This document shows, piece by piece, positions 1 to 64,000 of a stretch of 64,000 bases of DNA. The DNA is from Robertkochia solimangrovi. Its GTDB lineage: Bacteria > Bacteroidota > Bacteroidia > Flavobacteriales > Flavobacteriaceae. The position numbers were made by a program, and so were the translations under genes. Position 1 is the stretch's first letter. Every line of letters begins with the position of its first letter. Below the pieces are notes generated by a model that saw only the letters and a program-made list of their open reading frames with translations, did not search any database and was not told where the DNA came from. The stretch spans positions 124,001 to 188,000 of the forward strand of contig NZ_QKWN01000009.1 in assembly GCF_007279655.1 (NCBI RefSeq). Direction: 5' to 3'.

Positions 1-1
1 G

Positions 2-226
2 GAAGGAGAAGAATTACCGATGGGAACTACATTTGATTTCTTTGGAAGGGAAGCGCATCATGCCTATACCAAGCTTCCGGAAGATGTACTGAAAAACAGA
101 AAACTTCTGAAAGAAACCATGGAGGAATTCGGCTTCGGCTCTATCACTTCAGAATGGTGGCATTATAATTATAAGCCGGTTCTTGACCTTTCTGTGGCAA
201 ATTTCACTTGGGATTGCCCGGAGTGA
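2..226 (+). CDS. D-alanyl-D-alanine dipeptidase (peptidase M15D, VanX/DdpX type), C-terminal fragment
   Basis: The reading frame is open from base 2 and ends at a TGA, so only the last 74 codons are present. The segment ELPMGTTFDFFG matches the region around a zinc-ligand Asp in VanX-type enzymes, and SEWWHYNY holds the family ExxH signature (catalytic base Glu and a zinc-binding His). These enzymes hydrolyse the D-Ala-D-Ala dipeptide in peptidoglycan turnover. The gene converges on the methyltransferase gene with only 3 bp between stop codons. The N-terminus and any signal peptide lie outside the window, so location in the cell cannot be judged. Confidence 0.85.
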   Translation, partial: EGEELPMGTTFDFFGREAHHAYTKLPEDVLKNRKLLKETMEEFGFGSITSEWWHYNYKPVLDLSVANFTWDCPE

Positions 227-229
227 TCT

Positions 230-1417
230 TCAGACTTTTTTACAGAAGATAACCTGTCGTTGGCCTTCAGGGTCTGTACAGAAGAAAAGGTAGGCGTCTC
301 CTCCATCCTTGATCTTGAATTTTTTACGTATATCCGCAACAGATTCAGGAAAATTTCGGGTGGTTATATTTGCTTTAGTACCTGAGAGTTCCTTTTTTAA
401 TGACTTTTTATCTTTATAGGGCAGTACCTTTTCAATGACAAATACTCTTCCCGGAAAATCGATATAAACCTCATTGGTATACAAATGGGTATGCTGATGT
501 AACTTTTTAAGATTGAAAGAACTGGCGATACTGTTAAAGGCACCTGCCTTCAAGATCGCTGCATTGGGTTCGTAGAGAAAGATTTCAGGTTTACCATAGG
601 CAGGTGTCTGTGCCTCCTGTTCCTTGCTGAAGGTAAAAGATACCGGACTATTCTTGTCAATATTGATGGCATGTATACTTATTTCATGGTCTACATTGAT
701 GATATTTCCGAGTATCCAAAGTAATTCTTTGACTTCGTTATCCACAGCCACCACGTAGATCTCTAACACCATTTGAAGATCCTCCACACCTTTTTGAAGA
801 TCTAGCATGGGAGAAGTCTTGATCATGATATTATCCGATTTCGATAAAAGTAAATCCAGATTAGTGGGAATATCCGGAAGGCAGTCTTCCAGGAGAAAGA
901 CCTTGCCTTTTACATCATTCCTTCTGGAAGGATCTACATAGATCCAGTCATATCTTTCTTCAGACGACCTGAGTGCTTCTATACCGTCGATGGCCCGGGT
1001 CGTTATGTTCTTTTTTCCGAGCACTTCATAGTTGTGGGTGACAATTTCCGAGAGTTCTTCATTGAGTTCACAATGGGTAACAGCATCGAATCGTTCAGCA
1101 AAGAAAAAGCAGTCTACCCCAAATCCTCCGGTCAGATCGATCAGCTTCTTTCCGTTCACAAGTGAAGCCTTAAATCTTGCAGTTGCAGAGGAGGAGGTTT
1201 GCTCGATGGAGACTTTCGCAGGATAGTAGATCTGGTCTGATGCAAACCATTCAGGCAGCTTATTTTCCGCCTTATTTCTGGCTTCGATCTGGCCTGCGAT
1301 TAATTTGATGTCAACACCGTCGATTTCGGTCATTTTTAATAGAAGTGACGAAATGTCAGTATTGTTATTTTCTTTTATAAAGTGTTGAATACCAGTATGT
1401 AATATATCTTTATTCAA
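230..1417 (-). CDS. THUMP-like domain class I SAM-dependent methyltransferase
   Basis: A 395-residue protein with a Rossmann methyltransferase core: SAM-binding motif I is DLTGGFG (residues 94-100), and a VDPSRR motif (161-166) sits where RNA and DNA methyltransferases have their catalytic D/N-P-P-x motif. The C-terminal third resembles the THUMP-like domain found behind this core in Bacteroidota. It is probably an RNA methyltransferase with unknown target; automated labels such as RsmD family are loose. The start is TTG (codons TTG AAT AAA); family members begin with a similar MN-type N-terminus, and the next ATG, at residue 29, would cut into the conserved N-terminal region. It is the last gene of the minus-strand run, 7 bp behind the AI-2E permease gene. 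Confidence 0.75.
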   Translation of the reverse strand: MNKDILHTGIQHFIKENNNTDISSLLLKMTEIDGVDIKLIAGQIEARNKAENKLPEWFASDQIYYPAKVSIEQTSSSATARFKASLVNGKKLIDLTGGFGVDCFFFAERFDAVTHCELNEELSEIVTHNYEVLGKKNITTRAIDGIEALRSSEERYDWIYVDPSRRNDVKGKVFLLEDCLPDIPTNLDLLLSKSDNIMIKTSPMLDLQKGVEDLQMVLEIYVVAVDNEVKELLWILGNIINVDHEISIHAINIDKNSPVSFTFSKEQEAQTPAYGKPEIFLYEPNAAILKAGAFNSIASSFNLKKLHQHTHLYTNEVYIDFPGRVFVIEKVLPYKDKKSLKKELSGTKANITTRNFPESVADIRKKFKIKDGGDAYLFFCTDPEGQRQVIFCKKV

Positions 1418-1424
1418 AGTATTG

Positions 1425-2525
1425 CTATAAATTTCGAGTCAATGATTTCACAATCTTATTTTCTGATAGAAATTCCTTTAAAATCACTTTGGAAGCCGTA
1501 TAGGCAGGGATCGCGATGACCATTCCGAAGACTCCGAAAATCAGTCCGGCGATGATGATCACCAGGAAGATTTCCAGCGGATGGGAGCGCACGCTACTGG
1601 AATAGATCAGGGGTTGACTAAAGAAGTTATCGATCAGTTGCCCGATCAGAAAACCGATCAGAACGTAGATAGCTTTCGGGAGCATAACGGAGCTGAAATC
1701 GCTTCCGAGATACCCGGATAGGGTAAGGGCGATCATAAGAATTCCTCCGATCAGCGGACCGATATAGGGTATTAGATTTAGCAAGGCACACAGGAATGCT
1801 ATGACCATAGCATTTGGAATTCTAAAGATGAGTAACACGATGGTGTAGATCACAAATAAAATAAAGATCTGAAGTACGAGTCCAATGAAATACCGGGACA
1901 AAAGATCTTTGATCTTCTCTAAAGAAACCAGAACTCTTGTTTCTTTATCCGTAGGGATGAACATAAGGAGTCCGTTCTGGAACAATTTGGAATCCTTTAA
2001 AAAGAAAAAGGAAATAAAGATGATCGAAAAGAATCCGAAACTGAAATTCCCAAGTCCGCCCATGATAAAATTCAGTAGATTGGGAATGGCAGAAAGATCG
2101 AGGTTTGAAATCACATTGGATTTTTTGATCGATTCTTCGATCGATTCCTCTACTTCAAATCGGCTAATGGCAAAGTATTCCGATACCTGTCGGTACACGT
2201 CTTGTAAAGTGGTTTTAAGGTTGTCTATATCAAGAAGTGATAGATTCTTACCTTGCTCAATGATCAGGGGAATAAAGAGCCCGAGAAGGCCCAGGGTGAC
2301 CGTTACCATCAGGATCATCGTCACAACAACAGCCAGTGTGTTATGAAATTTAAGACGTCTCCTAAGGAAAATGACCAGCGGTCTCCCGATCAGCGATATG
2401 ATTACAGAGATGACGATATAGAGGATAACGGATTGTATCCTGTATAAAAAATATAACAACAGGCATATGCCGGTAATGATCGCGACTGCTCTTAATATTC
2501 CGTTGGCTATGGTTTTAGATTTCAT
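1425..2525 (-). CDS. AI-2E family transporter (PerM-like permease)
   Basis: A 366-residue polytopic membrane protein with hydrophobic helices at about 10-60, a pair near 65-95, a soluble loop (about 95-145) and further helices in the C-terminal half. The segment LLNLIPYIGPLIGG is the family signature, and the region around SHPLEIFLVIIIAGLIFG is the conserved end. The family includes TqsA and PerM of E. coli; reported roles range from autoinducer-2 export to ion transport, so the substrate here is unknown. It lies 44 bp downstream of the SpoU methyltransferase gene and 7 bp upstream of the THUMP-like methyltransferase gene, consistent with one transcript. Confidence 0.85.
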   Translation of the reverse strand: MKSKTIANGILRAVAIITGICLLLYFLYRIQSVILYIVISVIISLIGRPLVIFLRRRLKFHNTLAVVVTMILMVTVTLGLLGLFIPLIIEQGKNLSLLDIDNLKTTLQDVYRQVSEYFAISRFEVEESIEESIKKSNVISNLDLSAIPNLLNFIMGGLGNFSFGFFSIIFISFFFLKDSKLFQNGLLMFIPTDKETRVLVSLEKIKDLLSRYFIGLVLQIFILFVIYTIVLLIFRIPNAMVIAFLCALLNLIPYIGPLIGGILMIALTLSGYLGSDFSSVMLPKAIYVLIGFLIGQLIDNFFSQPLIYSSSVRSHPLEIFLVIIIAGLIFGVFGMVIAIPAYTASKVILKEFLSENKIVKSLTRNL

Positions 2526-2569
2526 ATTTTGGTTGATAATGCCTTCTAATTTAATTAATTGTAACTGAT

Positions 2570-3082
2570 TTACTTTGTTGATAATTGTGAAGAAATCTCA
2601 TAAAGGGCAATGCCGGCGGCTACCCCTGCATTCATACTGCTGTTCTCACCGTACATTTCGATATGCACAGAGCGATCCGTTAATCGGAGTGTGTTTTCTG
2701 AGACTCCGTGGTTCTCTGCCCCGAGTATGAGGGCCAGAGGCATGTTTTCAGGCAGTTTGAAGTTTCGTAATGAGATGCTGTTGCTGGTGATTTCCAGAGC
2801 TACGATGTAAAATCCCTGGTCTTTCAATTCCCGGATGAGTGCCTCGGTTGATTCGCGATATTCAAAATCAACTTTCTCATGGGTCGAACGGGAGGTTTTC
2901 TGCATACGTCTGTTGAATACGGGGATGACACCACAGAAATAGAGCTTTCTGACGCCCATAGCCTCAGAAATTCGAAAGATGGCTCCGGTATTTGCAGCAC
3001 TGCTGATACCATCACAAACCAATGTAACAGGGAATTTCTGTGCTCTCGTATTGACTTCTTCGTGTTCGAGTTGTTTGTTCAT
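2570..3082 (-). CDS. TrmH/SpoU family RNA 2'-O-ribose methyltransferase
   Basis: A compact 170-residue SPOUT-class methyltransferase. The three knot motifs are visible: SSAANTGAIFRISEAMG (motif 1, RNA-binding Arg and Asn), LALILGAENHGVSENTL (motif 2) and MYGENSSMNAGVAAGIALYE (motif 3, SAM-binding knot). It lacks the N-terminal substrate-binding domain of RlmB-type enzymes and is near the length of TrmL/TrmH cores, so a tRNA target is plausible but not shown. It starts 9 bp after the DUF4159 gene on the minus strand. I would not assign a gene symbol without phylogeny. Confidence 0.85.
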   Translation of the reverse strand: MNKQLEHEEVNTRAQKFPVTLVCDGISSAANTGAIFRISEAMGVRKLYFCGVIPVFNRRMQKTSRSTHEKVDFEYRESTEALIRELKDQGFYIVALEITSNSISLRNFKLPENMPLALILGAENHGVSENTLRLTDRSVHIEMYGENSSMNAGVAAGIALYEISSQLSTK

Positions 3083-3091
3083 GAAAATTGA

Positions 3092-3733
3092 TCAGTTCGA
3101 GAATACATAGGAGATGATATTGGCTCCCATACGCAACGCCTTTAAATGCACTTCTTCCGGGTCCTGATGCACTTCGGGATTTTCCCAGCCATCACCGAGA
3201 TCTGACTCAAAGGTAAATAACAGGATCATTCTACCCTGATCGAATAGCGCCAAAGCTTTTGGAGCTAACCCATCGTGTTCATGGATTTTCGGTAACCCGT
3301 CTTTGAAATCAAAAACCTGATGAAAGATCGGATGATCAGCAGGTAGTTCCTGTAACTCCTTTTCGGGAAAGAGTTTTTTTAGTTCCCGCTCCAGATAAGG
3401 CCTCATCCCGTAATTGTCATCGATGTGTAAAAAACCTCCGGATAAAAGATACGATCGAAGGTTTTCGATATCCTTCTCATCGAAAAAAACATTTCCATGC
3501 CCGGTCATGTGTACAAAAGGGTACATGAAGAGGTCCTTACTCCCGGTACTCACGGTCTCGGGTTTAGCATCCAGATTCGTAGCGATCGAACGATTACAAA
3601 AACTGATCAGGTTTGGGATGGCAGTTGGATTCGAATACCAATCACCCCCTCCCTGGTATTTCAGGACCGCAAGTTTTTGTCCGTAAACACCGAAAGTACC
3701 TGAAAGTATAAATATCCAGAATAGCGTACGCAT
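3092..3733 (-). CDS. DUF4159 domain-containing protein, exported
   Basis: A 213-residue protein with a signal peptide (MRTLFWIFILSGTFGVYGQ, cleavage likely after Gly18). The rest is one DUF4159 domain, with GGDWYSNPTAIPNL near the N-terminus and the characteristic GGFLHIDDNYG and HMTGHG segments in the middle. The domain resembles glutamine-amidotransferase-like folds, but its function is not established. In many Bacteroidota it lies beside SpoU/RsmE-type RNA methyltransferase genes, as here, probably by conserved gene order. The repeat cluster lies directly upstream. Confidence 0.85.
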   Translation of the reverse strand: MRTLFWIFILSGTFGVYGQKLAVLKYQGGGDWYSNPTAIPNLISFCNRSIATNLDAKPETVSTGSKDLFMYPFVHMTGHGNVFFDEKDIENLRSYLLSGGFLHIDDNYGMRPYLERELKKLFPEKELQELPADHPIFHQVFDFKDGLPKIHEHDGLAPKALALFDQGRMILLFTFESDLGDGWENPEVHQDPEEVHLKALRMGANIISYVFSN

Positions 3734-3869
3734 ATTGAAATGTTATTAGGGTAAATATAAATATATCCGTTTAATTTATGAGCGAAAGTGGTTGTTTTTC
3801 CACCTTACATGAAGCTACCTGTCTGCAGAGGGTATCACTAACAGCGATGCGAAACAACGCCATAATAAG

Positions 3870-3959
3870 GCGAAGCGTCAGCGAGTTCGTCCTGCGAAGC
3901 GTCAGCGAGTTCATCCTGCGAGCGTCAGCGAGTTCATTCTGCGAGCGTCAGCGAGCCCC
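3870..3959. repeat. Tandem direct repeat, about 3.7 copies of a 24 bp unit
   Basis: Units start at 3870, 3894, 3918 and 3941, with lengths 24, 24, 23 and a 19-base partial. All share GCGTCAGCGAG; units 1 and 2 begin GCGAAGC, while units 3 and 4 begin GCGAGC, having lost one A. Unit ends vary by one or two bases (TTCGTCCT, TTCATCCT, TTCATTCT). The core GC-GTCA-GC shows the same stem-GYCA-stem pattern as the hairpins just downstream, suggesting one repeat family. Confidence 0.85.
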
Positions 3960-4003
3960 AAAATCAAGCAATGCGAAGCGAGCCCGTAAAGTCACTTAAG
4001 AGC

Positions 4004-4086
4004 GTATTGCGCCAGCAATACAACTCGCGACACTGGAGAACTGATCGCGCCAGCGATCAGGATCGACACTAAGCACCGTCAGGTGC
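4004..4086. repeat. Array of three small palindromic hairpins with GYCA loops
   Basis: Three perfect inverted repeats in a row: GTATTGC-gcca-GCAATAC (4004-4021), CTGATCGC-gcca-GCGATCAG (4041-4060) and GCACC-gtca-GGTGC (4073-4086). The stems differ in sequence, but the 4-base loops are the same apart from one C/T change. Each hairpin is followed within a few bases by a CGACACT or CGTCACT-like spacer. Changed stems that stay paired around a constant loop indicate structure kept by compensatory change, as in REP-like elements. None is followed by a T-run on either strand, so they are not simple terminators. Confidence 0.75.
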
Positions 4087-4107
4087 ACGTCACTGGGCCC
4101 GGACAAA

Positions 4108-4812
4108 TCATTGATTAATCAACGCCACCGTATGACAAGCCACAATCGCCGCCGTCTCCGTTCGAAGTCTGTTCTCCCCAAGCGCTGCCGGAATATACCC
4201 CGCCGCTCTTGCCTCTGAAACCTCCTCCTCAGTAAAATCCCCTTCAGGACCTATAAGTATTAAAACAGGCTGATCAGGTTGAACGCGTCTTTTCAGATCG
4301 AATCTTTCCTGTTCATTACAATGGGCGATAAAACATTGTCCTTCTTTGTGTGTGCTGATAAAATCGCTTAAAGGTATGGCATCATTGAGTTTTGGGAGAT
4401 AGCAATTAAGGGACTGTTTCATGGCAGAAAGAATGATCTTTTCGTAACGATCCGTTTTAACCACTTTTCTTTCGGATTGCGCACAGATCACCGGAGTGAT
4501 CTCATCGATGCCGATCTCCGTGGCTTTTTCGAGAAACCATTCGTACCGGTCATTCATTTTGGTGGGAGCCACTGCCATATGAAGGTAATAGTTCTTTTTC
4601 CGTTTTAACTCCGACCCTATGATCTTTACACGACAATGTTTGAGGTCATCGGAGATGATTTCTGCCTCGAACAACCAACCTTTTCCGTTTGTGATATGGA
4701 GGATGTCGCCCGCCTTCCGTCTGAGAACGCGGATGATATGCTTACTTTCTTCCCGGTCGAACTCATATTCTGAAGTATGTTCGTTTGTATCGGGAGCATA
4801 GAATAATTGCAT
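4108..4812 (-). CDS. rsmE: 16S rRNA (uracil1498-N3)-methyltransferase RsmE
   Basis: A 234-residue protein, normal length for RsmE. The N-terminal PUA-like part contains the HIIRVLRRKAGD segment typical of the family. The C-terminal SPOUT domain carries KATEIGIDEITPVICAQSERK, the LILIGPEGDFTEEEV loop that binds SAM, and LGENRLRTETAA, the knot. RsmE methylates N3 of U1498 in the decoding region of 16S rRNA. It starts 10 bp after the tsaD stop and so is probably cotranscribed with it; the repeat array follows its stop codon. Confidence 0.95.
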   Translation of the reverse strand: MQLFYAPDTNEHTSEYEFDREESKHIIRVLRRKAGDILHITNGKGWLFEAEIISDDLKHCRVKIIGSELKRKKNYYLHMAVAPTKMNDRYEWFLEKATEIGIDEITPVICAQSERKVVKTDRYEKIILSAMKQSLNCYLPKLNDAIPLSDFISTHKEGQCFIAHCNEQERFDLKRRVQPDQPVLILIGPEGDFTEEEVSEARAAGYIPAALGENRLRTETAAIVACHTVALINQ

Positions 4813-4822
4813 AGGAGGAGTT

Positions 4823-5845
4823 TTATAATGAAAATCTGGCTTGTGCAGTTGCCGTTTCGTCGGTGAAATCCTTATTGAGGAATTTGTGATAGCCTACAAT
4901 TCCGATCATGGCTGCATTATCTGTGGTATATTCAAATTTCGGGATATAGGTTGTCCATCCGTAATCGCCTTCTGCCTTTTTGAGTCGGTTTCGGATTCCG
5001 GAATTCGCAGAGACACCCCCGCAAATTGCGATGCGGTTAATGCCGGTGATCTTAACGGCTTTCCGTAGTTTCTTCATCAGGATCTCCACGATAGTATATT
5101 GAATGGAGGCGCAGATATCGTTCATGTTCTTTTCGATAAATTCCGGATCCTGCTCCAGCGATTTCTCTACAAAATACAGGATGGATGTCTTTAACCCGCT
5201 AAAACTGAAATTGAGTTCTCCGACTTTAGGAATAGGGAATTCAAAAGCCTTGGGATTTCCTTCCTTCGCATTTCGGTCGATCAAAGGGCCGCCCGGATAG
5301 GGGAGTCCCAGTACTTTTGCCGATTTATCGAATGCTTCTCCCACTGCATCATCGATAGTTTCCCCGATAACTTCCATGTCGAAAAAATCCTTAACCAATA
5401 CGATCTGGGTATGTCCGCCACTGATGGTCAGTGCCAGAAAAGGAAATTCGGGTTTGGGAAATTCGGGCTCATCGATGAAATGTGCCAGAATATGTGCCTG
5501 CATATGGTTCACATCGATGAGTGGAATATCGAGTCCCATCGATAAGGATTTAGCAAATGAAGTACCCACAAGCAGCGATCCCATAAGTCCGGGACCCCGC
5601 GTAAATGCTATGGCAGATAACTTATTTTTATCGATATTTGCTCTGTGCAGCGCCTGGTGCACCACGGGTACGATATTTTGTTGATGTGCCCGGGAAGCCA
5701 GTTCGGGAACCACACCCCCATATTCTTCATGAATTTTCTGATTGGCAACAACATTGCTCAACACCTTGTCGTTTTTTAATACAGCGGCAGAGGTGTCGTC
5801 ACATGAAGATTCTATGGCTAATATGAAGACATCATTATTATTCAT
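4823..5845 (-). CDS. tsaD: tRNA N6-adenosine threonylcarbamoyltransferase TsaD
   Basis: TsaD (Kae1/YgjD family) transfers the threonylcarbamoyl group to A37 of ANN-decoding tRNAs, forming t6A with TsaB/E/C. The chosen start (ATG at 5845) gives 340 residues, the usual length, beginning MNNNDVFILAIESSCDDTSA. The frame stays open a further 57 codons upstream, but that part runs antisense into tamB and has no family similarity. Metal-binding HMQAH and the ASP-fold motifs SGGHTQIVLV, GGPLIDR and ICGGVSANSGIR are present. The gene is divergent from tamB with a very short shared promoter region and precedes rsmE by 10 bp. Confidence 0.96.
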   Translation of the reverse strand: MNNNDVFILAIESSCDDTSAAVLKNDKVLSNVVANQKIHEEYGGVVPELASRAHQQNIVPVVHQALHRANIDKNKLSAIAFTRGPGLMGSLLVGTSFAKSLSMGLDIPLIDVNHMQAHILAHFIDEPEFPKPEFPFLALTISGGHTQIVLVKDFFDMEVIGETIDDAVGEAFDKSAKVLGLPYPGGPLIDRNAKEGNPKAFEFPIPKVGELNFSFSGLKTSILYFVEKSLEQDPEFIEKNMNDICASIQYTIVEILMKKLRKAVKITGINRIAICGGVSANSGIRNRLKKAEGDYGWTTYIPKFEYTTDNAAMIGIVGYHKFLNKDFTDETATAQARFSL

Positions 5846-5847
5846 CC

Positions 5848-5855
5848 TATCTTTG
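5848..5855 (+). promoter_or_regulatory. Candidate Bacteroidota -7 box for tamB
   Basis: TATCTTTG matches TAnnTTTG exactly, 9 bases before the TTG start codon at 5865. No TTG is visible 17-23 bases upstream, so the -33 element is missing. If used, transcription would start near 5861, making a TTG start almost leaderless, or giving about 75 nt of leader for the ATG at 5937. Confidence 0.4.
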
Positions 5856-5864
5856 GAATTATAA

Positions 5865-8800
5865 TTGTGGTACAAAGGTAAAATATTAAGTACGATCAGG
5901 AAATTAAGAAAAATATTAATTCGCTTTATACTGATAATGATAGGTATATTCATTATCACAGCGATTATTTTGTCCTTACCTCCCGTACAGACCAGAATTG
6001 CCAAAAAAGCCACCAATTACCTCAATGAAACGTTTAATACCAATATCAACATAGAAAGGGTTAGTCTTTCCTTGTTCTTCGGGGATGTAAGCCTGAGAGA
6101 TGTTTATGTGGAAGACTATAAGAAAGATACACTGGTATATATCAATGATCTGAATACTTCTATTCTCAGTATGAGAAAGTTGATCGGTGGTACGCTTCGT
6201 TTCGGAGATGTAGAGATCGACGGACTCAAAATGGTGATCCGTACCTATGAAGGTGAACGCGACACCAATCTTGATGTTTTTGTACAGAAACTCGAATCGG
6301 GAGAGTCTGATCCGAATGCTCCTCCGTTTTTGATGTCATTTACAAATGTAGAGATCGCTAATAGTGAATTTCATTTGATCGATGATAATCTAAAGACTCC
6401 GATGATCGTAGGTTTAGATGAACTCAATATCGATGCAGATGCATTTAAGATCGAAGGACCAGTCGTGACTACGTCCATTCAAAAACTCAACTTTACGACG
6501 AAAAGAGGAGTGAATGTGACGAATCTGAGTACCGATTTTGCCTACAGTAAATCTGAAATGAGTCTCAAGAATCTTATGGTAGATACCCAGAGTTCCGATA
6601 TTGAAGGAGAACTGGTGTTTACGTACAAAAGGGAAGATTTTGCAGACTTTACCAACAAGGTAATGGTGAACGGATTCTTCAAAAATTCTACTATTGCTTT
6701 TGATGAGATCAACAACTATTATAACGTCTTCGGAAAAGGTAAAAGGGTTACCTTATCCACAGAATTTAGCGGATATCTGAATGAATTGGATCTCACTAAT
6801 TTGAATATGCAATCGGAGAATACTGCGGTTCGCGGTGATTTTCACTTTACGAATATCTTCGATTCCGACAAAGAATTCAGACTGGATGCCAGGGTTGGAA
6901 ATCTAACCTCGAATTACCGTCAGCTTACCACTTTATTACCCACCGTTCTCGGGACGACGTTACCAACTTCCTTTACAAAATTCGGACAGTTCAATCTGCA
7001 GGGTCGTGTAAGGATCAGTGAAGAATCGGTTTATGCCAAGGTTGATCTGGTCACTAAGATAGGAACGGGGCATTCTGATATCACCCTCACCAACATCGAT
7101 AATATCGACGAAGCTTCTTACAAAGGGTCGCTTTCACTGGAAGAATTCGATCTTGGGGAATATATCGAAGACAAAGCCCTTGGAAAAACAACGCTGGATG
7201 TTACTGTAGATGGTTCCGGCTTCAAAAAGGAGTTGCTGAATACTGAGATCATTGGAAAAATCGACCTTTTGGGATACAATGGCTATGAGTATCATACCAT
7301 GAGGATATCCGGAGTGCTTAAGGATCAGTTGTTCGATGGTTCCCTTATCAGTCGTGATGAAAATTTTGATGTTGATTTTAAAGGATTAGCGGATTTTTCG
7401 GGAGATCGTAACCAGTTCAATTTTGTAGCCTCGGTGAACACCGCTGATCTAAATAAGCTTAACTTCTTCAAAAGGGATAGTATTTCTATTTTCTCCGGAA
7501 AGATCATGATGAACGTCAGTGGAAATACCCTGGATAATTTTGCCGGAGATATCAGTTTTTCCAAAACCAACTACACCAATCAGAACGACAGTTATTATTT
7601 CGAAGATTTTAAAGTGGTCTCAAGATTTGAGAACGAAGAACGGATCATTGAAATCAATTCACCGGATATTATAACAGGCTCGGTTGTAGGGGTGTTTAAA
7701 GTGAACGAACTTGGGGATCTTATCAGTAATTCTCTGGGTAGTATATATACTAATTACGAGCCGAATCCAATTACCCCCGGACAGTATGTCGATTTCAATC
7801 TGAAGATCTACAACAAGATCGTTGAGGTTTTCTTCCCGGAAATCGAGTTTGGCAGCAATACCATTATCAAGGGTAGTATGGCTGCAGATAATGGCGATTT
7901 TAAATTATCCTTTAAATCACCGAACATCAATGCTTATGGCAATGTTTTCGACAAGATCAACGTCAATATTGACAACAAGAACCCATTGTTCAACACCTTT
8001 GTGGAGGTGGGGGAGATCGAATCGAGTTTCTATGATGTTTCCAATTTCAATCTGATCAATACCAAGATCAAGGATACGCTTTTCTTCCGTACAGAATTCA
8101 AGGGAGGAGAAGAATATGGTGACACTTACAGTCTTAACTTCTATCATACCTTTAACGAAAAACAACATTCGGTGATCGGCCTTAAGAAATCGCACCTTGG
8201 CTTTAAAGGGAACGATTGGGTGATCAATGAAGAGAATAATCAGCGGAATAAGGTTACGTTCAATAAAACCCTGGACACCATCAATATCGAAGAGCTGGTG
8301 ATGAACTATAAAGACGAACAGATTCGTCTTGAAGGGCATCTGATCGATTCGACCTATAAGGATATCGATCTCGAATTTCAGAACGTTCAACTCGATAAGA
8401 TCACCCCTGAGATCGACAGTTTGCGAATAAAGGGTACGGTGAACGGATTTCTCAACATTCTTCAGCATAGCAACGCCTATGTGCCTTCATCCAATGTCAA
8501 GATTGCAGATTTTGAGGTCAATGACCTTGTGCTGGGGAACCTGTATTTATCGATTCTCGGGAATGAGAGTTTACGGAATTATAGTGTCAATGCCAAGATC
8601 GTAAGGGATGCCCGTGAACTGCTCAATGTACTGGGAGATATAAATTATGAAGGAAATCAGTCAAACCTAAACCTGAGAGGAACGCTCGATCAAATGGATC
8701 TTAGTCCGTTCAGTCCGCTCGGAGGTATTGTTATCTCGGATATCCGTGGAAATGCCAGCGGAAATTTCACGGTGAGAGGACCGCTTTCAAATCCGGATAT

Positions 8801-10370
8801 GAACGGTAAGTTGCAGGTGACCGATGGCGGCTTGAAGATTCCGTATCTGAATCTTGATGTTGATTTCAATAAGGTGACGGAGATCGGAATGGACAAACAA
8901 TCGTTCGTTTTTAATAATATTCAACTTACCGACACCCAATTTAAGACCAAGGCGAATTTCGACGGTACGATCACCCATAACAAATTCAAAGATTGGTATC
9001 TGGACCTGAATATCGATACCAAAGGTGAGCGTTTTCTGGTGTTGAATACCAAACAGGAAGACGATGTGTTGTATTACGGTACCGCATTCATAAGTGGTGA
9101 TGCCAGTATTCGCGGACTTACCGATGAGATATTGAATATCGATGTTAATGCCACTACGGAAAAGGGAACCGTCTTTAAGATTCCGGTTAGTGACGTAACG
9201 GAGGTTGGTGATATTTCATTCATCAATTTTATTCCCAAAAATGCGGAACATCATGACCTGACCAAGCGAGAGCTAAAGGATTACAGCGGACTTGAATTAT
9301 TCTTCGATCTGGATGTAACACCGGATGCAGAAATTGAGATTGTGATCGATCAGAAAACCGGTAGTTCTCTGAAGGGTACCGGAGCAGGGAACCTGCTTAT
9401 AGAGATCAATACCAATGGAAAATTCAATATGTATGGTGACTTTATCACCTATACGGGAAAATATAATTTTAAATACGGAGGATTCATCGATAAGCGCTTT
9501 AATGTACAGCCGAACGGAACCATTGTCTGGGATGGAGATCCCTTAAAGGCGGATGTTAATATAACGGCGGTTTATACGCTGTATGCGAATCCGGCCGTAT
9601 TATTGGATAATGCACAGTATACGCGAAAGATCGAGACCGATGTTATGATTCATATGGTGGGAGACCTGATGCAACCCACACTCGATTTTGAAATTCAGTT
9701 TCCGGGAGCCAGTGTCGTGACGAATTCAGAATTGCAATATCGCCTTGATGACAAGACCAAACGCGAACTACAGGCCTTTGCATTGCTTTCTCAAGGTTCC
9801 TTTATGAGTGAGGTGAGTTTGAATCAGCAGGCGGTCACCGGTAACCTGGTGCAGACGGCATCGAGTATGTTCAATCAGATTTTAAACTCAGATGATGGTA
9901 AATTCGATATCGGTGTTTCTTATGATATCGGAGAGCGAAATCCTGAACAGGATTTCGTGACGGATGACCGACTCGGGGTTACGGTTTCAACGCAGATCAG
10001 TGATCGTATCCTGGTGAATGGTAAGATCGGAATGCCGATAGGAGGCGTGACCGAAAGTGTGGTGGCAGGAGATGTGGAAGTTCAGATCCTTCTCAACGAT
10101 GAAGGAAACCTGAGTGCAACCATTTTCAATCGTGAAAATGAGATTCGCCAGTTCTTTGCTCAGGAGCAAGGTTATACGCAGGGTGTCGGACTTTCCTATC
10201 AGGTCGATTTCGATACGTTCAGGGAATTGTTCCGCAAGATATTCAAAGGAAATAAGGCTCCTGAAAACGAGAAGGAAACGGTGGAAGAGGAGCAGACATC
10301 TGCAAGAGAAGAGGACGTTAAAGTAATGGGTGGCGGACTCGTAAAAATGACTTCTAAAAAAGGGAATTGA
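5865..10370 (+). CDS. tamB: Translocation/assembly module TamB (AsmA/DUF490 family)
   Basis: A 1501-residue inner-membrane-anchored periplasmic protein. One N-terminal transmembrane helix (about 20-42) preceded by basic residues is followed by LPPVQTRIAKKATNYLN, the classic AsmA-like start, then a long beta-rich body and a C-terminal TamB domain (about 1100-1450). TamB-like proteins form a hydrophobic groove that carries phospholipids, or supports outer-membrane protein assembly, between the membranes. The start used is TTG at 5865, which keeps the basic stretch; the first ATG (5937) falls inside the helix. The C-terminal tail (about 1465-1501) is rich in Glu and Lys. It is divergent from tsaD, a common flavobacterial arrangement. 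I see no tamA/bamA-like gene beside it. Confidence 0.9.
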   Translation: MWYKGKILSTIRKLRKILIRFILIMIGIFIITAIILSLPPVQTRIAKKATNYLNETFNTNINIERVSLSLFFGDVSLRDVYVEDYKKDTLVYINDLNTSILSMRKLIGGTLRFGDVEIDGLKMVIRTYEGERDTNLDVFVQKLESGESDPNAPPFLMSFTNVEIANSEFHLIDDNLKTPMIVGLDELNIDADAFKIEGPVVTTSIQKLNFTTKRGVNVTNLSTDFAYSKSEMSLKNLMVDTQSSDIEGELVFTYKREDFADFTNKVMVNGFFKNSTIAFDEINNYYNVFGKGKRVTLSTEFSGYLNELDLTNLNMQSENTAVRGDFHFTNIFDSDKEFRLDARVGNLTSNYRQLTTLLPTVLGTTLPTSFTKFGQFNLQGRVRISEESVYAKVDLVTKIGTGHSDITLTNIDNIDEASYKGSLSLEEFDLGEYIEDKALGKTTLDVTVDGSGFKKELLNTEIIGKIDLLGYNGYEYHTMRISGVLKDQLFDGSLISRDENFDVDFKGLADFSGDRNQFNFVASVNTADLNKLNFFKRDSISIFSGKIMMNVSGNTLDNFAGDISFSKTNYTNQNDSYYFEDFKVVSRFENEERIIEINSPDIITGSVVGVFKVNELGDLISNSLGSIYTNYEPNPITPGQYVDFNLKIYNKIVEVFFPEIEFGSNTIIKGSMAADNGDFKLSFKSPNINAYGNVFDKINVNIDNKNPLFNTFVEVGEIESSFYDVSNFNLINTKIKDTLFFRTEFKGGEEYGDTYSLNFYHTFNEKQHSVIGLKKSHLGFKGNDWVINEENNQRNKVTFNKTLDTINIEELVMNYKDEQIRLEGHLIDSTYKDIDLEFQNVQLDKITPEIDSLRIKGTVNGFLNILQHSNAYVPSSNVKIADFEVNDLVLGNLYLSILGNESLRNYSVNAKIVRDARELLNVLGDINYEGNQSNLNLRGTLDQMDLSPFSPLGGIVISDIRGNASGNFTVRGPLSNPDMNGKLQVTDGGLKIPYLNLDVDFNKVTEIGMDKQSFVFNNIQLTDTQFKTKANFDGTITHNKFKDWYLDLNIDTKGERFLVLNTKQEDDVLYYGTAFISGDASIRGLTDEILNIDVNATTEKGTVFKIPVSDVTEVGDISFINFIPKNAEHHDLTKRELKDYSGLELFFDLDVTPDAEIEIVIDQKTGSSLKGTGAGNLLIEINTNGKFNMYGDFITYTGKYNFKYGGFIDKRFNVQPNGTIVWDGDPLKADVNITAVYTLYANPAVLLDNAQYTRKIETDVMIHMVGDLMQPTLDFEIQFPGASVVTNSELQYRLDDKTKRELQAFALLSQGSFMSEVSLNQQAVTGNLVQTASSMFNQILNSDDGKFDIGVSYDIGERNPEQDFVTDDRLGVTVSTQISDRILVNGKIGMPIGGVTESVVAGDVEVQILLNDEGNLSATIFNRENEIRQFFAQEQGYTQGVGLSYQVDFDTFRELFRKIFKGNKAPENEKETVEEEQTSAREEDVKVMGGGLVKMTSKKGN
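5873..5880 (-). promoter_or_regulatory. Candidate Bacteroidota -7 box for tsaD
   Basis: Read on the minus strand this is TACCTTTG, an exact TAnnTTTG match, placed so that transcription would begin near 5867, about 22 nt before the tsaD ATG at 5845. It lies inside the first codons of tamB as annotated from TTG. No convincing -33 TTG is visible. Confidence 0.4.
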
Positions 10371-10496
10371 TTCTATTGGGATCAGGTCTTTTTTATCCCT
10401 TAATTCATACCTTAAGATGACCGGTTTTCGGCGTGTATTTTATGAGTTTTAGTAAAATTATGTAAAACTGAAAATACCTTTTGTTATGAATTTCTC

Positions 10497-10518
10497 AACG
10501 CAAACGTTTGAAGTTTGC
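10497..10518. promoter_or_regulatory. Candidate LacI-family operator upstream of pfkA
   Basis: The core CAAACGTTTG (10501-10510) is a perfect 10 bp palindrome with the central CG typical of LacI/PurR/CcpA-family operators. On the left it is extended as AACGCAAACGTTTG, close to the PurR consensus half. A further GTTTGC half lies at 10513-10518. It is about 90 bases before the pfkA ATG and about 20 bases after a near-match -7 box (TACCTTTT, 10475-10482), a position suited to repression. A short hairpin TACCC-tta-GGGTA follows at 10532-10544. No LacI gene is in the window. Confidence 0.4.
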
Positions 10519-10597
10519 AATATCATAAATTTACCCTTAGGGTATATAAGAAATGTGGAAATTGTTTGGTATTTTTACGTTCCTAAATTAAAATTTC

Positions 10598-11584
10598 ATG
10601 TCATCAAGTATTAAGAAAATCGGAGTCATGACTTCTGGTGGTGACTCCCCGGGAATGAACGCGGCTATTCGTTCAGTAGTTCGTACCTGTGCCTTTCACA
10701 AGATTACCTGTGTGGGAATCTATCGTGGATATCAGGGACTGATCGAAGGCGATATGGAAGAGTTATCTGCCCGTAGTGTGAGGAATATAATCAACAGGGG
10801 AGGAACGATTTTAAAATCAGCCAGATCGAAGGATTTCAGAACACCGGAAGGACGTAAAAAAGCACATGAAAATCTATTGAAAGAAGGTATCGACGCACTT
10901 GTACTGATCGGTGGTGACGGAACCTTTACGGGGGGAATGATCTTCAATGAAGAATTCGGTTATCCGATCATAGGAATTCCCGGAACTATCGATAACGATA
11001 TTTACGGAACGAAATTTACCCTGGGATATGATACCGCTCTGAACACTGTTGTGGAAGCGATCGATAGAATACGCGATACGGCGAGTTCTCATGACCGTCT
11101 CTTTTTTGTGGAGGTTATGGGGCGTGATGCAGGACATATCGCCTTAAACGTAGGAGTAGGGGCCGGAGCTGAAGAGATATTGATCCCTGAAGAGAATCTT
11201 GGATTACCGAGATTGCTTGAATCTTTGGAGAAGAGCAGGATTTCAGGTAAAACTTCTTCGATAGTAGTCGTGGCTGAAGGGGATAAAACCGGAAAGAATG
11301 TTTTTGAACTGGCCGAATATGTCGAAGAGCATATGCCGAATTACGATATCCGTGTAACGGTTCTCGGACACTTGCAACGCGGTGGTTCACCTTCTTGTTA
11401 TGACCGTGTTCTCGCCAGCAGAATGGGAGTGAAAGCTGTAGAATCGCTGATGGACGGTGTTTCAAACTATATGGTAGGTATCGCGAATGATCAGTTGATC
11501 CTTACCCCACTCGATCAGGCAGTAAAAGGAAAATCGGAAATTGATAAAGAACTCATCAGAGTTTCTGAAATCATGTCCACATAA
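10598..11584 (+). CDS. pfkA: ATP-dependent 6-phosphofructokinase
   Basis: A 328-residue PfkA-type enzyme that phosphorylates fructose 6-phosphate with ATP, the committed step of glycolysis. Visible motifs are MTSGGDSPGMNAAIR (nucleotide loop, 11-25), GGDGT (105-109) and PGTIDND (catalytic Asp132 in TID, phosphate binding). Gly rather than Asp at the second position after GGD points to ATP, not pyrophosphate, as donor. GHLQRGGSPSCYDR near the C-terminus is the usual F6P-binding region. It starts 227 bp after tamB and is followed after 33 bp by gap, so both are probably one transcript under the promoter/operator region at about 10470-10580. Confidence 0.97.
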   Translation: MSSSIKKIGVMTSGGDSPGMNAAIRSVVRTCAFHKITCVGIYRGYQGLIEGDMEELSARSVRNIINRGGTILKSARSKDFRTPEGRKKAHENLLKEGIDALVLIGGDGTFTGGMIFNEEFGYPIIGIPGTIDNDIYGTKFTLGYDTALNTVVEAIDRIRDTASSHDRLFFVEVMGRDAGHIALNVGVGAGAEEILIPEENLGLPRLLESLEKSRISGKTSSIVVVAEGDKTGKNVFELAEYVEEHMPNYDIRVTVLGHLQRGGSPSCYDRVLASRMGVKAVESLMDGVSNYMVGIANDQLILTPLDQAVKGKSEIDKELIRVSEIMST

Positions 11585-11611
11585 TAATAGAATGTTATAA
11601 TCATAAATTAA

Positions 11612-12619
<1,008 letters not shown>

Positions 12620-12641
12620 CAGAATATTTTTAAAGTATTTG

Positions 12642-12667
12642 GAATACCTGCCGGCCGGCAGGTATTC
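12642..12667. repeat. Perfect 26 bp GC-rich palindrome between gap and the sugar kinase
   Basis: The half-site GAATACCTGCCGG is followed directly by its exact reverse complement, with no loop. In RNA it would form a strong hairpin after a few central bases unpair. It sits 22 bases after the gap stop and 19 bases before the kinase start and is followed by TTAACTT rather than a T-run, so a partial terminator or mRNA-end stabiliser that lowers kinase expression relative to gap is more likely than a full stop. Confidence 0.6.
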
Positions 12668-12686
12668 TTAACTTAATAATTATGTT

Positions 12687-13541
12687 ATGATTTTAATCGT
12701 AGACAGTGGTGCAACGAAATCTGACTGGATCGCGTTAGATGAGGATGGTAACAAGATGTTCATGACACAGACCCTGGGTCTGAGTCCTGAAGTGCTTACC
12801 AGAGAGATCATCGATGAGCGTCTGGCCAATAACTTTGAACTCTATAAGCACCGTAAGGAAGTTACTCAGTTGTATTTCTATGGCGCCGGATGCGGAACCG
12901 AAAGAATGAGAGCTTTCCTTAAGGAGATTTTTCAGAATTATTTTAAGAATGCCAAGATAGTCGTTAAGGAAGATACCTATGCAGCTATCTATGCAACTGT
13001 TAAACCCGATGAACACGCCGTGGTTTGTATCCTTGGAACAGGGTCGAACTGTAGTTATTGGGATGGAAAGGATGTTTTCCAGAAAGTTACTTCTCTGGGG
13101 TATATCCTGATGGATGACTGTAGTGGAAATTATTTCGGACGTCAGTTATTAAGAGATTTTTATTATCATAAGATACCGCAGAAATTAGCGGTGAAGTTCG
13201 CTCGTGAATACGATCTTGAAGAAGATACCATAAAGAACAATCTTTATAAACAACCAAACCCAAATACCTATTTGGCAACTTTTGCCAGATTTCTGATTCA
13301 GAACAAAGACGAAGAGTATTGTCAGAACCTGATCAGAAAAGGTATGCAACTATTTATCAATAATGCTATCTTCCAGTTCGAACAGGCAAAGAATGTGCCG
13401 ATTCACTTTGTAGGTAGTATTGCCTTCTATCTTCAGGAAGAACTTAAGACCGTTCTGAGTGAGAACGGACTCACCATCGGAAGAGTGTTACGACGCCCTA
13501 TCGACGGACTTGTGGAATTCCACAAAGAAATGTTTGAGTAA
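12687..13541 (+). CDS. BadF/BadG/BcrA/BcrD-type ATPase, N-acetylglucosamine kinase-like
   Basis: A 284-residue member of the ASKHA sugar-kinase fold. MILIVDSGATKSDWIALDEDG is the phosphate-1 loop, CILGTGSNCSYWDG the phosphate-2 loop (GTGSN), and HFVGSIAFYLQEEL the adenosine region. It is similar in layout to eukaryotic N-acetylglucosamine kinase. The likely reaction is phosphorylation of an amino sugar such as GlcNAc, but the substrate is unproven. It follows gap and pfkA in the same direction, suggesting a link between amino-sugar salvage and glycolysis. A clear terminator follows its stop. Confidence 0.8.
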   Translation: MILIVDSGATKSDWIALDEDGNKMFMTQTLGLSPEVLTREIIDERLANNFELYKHRKEVTQLYFYGAGCGTERMRAFLKEIFQNYFKNAKIVVKEDTYAAIYATVKPDEHAVVCILGTGSNCSYWDGKDVFQKVTSLGYILMDDCSGNYFGRQLLRDFYYHKIPQKLAVKFAREYDLEEDTIKNNLYKQPNPNTYLATFARFLIQNKDEEYCQNLIRKGMQLFINNAIFQFEQAKNVPIHFVGSIAFYLQEELKTVLSENGLTIGRVLRRPIDGLVEFHKEMFE

Positions 13542-13563
13542 ACGCAACCTTATATAAAACAAG

Positions 13564-13596
13564 AACGGCATAGCTTTAAAAGGTATGCCGTTTTTT
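13564..13596 (+). terminator. Intrinsic terminator after the pfkA-gap-kinase operon
   Basis: Perfect 9 bp stem AACGGCATA / TATGCCGTT with an 11-base loop, running into a T-run at 13591-13596. An A-rich flank on the left side (AAAACAAG) gives a weaker T-tract on the minus strand, so it may also stop transcripts from ridA. Confidence 0.85.
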
Positions 13597-13614
13597 ATTA
13601 TCCGTTTTCATCAC

Positions 13615-13650
13615 TAATGTCACCATTGTCACTATTGTCACCAGTGTCAC
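13615..13650. repeat. Four tandem 9 bp units ending in TGTCAC
   Basis: The units TAATGTCAC, CATTGTCAC, TATTGTCAC and CAGTGTCAC follow without gaps, and a TCATCAC remnant precedes them. The last unit overlaps the stop codon of ridA (TAG read on the minus strand). The GTCACT word also occurs in the repeat cluster near 4 kb. Confidence 0.75.
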
Positions 13651-14027
13651 TAATAAGTGGCAATTACCGAGATCTCCACACTAACTCCTTTAGGTAGTTT
13701 GGCGACCTGAACGGTTTCTCGTGCCGGTGCAGTGTCTTCGTTAAAACAACTTCCGTAGATCTCATTCACGATCCCGAAATTATTCATATCGCTGAGGAAA
13801 ATGGATGATTTCACCACATTTTCGAAGGTCATACCAGCTTCCGTAAGAATGGCTTCAATATTCTTCATGACCTGTTTCGTTTCGATCTCGATCCCGGATA
13901 GCAATTCTCCAGTAGCTGGGTCGATCGCGATCTGTCCTGACATGAACAGGGTTTCTCCTGCCAATACCGCCTGGTTGTAGGGTCCTAAGGGAGCCGGAGC
14001 GTTCGGGGTGTTGATTATTTTTTTCAT
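13650..14027 (-). CDS. ridA: RidA family enamine/imine deaminase
   Basis: A 125-residue protein of normal RidA (YjgF/YER057c/UK114) length. NTPNAPAPLGPYNQAV, LFMSGQIAIDPATGEL and the C-terminal APARETVQVAKLPKGVSVEISVIA are the family signatures; the Arg in ARETVQV anchors the substrate carboxylate. RidA hydrolyses reactive 2-aminoacrylate and related imines made by PLP enzymes, protecting them from damage. It is minus strand, 28 bp downstream of lptD, and converges on the kinase gene. Confidence 0.95.
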   Translation of the reverse strand: MKKIINTPNAPAPLGPYNQAVLAGETLFMSGQIAIDPATGELLSGIEIETKQVMKNIEAILTEAGMTFENVVKSSIFLSDMNNFGIVNEIYGSCFNEDTAPARETVQVAKLPKGVSVEISVIATY

Positions 14028-14055
14028 ATGTTTTGGTGTTTTGTTTGGATTCTAA

Positions 14056-16749
14056 CTATAGGCTGCGATCCGGTTCTCGTCGTTTTTCCCATTTGAGGTC
14101 GCTCAGCATTGATGATTTGATCCCAATGGTGAAGAACCAGCTTGCTCTGGTGCTGAAGGGAACCCATTGAAAATACATCTGCCAGCTCTCCATATCACGG
14201 TCAAATCGGAAACTCGTATAGGTAAAGCCCTTGCCGACAAAGTCATAACCGGAGGAAATACCTACCCGCCATCTGCTCGTCAGGTCGATGTTCGTAGAGA
14301 ACATGAGGGAGCTGTTGGTGATCTCGCTCTGACGTCTGTTGTTGGAATAGGTCATGGAGTAGGCGAGACGAAGGTTCCAGGGTAGTTCGGAACGATAAGC
14401 CTGTATATCGCCACTATCTTCTTCCTCTTCCTCATCCCGTTCCCGTCCGAAATTTCGTTTATCACTGAAATCCTGACCGGTTCCGAAAAGGTCATCCTCA
14501 CGACCGCCACTCTCCGTATTATCGATGTCCTTGGGGTCTTGCTTGAAGGTTTTACTGTCGATGGAATAGCTGACATTCACATTGGCCTGAGTAAGCCTGA
14601 AAAGACTTCCTCCATTGTCCAGGTTGAACATATCGATACGGTTACCGGCATTGTCGATCGCATAGGGATCCAGGGTTGCACCGAAGTTGATGTTCATTTT
14701 GTTGTTGAAAATTGCGGTTCCACCACTCATACGTACCGGACTCCATTTCAGTGAATCGGCAACCATATTATAGGAAGTACTGAAATTCAGGTTGTTCAGC
14801 AGTGTTATCTTTTTGGGTTCGGTCGCCGTGGTGTCTTTGTCTCTCACCTTGGCTTCCACGACATTGCTCAAAGCAAATCCAAGACTGTTGGATTCGGTTA
14901 GTCCCGGTGTCCCGAAGAGTCCGACATCCTGAAATCTTGTATACATCCGCTGCACACCGTTTTCATCCACATATTCGTCATAATACTGATCAGATGCCGG
15001 GGTATATCCGTAACTGACAGAGGGTCGCATCGTATGTCGGATGGCCTGGATCTTGTTTTCCTTGTTGAAATTAAAGGTTCCGTAAATGGTAGTCCCCACA
15101 CTTGCACTGAAATTATAAGTGGCAAATCTGTCGAAACCGTTCAGGGTGTCTTTAGGTTGAAAATCCAGCAATTGATCGTAATCGTCGTAATGGATGGTTT
15201 TAAACTGCCATACTTCATTGTAATTGAATCCTACCGAAGTACTGAAATGCTTAAAGATCTTAAAGTTGGTACTGACCGGAATCGAATGTTGAAATCCTAA
15301 CTTGGCATCATCGAACATCTCTTTCTTGAAAAGTAGTGAATCGATGGTATTGATTCGGTTTTCCCCGCGTCCGCTATATTGAAAATTGATGTTTTGTAAT
15401 ATACCCTTTTTGGTTCCGTCCTTTTTAGCGAAGGGAAAGATTCTTTCCATACTGGCCTGTAAGGTTGGCAGGGTAAGGTTCACTACCTGAGTTTGGGTGT
15501 TCTGACTGATCGAGGAGGTCACGTTCAGGTTGACCATCGGGTATCCGGGAAAGGTCTTGTTATAAGAAATAGACGATTGCAGGGTGTTGTTCAGGAAATT
15601 CCCCGTATTGATCTGGTTGACCGATTCCTGGTAATATTTCGAACTACCGAAGTTCACCGATGCAGACAATCTTGAATTCGGATTTGCCTTGGCATCCTGA
15701 CTATGGTTCCATTGAATGTTATAGATCGTACTGCGGTTATAATCCGGGAAGCCTCGCTGACTTGAAACCAGATTCTCATATCGGAAACGAACACTTCCTC
15801 TGTACTTATAGCGCTTGGCGTAGCTGGATTCCGTTCGGAGTCCGTAACTACCATTGGTATAATAATCTCCCAGAACGGCAAGATCGAAATAATCACTTAT
15901 GGCAAAATAATAGCCCCCATTCTGGAGGGAGTATCCACGTAAATTGGTTTGTCCCGGAGTAGGCAGGATGATACCGCTGGCGCTTTTTTCCTGATTGAGC
16001 GGGAAATAAGCAAAAGGAACCGCGATAGGGGTCGGTACATCTGCGATATACATATTGCTGAATCCGGCGATGATCTTTTTACGCGGCACAAACTTTCCTT
16101 TTCGAACCCGGATATAATAATCGGGGTTCTCCGGGTCGGGTGCGGTGGTAAGCCTTCCTTCATGAAGAAAGTAAACGGAATCATTCTCCTTTTTAACGGT
16201 TTCTGCAAAAACGCTCATGGTTTCCCCGACATTTTGTTCCGATCTGGAATTGCGGATGAAGGCGCGCTTCGTGTCGAAATTAAATTTGATGGAATCGGGC
16301 TCAACGATATTGTTACCCTGTTTAAAATAGGGGGTTTGCGTATAGTTCCCTGCAGAATCTTTTATGCGACCGGCATAAACCTCATTGGTGGTATAGTCGA
16401 TTACGATAACCCCGGCTTTGAGCTCATAATCCTGATAATAGACTTCAGCCTCATCATACATGTAGATCTTACGTTCTTTATTGCTCATCTTCTGATACCC
16501 TTTGGCATGGTATCTTATCTTATCAGCAAGGTATGAGGGCTTTTTTGTGCTGTCTGCGACGATGGTGTCTTGGGGTATGGAATCCTGTATAGCAACCGGG
16601 CGTATGCTGTCCTGAAGGCGTACAGCAAGCGAATCCTTACCAGCCTTGATTTCAATGTTTGTCCTTTTAGGGGTTTCCTGTGCTTTCAGTACGGAACTTA
16701 AGAACAGAAAAGTAAGCGCTAAAAGTATGTAAGGTTTCTTTGCTTGCAA
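14056..16749 (-). CDS. lptD: Putative LPS assembly protein LptD (outer-membrane beta-barrel)
   Basis: A Bacteroidota-type LptD of 897 residues from this start. After a signal peptide (KKPYILLALTFLFLSSVLKAQ) come an OstA/LptA-like jellyroll (about 90-220: YMYDEAEVYYQDYELKAG is typical) and a long alternating beta-barrel ending close to the C-terminus. LptD inserts lipopolysaccharide into the outer leaflet. An acidic stretch (RDEEEEEDSGD) near residue 800 is likely an extracellular or periplasmic loop. The frame is open to a TTG at 16800 (914 residues), but a perfect -7 box overlaps that codon, so the in-frame TTG at 16749, directly before the signal peptide, is preferred. It is divergent from the amidase gene. 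Confidence 0.88.
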   Translation of the reverse strand: MQAKKPYILLALTFLFLSSVLKAQETPKRTNIEIKAGKDSLAVRLQDSIRPVAIQDSIPQDTIVADSTKKPSYLADKIRYHAKGYQKMSNKERKIYMYDEAEVYYQDYELKAGVIVIDYTTNEVYAGRIKDSAGNYTQTPYFKQGNNIVEPDSIKFNFDTKRAFIRNSRSEQNVGETMSVFAETVKKENDSVYFLHEGRLTTAPDPENPDYYIRVRKGKFVPRKKIIAGFSNMYIADVPTPIAVPFAYFPLNQEKSASGIILPTPGQTNLRGYSLQNGGYYFAISDYFDLAVLGDYYTNGSYGLRTESSYAKRYKYRGSVRFRYENLVSSQRGFPDYNRSTIYNIQWNHSQDAKANPNSRLSASVNFGSSKYYQESVNQINTGNFLNNTLQSSISYNKTFPGYPMVNLNVTSSISQNTQTQVVNLTLPTLQASMERIFPFAKKDGTKKGILQNINFQYSGRGENRINTIDSLLFKKEMFDDAKLGFQHSIPVSTNFKIFKHFSTSVGFNYNEVWQFKTIHYDDYDQLLDFQPKDTLNGFDRFATYNFSASVGTTIYGTFNFNKENKIQAIRHTMRPSVSYGYTPASDQYYDEYVDENGVQRMYTRFQDVGLFGTPGLTESNSLGFALSNVVEAKVRDKDTTATEPKKITLLNNLNFSTSYNMVADSLKWSPVRMSGGTAIFNNKMNINFGATLDPYAIDNAGNRIDMFNLDNGGSLFRLTQANVNVSYSIDSKTFKQDPKDIDNTESGGREDDLFGTGQDFSDKRNFGRERDEEEEEDSGDIQAYRSELPWNLRLAYSMTYSNNRRQSEITNSSLMFSTNIDLTSRWRVGISSGYDFVGKGFTYTSFRFDRDMESWQMYFQWVPFSTRASWFFTIGIKSSMLSDLKWEKRREPDRSL

Positions 16750-16797
16750 TGCTTTAAATCCTATTTTTGTACAATGATGGTGCGGTTTTTGCCGTGC

Positions 16798-16805
16798 CAA
16801 ACTTA
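16798..16805 (-). promoter_or_regulatory. Candidate -7 box for lptD
   Basis: Minus-strand TAAGTTTG is an exact match to TAnnTTTG. Transcription would start near 16792, downstream of the TTG at 16800 and about 43 nt upstream of the TTG at 16749, which decides the start choice for lptD. No -33 TTG is seen 17-23 bases upstream. Confidence 0.45.
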
Positions 16806-16882
16806 CGTATATTTTTGGACTGTTTTATATGGTTCCTGATTTTTTAATCAAATAATTAACTGCTTTCTGACGTTAATATTTT

Positions 16883-18037
16883 ATGAAGCGATATTTAAAA
16901 GCATTGATTTTTCCGGCACTTAGCCTTATTCTTTTTTCATCCTTTGATAATCCTGTTGATCCGCCGGGTAGCAAGGTCTTTACCGTAGTGCTGGATGCAG
17001 GTCATGGTGGTAATGACCCCGGGAACCTAGGGAGCGGATTTAAAGAGAAGGATATCGCTTTAAGTATCGTGCTGCGGATCGGAAAAATATTGGAACAGGA
17101 CCCGAACATCAAAGTGATCTATACCAGAAAGACTGATGTTTTTATAGAGCTTTTTGAAAGAGGAGCCATTGCTAATCGCGCCAATGCTGACCTTTTCGTT
17201 TCAGTACATTGCAATGCTCATGATTCCAATGCCCATGGAACAGAGACCTGGGTGCTCGGACTCAACGGTAATAAGAAAAACATGGAAGTTGCCAAAAAGG
17301 AGAACTCGGTAATCTTTCTCGAGGATAATTATGAAGTAAACTATGAAGGGTATGATATGAATGCTCCGGAGTCTATTCTTGGATTGACCATGATGCAGGA
17401 GGAATTTCTGGATCAGAGTATCGTACTAGCCAAGAACATTCAGGATAACTTTACACAGGATCTGCATAGAAAGGATCGTGGTGTAAAGCAGAATATTTTC
17501 ATCGTACTGCATCAGACTTTTATGCCCAGTGTACTGGTAGAAACCGGATTCCTTACCTATCAGCCTGAAGGAGCTTACCTGAATTCGGGTAAGGGAAAAG
17601 ATGAAATGGCGAAGTCGATCGCGGAAGCCGTTGTCAAGTATAAAAGGTCTGTAGAGAATTTCGTAGGCGAGGATTTCTCCTATGAACTGGGTTCGCTTAA
17701 ACAGGATGAACCTTTGCTGGCTTCCGGCGACGAAACAGCGACGATTCCTGTTGCAAGTGAAAGCAGCGGTGATGCAGTAATATTTAAGGTACAAATATCC
17801 GCAGGGGCAAATGATCTTGAATTGCAACCTTTTAATTTCAATGGTCTGGATCAGTTGTCGAAACAGTTCAGTGAAGGGATCTATCGCTATTATTACGGGA
17901 ATACATCCAACTGGGAAGAAGCAAAAAAATTACAACAAAATGCCGTTGATAAGGGATTCGGTTCCTGTTTTATTGTTGCGTATAAAAACGGAGAGAAAAT
18001 TAATTTGGAAACAGCGGTTAATTCCGTCTCACATTAA
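16883..18037 (+). CDS. N-acetylmuramoyl-L-alanine amidase (Amidase_3) with C-terminal SPOR-like region
   Basis: A 384-residue exported zinc amidase that cuts the MurNAc-L-Ala bond of peptidoglycan. A short hydrophobic N-terminus (residues 4-20) acts as signal or anchor. The catalytic domain (about 32-255) shows VLDAGHGG (zinc His41), Glu55, SVHCNAH (zinc His109) and LVETGFL (catalytic Glu). The C-terminal 95 residues (FKVQISAG, then YRYYYGNTSNWEEAKKL and FIVAYKNGEKI) resemble a SPOR peptidoglycan-binding domain, which would direct it to denuded glycan at division sites. It shares a promoter region with lptD. Confidence 0.9.
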   Translation: MKRYLKALIFPALSLILFSSFDNPVDPPGSKVFTVVLDAGHGGNDPGNLGSGFKEKDIALSIVLRIGKILEQDPNIKVIYTRKTDVFIELFERGAIANRANADLFVSVHCNAHDSNAHGTETWVLGLNGNKKNMEVAKKENSVIFLEDNYEVNYEGYDMNAPESILGLTMMQEEFLDQSIVLAKNIQDNFTQDLHRKDRGVKQNIFIVLHQTFMPSVLVETGFLTYQPEGAYLNSGKGKDEMAKSIAEAVVKYKRSVENFVGEDFSYELGSLKQDEPLLASGDETATIPVASESSGDAVIFKVQISAGANDLELQPFNFNGLDQLSKQFSEGIYRYYYGNTSNWEEAKKLQQNAVDKGFGSCFIVAYKNGEKINLETAVNSVSH

Positions 18038-18094
18038 AGCACAACTTTAGAAAATATTTCTAATTTTGTTACTTGTACTTTAAAAAGATAGCTT

Positions 18095-19063
18095 TTGAAA
18101 TTATCCAGAGAACTTAAAACTGCCATCATCGTTCTTGGTGGAATTATCCTGTTTATTCTGGGATTCAGTTACCTGAAATCCAACAATTTGTTCGATAACA
18201 GCAGAACATTCTATGCGGTTTATGATAATGTGAACGGACTGGCGACAGGAACCAATGTCGATATCAATGGATTGAAGGTGGGAAGTATTCATAGTATTGA
18301 ATTTTTGAACAGCACAGGGAATCTTTTGGTTACCTTCTCAGTAGATAGTGATTTTAAATTTTCCAGAAACAGTGAGGCAGAACTTTACGATACCGGGATC
18401 ATCGGTGGTAAGGGGCTGCGGATCATACCGGTATTCGATGGCGGGCCTAATGCTAAATCAGGCGATACCCTTGAGGCAAAGATAAGACCGGGGATTACTG
18501 AACTGGTAACGCAAAGACTGAATCCGTTACAGGAAAAACTGGAAGGAGTGATGATCAATGCCGATTCTGTACTTGCAGGCATGGATAAGGTGATGAATGA
18601 AAAGTCAAGAAGCCATCTGCGCAATGTGATCGCAAATCTCGATGAGACCGTTAAAGAATTCAAAGCTACTTCATACCGTATCAATGGTTTTCTAAAAGAA
18701 AATCAAGATAATATGACCGCTTCGGTAACCAACATCAAAAAGATCAGTGAAGATTTTTCTAAACTCAGTGACAGTCTGAGTAATGCCGATATTTCAGGGT
18801 CTATAGAAAAGCTTAAGTCTACCATGGATAATCTTAACAGTGTAGTTGCTAAAATAGAAGCCGGAGAGGGTTCTGTAGGAAAGTTGCTCAACGATGAAAC
18901 TTTATATCAGAATCTGGAACAGGCTTCACTGGATCTTCAATTATTACTGGAAGATCTTAGGTTGAATCCGAAACGGTATGTTCATTTTTCACTTTTCGGG
19001 AAAAAGGCAAAACCTTATGAAGCTAACTCAGATACATTAACTATCATTCAAAATAACGATTGA
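18095..19063 (+). CDS. MlaD family (MCE) lipid-transport protein
   Basis: A 322-residue protein with one N-terminal transmembrane helix (about 8-28) and a single MCE domain (about 36-115; NVNGLATGTNVDINGLKVGSI is the signature), followed by a long helical/coiled-coil tail (about 120-300). MCE proteins form hexameric tubes that carry phospholipids between membranes. The start is TTG (TTG AAA TTA TCC AGA), since MKLSRELKT fits the family start. No mlaE or mlaF gene is nearby, as is common in flavobacteria. The stop overlaps the region just before the next gene (2 bp gap). Confidence 0.9.
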   Translation: MKLSRELKTAIIVLGGIILFILGFSYLKSNNLFDNSRTFYAVYDNVNGLATGTNVDINGLKVGSIHSIEFLNSTGNLLVTFSVDSDFKFSRNSEAELYDTGIIGGKGLRIIPVFDGGPNAKSGDTLEAKIRPGITELVTQRLNPLQEKLEGVMINADSVLAGMDKVMNEKSRSHLRNVIANLDETVKEFKATSYRINGFLKENQDNMTASVTNIKKISEDFSKLSDSLSNADISGSIEKLKSTMDNLNSVVAKIEAGEGSVGKLLNDETLYQNLEQASLDLQLLLEDLRLNPKRYVHFSLFGKKAKPYEANSDTLTIIQNND

Positions 19064-19065
19064 TC

Positions 19066-20406
19066 ATGGGTTTTATCTCTCAGATATTATTTGCAGTTGT
19101 ACTAATTGCTGGAATCGGATATTTTGTCCGTAATATCAATAAACTGCGGAGAAATATAAAACTGGGGAAGCCTGTTGATCGTTCCGATAATAAAGCCGAG
19201 CGTTGGAGAAATATGGCTTTGATCGCTCTGGGACAGAAAAAGATGGTAGTGCGGCCAATACCTGGTTTATTGCATATCATCGTCTATGTCGGATTTATCA
19301 TTATAAACATAGAGGTACTGGAGATCGTTATCGATGGGTTATTTGGTACGCATCGGGTCTTATCCTTCCTGGGAGGCTTCTATGACTTTCTAATCGGTTC
19401 ATTTGAGATTCTTGCATTACTGGTGATTGTATCGGTAACTATATTCTGGATCCGTAGAAATGTGATTCGATTAAAAAGATTCTGGAACCCGGAAATGAAA
19501 GGCTGGCCCAAAAATGATGCGAATTATATCCTCTATTTCGAAGCGGTTCTAATGCTTTTGTTCCTCACGATGAATGCAGCCGATCATCAGCTTCAGCAGG
19601 CCGGAGCAGCGCACTATGCACAGGCAGGGGCATTCCCGGTAAGCGGGATGATCAGTTCTGTATTTGGAGGATTGGATGTTGCCAGTCTGATCGCAGTAGA
19701 ACGAATGGCATGGTGGTTTCACATTATAGGAATTCTGATATTTTTGAATTACTTGTATTTCTCTAAACATCTCCATATCCTGTTGGCATTTCCGAATACC
19801 TGGTACGCTAAATTAACACCGAAAGGACAGTTCGATAATCTGGAAGCGGTTACCAAAGAAGTCATGCTCATGATGGATCCCGATGCGGATCCGTTTGCTG
19901 CGCCGGAGGAAACTGAAGGAGAAGAGGAGCCTGGTAAATTTGGGGCCTCCGATATTTTTGATCTCAACAGGGTACAACTTTTAAACGCCTATACCTGTAC
20001 GGAATGTGGTCGTTGTACCAGTGAATGTCCGGCAAATCAAACGGGAAAAAAATTATCTCCCCGTAAGATTATGATGGATACCCGCGACAGAATAGAAGAG
20101 GTAGGGAAGAATATCGATGCCAATGGCGGTAAGTTTGCCGATGATGGAAAACAACTGTTGGATGGCTATATCAGCAGAGAGGAACTTTGGGCCTGTACCA
20201 CCTGTAATGCCTGTGTGGAGGCTTGCCCGGTAAGTATCGATCCCTTATCGATCATATTGGAAATGCGAAGATATCTCGTAATGGAAGAGTCTGCAGCACC
20301 TAATGAACTGAATGTGATGATGGGAAATATCGAGAATAATGCTGCTCCGTGGCCATTTAATCAAATGGACCGGTTGAACTGGAAAGAAGAAATTGAAACA
20401 ACATAA
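19066..20406 (+). CDS. Membrane-bound (Fe-S)-binding oxidoreductase, HdrC/GlpC-like
   Basis: A 446-residue protein with about five transmembrane helices in its N-terminal 240 residues and two 4Fe-4S motifs, CTECGRCTSECP (from residue 311) and CTTCNACVEACP (from residue 377). This is the layout of respiratory Fe-S subunits fused to a cytochrome-b-like membrane part that pass electrons to or from quinone. Its partner is probably the CCG-domain protein encoded at 20921. An in-frame TTG lies six bases upstream, but ATG at 19066, 2 bp after the mlaD stop, is preferred. Confidence 0.85.
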   Translation: MGFISQILFAVVLIAGIGYFVRNINKLRRNIKLGKPVDRSDNKAERWRNMALIALGQKKMVVRPIPGLLHIIVYVGFIIINIEVLEIVIDGLFGTHRVLSFLGGFYDFLIGSFEILALLVIVSVTIFWIRRNVIRLKRFWNPEMKGWPKNDANYILYFEAVLMLLFLTMNAADHQLQQAGAAHYAQAGAFPVSGMISSVFGGLDVASLIAVERMAWWFHIIGILIFLNYLYFSKHLHILLAFPNTWYAKLTPKGQFDNLEAVTKEVMLMMDPDADPFAAPEETEGEEEPGKFGASDIFDLNRVQLLNAYTCTECGRCTSECPANQTGKKLSPRKIMMDTRDRIEEVGKNIDANGGKFADDGKQLLDGYISREELWACTTCNACVEACPVSIDPLSIILEMRRYLVMEESAAPNELNVMMGNIENNAAPWPFNQMDRLNWKEEIETT

Positions 20407-20416
20407 ATTGAAACTG

Positions 20417-20866
20417 ATGAATAAAGAGGAAGTAGAGAAGTTACTACATGAGAAGTTGGAGGCGGGAGAACATGTAAGTCCTGTATTACCGGAAGGAATC
20501 AAGAATTACCTGATCGACATCGACGGTACTATCTGTGACGATATACCGAATGAAGAGCCGGAAAGAATGGCTACTGCACAGGTGTATCCGGATGCATTGA
20601 AAACCCTGAACAAATGGTTTGAAGAAGGACATGTTATCTATTTTTTCACATCGCGTACGGAAGAACATCGCGGAGTAACCGAAGACTGGTTAAATCGTCA
20701 TGGCTTTAAATATCACGGTATGGTGATGGGAAAACCTCGTGGAGGTAATTACCACTGGATCGATAATCACCTGGTAAAGGCTACCCGATATAACGGTAAG
20801 TTTACAGATCTGGTCGACAAGGAAGTTACCATTCAGGTTTTCGACGACGGTAAACACGATCAATAA
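20417..20866 (+). CDS. Small HAD-like phosphohydrolase (often labelled phosphoheptose isomerase)
   Basis: A 149-residue protein. YLIDIDGTICDD is the HAD nucleophile motif (DxDGT) and YFFTSR the motif II Thr/Ser; HWIDNH and FDDG follow. This points to a minimal HAD phosphatase without a large cap. Automated annotation in relatives uses phosphoheptose isomerase, but no SIS domain is present. The start is ATG at 20417; a TTG 24 bases upstream would overlap the previous gene. It lies between the two Fe-S genes with short gaps (10 and 54 bp), so it is probably cotranscribed with them; substrate unknown. Confidence 0.75.
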   Translation: MNKEEVEKLLHEKLEAGEHVSPVLPEGIKNYLIDIDGTICDDIPNEEPERMATAQVYPDALKTLNKWFEEGHVIYFFTSRTEEHRGVTEDWLNRHGFKYHGMVMGKPRGGNYHWIDNHLVKATRYNGKFTDLVDKEVTIQVFDDGKHDQ

Positions 20867-20920
20867 TACGGAATAAGGAATCCATCGGATTTCCTAATTC
20901 CATTAATGCACCCATTAGTT

Positions 20921-21712
20921 ATGAGTGAAGTGATTAAGGTACCAACCATGGCAGAATACATGGGCTTGGGGAAAGTTCCCGAAGTTCTATTCTGGGTGGG
21001 TTGTGCCGGTAGTTTTGACGACAGAGCAAAAAAGATCACCAAAGCCTTTGTCAGGATCCTGAATAAGGCAGGTGTTGATTTTGCAGTACTGGGAACGGAA
21101 GAAAGCTGTACTGGAGATCCGGCTAAAAGAGCTGGAAATGAATTTCTTTTCCAGATGCAGGCAGTTACCAATATTGAAGTTTTGAATGGTTATGAGATAA
21201 AAAAGATCGTAACCACCTGTCCGCATTGTTTCAATACCCTCAAGAATGAATATCCTTCCCTGGGTGGTAAATATGAGGTCATCCATCATACGCAGTTATT
21301 GCGTTCTTTGTTGGATGAAGGCAGATTGACCATCGAAGGAGGAAAGTTTAAAGGGAAACGCATTACTTTTCACGATCCGTGCTATTTAGGAAGAGCGAAC
21401 AACGTGTATGAAGCACCGAGAGAGCTGATCAGAAAACTCGATGCGGAACTTGTAGAAATGAAAAGTTGTCGCTCAAGAGGACTATGCTGCGGTGCAGGGG
21501 GAGCTCAGATGTTCAAAGAACCAGAGAAAGGGGATATGGATGTTAACGTTAAACGTACGGAGCAGGCCTTAGAAACCGCACCTGAGATCATTGCAGCGGG
21601 ATGCCCTTTCTGTAATACGATGATGACCGATGGCGTGAAAGCCAAAGAGAAGGAGAACAGTATCGCTGTTATGGATGTAGCAGAACTTATCGCAGCAGCG
21701 GAAGATTTATAA
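20921..21712 (+). CDS. (Fe-S)-binding protein with two CCG domains, HdrB-like
   Basis: A 263-residue soluble protein. The cysteine-rich signatures are TTCPHCFNTLKNEYP with HDPCYLGR, and CCGAGGAQMF with AGCPFCNTMM, the CX(n)CCGX(n)CXXC pattern of heterodisulfide-reductase subunit B, GlpC and LutA. Such proteins bind unusual Fe-S clusters and work with a ferredoxin-like membrane subunit, here the product at 19066. Electron donor and acceptor are unknown. An ATG 15 bases upstream is possible; MSEVIKVPTMAEYMGLG fits the family start better. Confidence 0.87.
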   Translation: MSEVIKVPTMAEYMGLGKVPEVLFWVGCAGSFDDRAKKITKAFVRILNKAGVDFAVLGTEESCTGDPAKRAGNEFLFQMQAVTNIEVLNGYEIKKIVTTCPHCFNTLKNEYPSLGGKYEVIHHTQLLRSLLDEGRLTIEGGKFKGKRITFHDPCYLGRANNVYEAPRELIRKLDAELVEMKSCRSRGLCCGAGGAQMFKEPEKGDMDVNVKRTEQALETAPEIIAAGCPFCNTMMTDGVKAKEKENSIAVMDVAELIAAAEDL

Positions 21713-21728
21713 TTAAGAGAAGAGAATC

Positions 21729-22214
21729 ATGTTAGTTGAATTTGAAAAATTGCCGGATTATTCAAAAGTTTGGATTTATCAGGCAAACCGATCGCTTACA
21801 GATGATGAAGCAGAAGTGATCAAAAAAAGGTTGGATGAGTTTCTGACGCAATGGACCGCACATGGGGCCAGCCTGCAGGCGGCCTATGAATTACGGTACA
21901 AACGATTTATTATCATTGCGCTCGATCAGGAATTCAATGCTGCATCAGGATGTTCTATCGATACCTCGGTAAGATTCATTCAGGAATTGGAGCGTGATTT
22001 CAATATTGATCTGCTCGATAAGATGAACGTATCATACCGTCAGGGAGATTTTATAGCCTATAAACCATTAGCTGATTTTAAAAAGATGGCGAAGCAAAAG
22101 GCGGTTTCTCAGAATACCATCGTATTCAATAATCTGGTAACAAATAAAGAAGAATACCTTAACTATTGGGAAGTCCCCGCCAGAGATAGCTGGCATGCCC
22201 GGTTTATGAACTGA
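21729..22214 (+). CDS. Conserved flavobacterial protein of unknown function (commonly mislabelled ABC transporter ATPase)
   Basis: A 161-residue soluble protein, LVEFEKLPDYSKVWIYQANR at the start and EEYLNYWEVPARDSWHARF at the end. It contains no Walker A, Walker B or LSGGQ motif and no transmembrane helix, so the ABC ATPase name used in relatives cannot be right. It follows the CCG-domain gene by 16 bp and is likely in the same transcript, which suggests a role linked to the Fe-S complex or to MlaD. I cannot assign a fold by eye. Confidence 0.7.
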   Translation: MLVEFEKLPDYSKVWIYQANRSLTDDEAEVIKKRLDEFLTQWTAHGASLQAAYELRYKRFIIIALDQEFNAASGCSIDTSVRFIQELERDFNIDLLDKMNVSYRQGDFIAYKPLADFKKMAKQKAVSQNTIVFNNLVTNKEEYLNYWEVPARDSWHARFMN

Positions 22215-22298
22215 TTTTTAAGAATATTAACCGAAAAAACAGGAAAGTCAGGATTTTTTCCTCAAATTGACAACCCTGAAACTAAAACTACTTGCTCA

Positions 22299-25223
22299 AT
22301 GAAATGGAATAGATTGGTGCTGTTGCTGGTGTTTTATGTTACAGGACTTATAGCACACGCACAGCAGATTAGTCCGCTTATAGCAAAAGATCACCTCGAA
22401 CAACAAAAATGGGTCGATAGCGTATATAATGCTATGACTCTGGAAGAAAGAATCGCTCAGCTTTTTATGATTCAGGTCTTTACCGACAAAGGAAAGGTCC
22501 ACGAAGAATCGATAAAGAAGATCGTCAGTGATTATCAGATCGGTGGGGTTATCTTTTCCAAAGGTGGACCAGTTAGGCAGGCGAAGCTAAACAATACGCT
22601 GCAACAACTCTCCAAAACCAAAATGCTGGTTGCCATGGATGCCGAATGGGGGCTTTCCATGAGACTTGATTCTACCTTCGCCTATCCCTATAATATGATG
22701 CTGGGTGCCGTTAAGGATGATCACCTGATCAAACAGGTAGGAGAACGTCTTGGATATCATTGTAAACGTCTGGGGGTACATATCAATTTTGCTCCGGTGG
22801 TAGATATCAATACAAATCCTGATAATCCGATTATCGGTAACCGTTCCTTCGGTGAGAATATGGAGAAGGTCACCGAACTTTCACTTGCCTTTATGGAGGG
22901 TATGCAGTCTGCAGGAGTTCTGGCGAATGCAAAGCATTTTCCCGGTCATGGTGATACCGATCAGGATTCTCATAAAACCCTTCCGACTATAAGTTTTGAT
23001 GCAGAACGAATCGATAGCATTGAACTCTATCCCTATAAAAAACTTTTTAAGAACGGACTCGCCAGTGTTATGGTGGCGCATCTTAATGTACCTGCACTGG
23101 AATCCCGCAATAATTTTCCTTCCTCGCTTTCGGAAGATATCGTAACTGGGTTGCTCAAACGAAAATTGAACTTTGATGGTTTGATCTTTACCGATGCCCT
23201 GAATATGAAAGGAGTCTCTGAATATGCTGCTCCGGGGGCGGTTGATCTGGCTGCGTTTCTGGCCGGTAGTGATGTTTTGCTGATCCCTGAAGATGTAGAG
23301 AAGGGAATCGGCACACTAAAGGAAGCTTATGATAAGGGGGTGATTTCCGAAGGAAGGCTTTCCCATTCTGTTAAAAAGATCCTGAATGCAAAATATATGG
23401 TCGGTTTGAACGATTATCAACCTGTGGTAACCAATAATCTTGTTTCTGATCTGAACTCCGTTAACGATCAGGTTCTAAGGGAAAATATCGTAGCCAATGC
23501 GATCACTATCGCTCAAAATCTCGATCAGCAGATTCCACTCAGAGATCTCGATAAACGAAATATCGCTTATCTCCAGTTTGGCGATGGTAATGGAGCCGTT
23601 TTTTTGAATGCATTACGAAAATATACGAAGGTTGATGTGGTAAACGGAGATGATCTTGCGGATATCCTGAAGTTTCTGTTACCATATGAGACCGTGATCA
23701 TCGGGTTTCATAAAAATACCGATACCCCATGGAAGGATTATAAGCTTACCGATCAGGAAATACACTGGCTGAATGAGATCTCACGTACTAAGAATGTGAT
23801 ATTCGATGTATTTGCTTCTCCCTATACTTTGTTAGATCTTCGTACGATCACCAATATAGAAAGTATTATTGTAAGCTACCAGAATGATGCTATGGCTCAG
23901 GAAAAATCTGCCGAACTTATTTTTGGAGCCATTGGAGCCAGAGGTAGTCTTCCTGTATCTGCCAATCCGTGGTTGCCTGAGAACAGAGGTTTTATAACAC
24001 ATCCGCTTTCCCGGCTTGGATTTGGATCTCCCGAGAGTGTTGGACTGGATTCAGAGCGTTTGAAAAAGGTGGATTCAGTGATCAAAAGAGCTATTAGTTC
24101 CGGAGTGACTCCCGGAGCTCAGATTCTGGTTGCCAGAAAAGGGAAGGTGGTTTATGAAAAAAGCTTTGGAAAATTCTATTATGGATCAGATGCTGATAAG
24201 ATAACCGATCAAAACATTTATGACCTCGCCTCCTTGACGAAGATAGTAGCGACCCTACCGGTTTTAATGCAGATGGTGGATGAGGATAAGTTGAATTTCA
24301 ATACGACACTGGGCGAAATGCTACCTGAACTTAAAGGAACCAATAAGGAAGACCTTCGACTTGTTTCGGTGCTGTCACATTATGCACGATTAAAGCCCTG
24401 GATTCCTTTTTATATGGAAACCCTGAATGATGGTACCAAAAAGCCGGATGAAAAGTACTACCGTGAATCCCCACAAGGTAAATTTACGGTGAAGGTTGCC
24501 GATGAACTATACATGAGAGAGGATTATAAGGATAGTATCTTTAAAGAAATTAAAGATAGTGATCTGTTGAAAAAACTTCAGTATCGTTATAGTGACCTGC
24601 CTTATTTTCTGATGAAGGAATATATTGAAAAGGAAACCGGAGAGACCCTCGATCAGGTGGTTCAGGAAAAATTCTATCGTTCTCTGGGAATGAATTATAC
24701 CACCTATAAACCCTTGGAGAAATTTAGGAAAGGCGAGATCGTGCCAACGGAAGTGGATGATTATTATCGTTATCAGACGGTTCAGGGGTATGTTCATGAT
24801 ATGGCTGCAGCTATGTTGGGTGGTGTGGCAGGACATGCCGGACTTTTCAGCAATGCGAACGATTTGGCAAAGCTGATGCAAATGTATCTTCAGAAAGGAT
24901 ACTACGGTGGTGTTCGTTACTTCAGTGCCGATACTTTTGATAAGTTCAATACTTGTTATTTCTGTGATCAGAATGTGAGAAGAGGTGTTGGTTTCGATAA
25001 GCCGCAATTAGGAGAAGCAGGCCCGACCTGTGGTTGCGTATCCATGACGAGTTTCGGTCATAGCGGGTTTACAGGTACTTATGCCTGGGTAGATCCGGAA
25101 GAAGAACTCGTGTATGTCTTTTTGTCCAACCGGACGTTTCCAACCATGGAAAATCGTAAACTCATTTCGGAAGGTACCCGGACGGTTATCCAGGAACTGA
25201 TCTACGATTCCATAATTTTTTAG
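22299..25223 (+). CDS. Exported GH3 beta-N-acetylglucosaminidase fused to a serine beta-lactamase-like hydrolase
   Basis: A 974-residue two-enzyme fusion. A signal peptide (ending IAHAQQ) is followed by a GH3 domain (about 35-370) with the NagZ-type motif KHFPGHGDTDQDSH (about 211-224) and IFTDALNMKG holding the Asp nucleophile. After a GH3 C-terminal-like part comes a class C beta-lactamase/penicillin-binding fold (about 585-970) with SLTK (near 645) as SxxK serine-lysine pair, YSDL in the place of YxN, and HSGFTG near the end in place of KTG. The pair suggests trimming of both glycan and peptide of muropeptides in the periplasm. Such fusions occur in other Bacteroidota. Confidence 0.9.
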   Translation: MKWNRLVLLLVFYVTGLIAHAQQISPLIAKDHLEQQKWVDSVYNAMTLEERIAQLFMIQVFTDKGKVHEESIKKIVSDYQIGGVIFSKGGPVRQAKLNNTLQQLSKTKMLVAMDAEWGLSMRLDSTFAYPYNMMLGAVKDDHLIKQVGERLGYHCKRLGVHINFAPVVDINTNPDNPIIGNRSFGENMEKVTELSLAFMEGMQSAGVLANAKHFPGHGDTDQDSHKTLPTISFDAERIDSIELYPYKKLFKNGLASVMVAHLNVPALESRNNFPSSLSEDIVTGLLKRKLNFDGLIFTDALNMKGVSEYAAPGAVDLAAFLAGSDVLLIPEDVEKGIGTLKEAYDKGVISEGRLSHSVKKILNAKYMVGLNDYQPVVTNNLVSDLNSVNDQVLRENIVANAITIAQNLDQQIPLRDLDKRNIAYLQFGDGNGAVFLNALRKYTKVDVVNGDDLADILKFLLPYETVIIGFHKNTDTPWKDYKLTDQEIHWLNEISRTKNVIFDVFASPYTLLDLRTITNIESIIVSYQNDAMAQEKSAELIFGAIGARGSLPVSANPWLPENRGFITHPLSRLGFGSPESVGLDSERLKKVDSVIKRAISSGVTPGAQILVARKGKVVYEKSFGKFYYGSDADKITDQNIYDLASLTKIVATLPVLMQMVDEDKLNFNTTLGEMLPELKGTNKEDLRLVSVLSHYARLKPWIPFYMETLNDGTKKPDEKYYRESPQGKFTVKVADELYMREDYKDSIFKEIKDSDLLKKLQYRYSDLPYFLMKEYIEKETGETLDQVVQEKFYRSLGMNYTTYKPLEKFRKGEIVPTEVDDYYRYQTVQGYVHDMAAAMLGGVAGHAGLFSNANDLAKLMQMYLQKGYYGGVRYFSADTFDKFNTCYFCDQNVRRGVGFDKPQLGEAGPTCGCVSMTSFGHSGFTGTYAWVDPEEELVYVFLSNRTFPTMENRKLISEGTRTVIQELIYDSIIF

Positions 25224-25308
25224 TGATTTCAGGGAGTTTTTATGGAGGTCGATATCGCGTATTGACAGAATTAAGATTCTGACAACATTTTTGTACATTT
25301 TAAAAACA

Positions 25309-25316
25309 TAACTTTG
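25309..25316 (+). promoter_or_regulatory. Candidate -7 box for bshA
   Basis: TAACTTTG is an exact TAnnTTTG match, 58 bases before the bshA ATG. A TTG lies 15 bases upstream (25291-25293), slightly closer than the 17-23 base spacing reported for Flavobacterium. Confidence 0.5.
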
Positions 25317-25374
25317 TAAGTATTGGTTTAAATAGCAGACCAAACACGGGAATATCCGACTTAAAAAAGTATCA

Positions 25375-26502
25375 ATGATCATAGGAATTGTTTGTTATCC
25401 TACCTTTGGAGGAAGTGGTGTAGTAGCGACTGAATTAGGGATGGCACTTGCGAAACGCGGACATGAGATCCATTTTATCACTTACCATCAACCGGTACGC
25501 CTGGCATTACTCAGTGGAAATATACATTTTCATGAGGTAAATGTGCCTGAATATCCATTATTTCATTATCAACCCTATGAATTGGCGCTTTCGAGTAAGC
25601 TTGTAAATATGGTGAAGCAGTATAATATTGAATTACTGCATGTTCATTATGCGATCCCTCATGCCTATGCGGGATATATGGCTAAAAAAATGCTGGAAGC
25701 TGAAGGGATTCATTTACCTATGGTGACCACTCTGCATGGTACTGATATCACTTTGGTAGGTAACCATCCGTTCTATAAGCCGGCAGTAACCTTTTCGATC
25801 AACCAATCGGATGAAGTTACTTCCGTATCGGAAAGCCTTAAAGAGGATACTTACAGGCATTTTGATATCGATAAAGAGATCCATGTGATTCCAAATTTTA
25901 TCGATATTTCCAAATACAAGAAAGATTTTACCGATTGTCAGCGTGAAATGATGGCAGACCGGGGAGAGCGAATCATTACGCACATAAGTAATTTCAGAAA
26001 GGTGAAGCGTATCCCTGATGTGATTAGAACCTTTTACTCCATTCAAAAAGAAGTCCCTTCCAAGCTCATAATGGTAGGCGAGGGGCCCGAAAAAGAGCGG
26101 GCTGAAGAATTAAGTGATGCTTTGGGAATAGGCAGAAAAGTGATCTTCCTCGGGAATAGTACAGAGATCGATAAGATCCTGAGTTTTTCTGATCTTTTCC
26201 TCCTTCCTTCTGAAACCGAGAGTTTTGGTCTGGCAGCACTGGAAGCTATGGCAAATGGAGTTCCGGTAATTTCCTCCAATGCAGGCGGTATTCCGGAAGT
26301 TAATGTACACGGTTTCAGTGGCTTCCTTAGTGACGTAGGAAACTGTCAGGAGATGGCTGAGAATGCTATTTCGATTCTGAAAGACGGAAAAACGTTGCAA
26401 TTATTTAAAAAACAGGCGTTTGAGCAGGCGAAAAAATTCGACATCAATGAAATTGTGCCTATGTACGAAGAAATCTATCAGAAAACCTTCTCTATTCTTT
26501 AA
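25375..26502 (+). CDS. bshA: N-acetyl-alpha-D-glucosaminyl L-malate synthase BshA
   Basis: A 375-residue GT4 glycosyltransferase, first enzyme of bacillithiol synthesis, joining GlcNAc from UDP-GlcNAc to L-malate. The start MIIGIVCYPTFGGSGVVATELG is diagnostic; HVHYAIPHA, TTLHGTDITLVG and the C-terminal EPESFGL-type loop (PSETESFGLAALEAM) are the donor and acceptor motifs. BshA implies that the organism uses bacillithiol as its low-molecular-weight thiol, with bshB and bshC elsewhere. It has its own promoter-like box after the GH3 fusion gene. Confidence 0.95.
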   Translation: MIIGIVCYPTFGGSGVVATELGMALAKRGHEIHFITYHQPVRLALLSGNIHFHEVNVPEYPLFHYQPYELALSSKLVNMVKQYNIELLHVHYAIPHAYAGYMAKKMLEAEGIHLPMVTTLHGTDITLVGNHPFYKPAVTFSINQSDEVTSVSESLKEDTYRHFDIDKEIHVIPNFIDISKYKKDFTDCQREMMADRGERIITHISNFRKVKRIPDVIRTFYSIQKEVPSKLIMVGEGPEKERAEELSDALGIGRKVIFLGNSTEIDKILSFSDLFLLPSETESFGLAALEAMANGVPVISSNAGGIPEVNVHGFSGFLSDVGNCQEMAENAISILKDGKTLQLFKKQAFEQAKKFDINEIVPMYEEIYQKTFSIL

Positions 26503-26598
26503 GAAATATTCTTATAATTCTTACAAATTTTACTTTAATCCGAATTTTAATTGGAATAAATTACATTTCATCTAAAATTGTTTTCGGATTAACTTTTC

Positions 26599-26632
26599 TT
26601 TGATCGATATTCAATTAAATTATATACATTTA
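26599..26632 (+). promoter_or_regulatory. Possible promoter for the OmpA-family gene
   Basis: TTTG at 26599-26602 and TACATTTA at 26625-26632 (seven of eight bases as TAnnTTTG) are 22 bases apart, within the spacing known for Flavobacterium promoters. The ATG is 78 bases further on. The mismatch at the conserved last G makes this a weak call. Confidence 0.25.
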
Positions 26633-26710
26633 TGTTGAGTTTCAATCTCTTGTACTCTTAAGTATAAGTAACTCAGGTGTAAAGAATTTCACAGCCACAA
26701 AAAACATTAT

Positions 26711-27877
26711 ATGAAAAATCTTTATTTTTACACCTGCTTGCTATGTATTTTTGCCTCAAATTACACCTTACTTGCTCAAAGAGATGATGAAAGCGCCACC
26801 TGGTATTTCGGGATCGGATATAACGTAGTTGATGATTCGGGTCGTGAAGCACGACAATTATTCGACATCAGTAAAAACTGGAATTATGTCTGGTTTCCAT
26901 CCACAGTGACCGCTGGATACATGTTCAACAATGGATTCCGTGTAACGTTTATGGGAAACTATAACCAATACAAAGACGGAAAACAGATCAATCTTAAGGA
27001 TCAGATCGGCGATGAGCCTTTTTGGGCCTTCGACGGGTTGGTTGAATATGGATTGAACATCTTCTACCGGGAAAGAAATCGAAATCTTATTGATCCATTT
27101 CTGAGTGCGGGATTCGGGTATACCTCGAATGACGCAGCGTATGACGGAATGACTTTTGATGCCGGCGGTGGACTCAATCTCTGGATCGACCGTAATTGGG
27201 CGATCAGTATGAGGGCACTCGGTAAATGGGGGATCGGAGATAATAAGAACAACTACAAACATTATTCGATCGGCGTATTGCTGACACCAGACCTGTTTAA
27301 GAGGTGGAGTATGAGAAGGGCTGGAAGAAGGTCTGTCTCTAATTCTACGTCCCAACCGGTTCCGCCGGCGTATGTTCCGGATACAACTCCAGACGAGCCT
27401 GTTGTCGAAGATACTCCGGTTGAAACAGAACCCGCAGTGGTTACTGAACCGGTCGTACCACCCGCACCTACCAAATCTGAAGAAGAACTTCTTTGGGAAG
27501 AAATGGAAGAAGAACTGGGTAGAATCGCTATCGTATATTATGCATTCGATTCATCTTATCTCACTGAAGATGATAAAGCCATTGTAGAAGAACTCGTAGA
27601 ATTTATGAATAAATATCCACGTGCTAAACTAGATATTCAGGCACATGCCGATTCACGTGGATCTGCTGATTATAATATGTGGTTATCACAGAAACGAGGT
27701 AAACGTATCGTTGATTACATCGTCTCTAAAGGGATCGATGAAAAACGCCTGACTTACACGGGATTCGGAGAAACTCAGTTGGTGAATCGTTGTGCAGACG
27801 GAGTACCTTGTAGTGCCGAAGAACAAAGACAGAACAGACGTACAAAATATGTGCTGATACGACTGGTAAATGAATAG
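26711..27877 (+). CDS. OmpA family outer-membrane protein
   Basis: A 388-residue protein with a signal peptide (ending SNYTLLAQ), an N-terminal beta-barrel-like part (about 25-200, alternating aromatic strands), a Pro/Thr/Glu-rich linker (about 212-255) and a C-terminal OmpA/MotB peptidoglycan-binding domain (about 265-385). LDIQAHADSRGSADYNMWLSQKR and RQNRRTKYVL are the peptidoglycan-binding signatures. It should tie the outer membrane to the cell wall. CADGVPCSAEEQ adds a cysteine pair typical of Bacteroidota OmpA proteins. A strong terminator follows. Confidence 0.93.
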   Translation: MKNLYFYTCLLCIFASNYTLLAQRDDESATWYFGIGYNVVDDSGREARQLFDISKNWNYVWFPSTVTAGYMFNNGFRVTFMGNYNQYKDGKQINLKDQIGDEPFWAFDGLVEYGLNIFYRERNRNLIDPFLSAGFGYTSNDAAYDGMTFDAGGGLNLWIDRNWAISMRALGKWGIGDNKNNYKHYSIGVLLTPDLFKRWSMRRAGRRSVSNSTSQPVPPAYVPDTTPDEPVVEDTPVETEPAVVTEPVVPPAPTKSEEELLWEEMEEELGRIAIVYYAFDSSYLTEDDKAIVEELVEFMNKYPRAKLDIQAHADSRGSADYNMWLSQKRGKRIVDYIVSKGIDEKRLTYTGFGETQLVNRCADGVPCSAEEQRQNRRTKYVLIRLVNE

Positions 27878-27901
27878 AAAATATCGATCGATATAACTAA
27901 A

Positions 27902-27931
27902 AAAGAGCGGGATGTATTTATCCCGCTCTTT
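27902..27931 (+). terminator. Strong intrinsic terminator after the OmpA-family gene
   Basis: A perfect 12 bp stem, AAAGAGCGGGAT / ATCCCGCTCTTT, around a 6-base loop, with T-rich sequence following. The stem begins with A's and ends with T's, so it should work on both strands. It marks the left boundary of the accessory island. Confidence 0.9.
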
Positions 27932-28140
27932 CTATTTTATTTCGATTCAACATCCTGATAATCAGTATATTGAATTTAGAGTAGTAGCGTGGTGTATTTT
28001 TAAGTTCTGGATTTGGACAGGTGAATTTTAAACGCTGTGAAGGATAATTTCTATATGCTTTTTAAATAACGAAAAAACTGTCCTTTTAAAGTATTTTTTT
28101 GGTGGGTATATAGGTCTTGGGTACTTTAACTTAGTTTTAT

Positions 28141-28168
28141 TTGTACCCCTTAAATGTTGATACCTTTT
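28141..28168 (+). promoter_or_regulatory. Candidate promoter of the carbamoyltransferase gene with overlapping inverted repeat
   Basis: TTG at 28141-28143 and TACCTTTT at 28161-28168 (seven of eight bases as TAnnTTTG) are 17 bases apart. The right arm of the GGGTAC/GTACCC inverted repeat overlaps the TTG, so a bound regulator could block or recruit polymerase there. The transcript would start about 138 nt before the ATG. Confidence 0.4.
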
Positions 28169-28311
28169 AATTTTTTATACTTCGCAAAAGAAGTTAAAAA
28201 TCTATCGTTATATTCCCGGAGCTTCGGAGAATTTCACTGGGACGGTATTACTGTTTCACAAGCGGAGCATTTATTTCCTTTTTACATAATCAATCCAACA
28301 AATTTAAAGCT

Positions 28312-30024
28312 ATGGTTATTCTAGGCCTGAATTATTATTTTCATGATTCAACTGCATGCATCGTTGTAGATGGTAAATTGATTGCCGCAATGGAAGAAGA
28401 GCGGTTGAACAGGGATAAACATACGGATATGTTTCCGGAAAAGGCTATCGAGAAATGTCTCGAATTGGCCGGTTTGGGGTTTGAAGATATCGACCATATT
28501 GCAGTCTCGATAAAACCTTCTACACATATGTTCAAAAAGATCACCTATGTGATGAAGAATCCCAAAACCTTCGTTCCTTTTGTGGGGCACCATATTGTTA
28601 ATGCCTATGCCAAGCAACGTAGGTTTAGGCTGTGGTATCAAAGAAAATGGAAAAAGTATACAGGACCAAAAGTTCATTTTTTTGAGCATCACCTGACGCA
28701 TGTTGCCGGTACTTTTTATGTTTCTCCTTATAAGGAAGCAGCTTTGCTGGGTATCGATGGTTCCGGAGAATGGGGTACAACCTGGCTGGGTCATGGTATC
28801 GGTAACGATATAAAGAAGTTTGGTGAAAGTTTCTTTCCAAACTCTTTAGGTTCCTTTTACGAAACTATTACACAGTTCTGTGGTTTTAAACCCAACTATG
28901 ATGAAGGAAAGACCATGGGATTAGCACCTATGGGTGACCCGGATGTTTTTCTGGATGAAGTCAGGAAAATGGTACGTATAAATAAATCCGGAGAGGTATG
29001 GATCGATCAGACTTATTTTAACTATAAATATCTCATAAAGGAACGCTACTCTGCCAAGTTTATCGAAAAATTTGGAGAACCCAGGGCACCCGGTGCTCCT
29101 TTCCGTGAAAACCATATCAATCTTGCTGCCTCCTTTCAAAAGGTACTGGAAGAATCAGTACTTAAGATCTGCGATATCCTTCATGAACGTACAAAATGTG
29201 ATTATCTCGTAATTGCCGGAGGGGTCTCTCTCAACAGTGTTATGAATGGACGGATTGTACGGGAGAGCAAATTCAAGGATGTATATGTAATGCCGGCTGC
29301 CGGAGATAACGGTACAGCGATCGGTGCAGCTTTCTATCTTTACAACGGTCTTTTAAAACAGGAACGGATCTGTATACACGATAATCCTTACCTAAGTACC
29401 TATTATACTAATGATCAGATAGGAAAGGCAATTGCCGGTGCTAAATTACAAGCGGATTATTATGAGGATATTACTGAAAAGGCAGCCGATCTGCTTGCTG
29501 AAGGAAAGATCATAGGATGGTTTCAGGGTCCCATGGAAATCGGTCCTCGTGCGTTAGGCAGTAGAAGTATTCTTGCAAATCCGGCTTATCCAGATATGAA
29601 GGATAAGATCAATGCTGAAGTGAAGTTCCGCGAAGCCTACCGACCTTTTGCACCATCAGCGCTTTTGGAATCGTATAAGGAATTCTTTGACCTTGAAGTG
29701 GAGTCTCCGTTTATGCTGAAAGTATGTAATGTAAGAAAAGAAAAACAAGAGGTAATCCCTGCTGTGACTCATGTCGATGGTAGTGCACGATTGCAAACGG
29801 TACGGAAAGAACAGCATCCGATATATCATGAGCTAATTCGCAAGCTTGGCAATAAGACCGGGGTGCCTGTTGTGCTTAATACTAGCTTTAATATTCAGGG
29901 TGAACCAGTGGTAGAGTCACCTCAGGATGCTTTACGATGTTTCTTTTCTACCGGTCTGGACTATCTTGTTATTGGTAATTATGTTTTGAGTAAAGAGGGT
30001 TCAGCTGGGAAGACGGGAATTTAG
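28312..30024 (+). CDS. NodU/CmcH-family O-carbamoyltransferase
   Basis: A 570-residue enzyme with an N-terminal Kae1-like domain (about 1-360) and a C-terminal carbamoyltransferase domain (about 375-565). ILGLNYYFHDSTACIV starts the family, FEHHLTHVAGTFY holds the metal-binding histidines, VIAGGVSLNSVMNG the nucleotide site, and GPMEIGPRALGSRSILANP the C-terminal signature. These enzymes make carbamoyl-adenylate from carbamoyl phosphate and ATP and carbamoylate a sugar or natural-product hydroxyl. It is the only plus-strand gene of the island and its last 24 bases overlap the end of the ACP gene. A surface-glycan substrate is inferred from the neighbours. Confidence 0.92.
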   Translation: MVILGLNYYFHDSTACIVVDGKLIAAMEEERLNRDKHTDMFPEKAIEKCLELAGLGFEDIDHIAVSIKPSTHMFKKITYVMKNPKTFVPFVGHHIVNAYAKQRRFRLWYQRKWKKYTGPKVHFFEHHLTHVAGTFYVSPYKEAALLGIDGSGEWGTTWLGHGIGNDIKKFGESFFPNSLGSFYETITQFCGFKPNYDEGKTMGLAPMGDPDVFLDEVRKMVRINKSGEVWIDQTYFNYKYLIKERYSAKFIEKFGEPRAPGAPFRENHINLAASFQKVLEESVLKICDILHERTKCDYLVIAGGVSLNSVMNGRIVRESKFKDVYVMPAAGDNGTAIGAAFYLYNGLLKQERICIHDNPYLSTYYTNDQIGKAIAGAKLQADYYEDITEKAADLLAEGKIIGWFQGPMEIGPRALGSRSILANPAYPDMKDKINAEVKFREAYRPFAPSALLESYKEFFDLEVESPFMLKVCNVRKEKQEVIPAVTHVDGSARLQTVRKEQHPIYHELIRKLGNKTGVPVVLNTSFNIQGEPVVESPQDALRCFFSTGLDYLVIGNYVLSKEGSAGKTGI

Positions 30025-30240
30025 AGATTCGATAATGTCTCCAACGTTTTTCCATTGCGCGACCTCACTGGTTTCAAATTTGACATTGAATTCATTCTCG
30101 ATCTCGACCACCAGATAGATATGATTCAGTGAATCCCAGGTATCGATGTCTGCTGCTACGGTTTCCGGACTGATCGAAATGCTTTCATCTTCAAAAACGT
30201 CTTTAAATACCTGATTTAATTTTTCGATGATTTCACTCAT
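30001..30240 (-). CDS. Acyl carrier protein
   Basis: A 79-residue carrier protein; the phosphopantetheine attachment site is Ser37 in DTWDSLNHIYLV. It is acidic and helical and differs from fatty-acid AcpP (DSLD/E motif), which suggests a dedicated role. Its ATG overlaps the TGA of the FkbH-type gene (ATGA, 4 bases), implying translational coupling and matched amounts. It is the natural acceptor for the glyceryl group loaded by that enzyme. It converges with and overlaps the carbamoyltransferase gene tail by 24 bases. Confidence 0.92.
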   Translation of the reverse strand: MSEIIEKLNQVFKDVFEDESISISPETVAADIDTWDSLNHIYLVVEIENEFNVKFETSEVAQWKNVGDIIESLNSRLPS

Positions 30241-31961
30241 TGGATAAAATGTTTTTGGATGACAAAATCTTTGATTTCTCCTTTGAATATACCTTTTTCA
30301 ACGGGGGTCAGTCCTACTTTTAAAAGTAGCTCTGCAACCATTTTGTTTTTTGCTGTAGGAATATATTCACCCGAAAGATACCGAATTTTTAGTCGTTTAA
30401 GATCCTTTGATATATTTTCAAGAACAAAATCTTCGACACCTCTTTTCAATACCCTGCAACTCATTATCCAGGTATCGATAAAAGCCTCTTCCGGAGATAC
30501 AAGCTTTAGTACCAAAACAGAGATGAGTCCGTAATCTCCGAATTTATCGCTTAATTTAACGGTATAGGTTATATACCCGGGGCTATTTGCTATGGCCGTG
30601 ATCTCCTGTTCCGTATAGCGTATCGTTCTAAGGTTGTATTGATTTGAACGTTGTGTTAATTGTGCGATGCGAGGAATATCCTGAGAGTTGAAGGCAGAAA
30701 TGTCACCTTTCATGGTTAATGACTCTAAATAATCGTCGATACTTGAATATTTGATCTGAAGGGATCTTCGTTCCGCCTCTTCCTGATATTGACGGGTACG
30801 GTCTTTATCCTTTTCAGAATAACTCGCTATATCGAAAAGATCCAATTGCTGAAGAAACGGCAGGTAGAAAGCAGGGTCTGCAGGTAACTCAGGCACCGTT
30901 ATATTTGGATGTCGCTGGCGAACGATCTCTCTTTCTGCAGGATTATCATCTAAAAAAACCATGGAGTCAAACCCTATGTTCAACACTTCCTGAATGTGGG
31001 TGATATTATCAGCCTTATTGTTCCAGTTAGCAACGAAAACAGCGATATCTTCCAATTGCAGTAGCATGTTATGATTTTTAAGAAAAGCTTCCTTTGCTAT
31101 TTGTTCATCATTTTTGCTACAAACTGCAAGAATGATTCCACGTTCTTTCAACGATTTGATCCATTGTTGTAATCGCGTATAAGCTTTACCGATACCGAGA
31201 TCTCCGATCTGTATATTCTCAGGTCCGTCATCACCGATAATACCACCCCATAAGGTATTATCCAGATCCAGTATAAGACATTTTTTTAGCTTTCCTTTCA
31301 TCGCTCCGATAAAGGAAGTAGCAGTCTTTGCCATGTCAAATTGGGTTTCCAGTGTATAAGGCAGATCGCTACTCAATAACAGGGAGGCATCCCGATAGGG
31401 GTTATTTCGAAAAAGGATTTTTTGAATATCCAATACAAAAAAGCCAGTATATTTTGCAGTCAGTTCCATCAATCCGGAATTTAACAGATAAAATTGCCGG
31501 AGTAAACTTTGGTCGGTTTTACTAAAATAATTTCCAAATCCGTTATCATCGTAAAGTTCAAAGGTGAACATCATAATTTTAGCAACCGGATTATGTGTAT
31601 TGATCAGTTGAATACGCCTTTCGATCACTTCCAGAAAGTGATCCGCCAGTGTTGCTTTGGCCTCTGTGCTCATCGCATAGCTTTTATCTGCTATTTTCAG
31701 GGCACTTTCGAGAATGATGATTATTTCCGATTTCGCTTTATAAATTCCAGAATCAGGATCCAGTAATTCTATATCTGTCTGATCATATGCCCCTTCATGA
31801 ATTTCCGGATTGTATCCGGATAGTATCAACAGGTTTCTTATATGATCTTTAAAAAAATGCGTGGTATAATTCCCAAGGATTCCAACAGAAACCGGGATGT
31901 TAAGAGAAGTGTCCTTTTTCTTAGCCAATTTACGGGCTGTCATATAGTTCATAGTGTCCAT
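30237..31961 (-). CDS. FkbH-type HAD-IIIC enzyme (candidate glyceryl-ACP synthase)
   Basis: A 574-residue protein in three parts: an N-terminal region (about 20-220) like the N-domain of large FkbH proteins, a HAD-IIIC domain (about 225-390) with LDLDNTLWGG (Asp232/Asp234), CSKND and VFLDDNPAER, and a C-terminal GNAT-like part (about 400-570). FkbH-family enzymes take D-1,3-bisphosphoglycerate, remove phosphate and load the glyceryl unit onto an ACP thiol for polyketide or tetronate assembly. Here no polyketide or peptide synthase is present; the partner ACP is encoded immediately after it with a 4-base overlap. It starts 14 bp after a GNAT-like gene. Confidence 0.88.
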   Translation of the reverse strand: MDTMNYMTARKLAKKKDTSLNIPVSVGILGNYTTHFFKDHIRNLLILSGYNPEIHEGAYDQTDIELLDPDSGIYKAKSEIIIILESALKIADKSYAMSTEAKATLADHFLEVIERRIQLINTHNPVAKIMMFTFELYDDNGFGNYFSKTDQSLLRQFYLLNSGLMELTAKYTGFFVLDIQKILFRNNPYRDASLLLSSDLPYTLETQFDMAKTATSFIGAMKGKLKKCLILDLDNTLWGGIIGDDGPENIQIGDLGIGKAYTRLQQWIKSLKERGIILAVCSKNDEQIAKEAFLKNHNMLLQLEDIAVFVANWNNKADNITHIQEVLNIGFDSMVFLDDNPAEREIVRQRHPNITVPELPADPAFYLPFLQQLDLFDIASYSEKDKDRTRQYQEEAERRSLQIKYSSIDDYLESLTMKGDISAFNSQDIPRIAQLTQRSNQYNLRTIRYTEQEITAIANSPGYITYTVKLSDKFGDYGLISVLVLKLVSPEEAFIDTWIMSCRVLKRGVEDFVLENISKDLKRLKIRYLSGEYIPTAKNKMVAELLLKVGLTPVEKGIFKGEIKDFVIQKHFIQ

Positions 31962-31975
31962 TACCTTTCTCTACT

Positions 31976-33037
31976 TTATCGTCCGTCACCGTCTCTAAGC
32001 ACGAATTCGTGTTGCTCCAGATGAACATCTTTATAGGCTACCAGTGACTTTTCATTCTTATGCGCAAGAATGATCGGATTTAAGGTTGCTAATATTCCTG
32101 CAAGGTTATCATTGGTGGTGATCAATCTGGTACATTTATGCTGATAATATTTAAGCATTAGCGCATTTGCGATGATCTCAGTATTTTCAGGCTCATACAA
32201 GGCAAGTTTTACCGATAGGGTAGTTCCCGTAATAACATAACAAAGAAATCCTTTGATATGATTATCAAGGGTTACAAATGCTGCGGTGATTTGATGTTTC
32301 GATGATGCGTTTATATTGATTTCCGGATATTGTCTTGGGTCCATTAACCAGTTCAGATATGTAGCGTCTTTTACAACGAAGTCATCATTCATAAGGTTTT
32401 TGATATAACCTATGTTCTGATCATCAAAGCCCGCCACCGGAAGAAATCCTATGCCTGAAGAACGGTTCTTATTGACCTTTTTACCATATTGATCTCTAAG
32501 ATGTAGGGCAGTAGCATTAGCAAACCGCAATGGATATTTCATAAAGTCCGGTAACGAATAACGGTCCATCACCAGCTCTTCTGGTATTCTTGTGAAAATG
32601 GTATAGATACTTCTGGGTCTGAGTTTTTTGAACAGTCTTTCATTTGCATAGAACTTTTCTGTAACCTTTGTATAACTACCCACTAAAATTTGACCATTCA
32701 GTCGTTTAATGGCTTCAAAATAGATCAGGGATCCCATTTTATCCGCATTCGAGTCTTTATCAGAAATAGGGAAGGACTCCCAATTGCGCAGCCAGTATTT
32801 TTTTTCAATCGTTGACTTACCTGTCCTTACAACGGCAGGAATCACCTCAATTTGACTAACGATACGGTCGTTCTCCAATGCGAGGATCGCTATAATATCA
32901 GCATCATCCGCATATGGATTATCGGTTAACCAATAACCGCGCTCCAATGAAAACGGTGGTTTGCCGCTTTTCCATAAAGTTCTGTTATCCAGTGATGTGC
33001 GGAGTTCTGATCTGTCTAAGGCGATAATATTGACCAA
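31976..33037 (-). CDS. GNAT-like acyltransferase-family protein of unknown function
   Basis: A 353-residue protein. IAILALENDRIVSQIEVIPAVV and the later TAAFVTLDNHIKGFLCYVITG look like the central strands of two GNAT folds, the pattern of double-GNAT/FemAB-like proteins, but the acetyl-CoA loop is not clear. The start is TTG (TTG GTC AAT ATT); no suitable ATG precedes the conserved region. It is the first gene of the GNAT-fkbH-acp unit, preceded by a 214 bp gap. A role in modifying the island's product is inferred from position only. Confidence 0.55.
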   Translation of the reverse strand: MVNIIALDRSELRTSLDNRTLWKSGKPPFSLERGYWLTDNPYADDADIIAILALENDRIVSQIEVIPAVVRTGKSTIEKKYWLRNWESFPISDKDSNADKMGSLIYFEAIKRLNGQILVGSYTKVTEKFYANERLFKKLRPRSIYTIFTRIPEELVMDRYSLPDFMKYPLRFANATALHLRDQYGKKVNKNRSSGIGFLPVAGFDDQNIGYIKNLMNDDFVVKDATYLNWLMDPRQYPEININASSKHQITAAFVTLDNHIKGFLCYVITGTTLSVKLALYEPENTEIIANALMLKYYQHKCTRLITTNDNLAGILATLNPIILAHKNEKSLVAYKDVHLEQHEFVLRDGDGR

Positions 33038-33251
33038 TATGATATCGTTTAAAACCTTAAGTTAATAATTAGATTTTAAAAGAGGATTTATTTTTTGTTG
33101 ACTCTGAAATAATTTCGGTTAAGTACCATGTTACAATAAAACGAGTAGCTGTAAAACCGTTGTAATTAAGATGTAAATAATTCTGAGTACTTATTACTGC
33201 TGCTTATTGATTTTTTTAGTTTCCTCCTTTACCTAAACTGCTTATGACTGA

Positions 33252-34196
33252 CTAATCTGATTTTTTGGAATTAATATATTCAGAAATACACCTTGCAATG
33301 ATCTTTCGTCCATTTTCATTCCAGTGCTGATCATAGATTAGGGTTACGGGCTTCTCAGATTGTGCAAATGCACCCGAATAGTCTATAACAGGATAACCTT
33401 TAGATTTTAACAGGGAGACGATCTCCGGGGCACAATGCTCACCATCGATAAGGAAGGCGGTCTTTTGTGCCGGAGGGGGAAATTTAGTGAACAGGGATTC
33501 GATATTTCTAAGGTAGGAAGCGATCTTTTCGGAATCAGAAATTTCATCGTGAACCTCCGTATGGCCCGAACTTCTGATGCTGAGTATCGCTTCTTTTATC
33601 GGATCCACCAAACCTATTGCGGAGGCATAAGACAATAATTTTATTTCATCCCGAATCTTAAAGAGAGGAGAGTTAAGCATATTGACCCGATCCTGGTTGG
33701 GTTCGTAATCATCCCGGTACAGATCATCCGGGTAATGTACATAGATGATCACATCATCGATAGCCTTGAAAATTGAATCATAAGCATGTATTAGATATAA
33801 TTGGTCGGCAAGGTCATATCCTGCGTAACCGAATTCAAATACTTTATATTGCGGCAACTGATCTTCTATTTTTTTTCCGATAGAGTTTGTATAATCGATA
33901 TGAAATCCTTGTATGAAAGAATCTCCGATCAACGCGATTTCTTTATCAGTATCCGTAGGAATAAATTCCCTGAATGAATTATAGCCAAATTTATTGATAT
34001 GAAATCTTGCATGATTCTGAATTCGATTGCCTGTAACAGAAATTCCTTCATTTCCCGGTATACGTTTTTCCACTCCAGCTTCGTCGATAAATCTGGGAGG
34101 GTCTTCATCATAAAGATGTAAGATTCGAACTAATCCCTCCAGTATCAGAAGAATTAGTACTACATAGGCGATTGATTTTATTATGAACTTTTTCAT
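33252..34196 (-). CDS. Membrane-anchored SGNH/GDSL-like protein, MBOAT partner
   Basis: A 314-residue protein with an N-terminal transmembrane anchor (about 4-26) and an extracytoplasmic SGNH-type domain. ALIGDSFIQG holds the putative nucleophile Ser93, and YDQHWNENG near the C-terminus supplies Asp289 and His291. DltD, AlgJ/AlgX and PatB are comparable partners that take an acyl group from an MBOAT channel and place it on an extracellular polymer. The gene starts 1 bp after the MBOAT stop, so the two are translated together. I assign function by fold motifs and context, not by a recognised family name. Confidence 0.72.
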   Translation of the reverse strand: MKKFIIKSIAYVVLILLILEGLVRILHLYDEDPPRFIDEAGVEKRIPGNEGISVTGNRIQNHARFHINKFGYNSFREFIPTDTDKEIALIGDSFIQGFHIDYTNSIGKKIEDQLPQYKVFEFGYAGYDLADQLYLIHAYDSIFKAIDDVIIYVHYPDDLYRDDYEPNQDRVNMLNSPLFKIRDEIKLLSYASAIGLVDPIKEAILSIRSSGHTEVHDEISDSEKIASYLRNIESLFTKFPPPAQKTAFLIDGEHCAPEIVSLLKSKGYPVIDYSGAFAQSEKPVTLIYDQHWNENGRKIIARCISEYINSKKSD

Positions 34197-34197
34197 G

Positions 34198-35628
34198 TCA
34201 GAATTGGAAATATATAAAGGATCGGTCTACCTGATCATCATAGAACAACATGATAGCTAAGACAGTAATAGAATATAATGAAAGTCGAACCCATTTATTT
34301 TTGAAAGGATAAGGAGCCCGTTCATTTCTTCTGATCAAAAATTCGTATCCGGTAAAGATCAACAATAATATAAAATAGTCGATCATACGGTAACCCGCGG
34401 GGTGGAGGTAAGGGGTTATGCTAAAGTCGGTAAACATGCGTTTCAAATATTCAAAAGCACTTGTAAGGTTTTCGGCCCTGAAAAAGATCCAGGTGATCGT
34501 TACCAGTAGAAAATTAAGCATCACAGAAATGATATCCGTCAACCGGTTAATACGAAGTCCCGGATTCCATTTTGCCTTATGAATAAAGAAAAATGGAAGG
34601 AAAAGTAAAGCATGTAAACCACCCCAGAAAACAAAGGTCCAATTCGCTCCATGCCACAGTCCACTTACCAAAAAAATGACAAACACATTTCGGATGGTGG
34701 TTATTTTAGATCCTTTGGATCCTCCAAGAGGATAATAGATATAATCTCTGAACCAGGTGGACAGTGAGATGTGCCATCTTCTCCAGAATTGTACGATATT
34801 CCTTGAAAAATAGGGGAATTTAAAATTCGACATTAGTTCAAAACCAAACAGTTTTGAAGTTCCAATGGCAATATCCGAATAACCACTGAAATCACCGTAG
34901 ATCTGGAAACCAAAGAACACTGCCCCTATAAACAAGCTGGACGATGACATGGAATCTGAATTAGAGAAAATATCATCCACAATTGGAGCCAGGGCATCGG
35001 CAATGGCAATCTTCTTGAAGAATCCCCACAATATCAGGCGTAAACCTTCCACTGCCTGCAAGTAATTGAATTTTCGTTTGTTCAGCATCTGAGGTAACAG
35101 ATGTGATGCTCGCTCGATCGGACCTGCTACTAACTGAGGAAAGAAACTTACGTAAGCAGAGAAGGCAATGAAATCTTTCGTTGGTTTTAGTTTTTTATGG
35201 TAGATATCTAATGAGTAAGACATGGTCTGAAACGTATAAAAAGATATCCCAACCGGAAGTAATATGTTCAATGTGAATTGATTCTGAGCATGGTAACCGA
35301 AATGTTCCAATAGCTCATAAAAGGAATCTGCAAAGAAATTATAATATTTAAAGAATCCCAGTAACCCGATATTAAATGAAATACTTGTCCATAACCAAAG
35401 TCGTCGATGTCTTTGTTCCGGTTTACCCAACTGAATTCCAACAAGGTAATCTACAAGGGTACTCAGAAAAATTAGCGCGAGGAACCTGTAATCCCAAGCC
35501 CCGTAAAATATATAGCTCAAAACAACCAGTAGCGTATTCTGGATTTTGAGATTTTTTCTAAATAGCAGCCAGTATAAAATAAAGGATACAGGCAAAAAAA
35601 TGAGAAATTCTATGGAATTAAATAACAT
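34198..35628 (-). CDS. MBOAT family membrane O-acyltransferase (AlgI/DltB-like)
   Basis: A 476-residue polytopic protein with about eleven hydrophobic segments. FWRRWHISLSTWFRDYIYYPLGG (around His286) and SGLWHGANWTFVFWG (catalytic His326) are the AlgI/DltB signatures, and LVAGPIERASHLLPQ is the conserved loop. These proteins move an acyl group from a cytosolic donor (ACP thioester for DltB, acyl-CoA-type donors for others) through the membrane to an outer acceptor. It lies between the FemAB-like genes and its SGNH partner. The donor here may be the glyceryl-ACP made by the FkbH/ACP pair; this is inference. Confidence 0.93.
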   Translation of the reverse strand: MLFNSIEFLIFLPVSFILYWLLFRKNLKIQNTLLVVLSYIFYGAWDYRFLALIFLSTLVDYLVGIQLGKPEQRHRRLWLWTSISFNIGLLGFFKYYNFFADSFYELLEHFGYHAQNQFTLNILLPVGISFYTFQTMSYSLDIYHKKLKPTKDFIAFSAYVSFFPQLVAGPIERASHLLPQMLNKRKFNYLQAVEGLRLILWGFFKKIAIADALAPIVDDIFSNSDSMSSSSLFIGAVFFGFQIYGDFSGYSDIAIGTSKLFGFELMSNFKFPYFSRNIVQFWRRWHISLSTWFRDYIYYPLGGSKGSKITTIRNVFVIFLVSGLWHGANWTFVFWGGLHALLFLPFFFIHKAKWNPGLRINRLTDIISVMLNFLLVTITWIFFRAENLTSAFEYLKRMFTDFSITPYLHPAGYRMIDYFILLLIFTGYEFLIRRNERAPYPFKNKWVRLSLYSITVLAIMLFYDDQVDRSFIYFQF

Positions 35629-35654
35629 ATCAGGCTATGTATGGGGTTGTTGTG

Positions 35655-36908
35655 TTATTGGATTTGGAACAAAACTTTTTTAAGGTTATTCTCTCCCTCG
35701 ATTAGTAACACATGTTGTTCATTGCTGTAACTGTAAATTTTTGTTTTATAGGCATTGTCCTGGAACAGATAAAGAAATTCAAAAAGAACTTGTTTATATA
35801 AAGGGGAGATTCCATTTTCTGAGGGAATTTCAATAAGATCAGAATTATTTGGTCTGGATTCTACATTCTCAAATTGAAATGAAACCGGTTGTTCTACAGA
35901 AATTTTAGGTTTTTTATTGATAAGGAAAGTAAGTTTATGCAATTTTTCATTATAATTCTTTTCACGCATCGTCTGCTTAAGCTCGAAATAAGATTTCATA
36001 ACTTTCCCGGTAATATTAGATCGCAATGAACTGCGGTCGTAATACAAATGATAATGGAAAGGGTAGGAGTCGGTCATCCATCGAGTTTTATAATCAAAAT
36101 ATCCTTTGGTAAGGTCCAGAATATCATATTGATTTTGAAAAGCCCATTCCAGCAATCCCATTAAGGTCACTGATCCGGGATGAAATTTACCGTAATCGAT
36201 ATCAAATACGGTAATGGCATCGAAGATCACTTTTTCTGAAAAATAACAAAGAGTTACGCATACCGGTATACCTTTATCTTCAACCACAAAAATGCCGGCT
36301 TTTCCTTCCTTCATCATAGGATAAACTACCTCCTGATAAAAATTCCATTCTGCAGGGTCTAAATTGTTATTGTAAATCTCTTTATCATCGAATCGCTTAT
36401 CAAGAAGTGCTTTGAAGTTCGTAAATAAAGTCTTGTAAGTGGTTTCGTCAATGTCCGTACCATACATGCGATACGTTATATCAAAACTGGTTTCCAGTCT
36501 CTTCTTATATTTTTTGAGTTTATAACGACTGCTTTTACTGAATCGCTGCGCCAGAAAATCTTCATACCCTTTAAACTTTTTGAGTTCGATCATAAATCCC
36601 GGATATTGTTTGATTTTATGAAACTCGATGTTTTCAGGAAGTTCCCTTGAAGGAATATCAAAATATTCAGGAACATCATAGAGGAGGACAACCTTATTCT
36701 TTAAATTCAGGCCATTGCTGAAATTGGGGTCATAGCTGATCCCTTTAGTCAGATTTCGTCCTGCATTGATATATACGCCAGCTTTTGCCTGGTAAAATTC
36801 TAATCCCGGGAATTCATCGAGTAAAACTTCCTGTTCGTTATCAATGAAATGATCCTTCCAGATCTTCAAAAAAGTTGAAGAAAGAAATGGGTTGTTCTTT
36901 ATGGTCAT
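35655..36908 (-). CDS. GNAT/FemAB-like acyltransferase (Acetyltransf_6 type)
   Basis: A 417-residue soluble protein. The central part, KAGIFVVEDKGIPVCVTLCYFSEKVIF then FHPGSVTLMGLLEWAF and YDILDLTKGYFDYKTRW, matches the second GNAT fold of BioF2-like/FemAB-like transferases seen in surface-polysaccharide and exosortase loci. A Lys/Arg-rich helix (SRYKLKKYKKRLE) precedes it. These proteins transfer acyl or aminoacyl groups to glycans or lipids, but the donor is not predictable here. The gene lies 8 bp after the preceding FemAB-like gene and 26 bp before the MBOAT gene. Confidence 0.7.
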   Translation of the reverse strand: MTIKNNPFLSSTFLKIWKDHFIDNEQEVLLDEFPGLEFYQAKAGVYINAGRNLTKGISYDPNFSNGLNLKNKVVLLYDVPEYFDIPSRELPENIEFHKIKQYPGFMIELKKFKGYEDFLAQRFSKSSRYKLKKYKKRLETSFDITYRMYGTDIDETTYKTLFTNFKALLDKRFDDKEIYNNNLDPAEWNFYQEVVYPMMKEGKAGIFVVEDKGIPVCVTLCYFSEKVIFDAITVFDIDYGKFHPGSVTLMGLLEWAFQNQYDILDLTKGYFDYKTRWMTDSYPFHYHLYYDRSSLRSNITGKVMKSYFELKQTMREKNYNEKLHKLTFLINKKPKISVEQPVSFQFENVESRPNNSDLIEIPSENGISPLYKQVLFEFLYLFQDNAYKTKIYSYSNEQHVLLIEGENNLKKVLFQIQ

Positions 36909-36916
36909 AATTTAGA

Positions 36917-38125
36917 CTACTTATCTTCCGGGTTTCTGTATTTAGGAAAAAAATCCTCGTTGCTGGATTGATATTTGTTTACCAAACTGTCATATGTATC
37001 CTGATCGGTTACCAATTTCCAGATCTTGAAAATCTTATGGTCTTTTGAAAAAGAAGATTTGAATTTAAAAAGATTATCGGTGTACCGTCCACCCAGGCCT
37101 CCACCAAGATTATAATATTCGAGTCCTTCCTGTGTAGCCAGAATTCGCATCTCATCCAGAAGTAATTTTATAGGGCTCCAATGCAGGTAATCCTGATGTG
37201 TGCCACCCAGATGATATTGCACAATCCCATTTTTGATCAGAAAGATACAACCACCGATCACAGTTTCAGAATCTTTTTCTACCGCGATCAGTGACCTGAT
37301 CTCAAAGTCTTTACACGTATTAAGATTTTTAAAATACTCTTTATTGAAGTAGTAATACGAATTCGCATTTACCCGATCCATATTAGAGTGATAGATGGCC
37401 ATGAAATCGGCAAGATCCTGTTCAGACTGACAAAGTCTTATTTCGCATTTCTTTCGTGCACTGTTGATATAGGTTCTTAATCGGTTATGATATTGCCCGG
37501 TTTGTTCCTGATCGGAAAGCGTAATATCAATATTAACGATCTTGCCTTTTTCTACAAGCTCTCCAAAATATTTAAGGATATTATCCTGTGTAGGAATATA
37601 AGGATTCAGTCTGGAGAAAACTGCAATGATCTTGTTCTTTTTGAAGAATTCCCTGAAACAAAGCGCATAGTCTTCCAGATAGAAGTTTTCAGGTTCCACT
37701 GCAAGATTTGATAATGGACCAACATATCCGTATGCAGATGTGGCATCAAAATATGGCGTGTCAAATATCTTACTTACCAGAAGTGGAAATCCTATTTTAA
37801 TATCGTCATTCTCGTATGCCACGAGTATTGGCTCCTGATCTTTTCTTTTAGTTGCTAAATGGTAATCGTAAGTGTGATAGGCATCATATCGATTCATATG
37901 GGATAGAAAGGCATTCCATGATACCCTGTCACTTATGATTCTAATATTTCCATGGCGCTTGGTTAACTTCCCGATTTCATCATTATTTAAATGCGTCATC
38001 TGAAGTGGTTGATCTTTTAGATTTTCAAAAAATGAATTTAATTCATCCAAAAGGCAATTTCTCAGGTTTTGAATATCCGGAACCACATCCGGTTGGTAAT
38101 TCAGAGATTTGGCCTCCTTGCTCAT
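36917..38125 (-). CDS. FemAB/GNAT-like transferase
   Basis: A 402-residue protein. RLRTYINSARKKCEIRLC and the following helix resemble the FemA-like substrate region, ETVIGGCIFLIKNGIVQYHLGGT the GNAT core strands, and LLLDEMRILATQEGLEYYNLGGGLGG the conserved FemAB C-terminal motif. The classical FemA/B enzymes add amino acids to peptidoglycan from aminoacyl-tRNA; Bacteroidota paralogues in glycan loci are not characterised. It is the first gene of a tight four-gene unit (this gene, the GNAT-like protein, MBOAT, SGNH). A 157 bp gap separates it from the giant adhesin gene. Confidence 0.72.
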   Translation of the reverse strand: MSKEAKSLNYQPDVVPDIQNLRNCLLDELNSFFENLKDQPLQMTHLNNDEIGKLTKRHGNIRIISDRVSWNAFLSHMNRYDAYHTYDYHLATKRKDQEPILVAYENDDIKIGFPLLVSKIFDTPYFDATSAYGYVGPLSNLAVEPENFYLEDYALCFREFFKKNKIIAVFSRLNPYIPTQDNILKYFGELVEKGKIVNIDITLSDQEQTGQYHNRLRTYINSARKKCEIRLCQSEQDLADFMAIYHSNMDRVNANSYYYFNKEYFKNLNTCKDFEIRSLIAVEKDSETVIGGCIFLIKNGIVQYHLGGTHQDYLHWSPIKLLLDEMRILATQEGLEYYNLGGGLGGRYTDNLFKFKSSFSKDHKIFKIWKLVTDQDTYDSLVNKYQSSNEDFFPKYRNPEDK

Positions 38126-38282
38126 GACATTGAATATTGCTTTTAGGGATTGGCTTTTTTATTTTAAATGTAAACACTACATTCAAATATTCATTGAAAT
38201 TAAAAATTACAACAATGCCTGTTTATATATTCAGGTTCAAATACTGAAAAACTTGATTAAACGTATATTTGATTAAAACGAG

Positions 38283-41200
38283 TTACTTTACTATAATTTT
38301 TTCTGTATAGACTTTGTCGTTAATGGTTACAAAGCTTAGAATATAAACACCCTTATGTAGCCCGTCTAAGTTAATTTTATAGACGAAATCTTCCCCATTA
38401 ACAATCTTAAATTGCCCGGAATCTAAAGTTTGCAGATCATAGGTGCGTATTAATTGACTATTCAGATTATGGATATGCACCGTTTTGAGATTTTCTTCCC
38501 CTGGATAGATCCTGATATTCAGATAATCTGAAGTAGGGTTTGGATATACCTGGGCAAAATAGAAATCTTCCTGGTTAAATACCATTAATTCCAGTGTACT
38601 GCTGTGTTGATCACCGTTATCCGCAAATACGGTTAGCGTAATGGTATATTGACCTACTTCTTCATAAGTATGAGAAAGTGTTGCCTCTGCGGAGGTACTG
38701 CCATCTCCAAGATCCCAATAATAGCCGGTAACAGGTCCGGTTGATTGTGCTGCACTAAGATTTATTATAAATGGTACATTACCTTCAGTATGATCGGCGG
38801 TGATCACTGAAATTACCGGTTCTGTTTGTGATTCGGTAACTTTGATCGTCACCGTATCGGTTGCGATAGCCTCTGTTTCATCTTTCACGGTTAGTGTAAC
38901 TGTATATGTTCCGGCTTCAGTATAGGTATGATTAGCAGTCTCAGTAGTCGCACTGGATCCATCACCAAAATCCCAAAGGTATTCTGTGATATTTCCGGTT
39001 GACGTTTCAGCGCTAAAAGCTATGCCTAACGGAGCTGTACCTTCGGTTATATCTGTTGAGATTTCAGCCATAAGAACTGGTATCTCAACTGTTTCTACGG
39101 TGAAATTAATAGTGATCGATTCACCTTCCAGTCCGGAGGCATCACTCTCGGCATAGGGAGTTGCTATAAGGGTATAGGATCCTTCCGGGAAGCTGACACC
39201 GGAATCGTCACCAAAGACAGTATATGGATTTGTATTGTCGGTAACTTCGTTACTTAGGGCCCCGCTTAATTTCATCACTACACTTCCGGTGGTTTCCGGG
39301 TCTGTTGCTACTTCAATATTGAGCGAAAGACCTGAAAGATCTTCGGAATTGAGTACCAGACCATCGGTAAGGGTTGTTATCGCCGTATCTGTATCTGCAT
39401 TGATCAGGATTATACTGACAACCTCAGGAGCGGTTGGAGCGGAAACTGAATTTAAAAGGATGACTTTTGATTCACCATTCTGATAGGTGATCGTCAGGGT
39501 AGCCGAATCATCCGTTTGTGTTCCTAAATGAGTTATAGTCAGATCATGTACTGTATCAGGACCAAGCAAACTTTGCGAAAGCATTCCTTCACTTATTTCA
39601 AACTGATCGGCATTCGTACCACTGATCTCCATACTTTCTATCCAGAGCGCTATATTTCCACCGCTTATAGTAACGGGTAGCCCTGCATTCGTTCCGACAA
39701 CTATATCCAATGATTCGGCTACGTCCATGATACTGGCTACGGAAGCCTCTCCTTCAGGAGCATCCTCGGCATAGTATTCCATATTACGCTGATTTCCACC
39801 TCCTTTATTCGGTGAGCCGGAAGTTATAAAGATTCCATTGCCGGAAACAATAGCCTGTGTACCCTGACGTCTATGGTTCAATGATGAACCTGTTTCCCAG
39901 GTTAGTGTAGAAGGATCATAGATTTCTGTAATGTCATATGCAAGGTTCTGATCATCTGTCTCTCCGCCGATTACAAATAATTTGTTCTCGAATTCAACAA
40001 TGGAGGCTCCTGCTCTCGGTGTTGGTAAATTCTGAGTTGCGGAAAGCGAACTCCAGGTCCCTGTAGTAAAGTCATAAACATCTACCTCGGGAACGGTAGG
40101 AGCAAACACGCCTCCGTCTCCACCAGACAATCTTCCGGCTACAGCATAAAGCTTACCGTCGATAACGGTTGCCTGGAAATGATCCCGTGCATGGGGAGCA
40201 TCCTCCAGTTCGGTCCAGGTTCCGGTAGCGGGATCGAATTCATCGAACCATTGTACATATCCTCCGTCATGTCCCTTTGTATTACCTCCTATAACATAGA
40301 ACTTATCGTTATAGACTACCATTCCGGTAGATCCCCGACGCCTGTTTTCAGGGATCTCAGGACCTTGTATCCATTGTTGTCCGGCAGGATCGAATATATA
40401 TATGTATTCCGCAGGAGTTTCGACTGGATAGGTATTGTCTTTAAAAGCTCCGATCACCCAAATCAAACCTTTATATTCAGTTGCCTGAAAGTGGTTTAGT
40501 TCCAAGGGTACATTTTCGGAAAGCGAACTCCAGGTATTGGTTGTATAGTCATAAATATCAACCGTTGTTGCATTTTCACGTCCTCCCAACAGATAGAATT
40601 TATCTCCTGCCTGAACAAATGAACATTCATGTCTTGCGGTATAGTTGGTCGGTGTTATTTTGTTATACCATAAATCGGTTTCCGCATCGGTAATTGTCCA
40701 GGTAAAGGTAACTGATCCTGATTCCGATCCTGGTTTAGAAGCCATCACCGTTACTTCATAAATTCCATTTCCGGAAGGCCCGCCCGTAGCAGCACCGACC
40801 TCAATGGTACCATAGATTTGTCCGTTGGTCGGTTCAACTTCCAAACCTGCCGGCTGCCCGCTGATGGAATAGGTGAGATTAGCCAGTTCATTACCGCCAC
40901 TGGCCGCAATAGAAAGGGCAGGAGTGTCGCCTTCCGCATTTGTTTGATCCTCTATATCATTGACGGTAATAGGTCCGTATTCATATTCTTCTGCAGTACC
41001 AAGAACTTCAATCGCTGAAACTTTAGGTTGATTAGCACCTCCTAATGTGGTTTCAGATGAAAAATATAAATTCAATTCATTGTCTGTAATATGAACCTTG
41101 AAGGATTTTGTGATGGGTGTTTCCGAACCGGTTTCCGCGAGTATATCAAAATCGTCCAGTTCCAGTTCGTCTTCTATGATGACATCGAATTTTCTACTAC

Positions 41201-44200
41201 CCACATCACCTTCCATACCTCCGGTGGCGTTGAACCAGATTTCTGCAAAGTGTAATATCACATCATAGGTGCCATTTTCTAAAGGTACGTTATATGAAAA
41301 GACTTTAGCGCTTGAAGTACGTTCCGTTTTATAGAGATCGTGGGTGGCCACACTTGTATTGGAGAAAGAAGATCCGCCGTTATAATATTCATCGGCTGAA
41401 AAAGTATCCCCATTGTAGTCGATCTCTGGTCCTCCAGAATTGATCCTCCATGCAAATCCTTCTGTTGACGATGGATCTTTTATGTTGATGGTTATCGATT
41501 GCGTATCGGAATGAGTTCCGTCGGTAACGGTTAACGATACTGTATAAATTCCGGGAGTGGTATATATATGGTCAGGATTCATGGCTGAAGAATTACTTCC
41601 ATCGCCAAAATGCCAGGAATAGCCTGTAATTGGATTGTTCCCTTCAGATTCAGATCCGTCAAATGATATGGTCGCCGGGGCATTCGAAGTGTATACGGAG
41701 GCCATGGGTATGGCAAGAATATCATCATAGGAGATGGTAGAAATTACCTCTATAGCATTGATCTGTGGGTTTTCTATAATATGTTCAAAAGACAGGTTCA
41801 GCTCGCCATCCGTGAGTGTGACGTCATAGGATTTAATCGCTCCGACCCCAAAACCAAAGGCTGCAACAGGATCAAAATTCGATTCGACCACATTGTTTTC
41901 CAATAGTATATTAAAACTTCGGTCTCCTTCATTCATGGTACCATCATAAGCGGTCCCCAAATAAAGGTTTATTTTGTAAGTGCCATTTTCCAAAGGTATT
42001 TTAAACTCCATTTCCTCACCGGTGGCCACATCATATCTTTCAGTGGCATATAAGGTAGTATAAAGGTCTTCGGTGATATAATCCGGGATACTCTCGTCGT
42101 GATTTGCATACAGGAAGGAAGTGCTGAAGTTATATCCGGTATTGACAGAATAATCAGCACCGATATAGGTGCCGTTTACAGGAGTGGCTACCCAATCAGG
42201 ACCATTATCTACAGTGGCTATATCAACGGTAGATCCGGCATTTATTCTAAAGACAGGAATTTCTGCAATATTTTGCATGATTTCCGCTTTTAAGGGAATA
42301 ATGAGCGGACTATTTTCCCCGGTATGTTCGATGATAACCTGCAGCTCTTTTTGCCCATAATCTTTATTTGGAGTTAAAGAAATTGGAAATGATTTACTGG
42401 CTCCCGGTAATAGACTGAACGGAAATTCCAGATCGAGATTGAACAGGTCACTATCGATCCCGTTAAAAGTTATTCCGGTAATCGTAATCGCATCATCTCC
42501 AGGTCCTCCCTGGTTAATGATCTTCGTTAGCTCACTTACTACATCGGTACCATATACTTCTTCGAAATCGATTATATCTGATTCGGTAGAAAGTTTATTC
42601 GAAATATTTTTAAAGGCATTGATATAATCCCAGGTTGCAGAAAATGTTCCTGCACTTGCCGTCGTAGAACTGATCATACCGACAGCAACTCCAAATTCAT
42701 CATTGGGGTCCAACACACCTGCAGGAAGATCCATTTCATCTCCTACAGGATATAAATTAGCTCCGCTATCGATGGAATAATAGGCCTGAACTTTATTGGA
42801 AGAAGGTTTCACCTGAATATAAAGCTCAATAGCATTGGCTTCTGTAAGTCCTTCCACATCAAATAATGATTCAGTACCGATTTGATTTTCTTCTCTGTAA
42901 ATACTGATACCATTTTTACCATCACCATAGGTGGTTCCGGTACTTATTTCAATGGAGAAATAATTATCCTGATCACCGGTTCCGATATAGATACCATAAT
43001 ATTGTCCGGTTTTAGCTTCTATATTGTTAAAAGGCACTTCGATTTCACCCTGAATGGTAAAGGGTAAGGAATTTGAATCAGCATTCATCCCGAACTGGAA
43101 GCCATAATCCTGATCATTAGTTGATCCTCGCGCTGTTCCGGTAGTTACTTCATCAACAGTGGCTTTTCCGGCAGCACCTCCGAAAGACATAAAGGAAAGA
43201 TCATACAGATCGAGATATTCAGTATCGGTTACGGTGTTAAGCATTAAACCGGTGAATCCAAGTCCTAAGAATCCGGTGCCGGGATCGTTGTTCCAAAATG
43301 GATAATTGATGGGCATTTCGACATTTAAACCGTTGTTGGCATCAATAGGAAAGGGATCGGAAAAATCAGGAATACCGTCATTATCATCATCATCATCCAT
43401 GAGATCTGATATAAAGTCGCCATCGTTGTCCATAGGAGCACTACCCCCGGAACAATAGTTGGTTCCTGAAAGAATTTCGTCTTCATTGGTGTAACCATCA
43501 CCATCGTAGTCAGCTGTTGGATCAAATTCAGGGTCATCCTGACTTAAGCAGTTTATAAAATCGCCGGGTTCAAAAACAGTGATGTTATCATCTGCATACG
43601 TGACAGCCCAAATAGTACCCGGAAATATTTCATTATCTCCCTGTGCGGTAACATCCAGAGGAATGGAACCGAATCCGGTGAGGAATTTATTATCCTTGTT
43701 CTCTAAAGAATTCCCATCTGCAGCGGTTTGGAATCGATGGATACTTCCGTCATAGGAAGCAGCCAAAAGGTTTCCTTTTATAGCTCCATTAAAATTTGAT
43801 GCTGTATAAACAGCCATTCCATTGGTGGATTTCTCATTGGATTCCAGAACATGAGTGTTCGGATGAGAAGCGTTATTTTTATAATAATCACCTTGTCTTG
43901 GATCATCTGGGAAGTCTGAAATGGAAAAGGAATCATTGAAGTATCCACTTACTCCTACCAGACGATCTATAAAATCATAACTTGCAGTTTCGACCCAATT
44001 GGTACCGTCAAATTCATATTTATAAAGTCCGGCCTTGGAAGGGAATGCTCTTATGGGGTCGGTATGACCACCGTAATAGGTTTGGAATTCGTCGGAAATA
44101 TTACCGATATGATGAAGATGATCAAAATATTGATTCCCGTTGGTATAATTATACTCACTGGTCACATAATCTCCTGCGGCAGGTTCATAGGTGGCAGAAC

Positions 44201-45347
44201 TGAAATCACCTTTGAAATTTCCGGCACTATCATAAATTCTTGGAGGGCCTCCCCAGTCTTTATTTGGACCATTATCAAAGCTGAAGATCTGACCGTTTTC
44301 GTTGATCACAACATCATATGCATTTCTGAATCCGGGAGCAAATATTTGAACTGGGCCTCCAGGTTCACTAAAAGCCATATTCAAACCATTATTACCTCCG
44401 AACGGATCTCCCAGATCAATCGTAGCATTATATAGTGGATGATTTATTCCATATGGGAATTCTGGAGAGGTATTATCGATATCTTCTCTTTCAGGATCAT
44501 TTAACGTTGGAAGATCATATACAAAAGGGGTATTGCCATACCTTGGATCAAGGAAAGGACCACCGTTATTGCTGGCTATCTCATCGATCTGATCCAGGTC
44601 TACTACTAATAGGGCAGCGGAAAGGAAGAATTCTATGGAACCTGCAAAATTGTTACTTGCCGCTCCCTGATTCGTATTTCCTCCTTGTTGGATCAAAAGA
44701 TAATGCCTTCCATTTTTTTCAAAGGTCGCCATACCATTGGTTGAATGATTTTCTTCACACCTCGGCAAACCTCTGACCAGATCGACCTTATCCCATGAAC
44801 TTCCGTTCCAGGTTAATCGACTGAGAATACCTGAATTCATATCGAGATTGTTGTCGGTACCTGCAGTACCACCCCCAATTCGCGAATCTGAAGAAGTTAC
44901 ATATAAAATCGGAGTTTCAGCAGTACCCGCCGTAAGGATCCCCGTGATCTGACGGGCTTTTAGCGTATTGACTGTTCCATCGTCATTGTGATTAAAAATA
45001 TTATTCTTAATCTCGGAGATCGCTGTTGAATTGATTACGGTATAAGTACCGTTTCCGGCATCAGCTTCGTCTCTTTCAATTTCATATTCATAGATCACAC
45101 CGTTTTGTTGTGATACGTAGAGTTTTCCGTTAGGGCCAAAATCTATGGATGTTGGATTATTGATATTCATGTTCTGAAGTCCACTTCTTCCAAATGGATA
45201 GGACTGACAATAGGAAATGTCAGGTACCATGAATAGGATCAATATAAGACAAATGATACTTGTTCGAAAAGTAACATTTTGTGTTATTGGATCTAGCTTG
45301 AAAAAGCTGTTAATCCCCAATTTTTTCAGACGTAATTTTTTTACCAT
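38283..45347 (-). CDS. Giant T9SS-secreted multidomain protein (propeller, malectin, Kelch and PKD domains)
   Basis: A 2354-residue protein. After a signal peptide (ending SYCQ, about residue 48) come a glucose/sorbosone-dehydrogenase-like beta-propeller (about 50-600), thrombospondin type 3 Ca-binding repeats (DNDGD, DDDDDNDG; about 608-670), a legume-lectin/LamG-like segment (about 690-910), an Ig-like segment, malectin domain 1 (about 1031-1205), PKD 1 (about 1211-1290), malectin 2 (about 1296-1450), a putative Ig domain, six or so Kelch repeats (about 1562-1860), two Ig-like segments, PKD 2 and 3 (about 2095-2245) and a type A T9SS sorting domain (VYPNPTSDYLNI onward to the C-terminus). 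It should be exported across the outer membrane and fixed to the surface, probably binding carbohydrate. Position suggests it binds the polymer modified by the island. Confidence 0.9.
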   Translation of the reverse strand: MVKKLRLKKLGINSFFKLDPITQNVTFRTSIICLILILFMVPDISYCQSYPFGRSGLQNMNINNPTSIDFGPNGKLYVSQQNGVIYEYEIERDEADAGNGTYTVINSTAISEIKNNIFNHNDDGTVNTLKARQITGILTAGTAETPILYVTSSDSRIGGGTAGTDNNLDMNSGILSRLTWNGSSWDKVDLVRGLPRCEENHSTNGMATFEKNGRHYLLIQQGGNTNQGAASNNFAGSIEFFLSAALLVVDLDQIDEIASNNGGPFLDPRYGNTPFVYDLPTLNDPEREDIDNTSPEFPYGINHPLYNATIDLGDPFGGNNGLNMAFSEPGGPVQIFAPGFRNAYDVVINENGQIFSFDNGPNKDWGGPPRIYDSAGNFKGDFSSATYEPAAGDYVTSEYNYTNGNQYFDHLHHIGNISDEFQTYYGGHTDPIRAFPSKAGLYKYEFDGTNWVETASYDFIDRLVGVSGYFNDSFSISDFPDDPRQGDYYKNNASHPNTHVLESNEKSTNGMAVYTASNFNGAIKGNLLAASYDGSIHRFQTAADGNSLENKDNKFLTGFGSIPLDVTAQGDNEIFPGTIWAVTYADDNITVFEPGDFINCLSQDDPEFDPTADYDGDGYTNEDEILSGTNYCSGGSAPMDNDGDFISDLMDDDDDNDGIPDFSDPFPIDANNGLNVEMPINYPFWNNDPGTGFLGLGFTGLMLNTVTDTEYLDLYDLSFMSFGGAAGKATVDEVTTGTARGSTNDQDYGFQFGMNADSNSLPFTIQGEIEVPFNNIEAKTGQYYGIYIGTGDQDNYFSIEISTGTTYGDGKNGISIYREENQIGTESLFDVEGLTEANAIELYIQVKPSSNKVQAYYSIDSGANLYPVGDEMDLPAGVLDPNDEFGVAVGMISSTTASAGTFSATWDYINAFKNISNKLSTESDIIDFEEVYGTDVVSELTKIINQGGPGDDAITITGITFNGIDSDLFNLDLEFPFSLLPGASKSFPISLTPNKDYGQKELQVIIEHTGENSPLIIPLKAEIMQNIAEIPVFRINAGSTVDIATVDNGPDWVATPVNGTYIGADYSVNTGYNFSTSFLYANHDESIPDYITEDLYTTLYATERYDVATGEEMEFKIPLENGTYKINLYLGTAYDGTMNEGDRSFNILLENNVVESNFDPVAAFGFGVGAIKSYDVTLTDGELNLSFEHIIENPQINAIEVISTISYDDILAIPMASVYTSNAPATISFDGSESEGNNPITGYSWHFGDGSNSSAMNPDHIYTTPGIYTVSLTVTDGTHSDTQSITINIKDPSSTEGFAWRINSGGPEIDYNGDTFSADEYYNGGSSFSNTSVATHDLYKTERTSSAKVFSYNVPLENGTYDVILHFAEIWFNATGGMEGDVGSRKFDVIIEDELELDDFDILAETGSETPITKSFKVHITDNELNLYFSSETTLGGANQPKVSAIEVLGTAEEYEYGPITVNDIEDQTNAEGDTPALSIAASGGNELANLTYSISGQPAGLEVEPTNGQIYGTIEVGAATGGPSGNGIYEVTVMASKPGSESGSVTFTWTITDAETDLWYNKITPTNYTARHECSFVQAGDKFYLLGGRENATTVDIYDYTTNTWSSLSENVPLELNHFQATEYKGLIWVIGAFKDNTYPVETPAEYIYIFDPAGQQWIQGPEIPENRRRGSTGMVVYNDKFYVIGGNTKGHDGGYVQWFDEFDPATGTWTELEDAPHARDHFQATVIDGKLYAVAGRLSGGDGGVFAPTVPEVDVYDFTTGTWSSLSATQNLPTPRAGASIVEFENKLFVIGGETDDQNLAYDITEIYDPSTLTWETGSSLNHRRQGTQAIVSGNGIFITSGSPNKGGGNQRNMEYYAEDAPEGEASVASIMDVAESLDIVVGTNAGLPVTISGGNIALWIESMEISGTNADQFEISEGMLSQSLLGPDTVHDLTITHLGTQTDDSATLTITYQNGESKVILLNSVSAPTAPEVVSIILINADTDTAITTLTDGLVLNSEDLSGLSLNIEVATDPETTGSVVMKLSGALSNEVTDNTNPYTVFGDDSGVSFPEGSYTLIATPYAESDASGLEGESITINFTVETVEIPVLMAEISTDITEGTAPLGIAFSAETSTGNITEYLWDFGDGSSATTETANHTYTEAGTYTVTLTVKDETEAIATDTVTIKVTESQTEPVISVITADHTEGNVPFIINLSAAQSTGPVTGYYWDLGDGSTSAEATLSHTYEEVGQYTITLTVFADNGDQHSSTLELMVFNQEDFYFAQVYPNPTSDYLNIRIYPGEENLKTVHIHNLNSQLIRTYDLQTLDSGQFKIVNGEDFVYKINLDGLHKGVYILSFVTINDKVYTEKIIVK

Positions 45348-45505
45348 TGGCCCTGTTTTTAGTAATCATTGGATGCTGCTATTATCAATTTACCTAAGGG
45401 CGGGGGGATATTTGAATTAAAATTCTGAAAAATTATCTAAGAATGGACGTTAATCTCGATTAAGAAGAAAGATATTCGACTAATGGGAAATTTAATGTAT
45501 TGAGT

Positions 45506-45519
45506 ACGCTAAGTAGCGT
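45506..45519. other. Small palindrome in the 240 bp gap upstream of the giant gene
   Basis: ACGCTA-ag-TAGCGT, followed by an overlapping 8 bp palindrome CGTTAACG (45517-45524). The gap between the HAD gene and the giant gene is otherwise AT-rich, with no clear TAnnTTTG box on the minus strand. It may be an operator or a weak hairpin after the HAD gene. Confidence 0.3.
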
Positions 45520-45587
45520 TAACGAATTCTAAACGAGTAAAATGTAAGAATATGATTATAAAATAAATTGAATTTTATTTCAATAAT

Positions 45588-46244
45588 TCAGGGAAAAATC
45601 AAATCAGAAATAGCATTGATGAAATAAGTAGGGAGATATTCAGAACTCAGTTCATCGGGATTGCAATCGTGAATATTTCGGCCATTATTTCGCAATGCAA
45701 TGGTTAACCAGCCGCGCCGGTTCGGGGTGATGAAGTCCTTTTTCAAATTGTCACCGATGTAGATATAGCTCTTACCCGGGAATTTATGTTCTACTGCCAG
45801 ATAATTATTTTCGTGTGGTTTTGTGGTTCCTAGTTCTTCAGAAATTATAATTATGTCGGGATAGTGGAGAAGGTCGAGGGATCTTAATTTATTGGTTTGT
45901 GTAAGAGTTCTTCCATCGGTGATTAAACCTATCGGTGCAGGAATATTCTTAATCGCTTGCAATAAATCCTTTACGCCTTTGAAAGGTGAAATTTCAGGAA
46001 AATGGGCTCTGTATAATTGCAATAAGATCATTTTGCTGATATCAAATCTTTCCGATAACCATTGAAAGGTGTCGGAACCTTGCCTGTAAGACGTGAACAT
46101 TTCATCAAAAAGCTGTTCCTTGTTTTCAGGATCCAGCTTACCGGCTATCATTTTATAGGCTGAAATGAGATAATCGATCTCATTATATAAAGTGTCGTCA
46201 AGATCAAAAACTACAACCGAATTTTCATCAAGATTTATAACCAT
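45588..46244 (-). CDS. HAD family hydrolase
   Basis: A 218-residue HAD phosphohydrolase with an alpha-helical C1 cap. VVFDLDDTLYNE is motif I (Asp nucleophile and acid/base), GLITDG motif II, TTKPHE motif III (Lys) and YIGDNLKKDF motif IV. The start ATG at 46244 overlaps the end of the ATP-grasp gene by 17 bases; an ATG seven codons further upstream is also open. ATP-grasp plus HAD pairs of this kind recur in Bacteroidota surface-glycan loci; the substrate is unknown. Confidence 0.82.
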   Translation of the reverse strand: MVINLDENSVVVFDLDDTLYNEIDYLISAYKMIAGKLDPENKEQLFDEMFTSYRQGSDTFQWLSERFDISKMILLQLYRAHFPEISPFKGVKDLLQAIKNIPAPIGLITDGRTLTQTNKLRSLDLLHYPDIIIISEELGTTKPHENNYLAVEHKFPGKSYIYIGDNLKKDFITPNRRGWLTIALRNNGRNIHDCNPDELSSEYLPTYFINAISDLIFP

Positions 46245-47196
46245 GAACCAGTATTTCATTGTCATAGCGAAGCATCAGTAACTGATCTTCCCAGACATCG
46301 AATTTGTCTTCTATAGGTTTACCCAGAAAATATTCGTCGATGATCCAGCCGGAGTAATTTCCTCCTGCCAGGTATGACAACGGATATCCACCTCCGAATC
46401 TTGCATTGATCTCGATACCATAAATGGCACCGGTTTCTTTGTGTTTAAAAAATTGAATATTGATACATCCGAATACTCCGGGAAGCGTACTCAATTTTTC
46501 ACGAACCATGGAAATGATCTCATTGCGTTCCGTAAGCCCTTTGTTTACTTCTCCATCACGTACTTCAACACGCTTCCTTGGAATTACACAACGTAGGGAA
46601 CTTTTGCGATCATAATAGAGGTCGCAGGTATATTCCTCAAATTTGTCATGATCGAGATATTCCAGGAAGATCAAATTGTCATTCTCAAAATGATAACTGT
46701 TCAGGTCGGTCTCTTCACGGATGATGAAATTATCAACACCACGGCTTCCGTTGATCGGTTTGATGTATAAAGGAAGCGAATAATTGTCTTTGGAATACTC
46801 TTTGGCAGCAAGAATATCGATAGACTTAAAGAATTCATGCGTAAGTCGTTTATTATGACACATACGAATGAATTCCAAATCGGAGACCAAAGGAGTGATA
46901 CCCTCGGCCTCCAGTTCTTTTTTATGTTCAGCAAGTATACGTAATTCTGTATCTATCGTCGGAATCAGTAACTTAATGTCATTGTTTTTGCAAATTTCTA
47001 TGAGTCGGGGGATGTAGTCAGTTTCTGATAGACTGGGTACTTTGAAATATCTGTCAGATATCTGACAAGCAGCCGCCAATTCAGGACGAGCGTCACTCGT
47101 GAAAACTTTTGCATCGGGTAATCGTGTGGTAAGTTCTCTTTTAAAAGAATTTACCAGAGACACCCTTCTTCCGGCTGAGCATATTAGAATATTCAT
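46228..47196 (-). CDS. ATP-grasp domain ligase (CarB/PylC-like)
   Basis: A 322-residue ATP-grasp protein. MNILICSAGRRVSLVNSFK is the pre-ATP-grasp nucleotide-binding start, PLYIKPINGSRGVDNF the phosphate-binding loop, and IYGIEINARFGGGYPLSYLAGG carries the Mg-binding Glu and Asn. Such ligases join a carboxylate to an amine or other nucleophile through an acyl phosphate. Its end overlaps the HAD gene, so the two act together. It is the first gene of the minus-strand island block, 134 bp from argH. Related ATP-grasp proteins decorate sugars with amino acids in glycan loci; this is only a family analogy. Confidence 0.82.
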   Translation of the reverse strand: MNILICSAGRRVSLVNSFKRELTTRLPDAKVFTSDARPELAAACQISDRYFKVPSLSETDYIPRLIEICKNNDIKLLIPTIDTELRILAEHKKELEAEGITPLVSDLEFIRMCHNKRLTHEFFKSIDILAAKEYSKDNYSLPLYIKPINGSRGVDNFIIREETDLNSYHFENDNLIFLEYLDHDKFEEYTCDLYYDRKSSLRCVIPRKRVEVRDGEVNKGLTERNEIISMVREKLSTLPGVFGCINIQFFKHKETGAIYGIEINARFGGGYPLSYLAGGNYSGWIIDEYFLGKPIEDKFDVWEDQLLMLRYDNEILVHGYKS

Positions 47197-47330
47197 GAGA
47201 CTAAGGTATAAAACTTTTCTTGTTGAAAATTAACAGAATATGTTTTATCGATAAATGTTAAAATTATTCTTTAAACTAAATGTAATTTCCCTCACGTAAC
47301 ATACTCATTTATGAATGTGGGTCTTTATAC

Positions 47331-48623
47331 CTAATTCATGCTATCCAGTGCTTTTTGCATTTTTATACGAATCTGATCGAAACCTGGATTGCCCAAACTT
47401 CCGAGATGCACATGTTTGATATCCCTTTTGGGTTCAAAAGTGCCTTCCTGAATCTCCATCCCCATTTTTTTATAAGCATCTCTGAAAGGAAGTCCCTGCA
47501 TTACCAAATCATTAAGTGTATCGACACTAAAGAGGTAATCATATTTCTTATCGCTTAGGATATCTTTATTGACCCTGATATTCTGAATGGAAAAATTGAG
47601 TAATTCCAGACAGGATTTCAGTTCTTGAATTCCCGGAACCAGAATCTCTTTGGTAAGTTGCATATCGCGATGATATCCACTTGGGAGGTTCGTCTGTAAC
47701 ATCGTAAGCGTGTTCGGGAGACTTTGCACCTTATTGCATTTACCTCTGATCAGTTCGAAAACATCCGGATTTTTTTTATGAGGCATAATACTCGAACCGG
47801 TCGTCAATTCGTCCGGAAAGCTTATAAAGTCGAAATTCTGACTCATGTACAGGCAGATATCCATAGCCATTTTAGAAAGGGTTCCGGCCACTGAACTCAT
47901 GGCAAAAGCCGTGCTCTTTTCCGTTTTTCCTCTTCCCATTTGGGCTGCAACAACATTGTATTTAAGCGTTTCGAACTCGAGTATTTGGGTCGTAAATTCA
48001 CGATCGATAGGGAAGGAGCTTCCGTATCCTGCTGCACTTCCCATAGGATTTTGATCGACACATTTTATTGCGGCATTAAGAAAGTGTACATCATCGATCA
48101 GACTTTCCGCATAGGCCGAGAACCACAAACCGAATGAAGACGGCATGGCGATCTGTAAATGCGTATATCCGGGTAATAAAATATTCTTATGTTTTTCAGA
48201 CAGATCCATTAGGGTAATAAACAGCGCTGATACCTGACCCACCATCGATTTCAATTCATGTTTCAGATATAACTGTATGGCAACTAAAACCTGGTCATTT
48301 CTTGACCTTGCTGTATGGATCTTTTTACCGGTATCACCCAGCTTTTCGGTAAGTATATATTCGATCTTAGAGTGAACATCTTCAAAACTGTCATCGATGA
48401 TGAATTCACCTTTTAGTATACTTTGTCGGATGGCTTCCAGGGCTACTACAAGTTGATCGGCTTCCTGCTGTTCGAGCAATCCTATCTTAGCCAGCATTCT
48501 CGCATGAGCCATGGAGGCAATTGTGTCGTATTCGGCAATCACCAGGTCGAGTTCTCTGTCTGAGCCTACGGTGAAGATATCTATTTTCTCATTGGTTGAG
48601 AATCCTTTATCCCAAAGTTTCAT
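47331..48623 (-). CDS. argH: Argininosuccinate lyase
   Basis: A 430-residue member of the fumarase/aspartase superfamily that splits argininosuccinate to arginine and fumarate, the final step. HTARSRNDQ, LPGYTHLQIAMP and the signature loop GSSIMPHKKNPD (catalytic Ser) are all present. It is the last gene of the arginine/proline operon, 19 bp behind the M20 deacylase gene. The order argG...argH at opposite ends of the operon is seen in other flavobacteria. Confidence 0.97.
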   Translation of the reverse strand: MKLWDKGFSTNEKIDIFTVGSDRELDLVIAEYDTIASMAHARMLAKIGLLEQQEADQLVVALEAIRQSILKGEFIIDDSFEDVHSKIEYILTEKLGDTGKKIHTARSRNDQVLVAIQLYLKHELKSMVGQVSALFITLMDLSEKHKNILLPGYTHLQIAMPSSFGLWFSAYAESLIDDVHFLNAAIKCVDQNPMGSAAGYGSSFPIDREFTTQILEFETLKYNVVAAQMGRGKTEKSTAFAMSSVAGTLSKMAMDICLYMSQNFDFISFPDELTTGSSIMPHKKNPDVFELIRGKCNKVQSLPNTLTMLQTNLPSGYHRDMQLTKEILVPGIQELKSCLELLNFSIQNIRVNKDILSDKKYDYLFSVDTLNDLVMQGLPFRDAYKKMGMEIQEGTFEPKRDIKHVHLGSLGNPGFDQIRIKMQKALDSMN

Positions 48624-48642
48624 TTGTCGTCAGTACTTTAAA

Positions 48643-49713
48643 TTATTTATTGATGATCACTTTCTCAAGGATCCTGATATAAAGATTAATCCCTTCCTTG
48701 ATTTCATCTACAAAGATATATTCATTTGCTGAATGAGATCGTGTTGAATCACCGGGGCCTAATTTCAGAGACTGACAACTGAGGGCAGCCTGATCTGAAA
48801 GGGTCGGAGATCCATAGGTGGTTCTGCCAAGACTCATACCTGCTTTTACCAGCTCATGATCTGGAGAGATCGCAGAGGAGTTTAATCTGAGCGATCTTGC
48901 TTTTAGGGTACATGGAGCTTCTTTCGTGAGTATTTCATTGATCTCTTCGTTTGAATACTTATCGTTAACCCTTACATCGACAACCAGATTGGTGTCCGCA
49001 GGTACTACGTTATGCTGACTGCCTGCATTGATTTGAGTTACCGTAAGTTTTACAGGTCCCAGAACATCAGATATTTTTTCAAAACGATAATCGCGGAACC
49101 ATTCGAGAACCTTGATGGTATTATAGATCGAATTATCATCATTCGGATGTGCAGCGTGACTCGGTGTTCCGTTTACGGTGGCATCAAAGACCACTAATCC
49201 TTTTTCAGCAATCGCAAGATTCATAAGCGTCGGTTCCCCGACGATTGCCACACTGATTTCAGGAAGATGTTTCAGAACTGAGTTGAGTCCGTGCGGTCCA
49301 CTGCTTTCTTCTTCTGCAGAAGCCACCACGACAAGGTTATATTTCAGATCCTCCCGATCATAATAATACGTGAACGTTGCCAGTAATGATACCAGGCATC
49401 CTCCGGCATCATTGCTTCCAAGTCCATATAATTTTCCGTCCTCGATATGTGGTTCAAAGGGATCTTTCGTGTAGGCTGTATTGGGTTTAACCGTATCGTG
49501 ATGAGAATTTAAAAGCAGTAAGGGTTTCCCTGTTGTATAGTGCTTATTAAACGCCCATACATTATTATTTTCTCTTTTGAAAGGGATGTTGTGAAGTTCG
49601 AACCATTTTTCTATAAGAGCAGCAGTTTTGTCCTCTTCTGAAGAAAAGGAAGGGGTGCTGATAAGATTCTTCAACAGTTCAATCGCCTGTTCGGTAAGTT
49701 CACTAATATTCAT
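48643..49713 (-). CDS. M20 family metallohydrolase, candidate N-acyl-ornithine/citrulline deacylase
   Basis: A 356-residue dizinc peptidase-fold enzyme. LNSHHDTVKP (zinc His, catalytic Asp), LGSNDAGGCLV (bridging Asp), ASAEEESSGPHG (general base Glu-Glu) and GEPT are visible. In this operon the acyl group must be removed after carbamoylation, so N-succinyl- (or N-acetyl-) citrulline is the likely substrate rather than acylornithine. Its ATG shares one base with the argB stop (TAATG), showing translational coupling. Confidence 0.87.
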   Translation of the reverse strand: MNISELTEQAIELLKNLISTPSFSSEEDKTAALIEKWFELHNIPFKRENNNVWAFNKHYTTGKPLLLLNSHHDTVKPNTAYTKDPFEPHIEDGKLYGLGSNDAGGCLVSLLATFTYYYDREDLKYNLVVVASAEEESSGPHGLNSVLKHLPEISVAIVGEPTLMNLAIAEKGLVVFDATVNGTPSHAAHPNDDNSIYNTIKVLEWFRDYRFEKISDVLGPVKLTVTQINAGSQHNVVPADTNLVVDVRVNDKYSNEEINEILTKEAPCTLKARSLRLNSSAISPDHELVKAGMSLGRTTYGSPTLSDQAALSCQSLKLGPGDSTRSHSANEYIFVDEIKEGINLYIRILEKVIINK

Positions 49714-50486
49714 TATAAGGTAATCGTGGTTTTTATTGATTCTTTACTTCTCAACATTTCAATGTTTCCAATATAGACTTTGTTGACACCTCTGTTCAAG
49801 GCATCAAAACAATTATGTAGTTTTGGAAGCATTCCGTCGGCAATGATTCCTGCTGCTTTCAGCTCTTCATAAGATTCTGTATCTATCGTACGAATCACAG
49901 AATCTTCATCGTTTATATTTTTTAGCACTCCTTTTTTCTCAAAGCAGTAATAAAGTTCTGTTTCATTTTGTTTGCTTAGCGCAACTGCTATTTCCGTAGC
50001 AATAGTATCGGCATTGGTATTGAAAAGTTGCCCTTTTCCGTCATGGGTGATTGCACAGCAAACCGGAGTAATTTCATGCTCCAGAAGCAATGTCAGCATC
50101 TTTTCATCAACGGCAGTTACATCGCCGACAAAACCAAAATCATGGGTTTTTACCGGTCTCTTTACCGAAGTAATCAGATTGAGGTCAGCTCCGGATACCC
50201 CTGTAGCATTACATGACCTTGCCTGTAATCCGGCTACGATCGATTTATTTACCAACCCGCCATATACCATGGTGATCACTTTGAGGGTTTCGCCGTCTGT
50301 GATCCTTCTCCCGTCTACCATATGTACCGGTATGCCCATGGTTTCGGCTAAATTGGTGGCAAGTTTACCGCCTCCGTGAATGAGTACTTTAGGTCCTTGG
50401 ATCGCTGAGAAGTCATCTAAAAAATGCTGCAGGGTATCCTGATTTTCGATCAGATTACCTCCGATCTTTACGATAGTCACTTTCAT
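49713..50486 (-). CDS. argB: N-acetylglutamate (N-acylglutamate) kinase
   Basis: A 257-residue amino-acid-kinase fold protein that phosphorylates the gamma-carboxyl of N-acylglutamate. IVKIGGNLIEN, LIHGGGKLATNLAE and NTNADTIATEIAVAL are the ATP and substrate motifs. ATG at 50486 gives MKVTIVKIGG, the natural start; a TTG four codons upstream is less likely. The arginine-sensing N-terminal helix of hexameric, feedback-inhibited kinases is missing, so control by arginine at this enzyme is less likely, which fits control at the leader. It starts 14 bp after argF'. Confidence 0.94.
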   Translation of the reverse strand: MKVTIVKIGGNLIENQDTLQHFLDDFSAIQGPKVLIHGGGKLATNLAETMGIPVHMVDGRRITDGETLKVITMVYGGLVNKSIVAGLQARSCNATGVSGADLNLITSVKRPVKTHDFGFVGDVTAVDEKMLTLLLEHEITPVCCAITHDGKGQLFNTNADTIATEIAVALSKQNETELYYCFEKKGVLKNINDEDSVIRTIDTESYEELKAAGIIADGMLPKLHNCFDALNRGVNKVYIGNIEMLRSKESIKTTITL

Positions 50487-50500
50487 TTTCTTAACCAAAA

Positions 50501-51445
50501 TTACGCATTTTGTTCTTCCAGGATTGATTTGATTACAGATTGTGCTGCCCAGGTTCGGTTATTCGCCTGTTGAATGACCAGCGACTGATCACTGTTGAGA
50601 ACCGCATCTTCAACGATAACATTTCTACGTACCGGTAAGCAGTGCATAAATTTAGCACTCCTGATCTTATCGAGTGTGATCATCCAGGACGGATCGTTCA
50701 ATAATATTTTTCCATAATCTGTAAAACTACTCCAATTCTTTGCGTAAACGAAATCTGCATCGGCAAGAGCTGCCTTCTGATCTCTGACAACCGGTGTATT
50801 TCCGATAATTTCCGGAGCGAGATCATAACCTTCCGGATTGGTGATCAAAAAGTCCACGTCCAGTAATTGCATCATTTTGGCAAAAGAATTAGGGACGGCA
50901 TGGGGTAAAGCCCTTGGGTGTGGAGCCCAGCTAAGTACGACCTTGGGTTTTGGTTTGTTCTTAAATTCTGTAATGGTGATCGCATCAGCCAGTGCCTGCA
51001 ATGGATGTGCGGTAGCACTTTCCATATTTACAACAGGAACAGAAGCGTAGGTACTGAAACTGTTCAGGATCATTTCTTTCTGATCCTCTTCCTTATTGGT
51101 TAGAGAAGGGAATGCTCTTAAGGCAATAATGTCTACATACTGTGAAATTACCGCTGCGGCTTCCCTGATATGCTCTGCAGTATCACCATCCATGATGGTT
51201 CCATCCTCAAATTCGAGTTTCCAGCCATCTGAATTGAGATTCATAACGATCACTTCCATGCCAAGGTTCTGAGCCGCCTTTTGAGTACTTAAACGGGTGC
51301 GTAAACTTGAATTGAAGAACAACATACCTATGGTTTTGTTACGGCCGAGTTCTTTAAATGCAAAAGGGTCTTTTTTCAGTGAAATGGCCTGCTCGATCAA
51401 TCGATCCAGATCAGGGATGTCGTTAAGATCTCTGTATTGTTTCAT
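50501..51445 (-). CDS. N-succinylornithine carbamoyltransferase (ArgF')
   Basis: A 314-residue transcarbamylase of the acetyl/succinyl-ornithine type. FFNSSLRTRLSTQKAA is the carbamoyl phosphate loop, ESATAHPLQALAD the second phosphate/substrate loop and HCLPVRRNV the C-terminal signature. In Xanthomonas acetylornithine transcarbamylase Glu92 (in DTEEH) sets acetyl preference, and changing it to Ala, Ser, Pro or Val gives succinylornithine preference; Bacteroides fragilis has Pro90. The aligned residue here is Ala90 (DTAEH), so I predict N-succinylornithine as substrate. It lies 32 bp after the proB copy at 51478. Confidence 0.9.
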   Translation of the reverse strand: MKQYRDLNDIPDLDRLIEQAISLKKDPFAFKELGRNKTIGMLFFNSSLRTRLSTQKAAQNLGMEVIVMNLNSDGWKLEFEDGTIMDGDTAEHIREAAAVISQYVDIIALRAFPSLTNKEEDQKEMILNSFSTYASVPVVNMESATAHPLQALADAITITEFKNKPKPKVVLSWAPHPRALPHAVPNSFAKMMQLLDVDFLITNPEGYDLAPEIIGNTPVVRDQKAALADADFVYAKNWSSFTDYGKILLNDPSWMITLDKIRSAKFMHCLPVRRNVIVEDAVLNSDQSLVIQQANNRTWAAQSVIKSILEEQNA

Positions 51446-51477
51446 TATTCTTTTTCAATTTTAATTTTTGATTCAAG

Positions 51478-52260
51478 TTATTTTACGCCTGCCGGAAATC
51501 GGGTATATCCGCCTTTTCCGCTGATAATATCCAGTAAGAATTCGTCTTTCAAACCATTGACGATCCACGTTTCTATACCGGCATTGGCTGCGATTTCAAC
51601 CGCATCTATTTTTGAACGCATTCCGCCCGTTCCATGGGACGATTTTTTATCCTCGATCTCTCGTAGTATGGTTTGAAGATCATTGACCTCTGCTATGGTT
51701 TCTGGAATTCCTTGTTGCATGGACTCCCGGGTATAAAGGCCATTGGTGTTGGTCGCAATGATCAACAGGTCTGCCTGAAGTAGAGCTGCGGTTAAAGCTG
51801 CCAGTTTATCATTATCTCCAAATTTTATTTCATCGGTAGCTACGGTATCATTTTCGTTGATAACCGGGATATAGTCATGTTCCAGTAAGGTATTGACCGT
51901 ATTGATGATGTTCTTTCGGGATTCTTCACTTCGGAAGTCGGAGTAGGTGAGCAGACATTGGGAAACAAGTAAACCCAGCTCGCGGAAATTTTCCTGATAG
52001 ATTCTCATCAGATGAAGTTGCCCTATGGCTGCCAGAGCTTGTTTTACCTTAATTTCCTTACCATTGCTTTCAAGGTCAACGAATTGCCTTGCCGCAGCAA
52101 TAGCCCCTGAACTAACTACAATGAACTCATAGGTGTCTTTTAAACTGGCGATTTGCCTTGCCATGTCTTCGATCTTCCCACGCGATATATAGTTGGTTTC
52201 ACGGGTAAGGGTGTTTGAACCTACCTTCAATACGACCCTTTTCTTTTTGGTTGTTTCCAT
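51478..52260 (-). CDS. proB: Glutamate 5-kinase, paralogue 1 (no PUA domain)
   Basis: A 260-residue amino-acid kinase that makes gamma-glutamyl phosphate for proline synthesis. LKVGSNTLTRE is the ATP loop, SSGAIAAARQF (51-61) the glutamate loop, PVINENDTVATDEI and FGDNDKLAAL the active-site segments and HGTGGMRSKIDAV the Lys region. It lacks the C-terminal PUA domain of E. coli ProB (367 residues). It is the downstream member of a tandem pair, keeps the canonical SGAIAA loop, and is separated from paralogue 2 by a 73 bp gap with a 10 bp-stem hairpin. Confidence 0.93.
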   Translation of the reverse strand: METTKKKRVVLKVGSNTLTRETNYISRGKIEDMARQIASLKDTYEFIVVSSGAIAAARQFVDLESNGKEIKVKQALAAIGQLHLMRIYQENFRELGLLVSQCLLTYSDFRSEESRKNIINTVNTLLEHDYIPVINENDTVATDEIKFGDNDKLAALTAALLQADLLIIATNTNGLYTRESMQQGIPETIAEVNDLQTILREIEDKKSSHGTGGMRSKIDAVEIAANAGIETWIVNGLKDEFLLDIISGKGGYTRFPAGVK

Positions 52261-52282
52261 TTTTGGTCGATCGTGAAATGCT

Positions 52283-52313
52283 GGAGAAAGATCTCATTTA
52301 TCGATCTTTCTCC
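52283..52313 (-). other. Intercistronic hairpin between the two proB paralogues
   Basis: A perfect 10 bp stem, GGAGAAAGAT / ATCTTTCTCC, around an 11-base loop. It lies 20 bases after the stop of the upstream paralogue and 22 bases before the start of the downstream one. No T-run follows on the minus strand, so it is more likely a partial terminator, RNase-stabiliser or processing site than a full terminator. Confidence 0.6.
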
Positions 52314-52333
52314 GAGCACACACTGCAAATATG

Positions 52334-53113
52334 CTATTCTATTTTGGTGAACGCGGTATCCTTGTTCAGTGTATTTAAAATAAAGTTATCCTCCAGGCCG
52401 TTCACGATCCAGGTCTCGATATTCGCGTTGTTAGCGATCTCAAGCGCCATAACCTTGGAGCTCATACCTCCCGTTCCGTGTGTCGATTTATCATCATCGA
52501 CCACTTCTTTCTTAAGTAAGCTGAAGTCATCCACTTCTTCGATGGTTTCCGGCGTACCCTCACGGAAGGATTCTTTTGTATAGATACCGTTGGTGTTGGT
52601 CGCAATGATGAGCAGATCAACATCCAGTAAAGCTGCGGTTAAAGCCGCCAGCTTATCGTTATCACCGAATTGGATCTCATCGGTTGCAACGGTATCATTT
52701 TCATTTATAATGGGGATATATTCGTTCTCCACCAGAATATCAATGGTATTTCTGATATTTTCCCTGGAAACTTCCTTTTCAAAATCTGAATAGGAGAGTA
52801 AACACTGCGAGGCGAGAAGTCCCAGTTCTCTGAAACTTTCCTGAAATATACGGATCAGGTGAGGCTGTCCGATGGAGGTCAGCGCCTGTTTTACGTTGAT
52901 ATCCTTATAATCGCTTTCCAGGTTGACGAATTGCTTGGCAACTACTTTTGCACCGGAACTCACGATAACAAATTCATAATCGTCTTTTAAAGCGGCGATC
53001 TGTCTTCCGATATCTTCAATTTTACCTCTTGATAACTGGTCGGATTCTTTTGTAAGCGTATTTGATCCTATTTTTAACAGGATTCTTTTTTTCTTCTTTT
53101 CTGGCTTACTCAT
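52334..53113 (-). CDS. Glutamate 5-kinase, paralogue 2 (divergent substrate loop)
   Basis: A 259-residue copy aligned end to end with paralogue 1, most positions identical by eye. It keeps LKIGSNTLTKE, PIINENDTVATDEI, FGDNDKLAAL and HGTGGMSSKV, so it is probably an active kinase. The glutamate loop differs: SSGAKVVAKQF (52-62) against SSGAIAAARQF, with Lys in place of the conserved Ile, and GQPHLIRIFQ against GQLHLMRIYQ. That could alter affinity or proline feedback. It begins with a Lys-rich tail (SKPEKKKKR). It lies 89 bp after proA and 73 bp before paralogue 1. Confidence 0.9.
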   Translation of the reverse strand: MSKPEKKKKRILLKIGSNTLTKESDQLSRGKIEDIGRQIAALKDDYEFVIVSSGAKVVAKQFVNLESDYKDINVKQALTSIGQPHLIRIFQESFRELGLLASQCLLSYSDFEKEVSRENIRNTIDILVENEYIPIINENDTVATDEIQFGDNDKLAALTAALLDVDLLIIATNTNGIYTKESFREGTPETIEEVDDFSLLKKEVVDDDKSTHGTGGMSSKVMALEIANNANIETWIVNGLEDNFILNTLNKDTAFTKIE

Positions 53114-53144
53114 TTTGTTGTTTTTTGAATTTTCCCTTGGACAT

Positions 53145-53163
53145 CGAAGGCATAGGGCCTTCG
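53145..53163 (-). other. Intercistronic hairpin between proA and proB paralogue 2
   Basis: Stem CGAAGGC / GCCTTCG around a 5-base loop. On the transcribed strand a run of T's precedes it rather than follows it, so it is not an ordinary terminator for this operon. Together with the hairpin at 52283 it brackets paralogue 2. Confidence 0.5.
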
Positions 53164-53202
53164 GAAAAAATTAGATTAAATTAGTTATACAATATTTTAT
53201 GA

Positions 53203-54399
53203 TCACCGAATTTGCCCGTTTCCGTGTACGTACCATTTATTGGTTACCAAATGTTGCAGACCTATTGGGCCGCGTTGATGCAATTTATCGGTACTGATCG
53301 CAAGTTCTCCACCGAGGCCAAACTGACCTCCGTCTGTAAACCTTGTGGATGCATTATGATAAACCGCTGCGGTATCCACGTTTGCCATAAATTGCTCGGC
53401 AACGCTATTATCTCTGGTGATGATTGAGCTGGAATGTCCGCCAGAATATTTATTGATAAAGGCGATAGTTTCTTCTACGGTTTCCGTAGTTCCGATCACG
53501 ATCTTATAATCGAGAAACTCTTCATGCCAGACATTTTCATCGGTTAGGGTAGTGGTGCCTTCCGTTCCTTTCAGGGATGTATCGGTAAGGATCTCCACAT
53601 CATATTCGCTGAGCGCTTTGATCAGGCTGTTAACAAATTCCGTATAATTTGGAAGATTGCGGTCAATCAGTACTTTGTCAAGCGCATTACAAGCCGATAT
53701 TTTGGCTGTTTTAGCATTTACGATAACCTTTTTTGCTAATTCAAGATCAGCATCCTTATGTACGTAAACAAAGTTATTACCTCTTCCGCTTACAATGACC
53801 GGACAGGTCGCATTCTCTTTAACAAATGCGATCAGGCGTTCTCCACCTCTGGGAACGATAAGGTCAACCGGTTCTGTAGGGTTGGCCAGAAATTCCTGAG
53901 TTTGCTGACGGTCGAATTTGAGGTAATCGATCCATGAAGTAGTCACTCCATGTTTTTTCATGGCTTTATGCCAGAGTTCCGTGATGGTAAGGTTCGAATT
54001 CAATGATTCCTTACCACCTTTTAGTAAGATTTTGTTTCCAGATTTAAAAGCGATACCAGCTGCTTCAACCGTAACATCGGGACGTGACTCATAAATGATC
54101 ATCACGGTTCCGAAAGGCGCGGTCTTATTGAAGATCTCTAATCCGTTATCATGGGTAAAATGAAAGCGTTCCTTTCCAAGCGGGTCTTCATCCGAAGCTA
54201 GCTTGTGAAGAGAAGCGATCATACCTTCGATCTTGGCATCGTCAACCTTTAAGCGGTCTTCCATGGCAAGATCATCTCCGTGATAACTGTCGAGATCTTT
54301 CCGGTTAGCGTTAAGGATTGCCTGCTTTTCATCAGCGATTAGCTCAGCCATCGTTAACAATACATTGTTTCGCTCTTGAATCGTTAGTGTCGTATTCAT
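53203..54399 (-). CDS. proA: Gamma-glutamyl phosphate reductase
   Basis: A 398-residue aldehyde-dehydrogenase-fold enzyme reducing gamma-glutamyl phosphate to glutamate semialdehyde, the second proline step. PFGTVMIIYESRPDVTVEAAG is the NADPH-binding start, AKISACNALDKVLI carries the catalytic Cys, and STRFTDGGQFGLGGELAISTDKLHQRGP is the C-terminal signature. Its ATG shares one base with the argD stop (TAATG). It supplies the shared semialdehyde chemistry beside the acylated arginine branch. Confidence 0.97.
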   Translation of the reverse strand: MNTTLTIQERNNVLLTMAELIADEKQAILNANRKDLDSYHGDDLAMEDRLKVDDAKIEGMIASLHKLASDEDPLGKERFHFTHDNGLEIFNKTAPFGTVMIIYESRPDVTVEAAGIAFKSGNKILLKGGKESLNSNLTITELWHKAMKKHGVTTSWIDYLKFDRQQTQEFLANPTEPVDLIVPRGGERLIAFVKENATCPVIVSGRGNNFVYVHKDADLELAKKVIVNAKTAKISACNALDKVLIDRNLPNYTEFVNSLIKALSEYDVEILTDTSLKGTEGTTTLTDENVWHEEFLDYKIVIGTTETVEETIAFINKYSGGHSSSIITRDNSVAEQFMANVDTAAVYHNASTRFTDGGQFGLGGELAISTDKLHQRGPIGLQHLVTNKWYVHGNGQIR

Positions 54400-55535
54400 T
54401 ACTTGGTCTTCTCCAGGAGATCGGTAAATGCGTCGATAAACTCATCTACATGACTCCTTTTCAAAGTGAGGGGTGGTAAGATTCTTATAAGGTTCTTATT
54501 CGACGAGCCACCCGTAAATATTTTTTTCTCGTAAATAAGCCTTTTTCGTATTTCGGCTACAGGTTGTTCAAACTCCATACCAAGCATGAGTCCTTTGCCT
54601 TTAATTTGTTTTAAACCTGGGATTTCCCCGGCTTTTTCAATGAAGTATTCAGATATAACATTCACATTTTCAATGAGATTCTCTGAATCTAAAACCTCCA
54701 GCACGGCAATCGCAGCAGCACATGCGAGGTGATTACCCCCAAAAGTTGTCCCGAGCATTCCGTGTTTTGCCTGGAATTTTGGATGGATGAGAATTCCCCC
54801 AATAGGAAAACCGTTTCCCATTCCTTTTGCGACTGAAATGATGTCAGGTTGTATGTCAAAATGTTGGAAAGCAAAGAATTTACCACTTCTTCCATAACCG
54901 GATTGAATCTCATCTGCGATAAATACGGTTTCGTATTGGTCACAAAGTCTTCGGATATCCGCTATGAATGCGGAAGTAGGCATGTCAAGACCGCCAACAC
55001 CCTGAATACATTCGATGATCACCGCACAAACATCTCCTTTAGCCAGTTCCGCTTCTAAAGCGACACTGTCATCGAAAGGGATGAATGTAGTTTCATGCTG
55101 CGCATTGATAGGAGCATTGATCCCCGGGTTGTCAGTAGCAGCTACTGCTGCTGAGGTACGGCCATGGAAAGCCTTATTAAAGGCGATCACCCGTTTCTTA
55201 CCATTATGAAAAGATGCTAGTTTCAGCGCATTTTCATTGGCTTCCGCACCTGAGTTACACAGGAACAATGCATAATCATCGCATCCTGATAGTTTTCCCA
55301 GTTTTTCTGCCAGCTCCACCTGTAATGGATTTTGGACAGCGTTGGAATAGAACCCGATCGCATTCAGCTGGTCGGTCAGCTTACTTACGTAAACGGGGTG
55401 TGCATGGCCTATAGAGATCACGGCATGCCCGCCATATAGATCAAGGTACTCAGTACCGTTCTCGTCATACACGTTGACATCCTTCCCTTTTACGGGAGTG
55501 ATATCATAAAGGGGATATACATCGAATAATTTCAT
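54399..55535 (-). CDS. argD: N-acyl-ornithine aminotransferase (class III, ArgD-like)
   Basis: A 378-residue PLP enzyme that converts N-acylglutamate semialdehyde to N-acylornithine. LDLYGGHAVISIGHAHP, LFLCNSGAEANENALKLA (phosphate loop), FIADEIQSGYGRSGKFF (PLP Asp) and SVAKGMGNGFPIGG (Schiff-base Lys) are present. The family also includes ornithine aminotransferases, but the place between proC and proA in an arg operon supports the ArgD role. It lies 5 bp after proC and overlaps proA by one base. Confidence 0.93.
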   Translation of the reverse strand: MKLFDVYPLYDITPVKGKDVNVYDENGTEYLDLYGGHAVISIGHAHPVYVSKLTDQLNAIGFYSNAVQNPLQVELAEKLGKLSGCDDYALFLCNSGAEANENALKLASFHNGKKRVIAFNKAFHGRTSAAVAATDNPGINAPINAQHETTFIPFDDSVALEAELAKGDVCAVIIECIQGVGGLDMPTSAFIADIRRLCDQYETVFIADEIQSGYGRSGKFFAFQHFDIQPDIISVAKGMGNGFPIGGILIHPKFQAKHGMLGTTFGGNHLACAAAIAVLEVLDSENLIENVNVISEYFIEKAGEIPGLKQIKGKGLMLGMEFEQPVAEIRKRLIYEKKIFTGGSSNKNLIRILPPLTLKRSHVDEFIDAFTDLLEKTK

Positions 55536-55540
55536 TTCTT

Positions 55541-56329
55541 TTATTGAATATTAGAGATCCTTCGGTATGCCGCCATAATACCTTTGATCACCGAAGAGGT
55601 GAGTCCGTTGTGTTCCATGGCGTTCAGACCTTCAATTGTACAGCCTTGAGGAGTCGTCACATTATCAACCTCAACCTCTGCGTGTGTTCCGTCTTCAATC
55701 AGTGCGGCTGCTCCGATCGCTACCTGTGCTGCGATCGATTGCGCTTCATGAGGGTGGAAACCCATTTGTACACCTCCCTGCGTCATAGCTCGTAAAAATC
55801 TAAGGAAGAATGCGGTACCGCTGGCACCCAGAACGGTGGCTGCCTGCATGAGTCGTTCTTCGATTCGAATAGCTTTTCCGATCGTAGTGAACATTTTTTC
55901 AACGAATATGGTATCTTCATCTTCGAGTTCATTTGCACAGATAAATGACATGGATGCCTGTTTCACTGCAGCGGTATTCGGCATAGCACGAATCACCTTA
56001 TTCGAAGGAATGTATTCATTGATCTCACTGATCGAGACTCCTGTAATCGTTGAGATCACCACCTGATCTTCTTTTAGGTGGTCTTTGATCTCATTCATCA
56101 CTACCGGTAATATTCTCGGTTGAACGGAAAGAATGATCATTCGGGATTGTGCGATAGCTTCCAGATTATTCTCTGTAACCGTCACACCGGCTTCCTGTTG
56201 AATGTTGTTGAGGTTTTCTTTTGATTTGTCTGCTACGATGATGTCCTTTGGATCAAACATATCGCTGGATGCTAACCCTTTAATGATTGAACTTCCCAGA
56301 TTTCCTGATCCAATAACTGTAACTTTCAT
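55541..56329 (-). CDS. proC: Pyrroline-5-carboxylate reductase
   Basis: A 262-residue NADPH enzyme for the last proline step. VIGSGNLGSSIIKGLA is the dinucleotide loop, VIRAMPNTAAVKQASMSF the conserved substrate loop, and VTTPQGCTIEGLNAMEHNGL the C-terminal signature. Its presence in the arginine operon, with proA and proB, makes this a joint arginine-proline unit. It lies 17 bp after argC. Confidence 0.96.
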   Translation of the reverse strand: MKVTVIGSGNLGSSIIKGLASSDMFDPKDIIVADKSKENLNNIQQEAGVTVTENNLEAIAQSRMIILSVQPRILPVVMNEIKDHLKEDQVVISTITGVSISEINEYIPSNKVIRAMPNTAAVKQASMSFICANELEDEDTIFVEKMFTTIGKAIRIEERLMQAATVLGASGTAFFLRFLRAMTQGGVQMGFHPHEAQSIAAQVAIGAAALIEDGTHAEVEVDNVTTPQGCTIEGLNAMEHNGLTSSVIKGIMAAYRRISNIQ

Positions 56330-56346
56330 TTAATGTTTGTTTTTTG

Positions 56347-57321
56347 TTAGAAATAACTTCCTTTTAAATTTAAACCCGTTACTTCATCTAAACCGAAAAG
56401 TAAGTTCATATTCTGCACTGCCTGTCCCGAGGCTCCCTTCACAAGGTTGTCGATAATACTGGTGATTAAAAGCACATCGTCATGGACATGCAAATGAATA
56501 AAGCAATTATTGGTGTTTACCACCTGCTTCAGATGAATTTCCTTTTCAGATACGTGAACGAACGGATGACTAACATAATATTTCTCGTACAAATTCCAAG
56601 TTTCCTCGGGTTTTAATACATTTTTAACATATGCTGTTGCAAATATACCTCTCGTAAAATCACCTCTTTGCGGAAGGAAATACATCTTTGGAAGTTCCTG
56701 TTGAAGGGAACTTAAACTTTGATTGATCTCTCCCAAATGTTGATGGGTAAAGGGTTTGTACCAGGAGAAGTTATTATTACGCCAACTGAAATGGGAAGTC
56801 GCTGAAGGAACTACTCCGGCTCCTGTACTACCAGTGGTCGCATTGACATGCATATCACTCCCGATCAGTCCCTCTGCGGCCAGCGGTAACAAAGCCAGTT
56901 GTATCGCAGTGGCAAAACAACCCGGATTAGCGATTGCATCGGCTTCCATGATCGCCTCCTTTTGTAACTCGGGCAATCCGTATACGAATTTCCTTCCTCC
57001 GAATTCGGCATCTGCATTCAATCTGAAATCGTTGCTCAGGTCGATGATCTTTGTCTTATCGGAGAAATTATGTGCCGCCAGAAACTTCCCGGAATTTCCA
57101 TGTCCGAGACAGAGAAACAATACATCGATCTCAGGATCGATCGTATCGGTAAAAGTAAGATCACATTGACCATACAGATCTTCATGGGTTGCGCTTATCG
57201 GGCTTCCTGCTCTTGTGGTACTATAAACGAATCCGATCTCAGCCTTGGGGTGGTTCAGCAAAATTCTGATGAGTTCACCCCCGGTGTATCCGGATCCTCC
57301 TATGATTCCTGCTCTGATCAT
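56347..57321 (-). CDS. argC: N-acetyl-gamma-glutamyl-phosphate reductase
   Basis: A 324-residue enzyme reducing N-acylglutamyl phosphate to the semialdehyde. AGIIGGSGYTGGELIRILL is the NADP-binding start, IANPGCFATAIQLALLPL carries the catalytic Cys, and FTHQHLGEINQSL the conserved His. The ATG overlaps the last base of the argG stop (TAATG). No feature distinguishes acetyl from succinyl substrate here by eye. Confidence 0.96.
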   Translation of the reverse strand: MIRAGIIGGSGYTGGELIRILLNHPKAEIGFVYSTTRAGSPISATHEDLYGQCDLTFTDTIDPEIDVLFLCLGHGNSGKFLAAHNFSDKTKIIDLSNDFRLNADAEFGGRKFVYGLPELQKEAIMEADAIANPGCFATAIQLALLPLAAEGLIGSDMHVNATTGSTGAGVVPSATSHFSWRNNNFSWYKPFTHQHLGEINQSLSSLQQELPKMYFLPQRGDFTRGIFATAYVKNVLKPEETWNLYEKYYVSHPFVHVSEKEIHLKQVVNTNNCFIHLHVHDDVLLITSIIDNLVKGASGQAVQNMNLLFGLDEVTGLNLKGSYF

Positions 57322-58505
57322 TACTTATCGTGGTTTACGGCCTGAGCGATCTTCGCCGCATTAGCACTTAATTTGATGAATCCTTTAGCCTCTTCAGAGG
57401 TCCATCCTTTGTTCATTTCCCCATAACTACCGAAACTGGCATTCATCAGGTCATGTTTCGAGGAGATTCCGTCTACCTGGAATCGGTACGGATGCAGCGT
57501 AACGTATACATCGCCACTTACGTATTTCTGTGAATCTTCAAGGAAAGCTTCGATATTTCTCATTACTTCATCGAGATAGTTTCCTTCATGTAGTAACATG
57601 CCATACCAGTTAGACAAGTAATCCTTATGTTGTTGCTGCCACTTGCTCAATACATGTTTCTCCAGCAAATGATGTGCTTTGATCAATATGAGTGGGGCAG
57701 GAGCTTCAAATCCAACTCTTCCTTTGATACCGATGATCGTATCTCCGACATGAATATCTCTTCCGATCGCATATTGAGAAGCGATAGCGGTCAGTTTTTC
57801 GATGAGGGCAACAGGATTGTCTTCAACACCGTCGATCGCTGCGATCTGTCCCTTTTTAAAGGTAAGGGTCAGGGTCTTTGGTGTTTCGGTCTTTAATTGA
57901 CTCGGATAAGCACTATCCGGTAGCGGCTTGTCAGAAGTAAGGGTCTCGCTTCCTCCCACACTGGTTCCCCAAAGTCCTTTATTAATCGAATATTGTGCTT
58001 TCTCCCACGAAAGACTGATTCCTTTACTGTTCAGGTAATCGATCTCCTCTTGTCGGGAAAGTTTGAGGTCCCGGATAGGAGTGATGATCTCGATCTCCGG
58101 TGCCAGTATTTGAAAAATCATATCAAAACGAACCTGATCATTTCCTGCTCCAGTACTCCCGTGTGCGATGAATTGAGCCCCGATCTTCTTTGCGTAATTA
58201 ACGATTTCAATAGCCTGAACGATACGCTCAGCACTAACAGAAAGCGGATAGGTATTGTTCTTCAGTATGTTTCCAAAGATCAGATACTTTACTACTTTGT
58301 TATAAAAGTTATCCAGCGCATCCAGACTTTTATAGGTCGATGCACCTAATTGCAGTGCTCTCTCCTGAATCGATTTAATTTCTTCCTCTGAAAATCCTCC
58401 TGTATTTACACTTACAGCATGTACCTCATACCCGTTCTCAGACAGGTATTTTGCACAATAAGAAGTGTCAAGGCCACCGCTGTAAGCTAAAACTAATTTT
58501 TTCAT
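57321..58505 (-). CDS. argG: Argininosuccinate synthase
   Basis: A 394-residue ATP-pyrophosphatase enzyme joining citrulline and aspartate. LAYSGGLDTSYCAKYL is the P-loop (SGGxDTS), and FIAHGSTGAGNDQVRFDM the citrulline/ATP region; both are diagnostic. It is the second gene of the operon, 28 bp after the GNAT gene, and overlaps argC by one base. Being close to the leader, it would respond directly to attenuation by arginine. Confidence 0.97.
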   Translation of the reverse strand: MKKLVLAYSGGLDTSYCAKYLSENGYEVHAVSVNTGGFSEEEIKSIQERALQLGASTYKSLDALDNFYNKVVKYLIFGNILKNNTYPLSVSAERIVQAIEIVNYAKKIGAQFIAHGSTGAGNDQVRFDMIFQILAPEIEIITPIRDLKLSRQEEIDYLNSKGISLSWEKAQYSINKGLWGTSVGGSETLTSDKPLPDSAYPSQLKTETPKTLTLTFKKGQIAAIDGVEDNPVALIEKLTAIASQYAIGRDIHVGDTIIGIKGRVGFEAPAPLILIKAHHLLEKHVLSKWQQQHKDYLSNWYGMLLHEGNYLDEVMRNIEAFLEDSQKYVSGDVYVTLHPYRFQVDGISSKHDLMNASFGSYGEMNKGWTSEEAKGFIKLSANAAKIAQAVNHDK

Positions 58506-58533
58506 CGTTCTGTTTTAATTGATATATGATTTG

Positions 58534-59157
58534 TTATTTTTCTTTTTTTAAAAAAAGACTCTCTTTGATACTTTTTAATCTTTTGAAGACCTTTTTATCG
58601 TATTGATGTTTGTGATCCTTTTTGTTCTTTTCTTTTTCTGCAGGGTCATAGAGCATTCCCGTACACAAACACATCTTTCTTTCCGTTCTGGTGAGAATGT
58701 CGAAGTTCTTACAGGTTTTACAACCATCCCAGAAACTGGGATCATCGGTAAGTTCAGAAAAGGTAACTGGTTCGTAGCCGAGATCGTAATTGATCTTCAT
58801 CACAGCAAGTCCTGTAGTGATACCAAAGATCTTGGCATCCGGAAATTTTGAACGGCTATGTTCAAATACCTTCTTTTTGATTTGGGTTGCCAGTCCCGAA
58901 CCCCTGAAATCAGGGTGTACGATCAATCCTGAATTGGCCACATATTTACCGTGACCCCAGGTTTCGATATAACAGAAACCGGCAAAACGATTGCCATCCA
59001 GAGCTATAACCGCATTGCCATTTGTGATTTTTGTGGCAATGTACTCCGGTGTTCTTTTTGCTATTCCAGTTCCTCGCTGTTTGGCTGATTCCTCAATGGT
59101 ATCACAGATTTCCTGAGCATATGGAATATGCGAATCATTTGCAATAAGTATTTGCAT
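58534..59157 (-). CDS. GNAT acyltransferase, candidate N-acylglutamate synthase for the arginine pathway
   Basis: A 207-residue GNAT protein. AVIALDGNRFAGFCYIETWG holds the central strands, and GLIVHPDFRGSGLATQIKK is the acyl-CoA pyrophosphate loop (RGSGLA). The C-terminal part adds four clustered cysteines (CKTCKNF...MCLCTG), possibly metal-binding, and a Lys-rich tail. The operon has every arginine step except glutamate acylation, with no ArgA, ArgJ or fused amino-acid-kinase synthase, so this first gene is the best candidate, perhaps using succinyl-CoA given Ala90 in ArgF'. ATG at 59157 is preferred; a TTG two codons upstream is also open. Confidence 0.75.
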   Translation of the reverse strand: MQILIANDSHIPYAQEICDTIEESAKQRGTGIAKRTPEYIATKITNGNAVIALDGNRFAGFCYIETWGHGKYVANSGLIVHPDFRGSGLATQIKKKVFEHSRSKFPDAKIFGITTGLAVMKINYDLGYEPVTFSELTDDPSFWDGCKTCKNFDILTRTERKMCLCTGMLYDPAEKEKNKKDHKHQYDKKVFKRLKSIKESLFLKKEK

Positions 59158-59204
59158 TGACAATTTGTTTTTTAAAAATAAATGGTGAAAATCTCTTTTG
59201 AAGG

Positions 59205-59226
59205 GGAACCGGACACACCTGGTTCC
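59205..59226 (-). promoter_or_regulatory. Hairpin downstream of the arginine leader peptide
   Basis: GGAACC / GGTTCC around a 10-base loop, located between the leader stop codon and the GNAT start. On the transcribed strand it is followed by CCCCTTC and only about 20 bases later by T-rich sequence. It could be part of a terminator/antiterminator pair or mask translation of the first structural gene. Confidence 0.4.
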
Positions 59227-59244
59227 AATAAAATATGCACACCC

Positions 59245-59361
59245 TTACGGGCGGCGGCGGGGAGAATGCTCTTGACGGCGAACTGGAATCATAACGTAAG
59301 CAGGGGCTGTTGCGAAAAAAGCCCTGATCGTTTTAATAATATTGATTAATTCCTGATACAT
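59245..59361 (-). CDS. Arginine-rich leader peptide (38 codons) of the arginine/proline operon
   Basis: Minus-strand frame from ATG (59361) to TAA (59245). It contains six arginine codons: AGG at codon 13, CGC CGT at codons 28-29 and CGC CGC CGC at codons 35-37, followed by CCG TAA. An internal ATG at codon 24 (59292) would give a 15-residue peptide, MIPVRRQEHSPRRRP, closer to the usual leader length and one-third arginine. It lies 87 nt before the first gene of an operon whose end product is arginine, in the same direction. Stalling of the ribosome at these codons when charged tRNA-Arg is scarce is the expected control. Codons CGC are GC-rich in an AT-rich gap. Confidence 0.65.
   Translation of the reverse strand: MYQELINIIKTIRAFFATAPAYVMIPVRRQEHSPRRRP
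59301..59326 (-). promoter_or_regulatory. Hairpin inside the arginine leader
   Basis: CAGGGCT / AGCCC(C)TG with one bulged C and a T-rich loop, within leader codons 12-21 and upstream of the main arginine codons. In classical attenuators a pause hairpin lies near the start of the leader; this could be its equivalent or compete with a downstream structure. Confidence 0.4.
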
Positions 59362-59434
59362 CCGTAATTGTTCTTTTCCTAAATGGAAGTACAATATTAT
59401 AAATTAATTTTAATTTATGAACCTATTTCTTTGT

Positions 59435-59442
59435 TAAATTTG
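59435..59442 (+). promoter_or_regulatory. Candidate -7 box for pabB
   Basis: TAAATTTG, an exact TAnnTTTG match, 30 bases before the pabB ATG. No TTG is found 17-23 bases upstream. Confidence 0.45.
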
Positions 59443-59472
59443 TAACACATTTAAAAAAGGGCTTGGGCTTAA

Positions 59473-60774
59473 ATGAACAGAACCTCAATAAGTTATGAAA
59501 TTAATGATGCCGATTCGGTAAAAAAAGCACTGCTGCACTGGTGTGCACCGAATGAAGAGATCATCTTTTTAGACAGTAATAATTACCAACAGGAGCATAG
59601 TAGTTTTGATCTGATCGTGGCTTTTGATGCGCTTACCGCATTGAAAACCGATTACCATAATGCATTTGAAGATCTTAGGGAATACCGAAGTATCACCGCA
59701 GACTGGATCTTTGGATACCTTACCTATGACCTGAAAAACGATGTGGAAGCGCTTACCTCTTCCAATCCCGATCATCTTGAGTTTCCTGATCTGTACTTTT
59801 TTCAACCAAAAAAAATCATTTACCTGAAGCAAGGGCGATTATATTTTGACTATTTACCCATGGTGGATGATGAGATCGAAAGTGATTTCCGAGAGATTTC
59901 GGAGATCGCTTTCCCAGAATCAGGCACTCCTTCATCAGAACAGCAGATCAAAATAAAGCTCCGTATACATAAAGATGAGTATCATACGAAAGTAAAAGAA
60001 ATGCTCACGCATATTCATCGTGGTGATATTTATGAAGCAAATTTTTGTCAGGAATTCTATGCGGAAGAGGTCGTTATAGATCCCGTTCATATCTTTGAGA
60101 ACCTGAATGCGATATCACGTCCACCCTTTGCGACCTATTTAAAGCTGGAAGGGAAGTATCTGATTTCCGCTTCGCCGGAACGCTATCTCCGTAAACAGGG
60201 GACAGCGGTTATTTCACAACCGATTAAGGGTACTGCGCGCAGAGCCCGAGATCCTGAAGAAGATCTCAGGCTTATTAAAGCACTGGAGACCGATCCCAAA
60301 GAACGTTCTGAGAATGTCATGATAGTGGATCTCGTACGAAACGATCTTTCCAGACTGGCTGTGAAAGGAAGTGTACAGGTATCTGAACTGTGCAAGGTCT
60401 ATACCTTTGAACAGGTACATCAGCTTATCTCGACCGTAAGGGCAGAACTTAAACCCGGAGTGGATCCGGTTGATCTCGTAAAAGCGACTTTTCCGATGGG
60501 GTCAATGACCGGAGCACCAAAGATTTCCGCGATGAAGATCATCGAAGAACTGGAGGAAACAAGAAGAGGATTGTATAGCGGAGCCGTAGGGTATTTTAAT
60601 CCAGAGGGTGACTTCGACTTCAATGTCATCATTCGAAGTATTCTTTATAATGCCGATAATCAGTATCTCTCGTTTTCCGTGGGAGGGGCCATCACTGCCA
60701 AATCTGATCCCGAAAAGGAGTACGAGGAATGCCTGATAAAGGCGAAGGCTTTACGTGAGGTCCTGGGAAATTGA
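59473..60774 (+). CDS. pabB: Aminodeoxychorismate synthase component I
   Basis: A 433-residue chorismate-using enzyme. PIKGTARRARDPEED carries Lys252; this PIKGT motif (PIAGT in anthranilate synthase TrpE) marks aminodeoxychorismate synthase, where the Lys forms the covalent intermediate. HRGDIYEANFCQEF and GSMTGAPKISAMKIIEELE are further active-site segments. With a glutamine amidotransferase (PabA, not in this window) it makes 4-amino-4-deoxychorismate for folate. It is divergent from the arginine operon and followed by a lipase-like gene and tilS. Confidence 0.93.
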   Translation: MNRTSISYEINDADSVKKALLHWCAPNEEIIFLDSNNYQQEHSSFDLIVAFDALTALKTDYHNAFEDLREYRSITADWIFGYLTYDLKNDVEALTSSNPDHLEFPDLYFFQPKKIIYLKQGRLYFDYLPMVDDEIESDFREISEIAFPESGTPSSEQQIKIKLRIHKDEYHTKVKEMLTHIHRGDIYEANFCQEFYAEEVVIDPVHIFENLNAISRPPFATYLKLEGKYLISASPERYLRKQGTAVISQPIKGTARRARDPEEDLRLIKALETDPKERSENVMIVDLVRNDLSRLAVKGSVQVSELCKVYTFEQVHQLISTVRAELKPGVDPVDLVKATFPMGSMTGAPKISAMKIIEELEETRRGLYSGAVGYFNPEGDFDFNVIIRSILYNADNQYLSFSVGGAITAKSDPEKEYEECLIKAKALREVLGN

Positions 60775-60865
60775 CCCGTTCCTATCTATAGGTTTTTAGT
60801 GGTCACTTTAAGGGAATTAAGTATATTTAAACTCCTGAATTGAACCTGCCTTAAATCTTTTATCT

Positions 60866-61720
60866 ATGGAATATCAGGGATTTGAATTAGAGTGTCACGA
60901 AAAAAGTATTTTTGGTCAGCTTTGGAAACCTTCGGAACCGGAGGCCTGTATGATCCTGATCCATGGTCTTGGTGAACACAGTGGCCGGTATAGTTCATCC
61001 ATTGTTCCGGAACTGACGCATCGTAATATTGCAGTGATCGGATTCGACCTTTTTGGCCATGGTCATAGTGAAGGTAAACGCGGATGCTGTCCGGGTTACG
61101 ATGAGGTCCTCGATCTGGTGGATGAAGTGATTCTAAAAGGAAAGGAATGGTTTTCAGATATTCCCATGTTTATTTTCGGGCATAGCCTGGGGGGGAATAT
61201 CGCACTTAGTTATGTGATGAAAAGAAAACATGACCTGAAAGGAATACTTTGTTCAGGACCTTTCTTAAGAACAAGTATAAAGGTACCGGCATGGAAAATG
61301 ATTTTCGGTAAACTGTTGTGGAAAATAGCTCCTGAAATAACCTTGTCTAATGGAATCGAGCCGGAAGCATTGACTTCTCTTAGTTCCGAGGTCAGGAAAT
61401 TAAAGGAAGATCCGTTGTGCCATACCCGAATTTGTCCGAATTATGCTTTTCCTTTTATGTTGTCCGGGGAATGGATTTTGCAGCATGCCGATCTGATTAA
61501 AATTCCGGCGTATATCGGTCATGGAACCGATGATCATGTTACCAGCCATTGGGCGAGCAAGGCGTTGTCTAAACAAAATGAGCGGATTACGCTGAAACTT
61601 TATGAAGGAGGGCGCCATGAAATTTTAAATGATTCCTGCAGGTCAATGGTAAACGAAGATATTTTAGTCTGGATGAATTCACAACTATCCTTACATTTAC
61701 AGGGTGATCAGGCAATTTGA
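60866..61720 (+). CDS. Alpha/beta hydrolase, monoacylglycerol-lipase-like (Hydrolase_4)
   Basis: A 284-residue cytosolic serine hydrolase. ILIHGLGEHSGRYSS is the oxyanion-hole segment, FIFGHSLGGNIAL the nucleophile elbow (Ser107), and IGHGTDDHVT plus GGRHEILND supply Asp and His. The layout matches bacterial monoacylglycerol lipases and lysophospholipases. Its last 17 bases overlap tilS, so the two are cotranscribed, though no functional link is evident. Confidence 0.88.
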   Translation: MEYQGFELECHEKSIFGQLWKPSEPEACMILIHGLGEHSGRYSSSIVPELTHRNIAVIGFDLFGHGHSEGKRGCCPGYDEVLDLVDEVILKGKEWFSDIPMFIFGHSLGGNIALSYVMKRKHDLKGILCSGPFLRTSIKVPAWKMIFGKLLWKIAPEITLSNGIEPEALTSLSSEVRKLKEDPLCHTRICPNYAFPFMLSGEWILQHADLIKIPAYIGHGTDDHVTSHWASKALSKQNERITLKLYEGGRHEILNDSCRSMVNEDILVWMNSQLSLHLQGDQAI

Positions 61721-63029
61721 ACAACATATAGCTTCTCGCTTTCCCTTCCTGAAAAAGTCTAAGATTCTGCTTGCAGTGAGCGGAGGGATCGACAGTATCG
61801 TACTTTTTCATCTTTGTAAGGCTCTTTCCCTTGATTTTTCCGTGGCGCATTGTAATTTCAAATTGCGAGGAAAAGAAAGTGATGAAGATGCAATTTTCGT
61901 AAAGGAACTGGCAGCACGGAATAACATCGATGTATATATAAAGGAATTCGATACATCCGGCTATGTGGAAGATCACAAGGTCTCCGTTCAGATGGCTGCA
62001 CGAGAATTGCGATATGCGTGGTTTTATGATTTGTTGGATTCAAAATCTTTGGATTTCCTGATTACCGCACATCACGCCGATGATAATCTTGAGACCTTTC
62101 TTATCAACCTATCCCGAAAAACGGGATTGGATGGATTATCCGGAATTCCCGAACAAAACGACCGGATCCTCAGACCGCTGCTTCCTTTCTCCAGAGAAGC
62201 CTTACTGAATTTTGCAAAGGAGGAAGGAATAGTTTGGAGGGAAGACCGTACGAACAGTGATACAAAGTATCTCAGGAATCGTATCAGACATAATATCATT
62301 CCGGAGCTGCGTAAGTTGAATCCTGCTTTCATGAGTAATGTCAATGCAACTTTTAAAAATTTACAGGGCTCAGCTGCGATCATCGATAATCATATCGATA
62401 CGATTAAAAGGTCTTTATTTGTTTCGGAAGGGGATGGTTTTCGGATTGAATTAGCCGCTTTAAAAACACTGGAACCCCGCGGAGCTTATTTTTTTGAACT
62501 GTTTTCTGAATTTGGTTTTACCGAATGGAATGATCTGGAGCACTTACCGGAAGCGCAGACCGGAAAAATATTGTATTCTGCAACGCATCGGATTTTTAAA
62601 GACAGAGATGATCTCATACTGGAACCCCTGGATCATGTTGAATCCAGAAAATTTTCTGATGATTATTTTATTGAGTCAGGAATAAAGGAGATCGAATTTC
62701 CCCTGCATCTTTCATTTGAAGAAGTTCCAGAGTTAAGTTCCACAAACAGAAATGCTATCGTTGTTGATGCCGCCAGATTGAATTTTCCATTACGTTTACG
62801 CAAATGGAGGGAAGGCGATTATTTTTATCCCTTCGGATTAAAGGGTAAAAAGAAGTTGAGCAAATTCTTAAAGGATGAAAAATTCTCCTTAGCCGATAAA
62901 GAGGCGCAATGGATTTTAACGAATGCGAATGGAGAAGTGATCTGGGTCATCGGTAAACGTGCGGATGACCGGTTTAAAGTAACGGAAACAACCCGAAAAT
63001 TGATGCGGATCAAATACCGTATTTTATAA
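61704..63029 (+). CDS. tilS: tRNA(Ile)-lysidine synthase
   Basis: A 441-residue TilS that converts C34 of the CAU-anticodon tRNA-Ile to lysidine. The PP-loop motif SGGIDS is at residues 26-31, TAHHADDNLETFLINL is a further N-terminal-domain signature, and the C-terminal domain has LRKWREGDYFYPFGLKGKKKLSKFL. The start is GTG (GTG ATC AGG CAA TTT), overlapping the end of the hydrolase gene by 17 bases; MIRQFEQHI fits the family start. Confidence 0.95.
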   Translation: MIRQFEQHIASRFPFLKKSKILLAVSGGIDSIVLFHLCKALSLDFSVAHCNFKLRGKESDEDAIFVKELAARNNIDVYIKEFDTSGYVEDHKVSVQMAARELRYAWFYDLLDSKSLDFLITAHHADDNLETFLINLSRKTGLDGLSGIPEQNDRILRPLLPFSREALLNFAKEEGIVWREDRTNSDTKYLRNRIRHNIIPELRKLNPAFMSNVNATFKNLQGSAAIIDNHIDTIKRSLFVSEGDGFRIELAALKTLEPRGAYFFELFSEFGFTEWNDLEHLPEAQTGKILYSATHRIFKDRDDLILEPLDHVESRKFSDDYFIESGIKEIEFPLHLSFEEVPELSSTNRNAIVVDAARLNFPLRLRKWREGDYFYPFGLKGKKKLSKFLKDEKFSLADKEAQWILTNANGEVIWVIGKRADDRFKVTETTRKLMRIKYRIL

Positions 63030-63063
63030 TTATATATACTAACCTTTATTAAAATTAATACCT

Positions 63064-64000
63064 GTGAAGAAAATTCTATTTTTTCTACTGTTTTTAAGTA
63101 CAGGATTCCTCATTGCGCAGGAGGAATATGTCGTAAGTGATCACTACACTAAAAAAGAAGTAAAGATAAAAATGCGTGATGGTATTCTTTTACATACCAC
63201 TATCTATAGTCCGAAAGATACCAGTAAAGAATATCCTATTCTGATGCAGCGTACACCATACAGCTGTCAGCCATATGGCGAAGATCAGTTTCGTGCTACG
63301 ATTGGTCCGAATACAACCATGATGAAAGAGGGAATCATTGTAGTCTATCAGGATGTGAGAGGCCGATGGAATAGTGAAGGGGTATATGATAACATGCGGG
63401 CTTATATTCCCAATAAGAAAAGAAAACAGATCGATGAGGCTTCAGATACCTATGATTCTATCGACTGGCTTGTAAAGAATGTGAAGAATAACAATGGTAA
63501 AGTTGGGATCTGGGGAATTTCCTATCCTGGATTTTATTCCACCTATTCACTTCTGGATGCCCATCCGGCCCTTAAGGCAGTTTCGCCCCAGGCATGTATC
63601 GGAGATTTCTTCTTCGATGATTTTCATCATAACGGAGCGTATCTTCTGAGCTACTGGATCGCGACTGCATTGTTCGGATATGAAAAGGAACAGCCGGTAA
63701 CCTCTGGCTGGTATGAGTTTCCCGACATAGGAACACAGGATCAGTATCAGTTCTTTATCGAACATGAACCTTTAACCAAACTGGATACTTTTTACAAAGA
63801 GGATAACGTTTTCTGGGAGCAACTGAAAGATCATCCCAACTACGATGATTTCTGGCAGAAGCGCGGTATCATTCAGCATTTGGAAGATATAAAGCCTGCT
63901 ACGATGATCGTTGGAGGTTGGTTCGATGCGGAGGACCTGTATGGTCCATTGGAAACCTATAAGAATATAGAAGCCCGAAGCAAGAACTATAACACTATTG
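63064..64000 (+). CDS. CocE/NonD family hydrolase (peptidase S15-like), cut by the window end
   Basis: A frame from GTG at 63064 stays open to base 64000 (312 codons so far). It begins with a signal peptide (KKILFFLLFLSTGFLIAQ). The alpha/beta-hydrolase part shows MQRTPYSCQPYG, YQDVRGRWNSEG and IWGISYPGFYSTY (nucleophile Ser in GxSYxG), all typical of X-prolyl dipeptidyl-peptidase/cocaine-esterase-like proteins, and TMIVGGWFDAEDLYG approaches the catalytic Asp. Probably a secreted or periplasmic peptidase or acylase; substrate unknown. It starts 34 bp after tilS. Confidence 0.9.
   Translation, partial: MKKILFFLLFLSTGFLIAQEEYVVSDHYTKKEVKIKMRDGILLHTTIYSPKDTSKEYPILMQRTPYSCQPYGEDQFRATIGPNTTMMKEGIIVVYQDVRGRWNSEGVYDNMRAYIPNKKRKQIDEASDTYDSIDWLVKNVKNNNGKVGIWGISYPGFYSTYSLLDAHPALKAVSPQACIGDFFFDDFHHNGAYLLSYWIATALFGYEKEQPVTSGWYEFPDIGTQDQYQFFIEHEPLTKLDTFYKEDNVFWEQLKDHPNYDDFWQKRGIIQHLEDIKPATMIVGGWFDAEDLYGPLETYKNIEARSKNYNTI

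What the first reader, a model, noticed from the sequence alone, without database searches (positions are those of the whole stretch)
59245..59361. Unannotated arginine-codon leader peptide in front of the arginine/proline operon
Seen directly: a 38-codon minus-strand frame with CGC CGT and, just before Pro-stop, CGC CGC CGC; the alternative internal ATG gives a 15-residue peptide with five arginines. It sits 87 nt upstream of the first of twelve arginine/proline genes, with hairpins on both sides of the arginine codons. Known: amino-acid operons in many bacteria are controlled by ribosome stalling at runs of the regulatory codon. Inference: arginine shortage stalls the ribosome and opens the operon. 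Leader-peptide control of arginine synthesis in Bacteroidota is, to my knowledge, little described. No clear T-run terminator is visible, so the readout may be translational or depend on Rho.
Basis: partly seen in the sequence, partly recalled or inferred. Interest (0 to 1): 0.9.

Follow-up and report, generated by a model that had tools for sequence, protein, structure and literature searches.

The report
Arginine-codon leader switch before arginine operon
In front of the arginine-making genes of many bacteria of one mostly marine family there is a tiny conserved gene ending in a run of arginine codons, built into small RNA hairpins, which most likely lets the cell sense arginine shortage and turn the genes on.

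Summary
The 38-codon minus-strand frame (59245-59361), ending Arg-Arg-Arg-Pro-stop, lies 87 nt before a 12-gene arginine/proline operon. Of 147 loci fetched through the first gene (own included), 130 carry an upstream frame ending with adjacent Arg codons; shuffled sequence gives 13%. In 156 non-redundant leaders this frame is always open over 60 nt (156/156; other frames 52 and 58). Its Arg codons are CGY in 337 of 371 cases, against 242 of 922 in the gene behind. P1-P2 is found in 183 of 299 family genomes; outside the family I saw only weak hits. ArgR is absent (0 of 149 genomes). The same genome has classical his and trp leader attenuators with strong terminators; the arginine leader has none. 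Best reading: a ribosome slowed at CGY codons for lack of charged tRNA-Arg keeps P1 open and the operon on. Sensing is well supported by comparison; the readout is inferred. New variant of a known kind.

The parts
59392..59399 (-). promoter-like -7 element TAATATTG, upstream of the leader frame
   Evidence: read, position; in the 61 non-redundant relatives whose leader ATG lies 66-80 nt before P1, TAnnHTTG is within 40 nt upstream of that ATG in 44, in a control stretch further up in 0, shuffle rate 0.085; the window itself is not in that group (its ATG lies 108 nt before P1)
59245..59361 (-). leader peptide frame, 38 codons plus TAA
   Evidence: conserved in relatives
59245..59292 (-). alternative internal start of the same frame, 15 residues with five Arg
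59301..59326 (-). P0, hairpin inside the frame upstream of the Arg codons (position and sequence vary in relatives)
59275..59280 (-). first Arg pair CGC CGT
59251..59259 (-). Arg run CGC CGC CGC; the last codon is the start of the 5' arm of P1
   Evidence: in 115 aligned relatives last Arg codon 115, the one before 108
59240..59253 (-). P1 hairpin CGCCC-GUAA-GGGUG, stop codon in the loop
   Evidence: model R1 (P1+P2) finds one strong site in the genome
59227..59239 (-). U-rich spacer between P1 and P2
   Evidence: 54% T over 156 leaders, length 8-15
59205..59226 (-). P2 hairpin GGAACC-A-GG-UGUGU-CC-GGUUCC (bulged A, two G-C pairs, UGNGU loop)
   Evidence: 7 of 8 pairs have at least one change on both sides in 115 relatives, 95.8% of cells paired
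58534..59157 (-). first operon gene, GNAT acetyltransferase
   Evidence: in 197 of 299 family genomes
47331..59157 (-). 12-gene arginine/proline operon
   Evidence: co-transcription inferred from spacing and strand

Best explanation
It is a ribosome-mediated attenuator that senses charged tRNA-Arg. Transcription starts just upstream of the leader frame and a ribosome translates the 38-codon leader. With enough arginine the ribosome passes the CGY run, ends at UAA and leaves, so P1 (whose 5' arm is the last Arg codon plus Pro) folds and expression into the operon is reduced. With too little charged tRNA-Arg the ribosome waits on the CGY run, covers the 5' arm of P1, keeps P1 open and the operon is read. 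P2, at a nearly fixed distance behind P1, is the constant partner that turns the state of P1 into an outcome, most likely at the level of transcription (pausing, or weak or Rho-aided termination in the U-rich stretch), because it ends about 50 nt before the first start codon and the controlled unit is a 12-gene operon. Supported by comparison: coding-like frame, Arg codons and CGY bias, P1 and P2 structure, promoter-like element upstream, arginine-operon association. Inferred: translation, stalling, direction of control, roles of P1 and P2.
For: Frame: open for 60 nt upstream of P1 in 156 of 156 non-redundant leaders, other frames 52 and 58, shuffle expectation 67; ATGs 115-60 nt upstream fall in frame 108 times, out of frame 16 and 5. 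Loci fetched only through the first gene: 130 of 147 have an ORF with an adjacent Arg pair near its end (126 with at least 3 Arg), against 12.6% (5.5%) of shuffles. Arg codons: last codon 115/115, previous 108/115, seven further positions 17-54% Arg. CGY 337/371 against 242/922 in the following gene, p = 6e-108. In 11 of 115 the stop has moved 3-10 codons downstream; in 10 of these 11 the Arg pair at the P1 arm stays, pointing to codons rather than a fixed Arg-Pro-stop arrest. P2 covariation. Promoter-like motif in front. No ArgR in the genome or in 149 family genomes, control positive in 9 of 14. The same genome has his (five consecutive His) and trp (three Trp) leaders with 13-bp terminators. 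Two genomes (G084, G152) have a different gene first, yet the element still precedes argG and argC.
Against: No expression, ribosome-profiling or transcript-end data. No mutually exclusive partner of P1 was found: the covariation scan showed no clear pairing beyond P1 and P2. Leader stability equals shuffles. P1 covaries at only one of its five pairs and its outermost pair is unpaired in 30 of 113. P1 is at best a weak terminator: a lax rule (5-bp stem, 5 of 8 T) is met by 82 of 156 leaders against 10.5 expected, 69 of them at P1, but the T are placed no better than in shuffled spacers. At the stop codon the ribosome also covers P1, so timing relative to RNA polymerase must matter and is unknown. 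Some relatives have Arg leaders without the P2 core (L313, L316, L326), so P2 is not needed everywhere. 17 of 147 loci, among them all four of genus g128 looked at, show no such frame.
Confidence: 0.65

Rival explanations
1. Arrest-peptide control: the nascent peptide ending Arg-Arg-Pro senses free arginine or a related metabolite and arrests the ribosome at the stop codon (TnaC-like or SpeFL-like; both recalled).
For: Pro follows the Arg pair in 107 of 115 and the stop comes right after it in 104 of 115; slow termination after Pro is general knowledge, recalled.
Against: Pro is replaced (5 Thr, 2 Leu, 1 Arg) in 8 of 115 and the stop moves 3-10 codons in 11 of 115 while the Arg pair stays in 10 of those 11; the five Thr go with a changed P1 stem. 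Upstream of the last Arg pair and apart from Arg no residue is strongly conserved. CGY bias is not expected if only the peptide matters.
Confidence: 0.12
2. Translational or mRNA-stability control: leader translation and P1/P2 folding change access of ribosomes or nucleases to the operon mRNA rather than transcription, as in Salmonella speF orf34.
For: No strong terminator in most leaders; speF orf34 is a described case with Arg codons and mRNA decay (PMC6386406, passages seen).
Against: P2 ends about 50 nt before the first start codon and the covariation scan shows no clear pairing with the start region; the first gene can be another one with the leader kept.
Confidence: 0.2
3. P1-P2 is primarily a protein-binding or ligand-binding RNA (P2 with bulged A, GG-CC and UGNGU loop), and the Arg-rich frame is secondary.
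For: The P2 core hardly varies while its stem covaries; of 24 core matches in the genome only the arginine one has an outer stem of more than 3 pairs (6 pairs), so it is arginine-operon specific here; the architecture resembles phage coat-protein operators (recalled, not tested).
Against: Frame and codon evidence extends well beyond P1/P2 and Arg leaders persist in relatives without the P2 core. P2 conservation is partly a selection effect of how the set was gathered.
Confidence: 0.1
4. Chance frame in the leader.
For: Folding of the single sequence shows nothing special.
Confidence: 0.01

Closest known systems
Classical his/trp leader-peptide transcription attenuators (here also in the same genome, L332 and L333)
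   Same: Short ORF closely behind a TAnnTTTG-type promoter-like element, run of codons for the amino acid the operon makes (read by eye).
   Different: His and trp leaders here have 13-bp terminators followed by T-runs; the Arg leader has P1/P2 and no such terminator.
Salmonella speF leader orf34 (PMC6386406, abstract and passages seen)
   Same: 34-codon leader with consecutive Arg codons whose translation under low or high arginine sets RNA folding; a hairpin just downstream of the stop matters.
   Different: Controls ornithine decarboxylase, not arginine synthesis; readout by Rho and RNase G; either rare or frequent Arg codons work; relationship by sequence or structure not tested.
LEU element and terminator-less cys leaders of Actinobacteria (PMC1262725, section 7 and passages seen)
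   Same: Leader ORF with a run of regulatory codons; conserved RNA structure in the LEU element; no conserved terminator hairpin in the cys leaders.
   Different: Leucine or cysteine; [quoted passage not shown]
Bacteroid-trp and Flavo-1 RNA motifs (PMC2864571, table passages seen)
   Same: Candidate structured RNAs of Bacteroidetes.
   Different: The window stretch and 11 relatives give no match to these or any Rfam family at a meaningful score. The paper also lists a GUCCY-hairpin of Bacteroidetes and Proteobacteria without an Rfam number; I could not compare with it.

Membership tests
Ribosome-mediated amino-acid leader attenuator (general kind) | short translated ORF at the start of the operon transcript | tested here: met
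   frame test 156/156 and ATG frame bias, promoter-like motif in front; translation and transcript start themselves not measured
Ribosome-mediated amino-acid leader attenuator (general kind) | run of codons for the amino acid made by the operon | tested here: met
   operon identity
Ribosome-mediated amino-acid leader attenuator (general kind) | ribosome stalling on those codons changes expression | not testable with these tools
   needs reporter or profiling
Classical (terminator/antiterminator) attenuator | intrinsic terminator with T-run before the first gene | tested here: not met
   strong form (7-bp stem, 6 of 8 T) in 7 of 156 leaders (0.5 expected), 4 of them upstream of P1; weak form at P1 in 69 of 156; the same genome's his and trp leaders meet it
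Classical (terminator/antiterminator) attenuator | mutually exclusive hairpins | tested here: inconclusive
   no clear alternative partner in the covariation scan; the ribosome itself could exclude P1
Rfam families incl. Bacteroid-trp, Flavo-1 | match to covariance model | tested here: not met
Terminal arrest peptide (TnaC type, recalled) | fixed residues and fixed stop position | tested here: not met
   stop moved in 11 of 115, Pro replaced in 8 of 115

The most novel reading that the evidence does not exclude
A terminator-free attenuator type: the regulatory codons are themselves one arm of a small hairpin that usually encloses the stop codon, and a second hairpin at near-fixed distance (P2), found in this genome only at the arginine operon, completes the switch as a recognition site for RNA polymerase, a protein or arginine itself. 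This would be a two-part arginine sensor taking the place of ArgR in much of the Flavobacteriaceae, in some lineages with two Arg-rich leader peptides in a row.
Probability: 0.3. Interest if true: 0.8.

Novelty: new variant of a known kind. Interest (0 to 1): 0.62.

Why it matters
It gives a testable answer to how a large family of bacteria in which I found no ArgR could control arginine synthesis. It also offers a natural comparison within one genome: his and trp leaders with terminators, an arginine leader without. The CGY choice, in front of a gene whose commonest Arg codon is AGA, is a good case for the theory that regulatory codons are picked by how their tRNA loses charge (PMC1183508, passages seen).

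Tried and rejected
Tried and rejected: (1) Rfam identity, no match. (2) P2 as a general module: the core AGGTGNGTCC occurs 24 times in the genome, as often as its reversed control; only the arginine one has an outer stem of more than 3 pairs. Model R1 gives one strong hit and two weak ones (E 0.22, 1.8), the first of which lies in a long open frame. (3) Element outside the family: 28 of 395 phylum genomes hit, 16 of them the same family; the 12 others score E 6e-4 to 9e-3 and by eye look unlike the element, so I treat them as noise; no gene calling was done there, and searches of over 40 genomes use stricter filters that lose weak matches. (4) P2 as pairing with the 3' end of 16S rRNA (AGGUGA; rRNA end recalled): weakened because G-C to A-U changes keep the stem but break that pairing (L017, L048). 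(5) P2 as a binding site for the first gene's protein: weakened because two genomes have another first gene and keep P2. (6) Long-range alternative pairings: none clear. (7) P1 as ordinary terminator: weak. (8) ArgR: absent. (9) P0: a hairpin occurs upstream of the Arg codons in many leaders but its place and sequence vary; alifold of four length groups showed no consensus beyond P1 except a 3-bp stem in one group.

Limits of the counts: the 115-row alignment was gathered with a P2-like pattern (125 of 130 loci passed; I gave 115 of these 125 to the aligner, leaving out near-copies by eye), and one row (L030) is anchored at a wrong P2. So P1/P2 conservation in those sets is biased upwards. In one search one measure, the number of pair types (19), is reached by 49 of 500 shuffles; the other four are reached by 0 or 1. 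Overlap of gene and element (180 of 197 gene-positive genomes; 3 element-positive without the gene) was read off the tables by eye.

Full report
What is there. On the minus strand at 59361-59245 lies a 38-codon frame ending CGC CGC CGC CCG TAA, 87 nt before the start (59157) of an acetyltransferase gene that heads twelve arginine and proline genes. A promoter-like TAATATTG sits at 59399-59392.

Is it more than chance. The first gene was found in 197 of 299 genomes of the same family. I took 130 of these loci and looked upstream. With 18 further loci that the structural model had missed or that come from genus g128, 147 of 148 passed the filter of the script: 130 of 147 have an ORF with an adjacent Arg pair near its end and 126 of 147 have at least three Arg there; shuffles of the same stretches give 12.6% and 5.5%. 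Seventeen show none, among them the four g128 loci.

The family.

The frame behaves as coding. In 156 non-redundant leaders (of 191 collected) the 60 nt before P1 are stop-free in the Arg frame in 156, in the other frames in 52 and 58 (shuffle expectation 67); ATGs lying 115-60 nt upstream fall in frame 108 times against 16 and 5. With a rule that prefers ATG and otherwise takes the start codon nearest to -80, 54 of 191 leaders start with GTG or TTG 84 or 87 nt before P1. Start positions follow promoter-like elements: in the group with ATG 66-80 nt upstream of P1, TAnnHTTG occurs within 40 nt before the ATG in 44 of 61, in a control stretch further up in 0 of 61 (shuffle rate 0.085).

The Arg codons are what is kept. 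On 115 aligned leaders the last Arg codon is present in 115, the previous one in 108, and the next seven positions upstream are Arg in 17-54%; apart from the Pro after them (107 of 115) the other residues drift. Arg codons are CGT or CGC in 337 of 371 cases, against 242 of 922 in the gene behind, whose commonest Arg codon is AGA. Two relatives without the P2 core (L313, L316) still have a short frame with an Arg run, spelled with CGA, AGG, AGA and one CGT.

RNA structure. The last Arg codon and the first two bases of the Pro codon form the 5' arm of a 5-bp hairpin, P1 (CGCCC-GUAA-GGGUG), in most relatives with the stop codon in its loop. One P1 pair covaries (C-G to A-U in five, the CGCAC/GUGCG forms); its outermost pair is unpaired in 30 of 113. 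In 11 of 115 the stop lies 3-10 codons further on, and in 10 of these 11 the Arg pair is kept. After a U-rich spacer of 8-15 nt comes P2, a stem with a bulged A, two G-C pairs and a UGNGU loop; 7 of its 8 pairs show at least one change on both sides and 95.8% of cells pair. For both hairpins together the covariation score is 0.269 against 0.128 in shuffles and at most 0.101 in slid controls; the number of pair types is not exceptional (49 of 500 shuffles reach it) (all). Model R1 of P1+P2 finds one strong site in this genome, a site in 183 of 299 family genomes, and in a phylum sample 28 of 395, of which 16 are the same family and the other 12 weak hits that I take for noise. Reading the two tables against each other, 180 of 197 gene-positive genomes have the element and 3 have it without that gene. 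In two of these three (G084, G152) a different gene stands first, followed by argG and argC; it is an acetyltransferase by Pfam in G152 and only weakly so in G084. The third (G254, E 9.5e-4) was not looked at. The element belongs to the operon, not to its first gene.

Tandem leaders. In 25 of 130 loci a second ATG frame with an Arg-rich end lies further upstream; in 18 of them, by eye, it resembles MKNLKNKIRCTTPGLPVRNRRRF.

Regulatory background. The arginine repressor family is absent from this genome and from all 149 family genomes searched, while the control set is positive in 9 of 14. The same genome has classical leaders before hisG (five consecutive His codons, 13-bp terminator with T-run) and before a trpE-like gene that scores below the curated cut-off (three consecutive Trp codons, 13-bp terminator). 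The arginine leader lacks this: a strong terminator occurs in 7 of 156 leaders (0.5 expected), in 4 of these upstream of P1. By a lax rule 82 of 156 leaders have a weak one against 10.5 expected, 69 of them at P1, but the T behind P1 are placed no better than in shuffled spacers. P1 may thus be a weak terminator or pause hairpin; it is not a standard one.

How it most likely works. A ribosome translating the leader reports the supply of charged tRNA-Arg. Short of it, the ribosome waits on the CGY run, physically holds the 5' arm of P1 and keeps P1 open; the operon is expressed. Well supplied, it ends at the stop and leaves, P1 folds, and expression falls. P2, at a near-constant distance, probably sets the timing or the outcome on RNA polymerase. 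The Arg-codon frame and the two hairpins rest on comparison; stalling, direction and readout are inference. A fixed arrest peptide is less likely because the stop and the Pro move while the Arg codons stay. Control of the first start codon by pairing is not supported.

Known work. A Flavobacterium psychrophilum transcriptome paper says in one sentence that strong clues for leader-peptide attenuation were found upstream of amino-acid operons (PMC9723704, passages seen); whether arginine was among them I could not see, and the four g128 loci I looked at, whichever genus that is, have no Arg leader. A Bacteroides thetaiotaomicron map reports short ORFs reminiscent of leader peptides, with no mention of arginine in its text (PMC7366714, passages seen). 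Salmonella speF orf34 uses consecutive Arg codons in a leader with Rho and RNase G readouts (PMC6386406, abstract and passages). Actinobacterial cys leaders lack conserved terminators and the LEU element pairs its codon run (PMC1262725, section 7 and passages). The listings of seven searches (four of them showed only part of their hits) held no paper recognisable as describing an Arg leader peptide for arginine synthesis in Bacteroidota; the library holds open-licence papers only.

Noticed in passing
L332 1300-1423 (G000:C14, before hisG): Classical histidine leader: frame with five consecutive His codons, then a 13-bp terminator with T-run.
   Followed up: partly
L333 3039-2923, minus strand (G000:C3, before a trpE-like gene): Classical tryptophan leader with three consecutive Trp codons and a 13-bp terminator.
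   Followed up: partly
window 51478-53113: Two glutamate 5-kinase (proB) genes side by side in the operon, both matching TIGR01027.
   Followed up: no
L009, L011, L028, L035 and others, about 300 nt before the first gene: A second, more conserved Arg-rich leader frame (M--KNKIR---PGL--RNRRR type) precedes the first; 18 of 130 loci by eye.
   Followed up: partly
L313 and L316, upstream of the acetyltransferase gene: Arg-run leaders spelled with CGA, AGG, AGA and one CGT and lacking the P2 core, ending Arg-Glu-stop.
   Followed up: no
L330 1354-1938 and L331 1655-2248: First operon gene replaced by a different one (acetyltransferase by Pfam in L331, weakly in L330) while the leader element is kept.
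   Followed up: partly
L312, L314, L315, L324 (genus g128): The acetyltransferase gene is present but no Arg leader or P2 core is seen upstream.
   Followed up: partly
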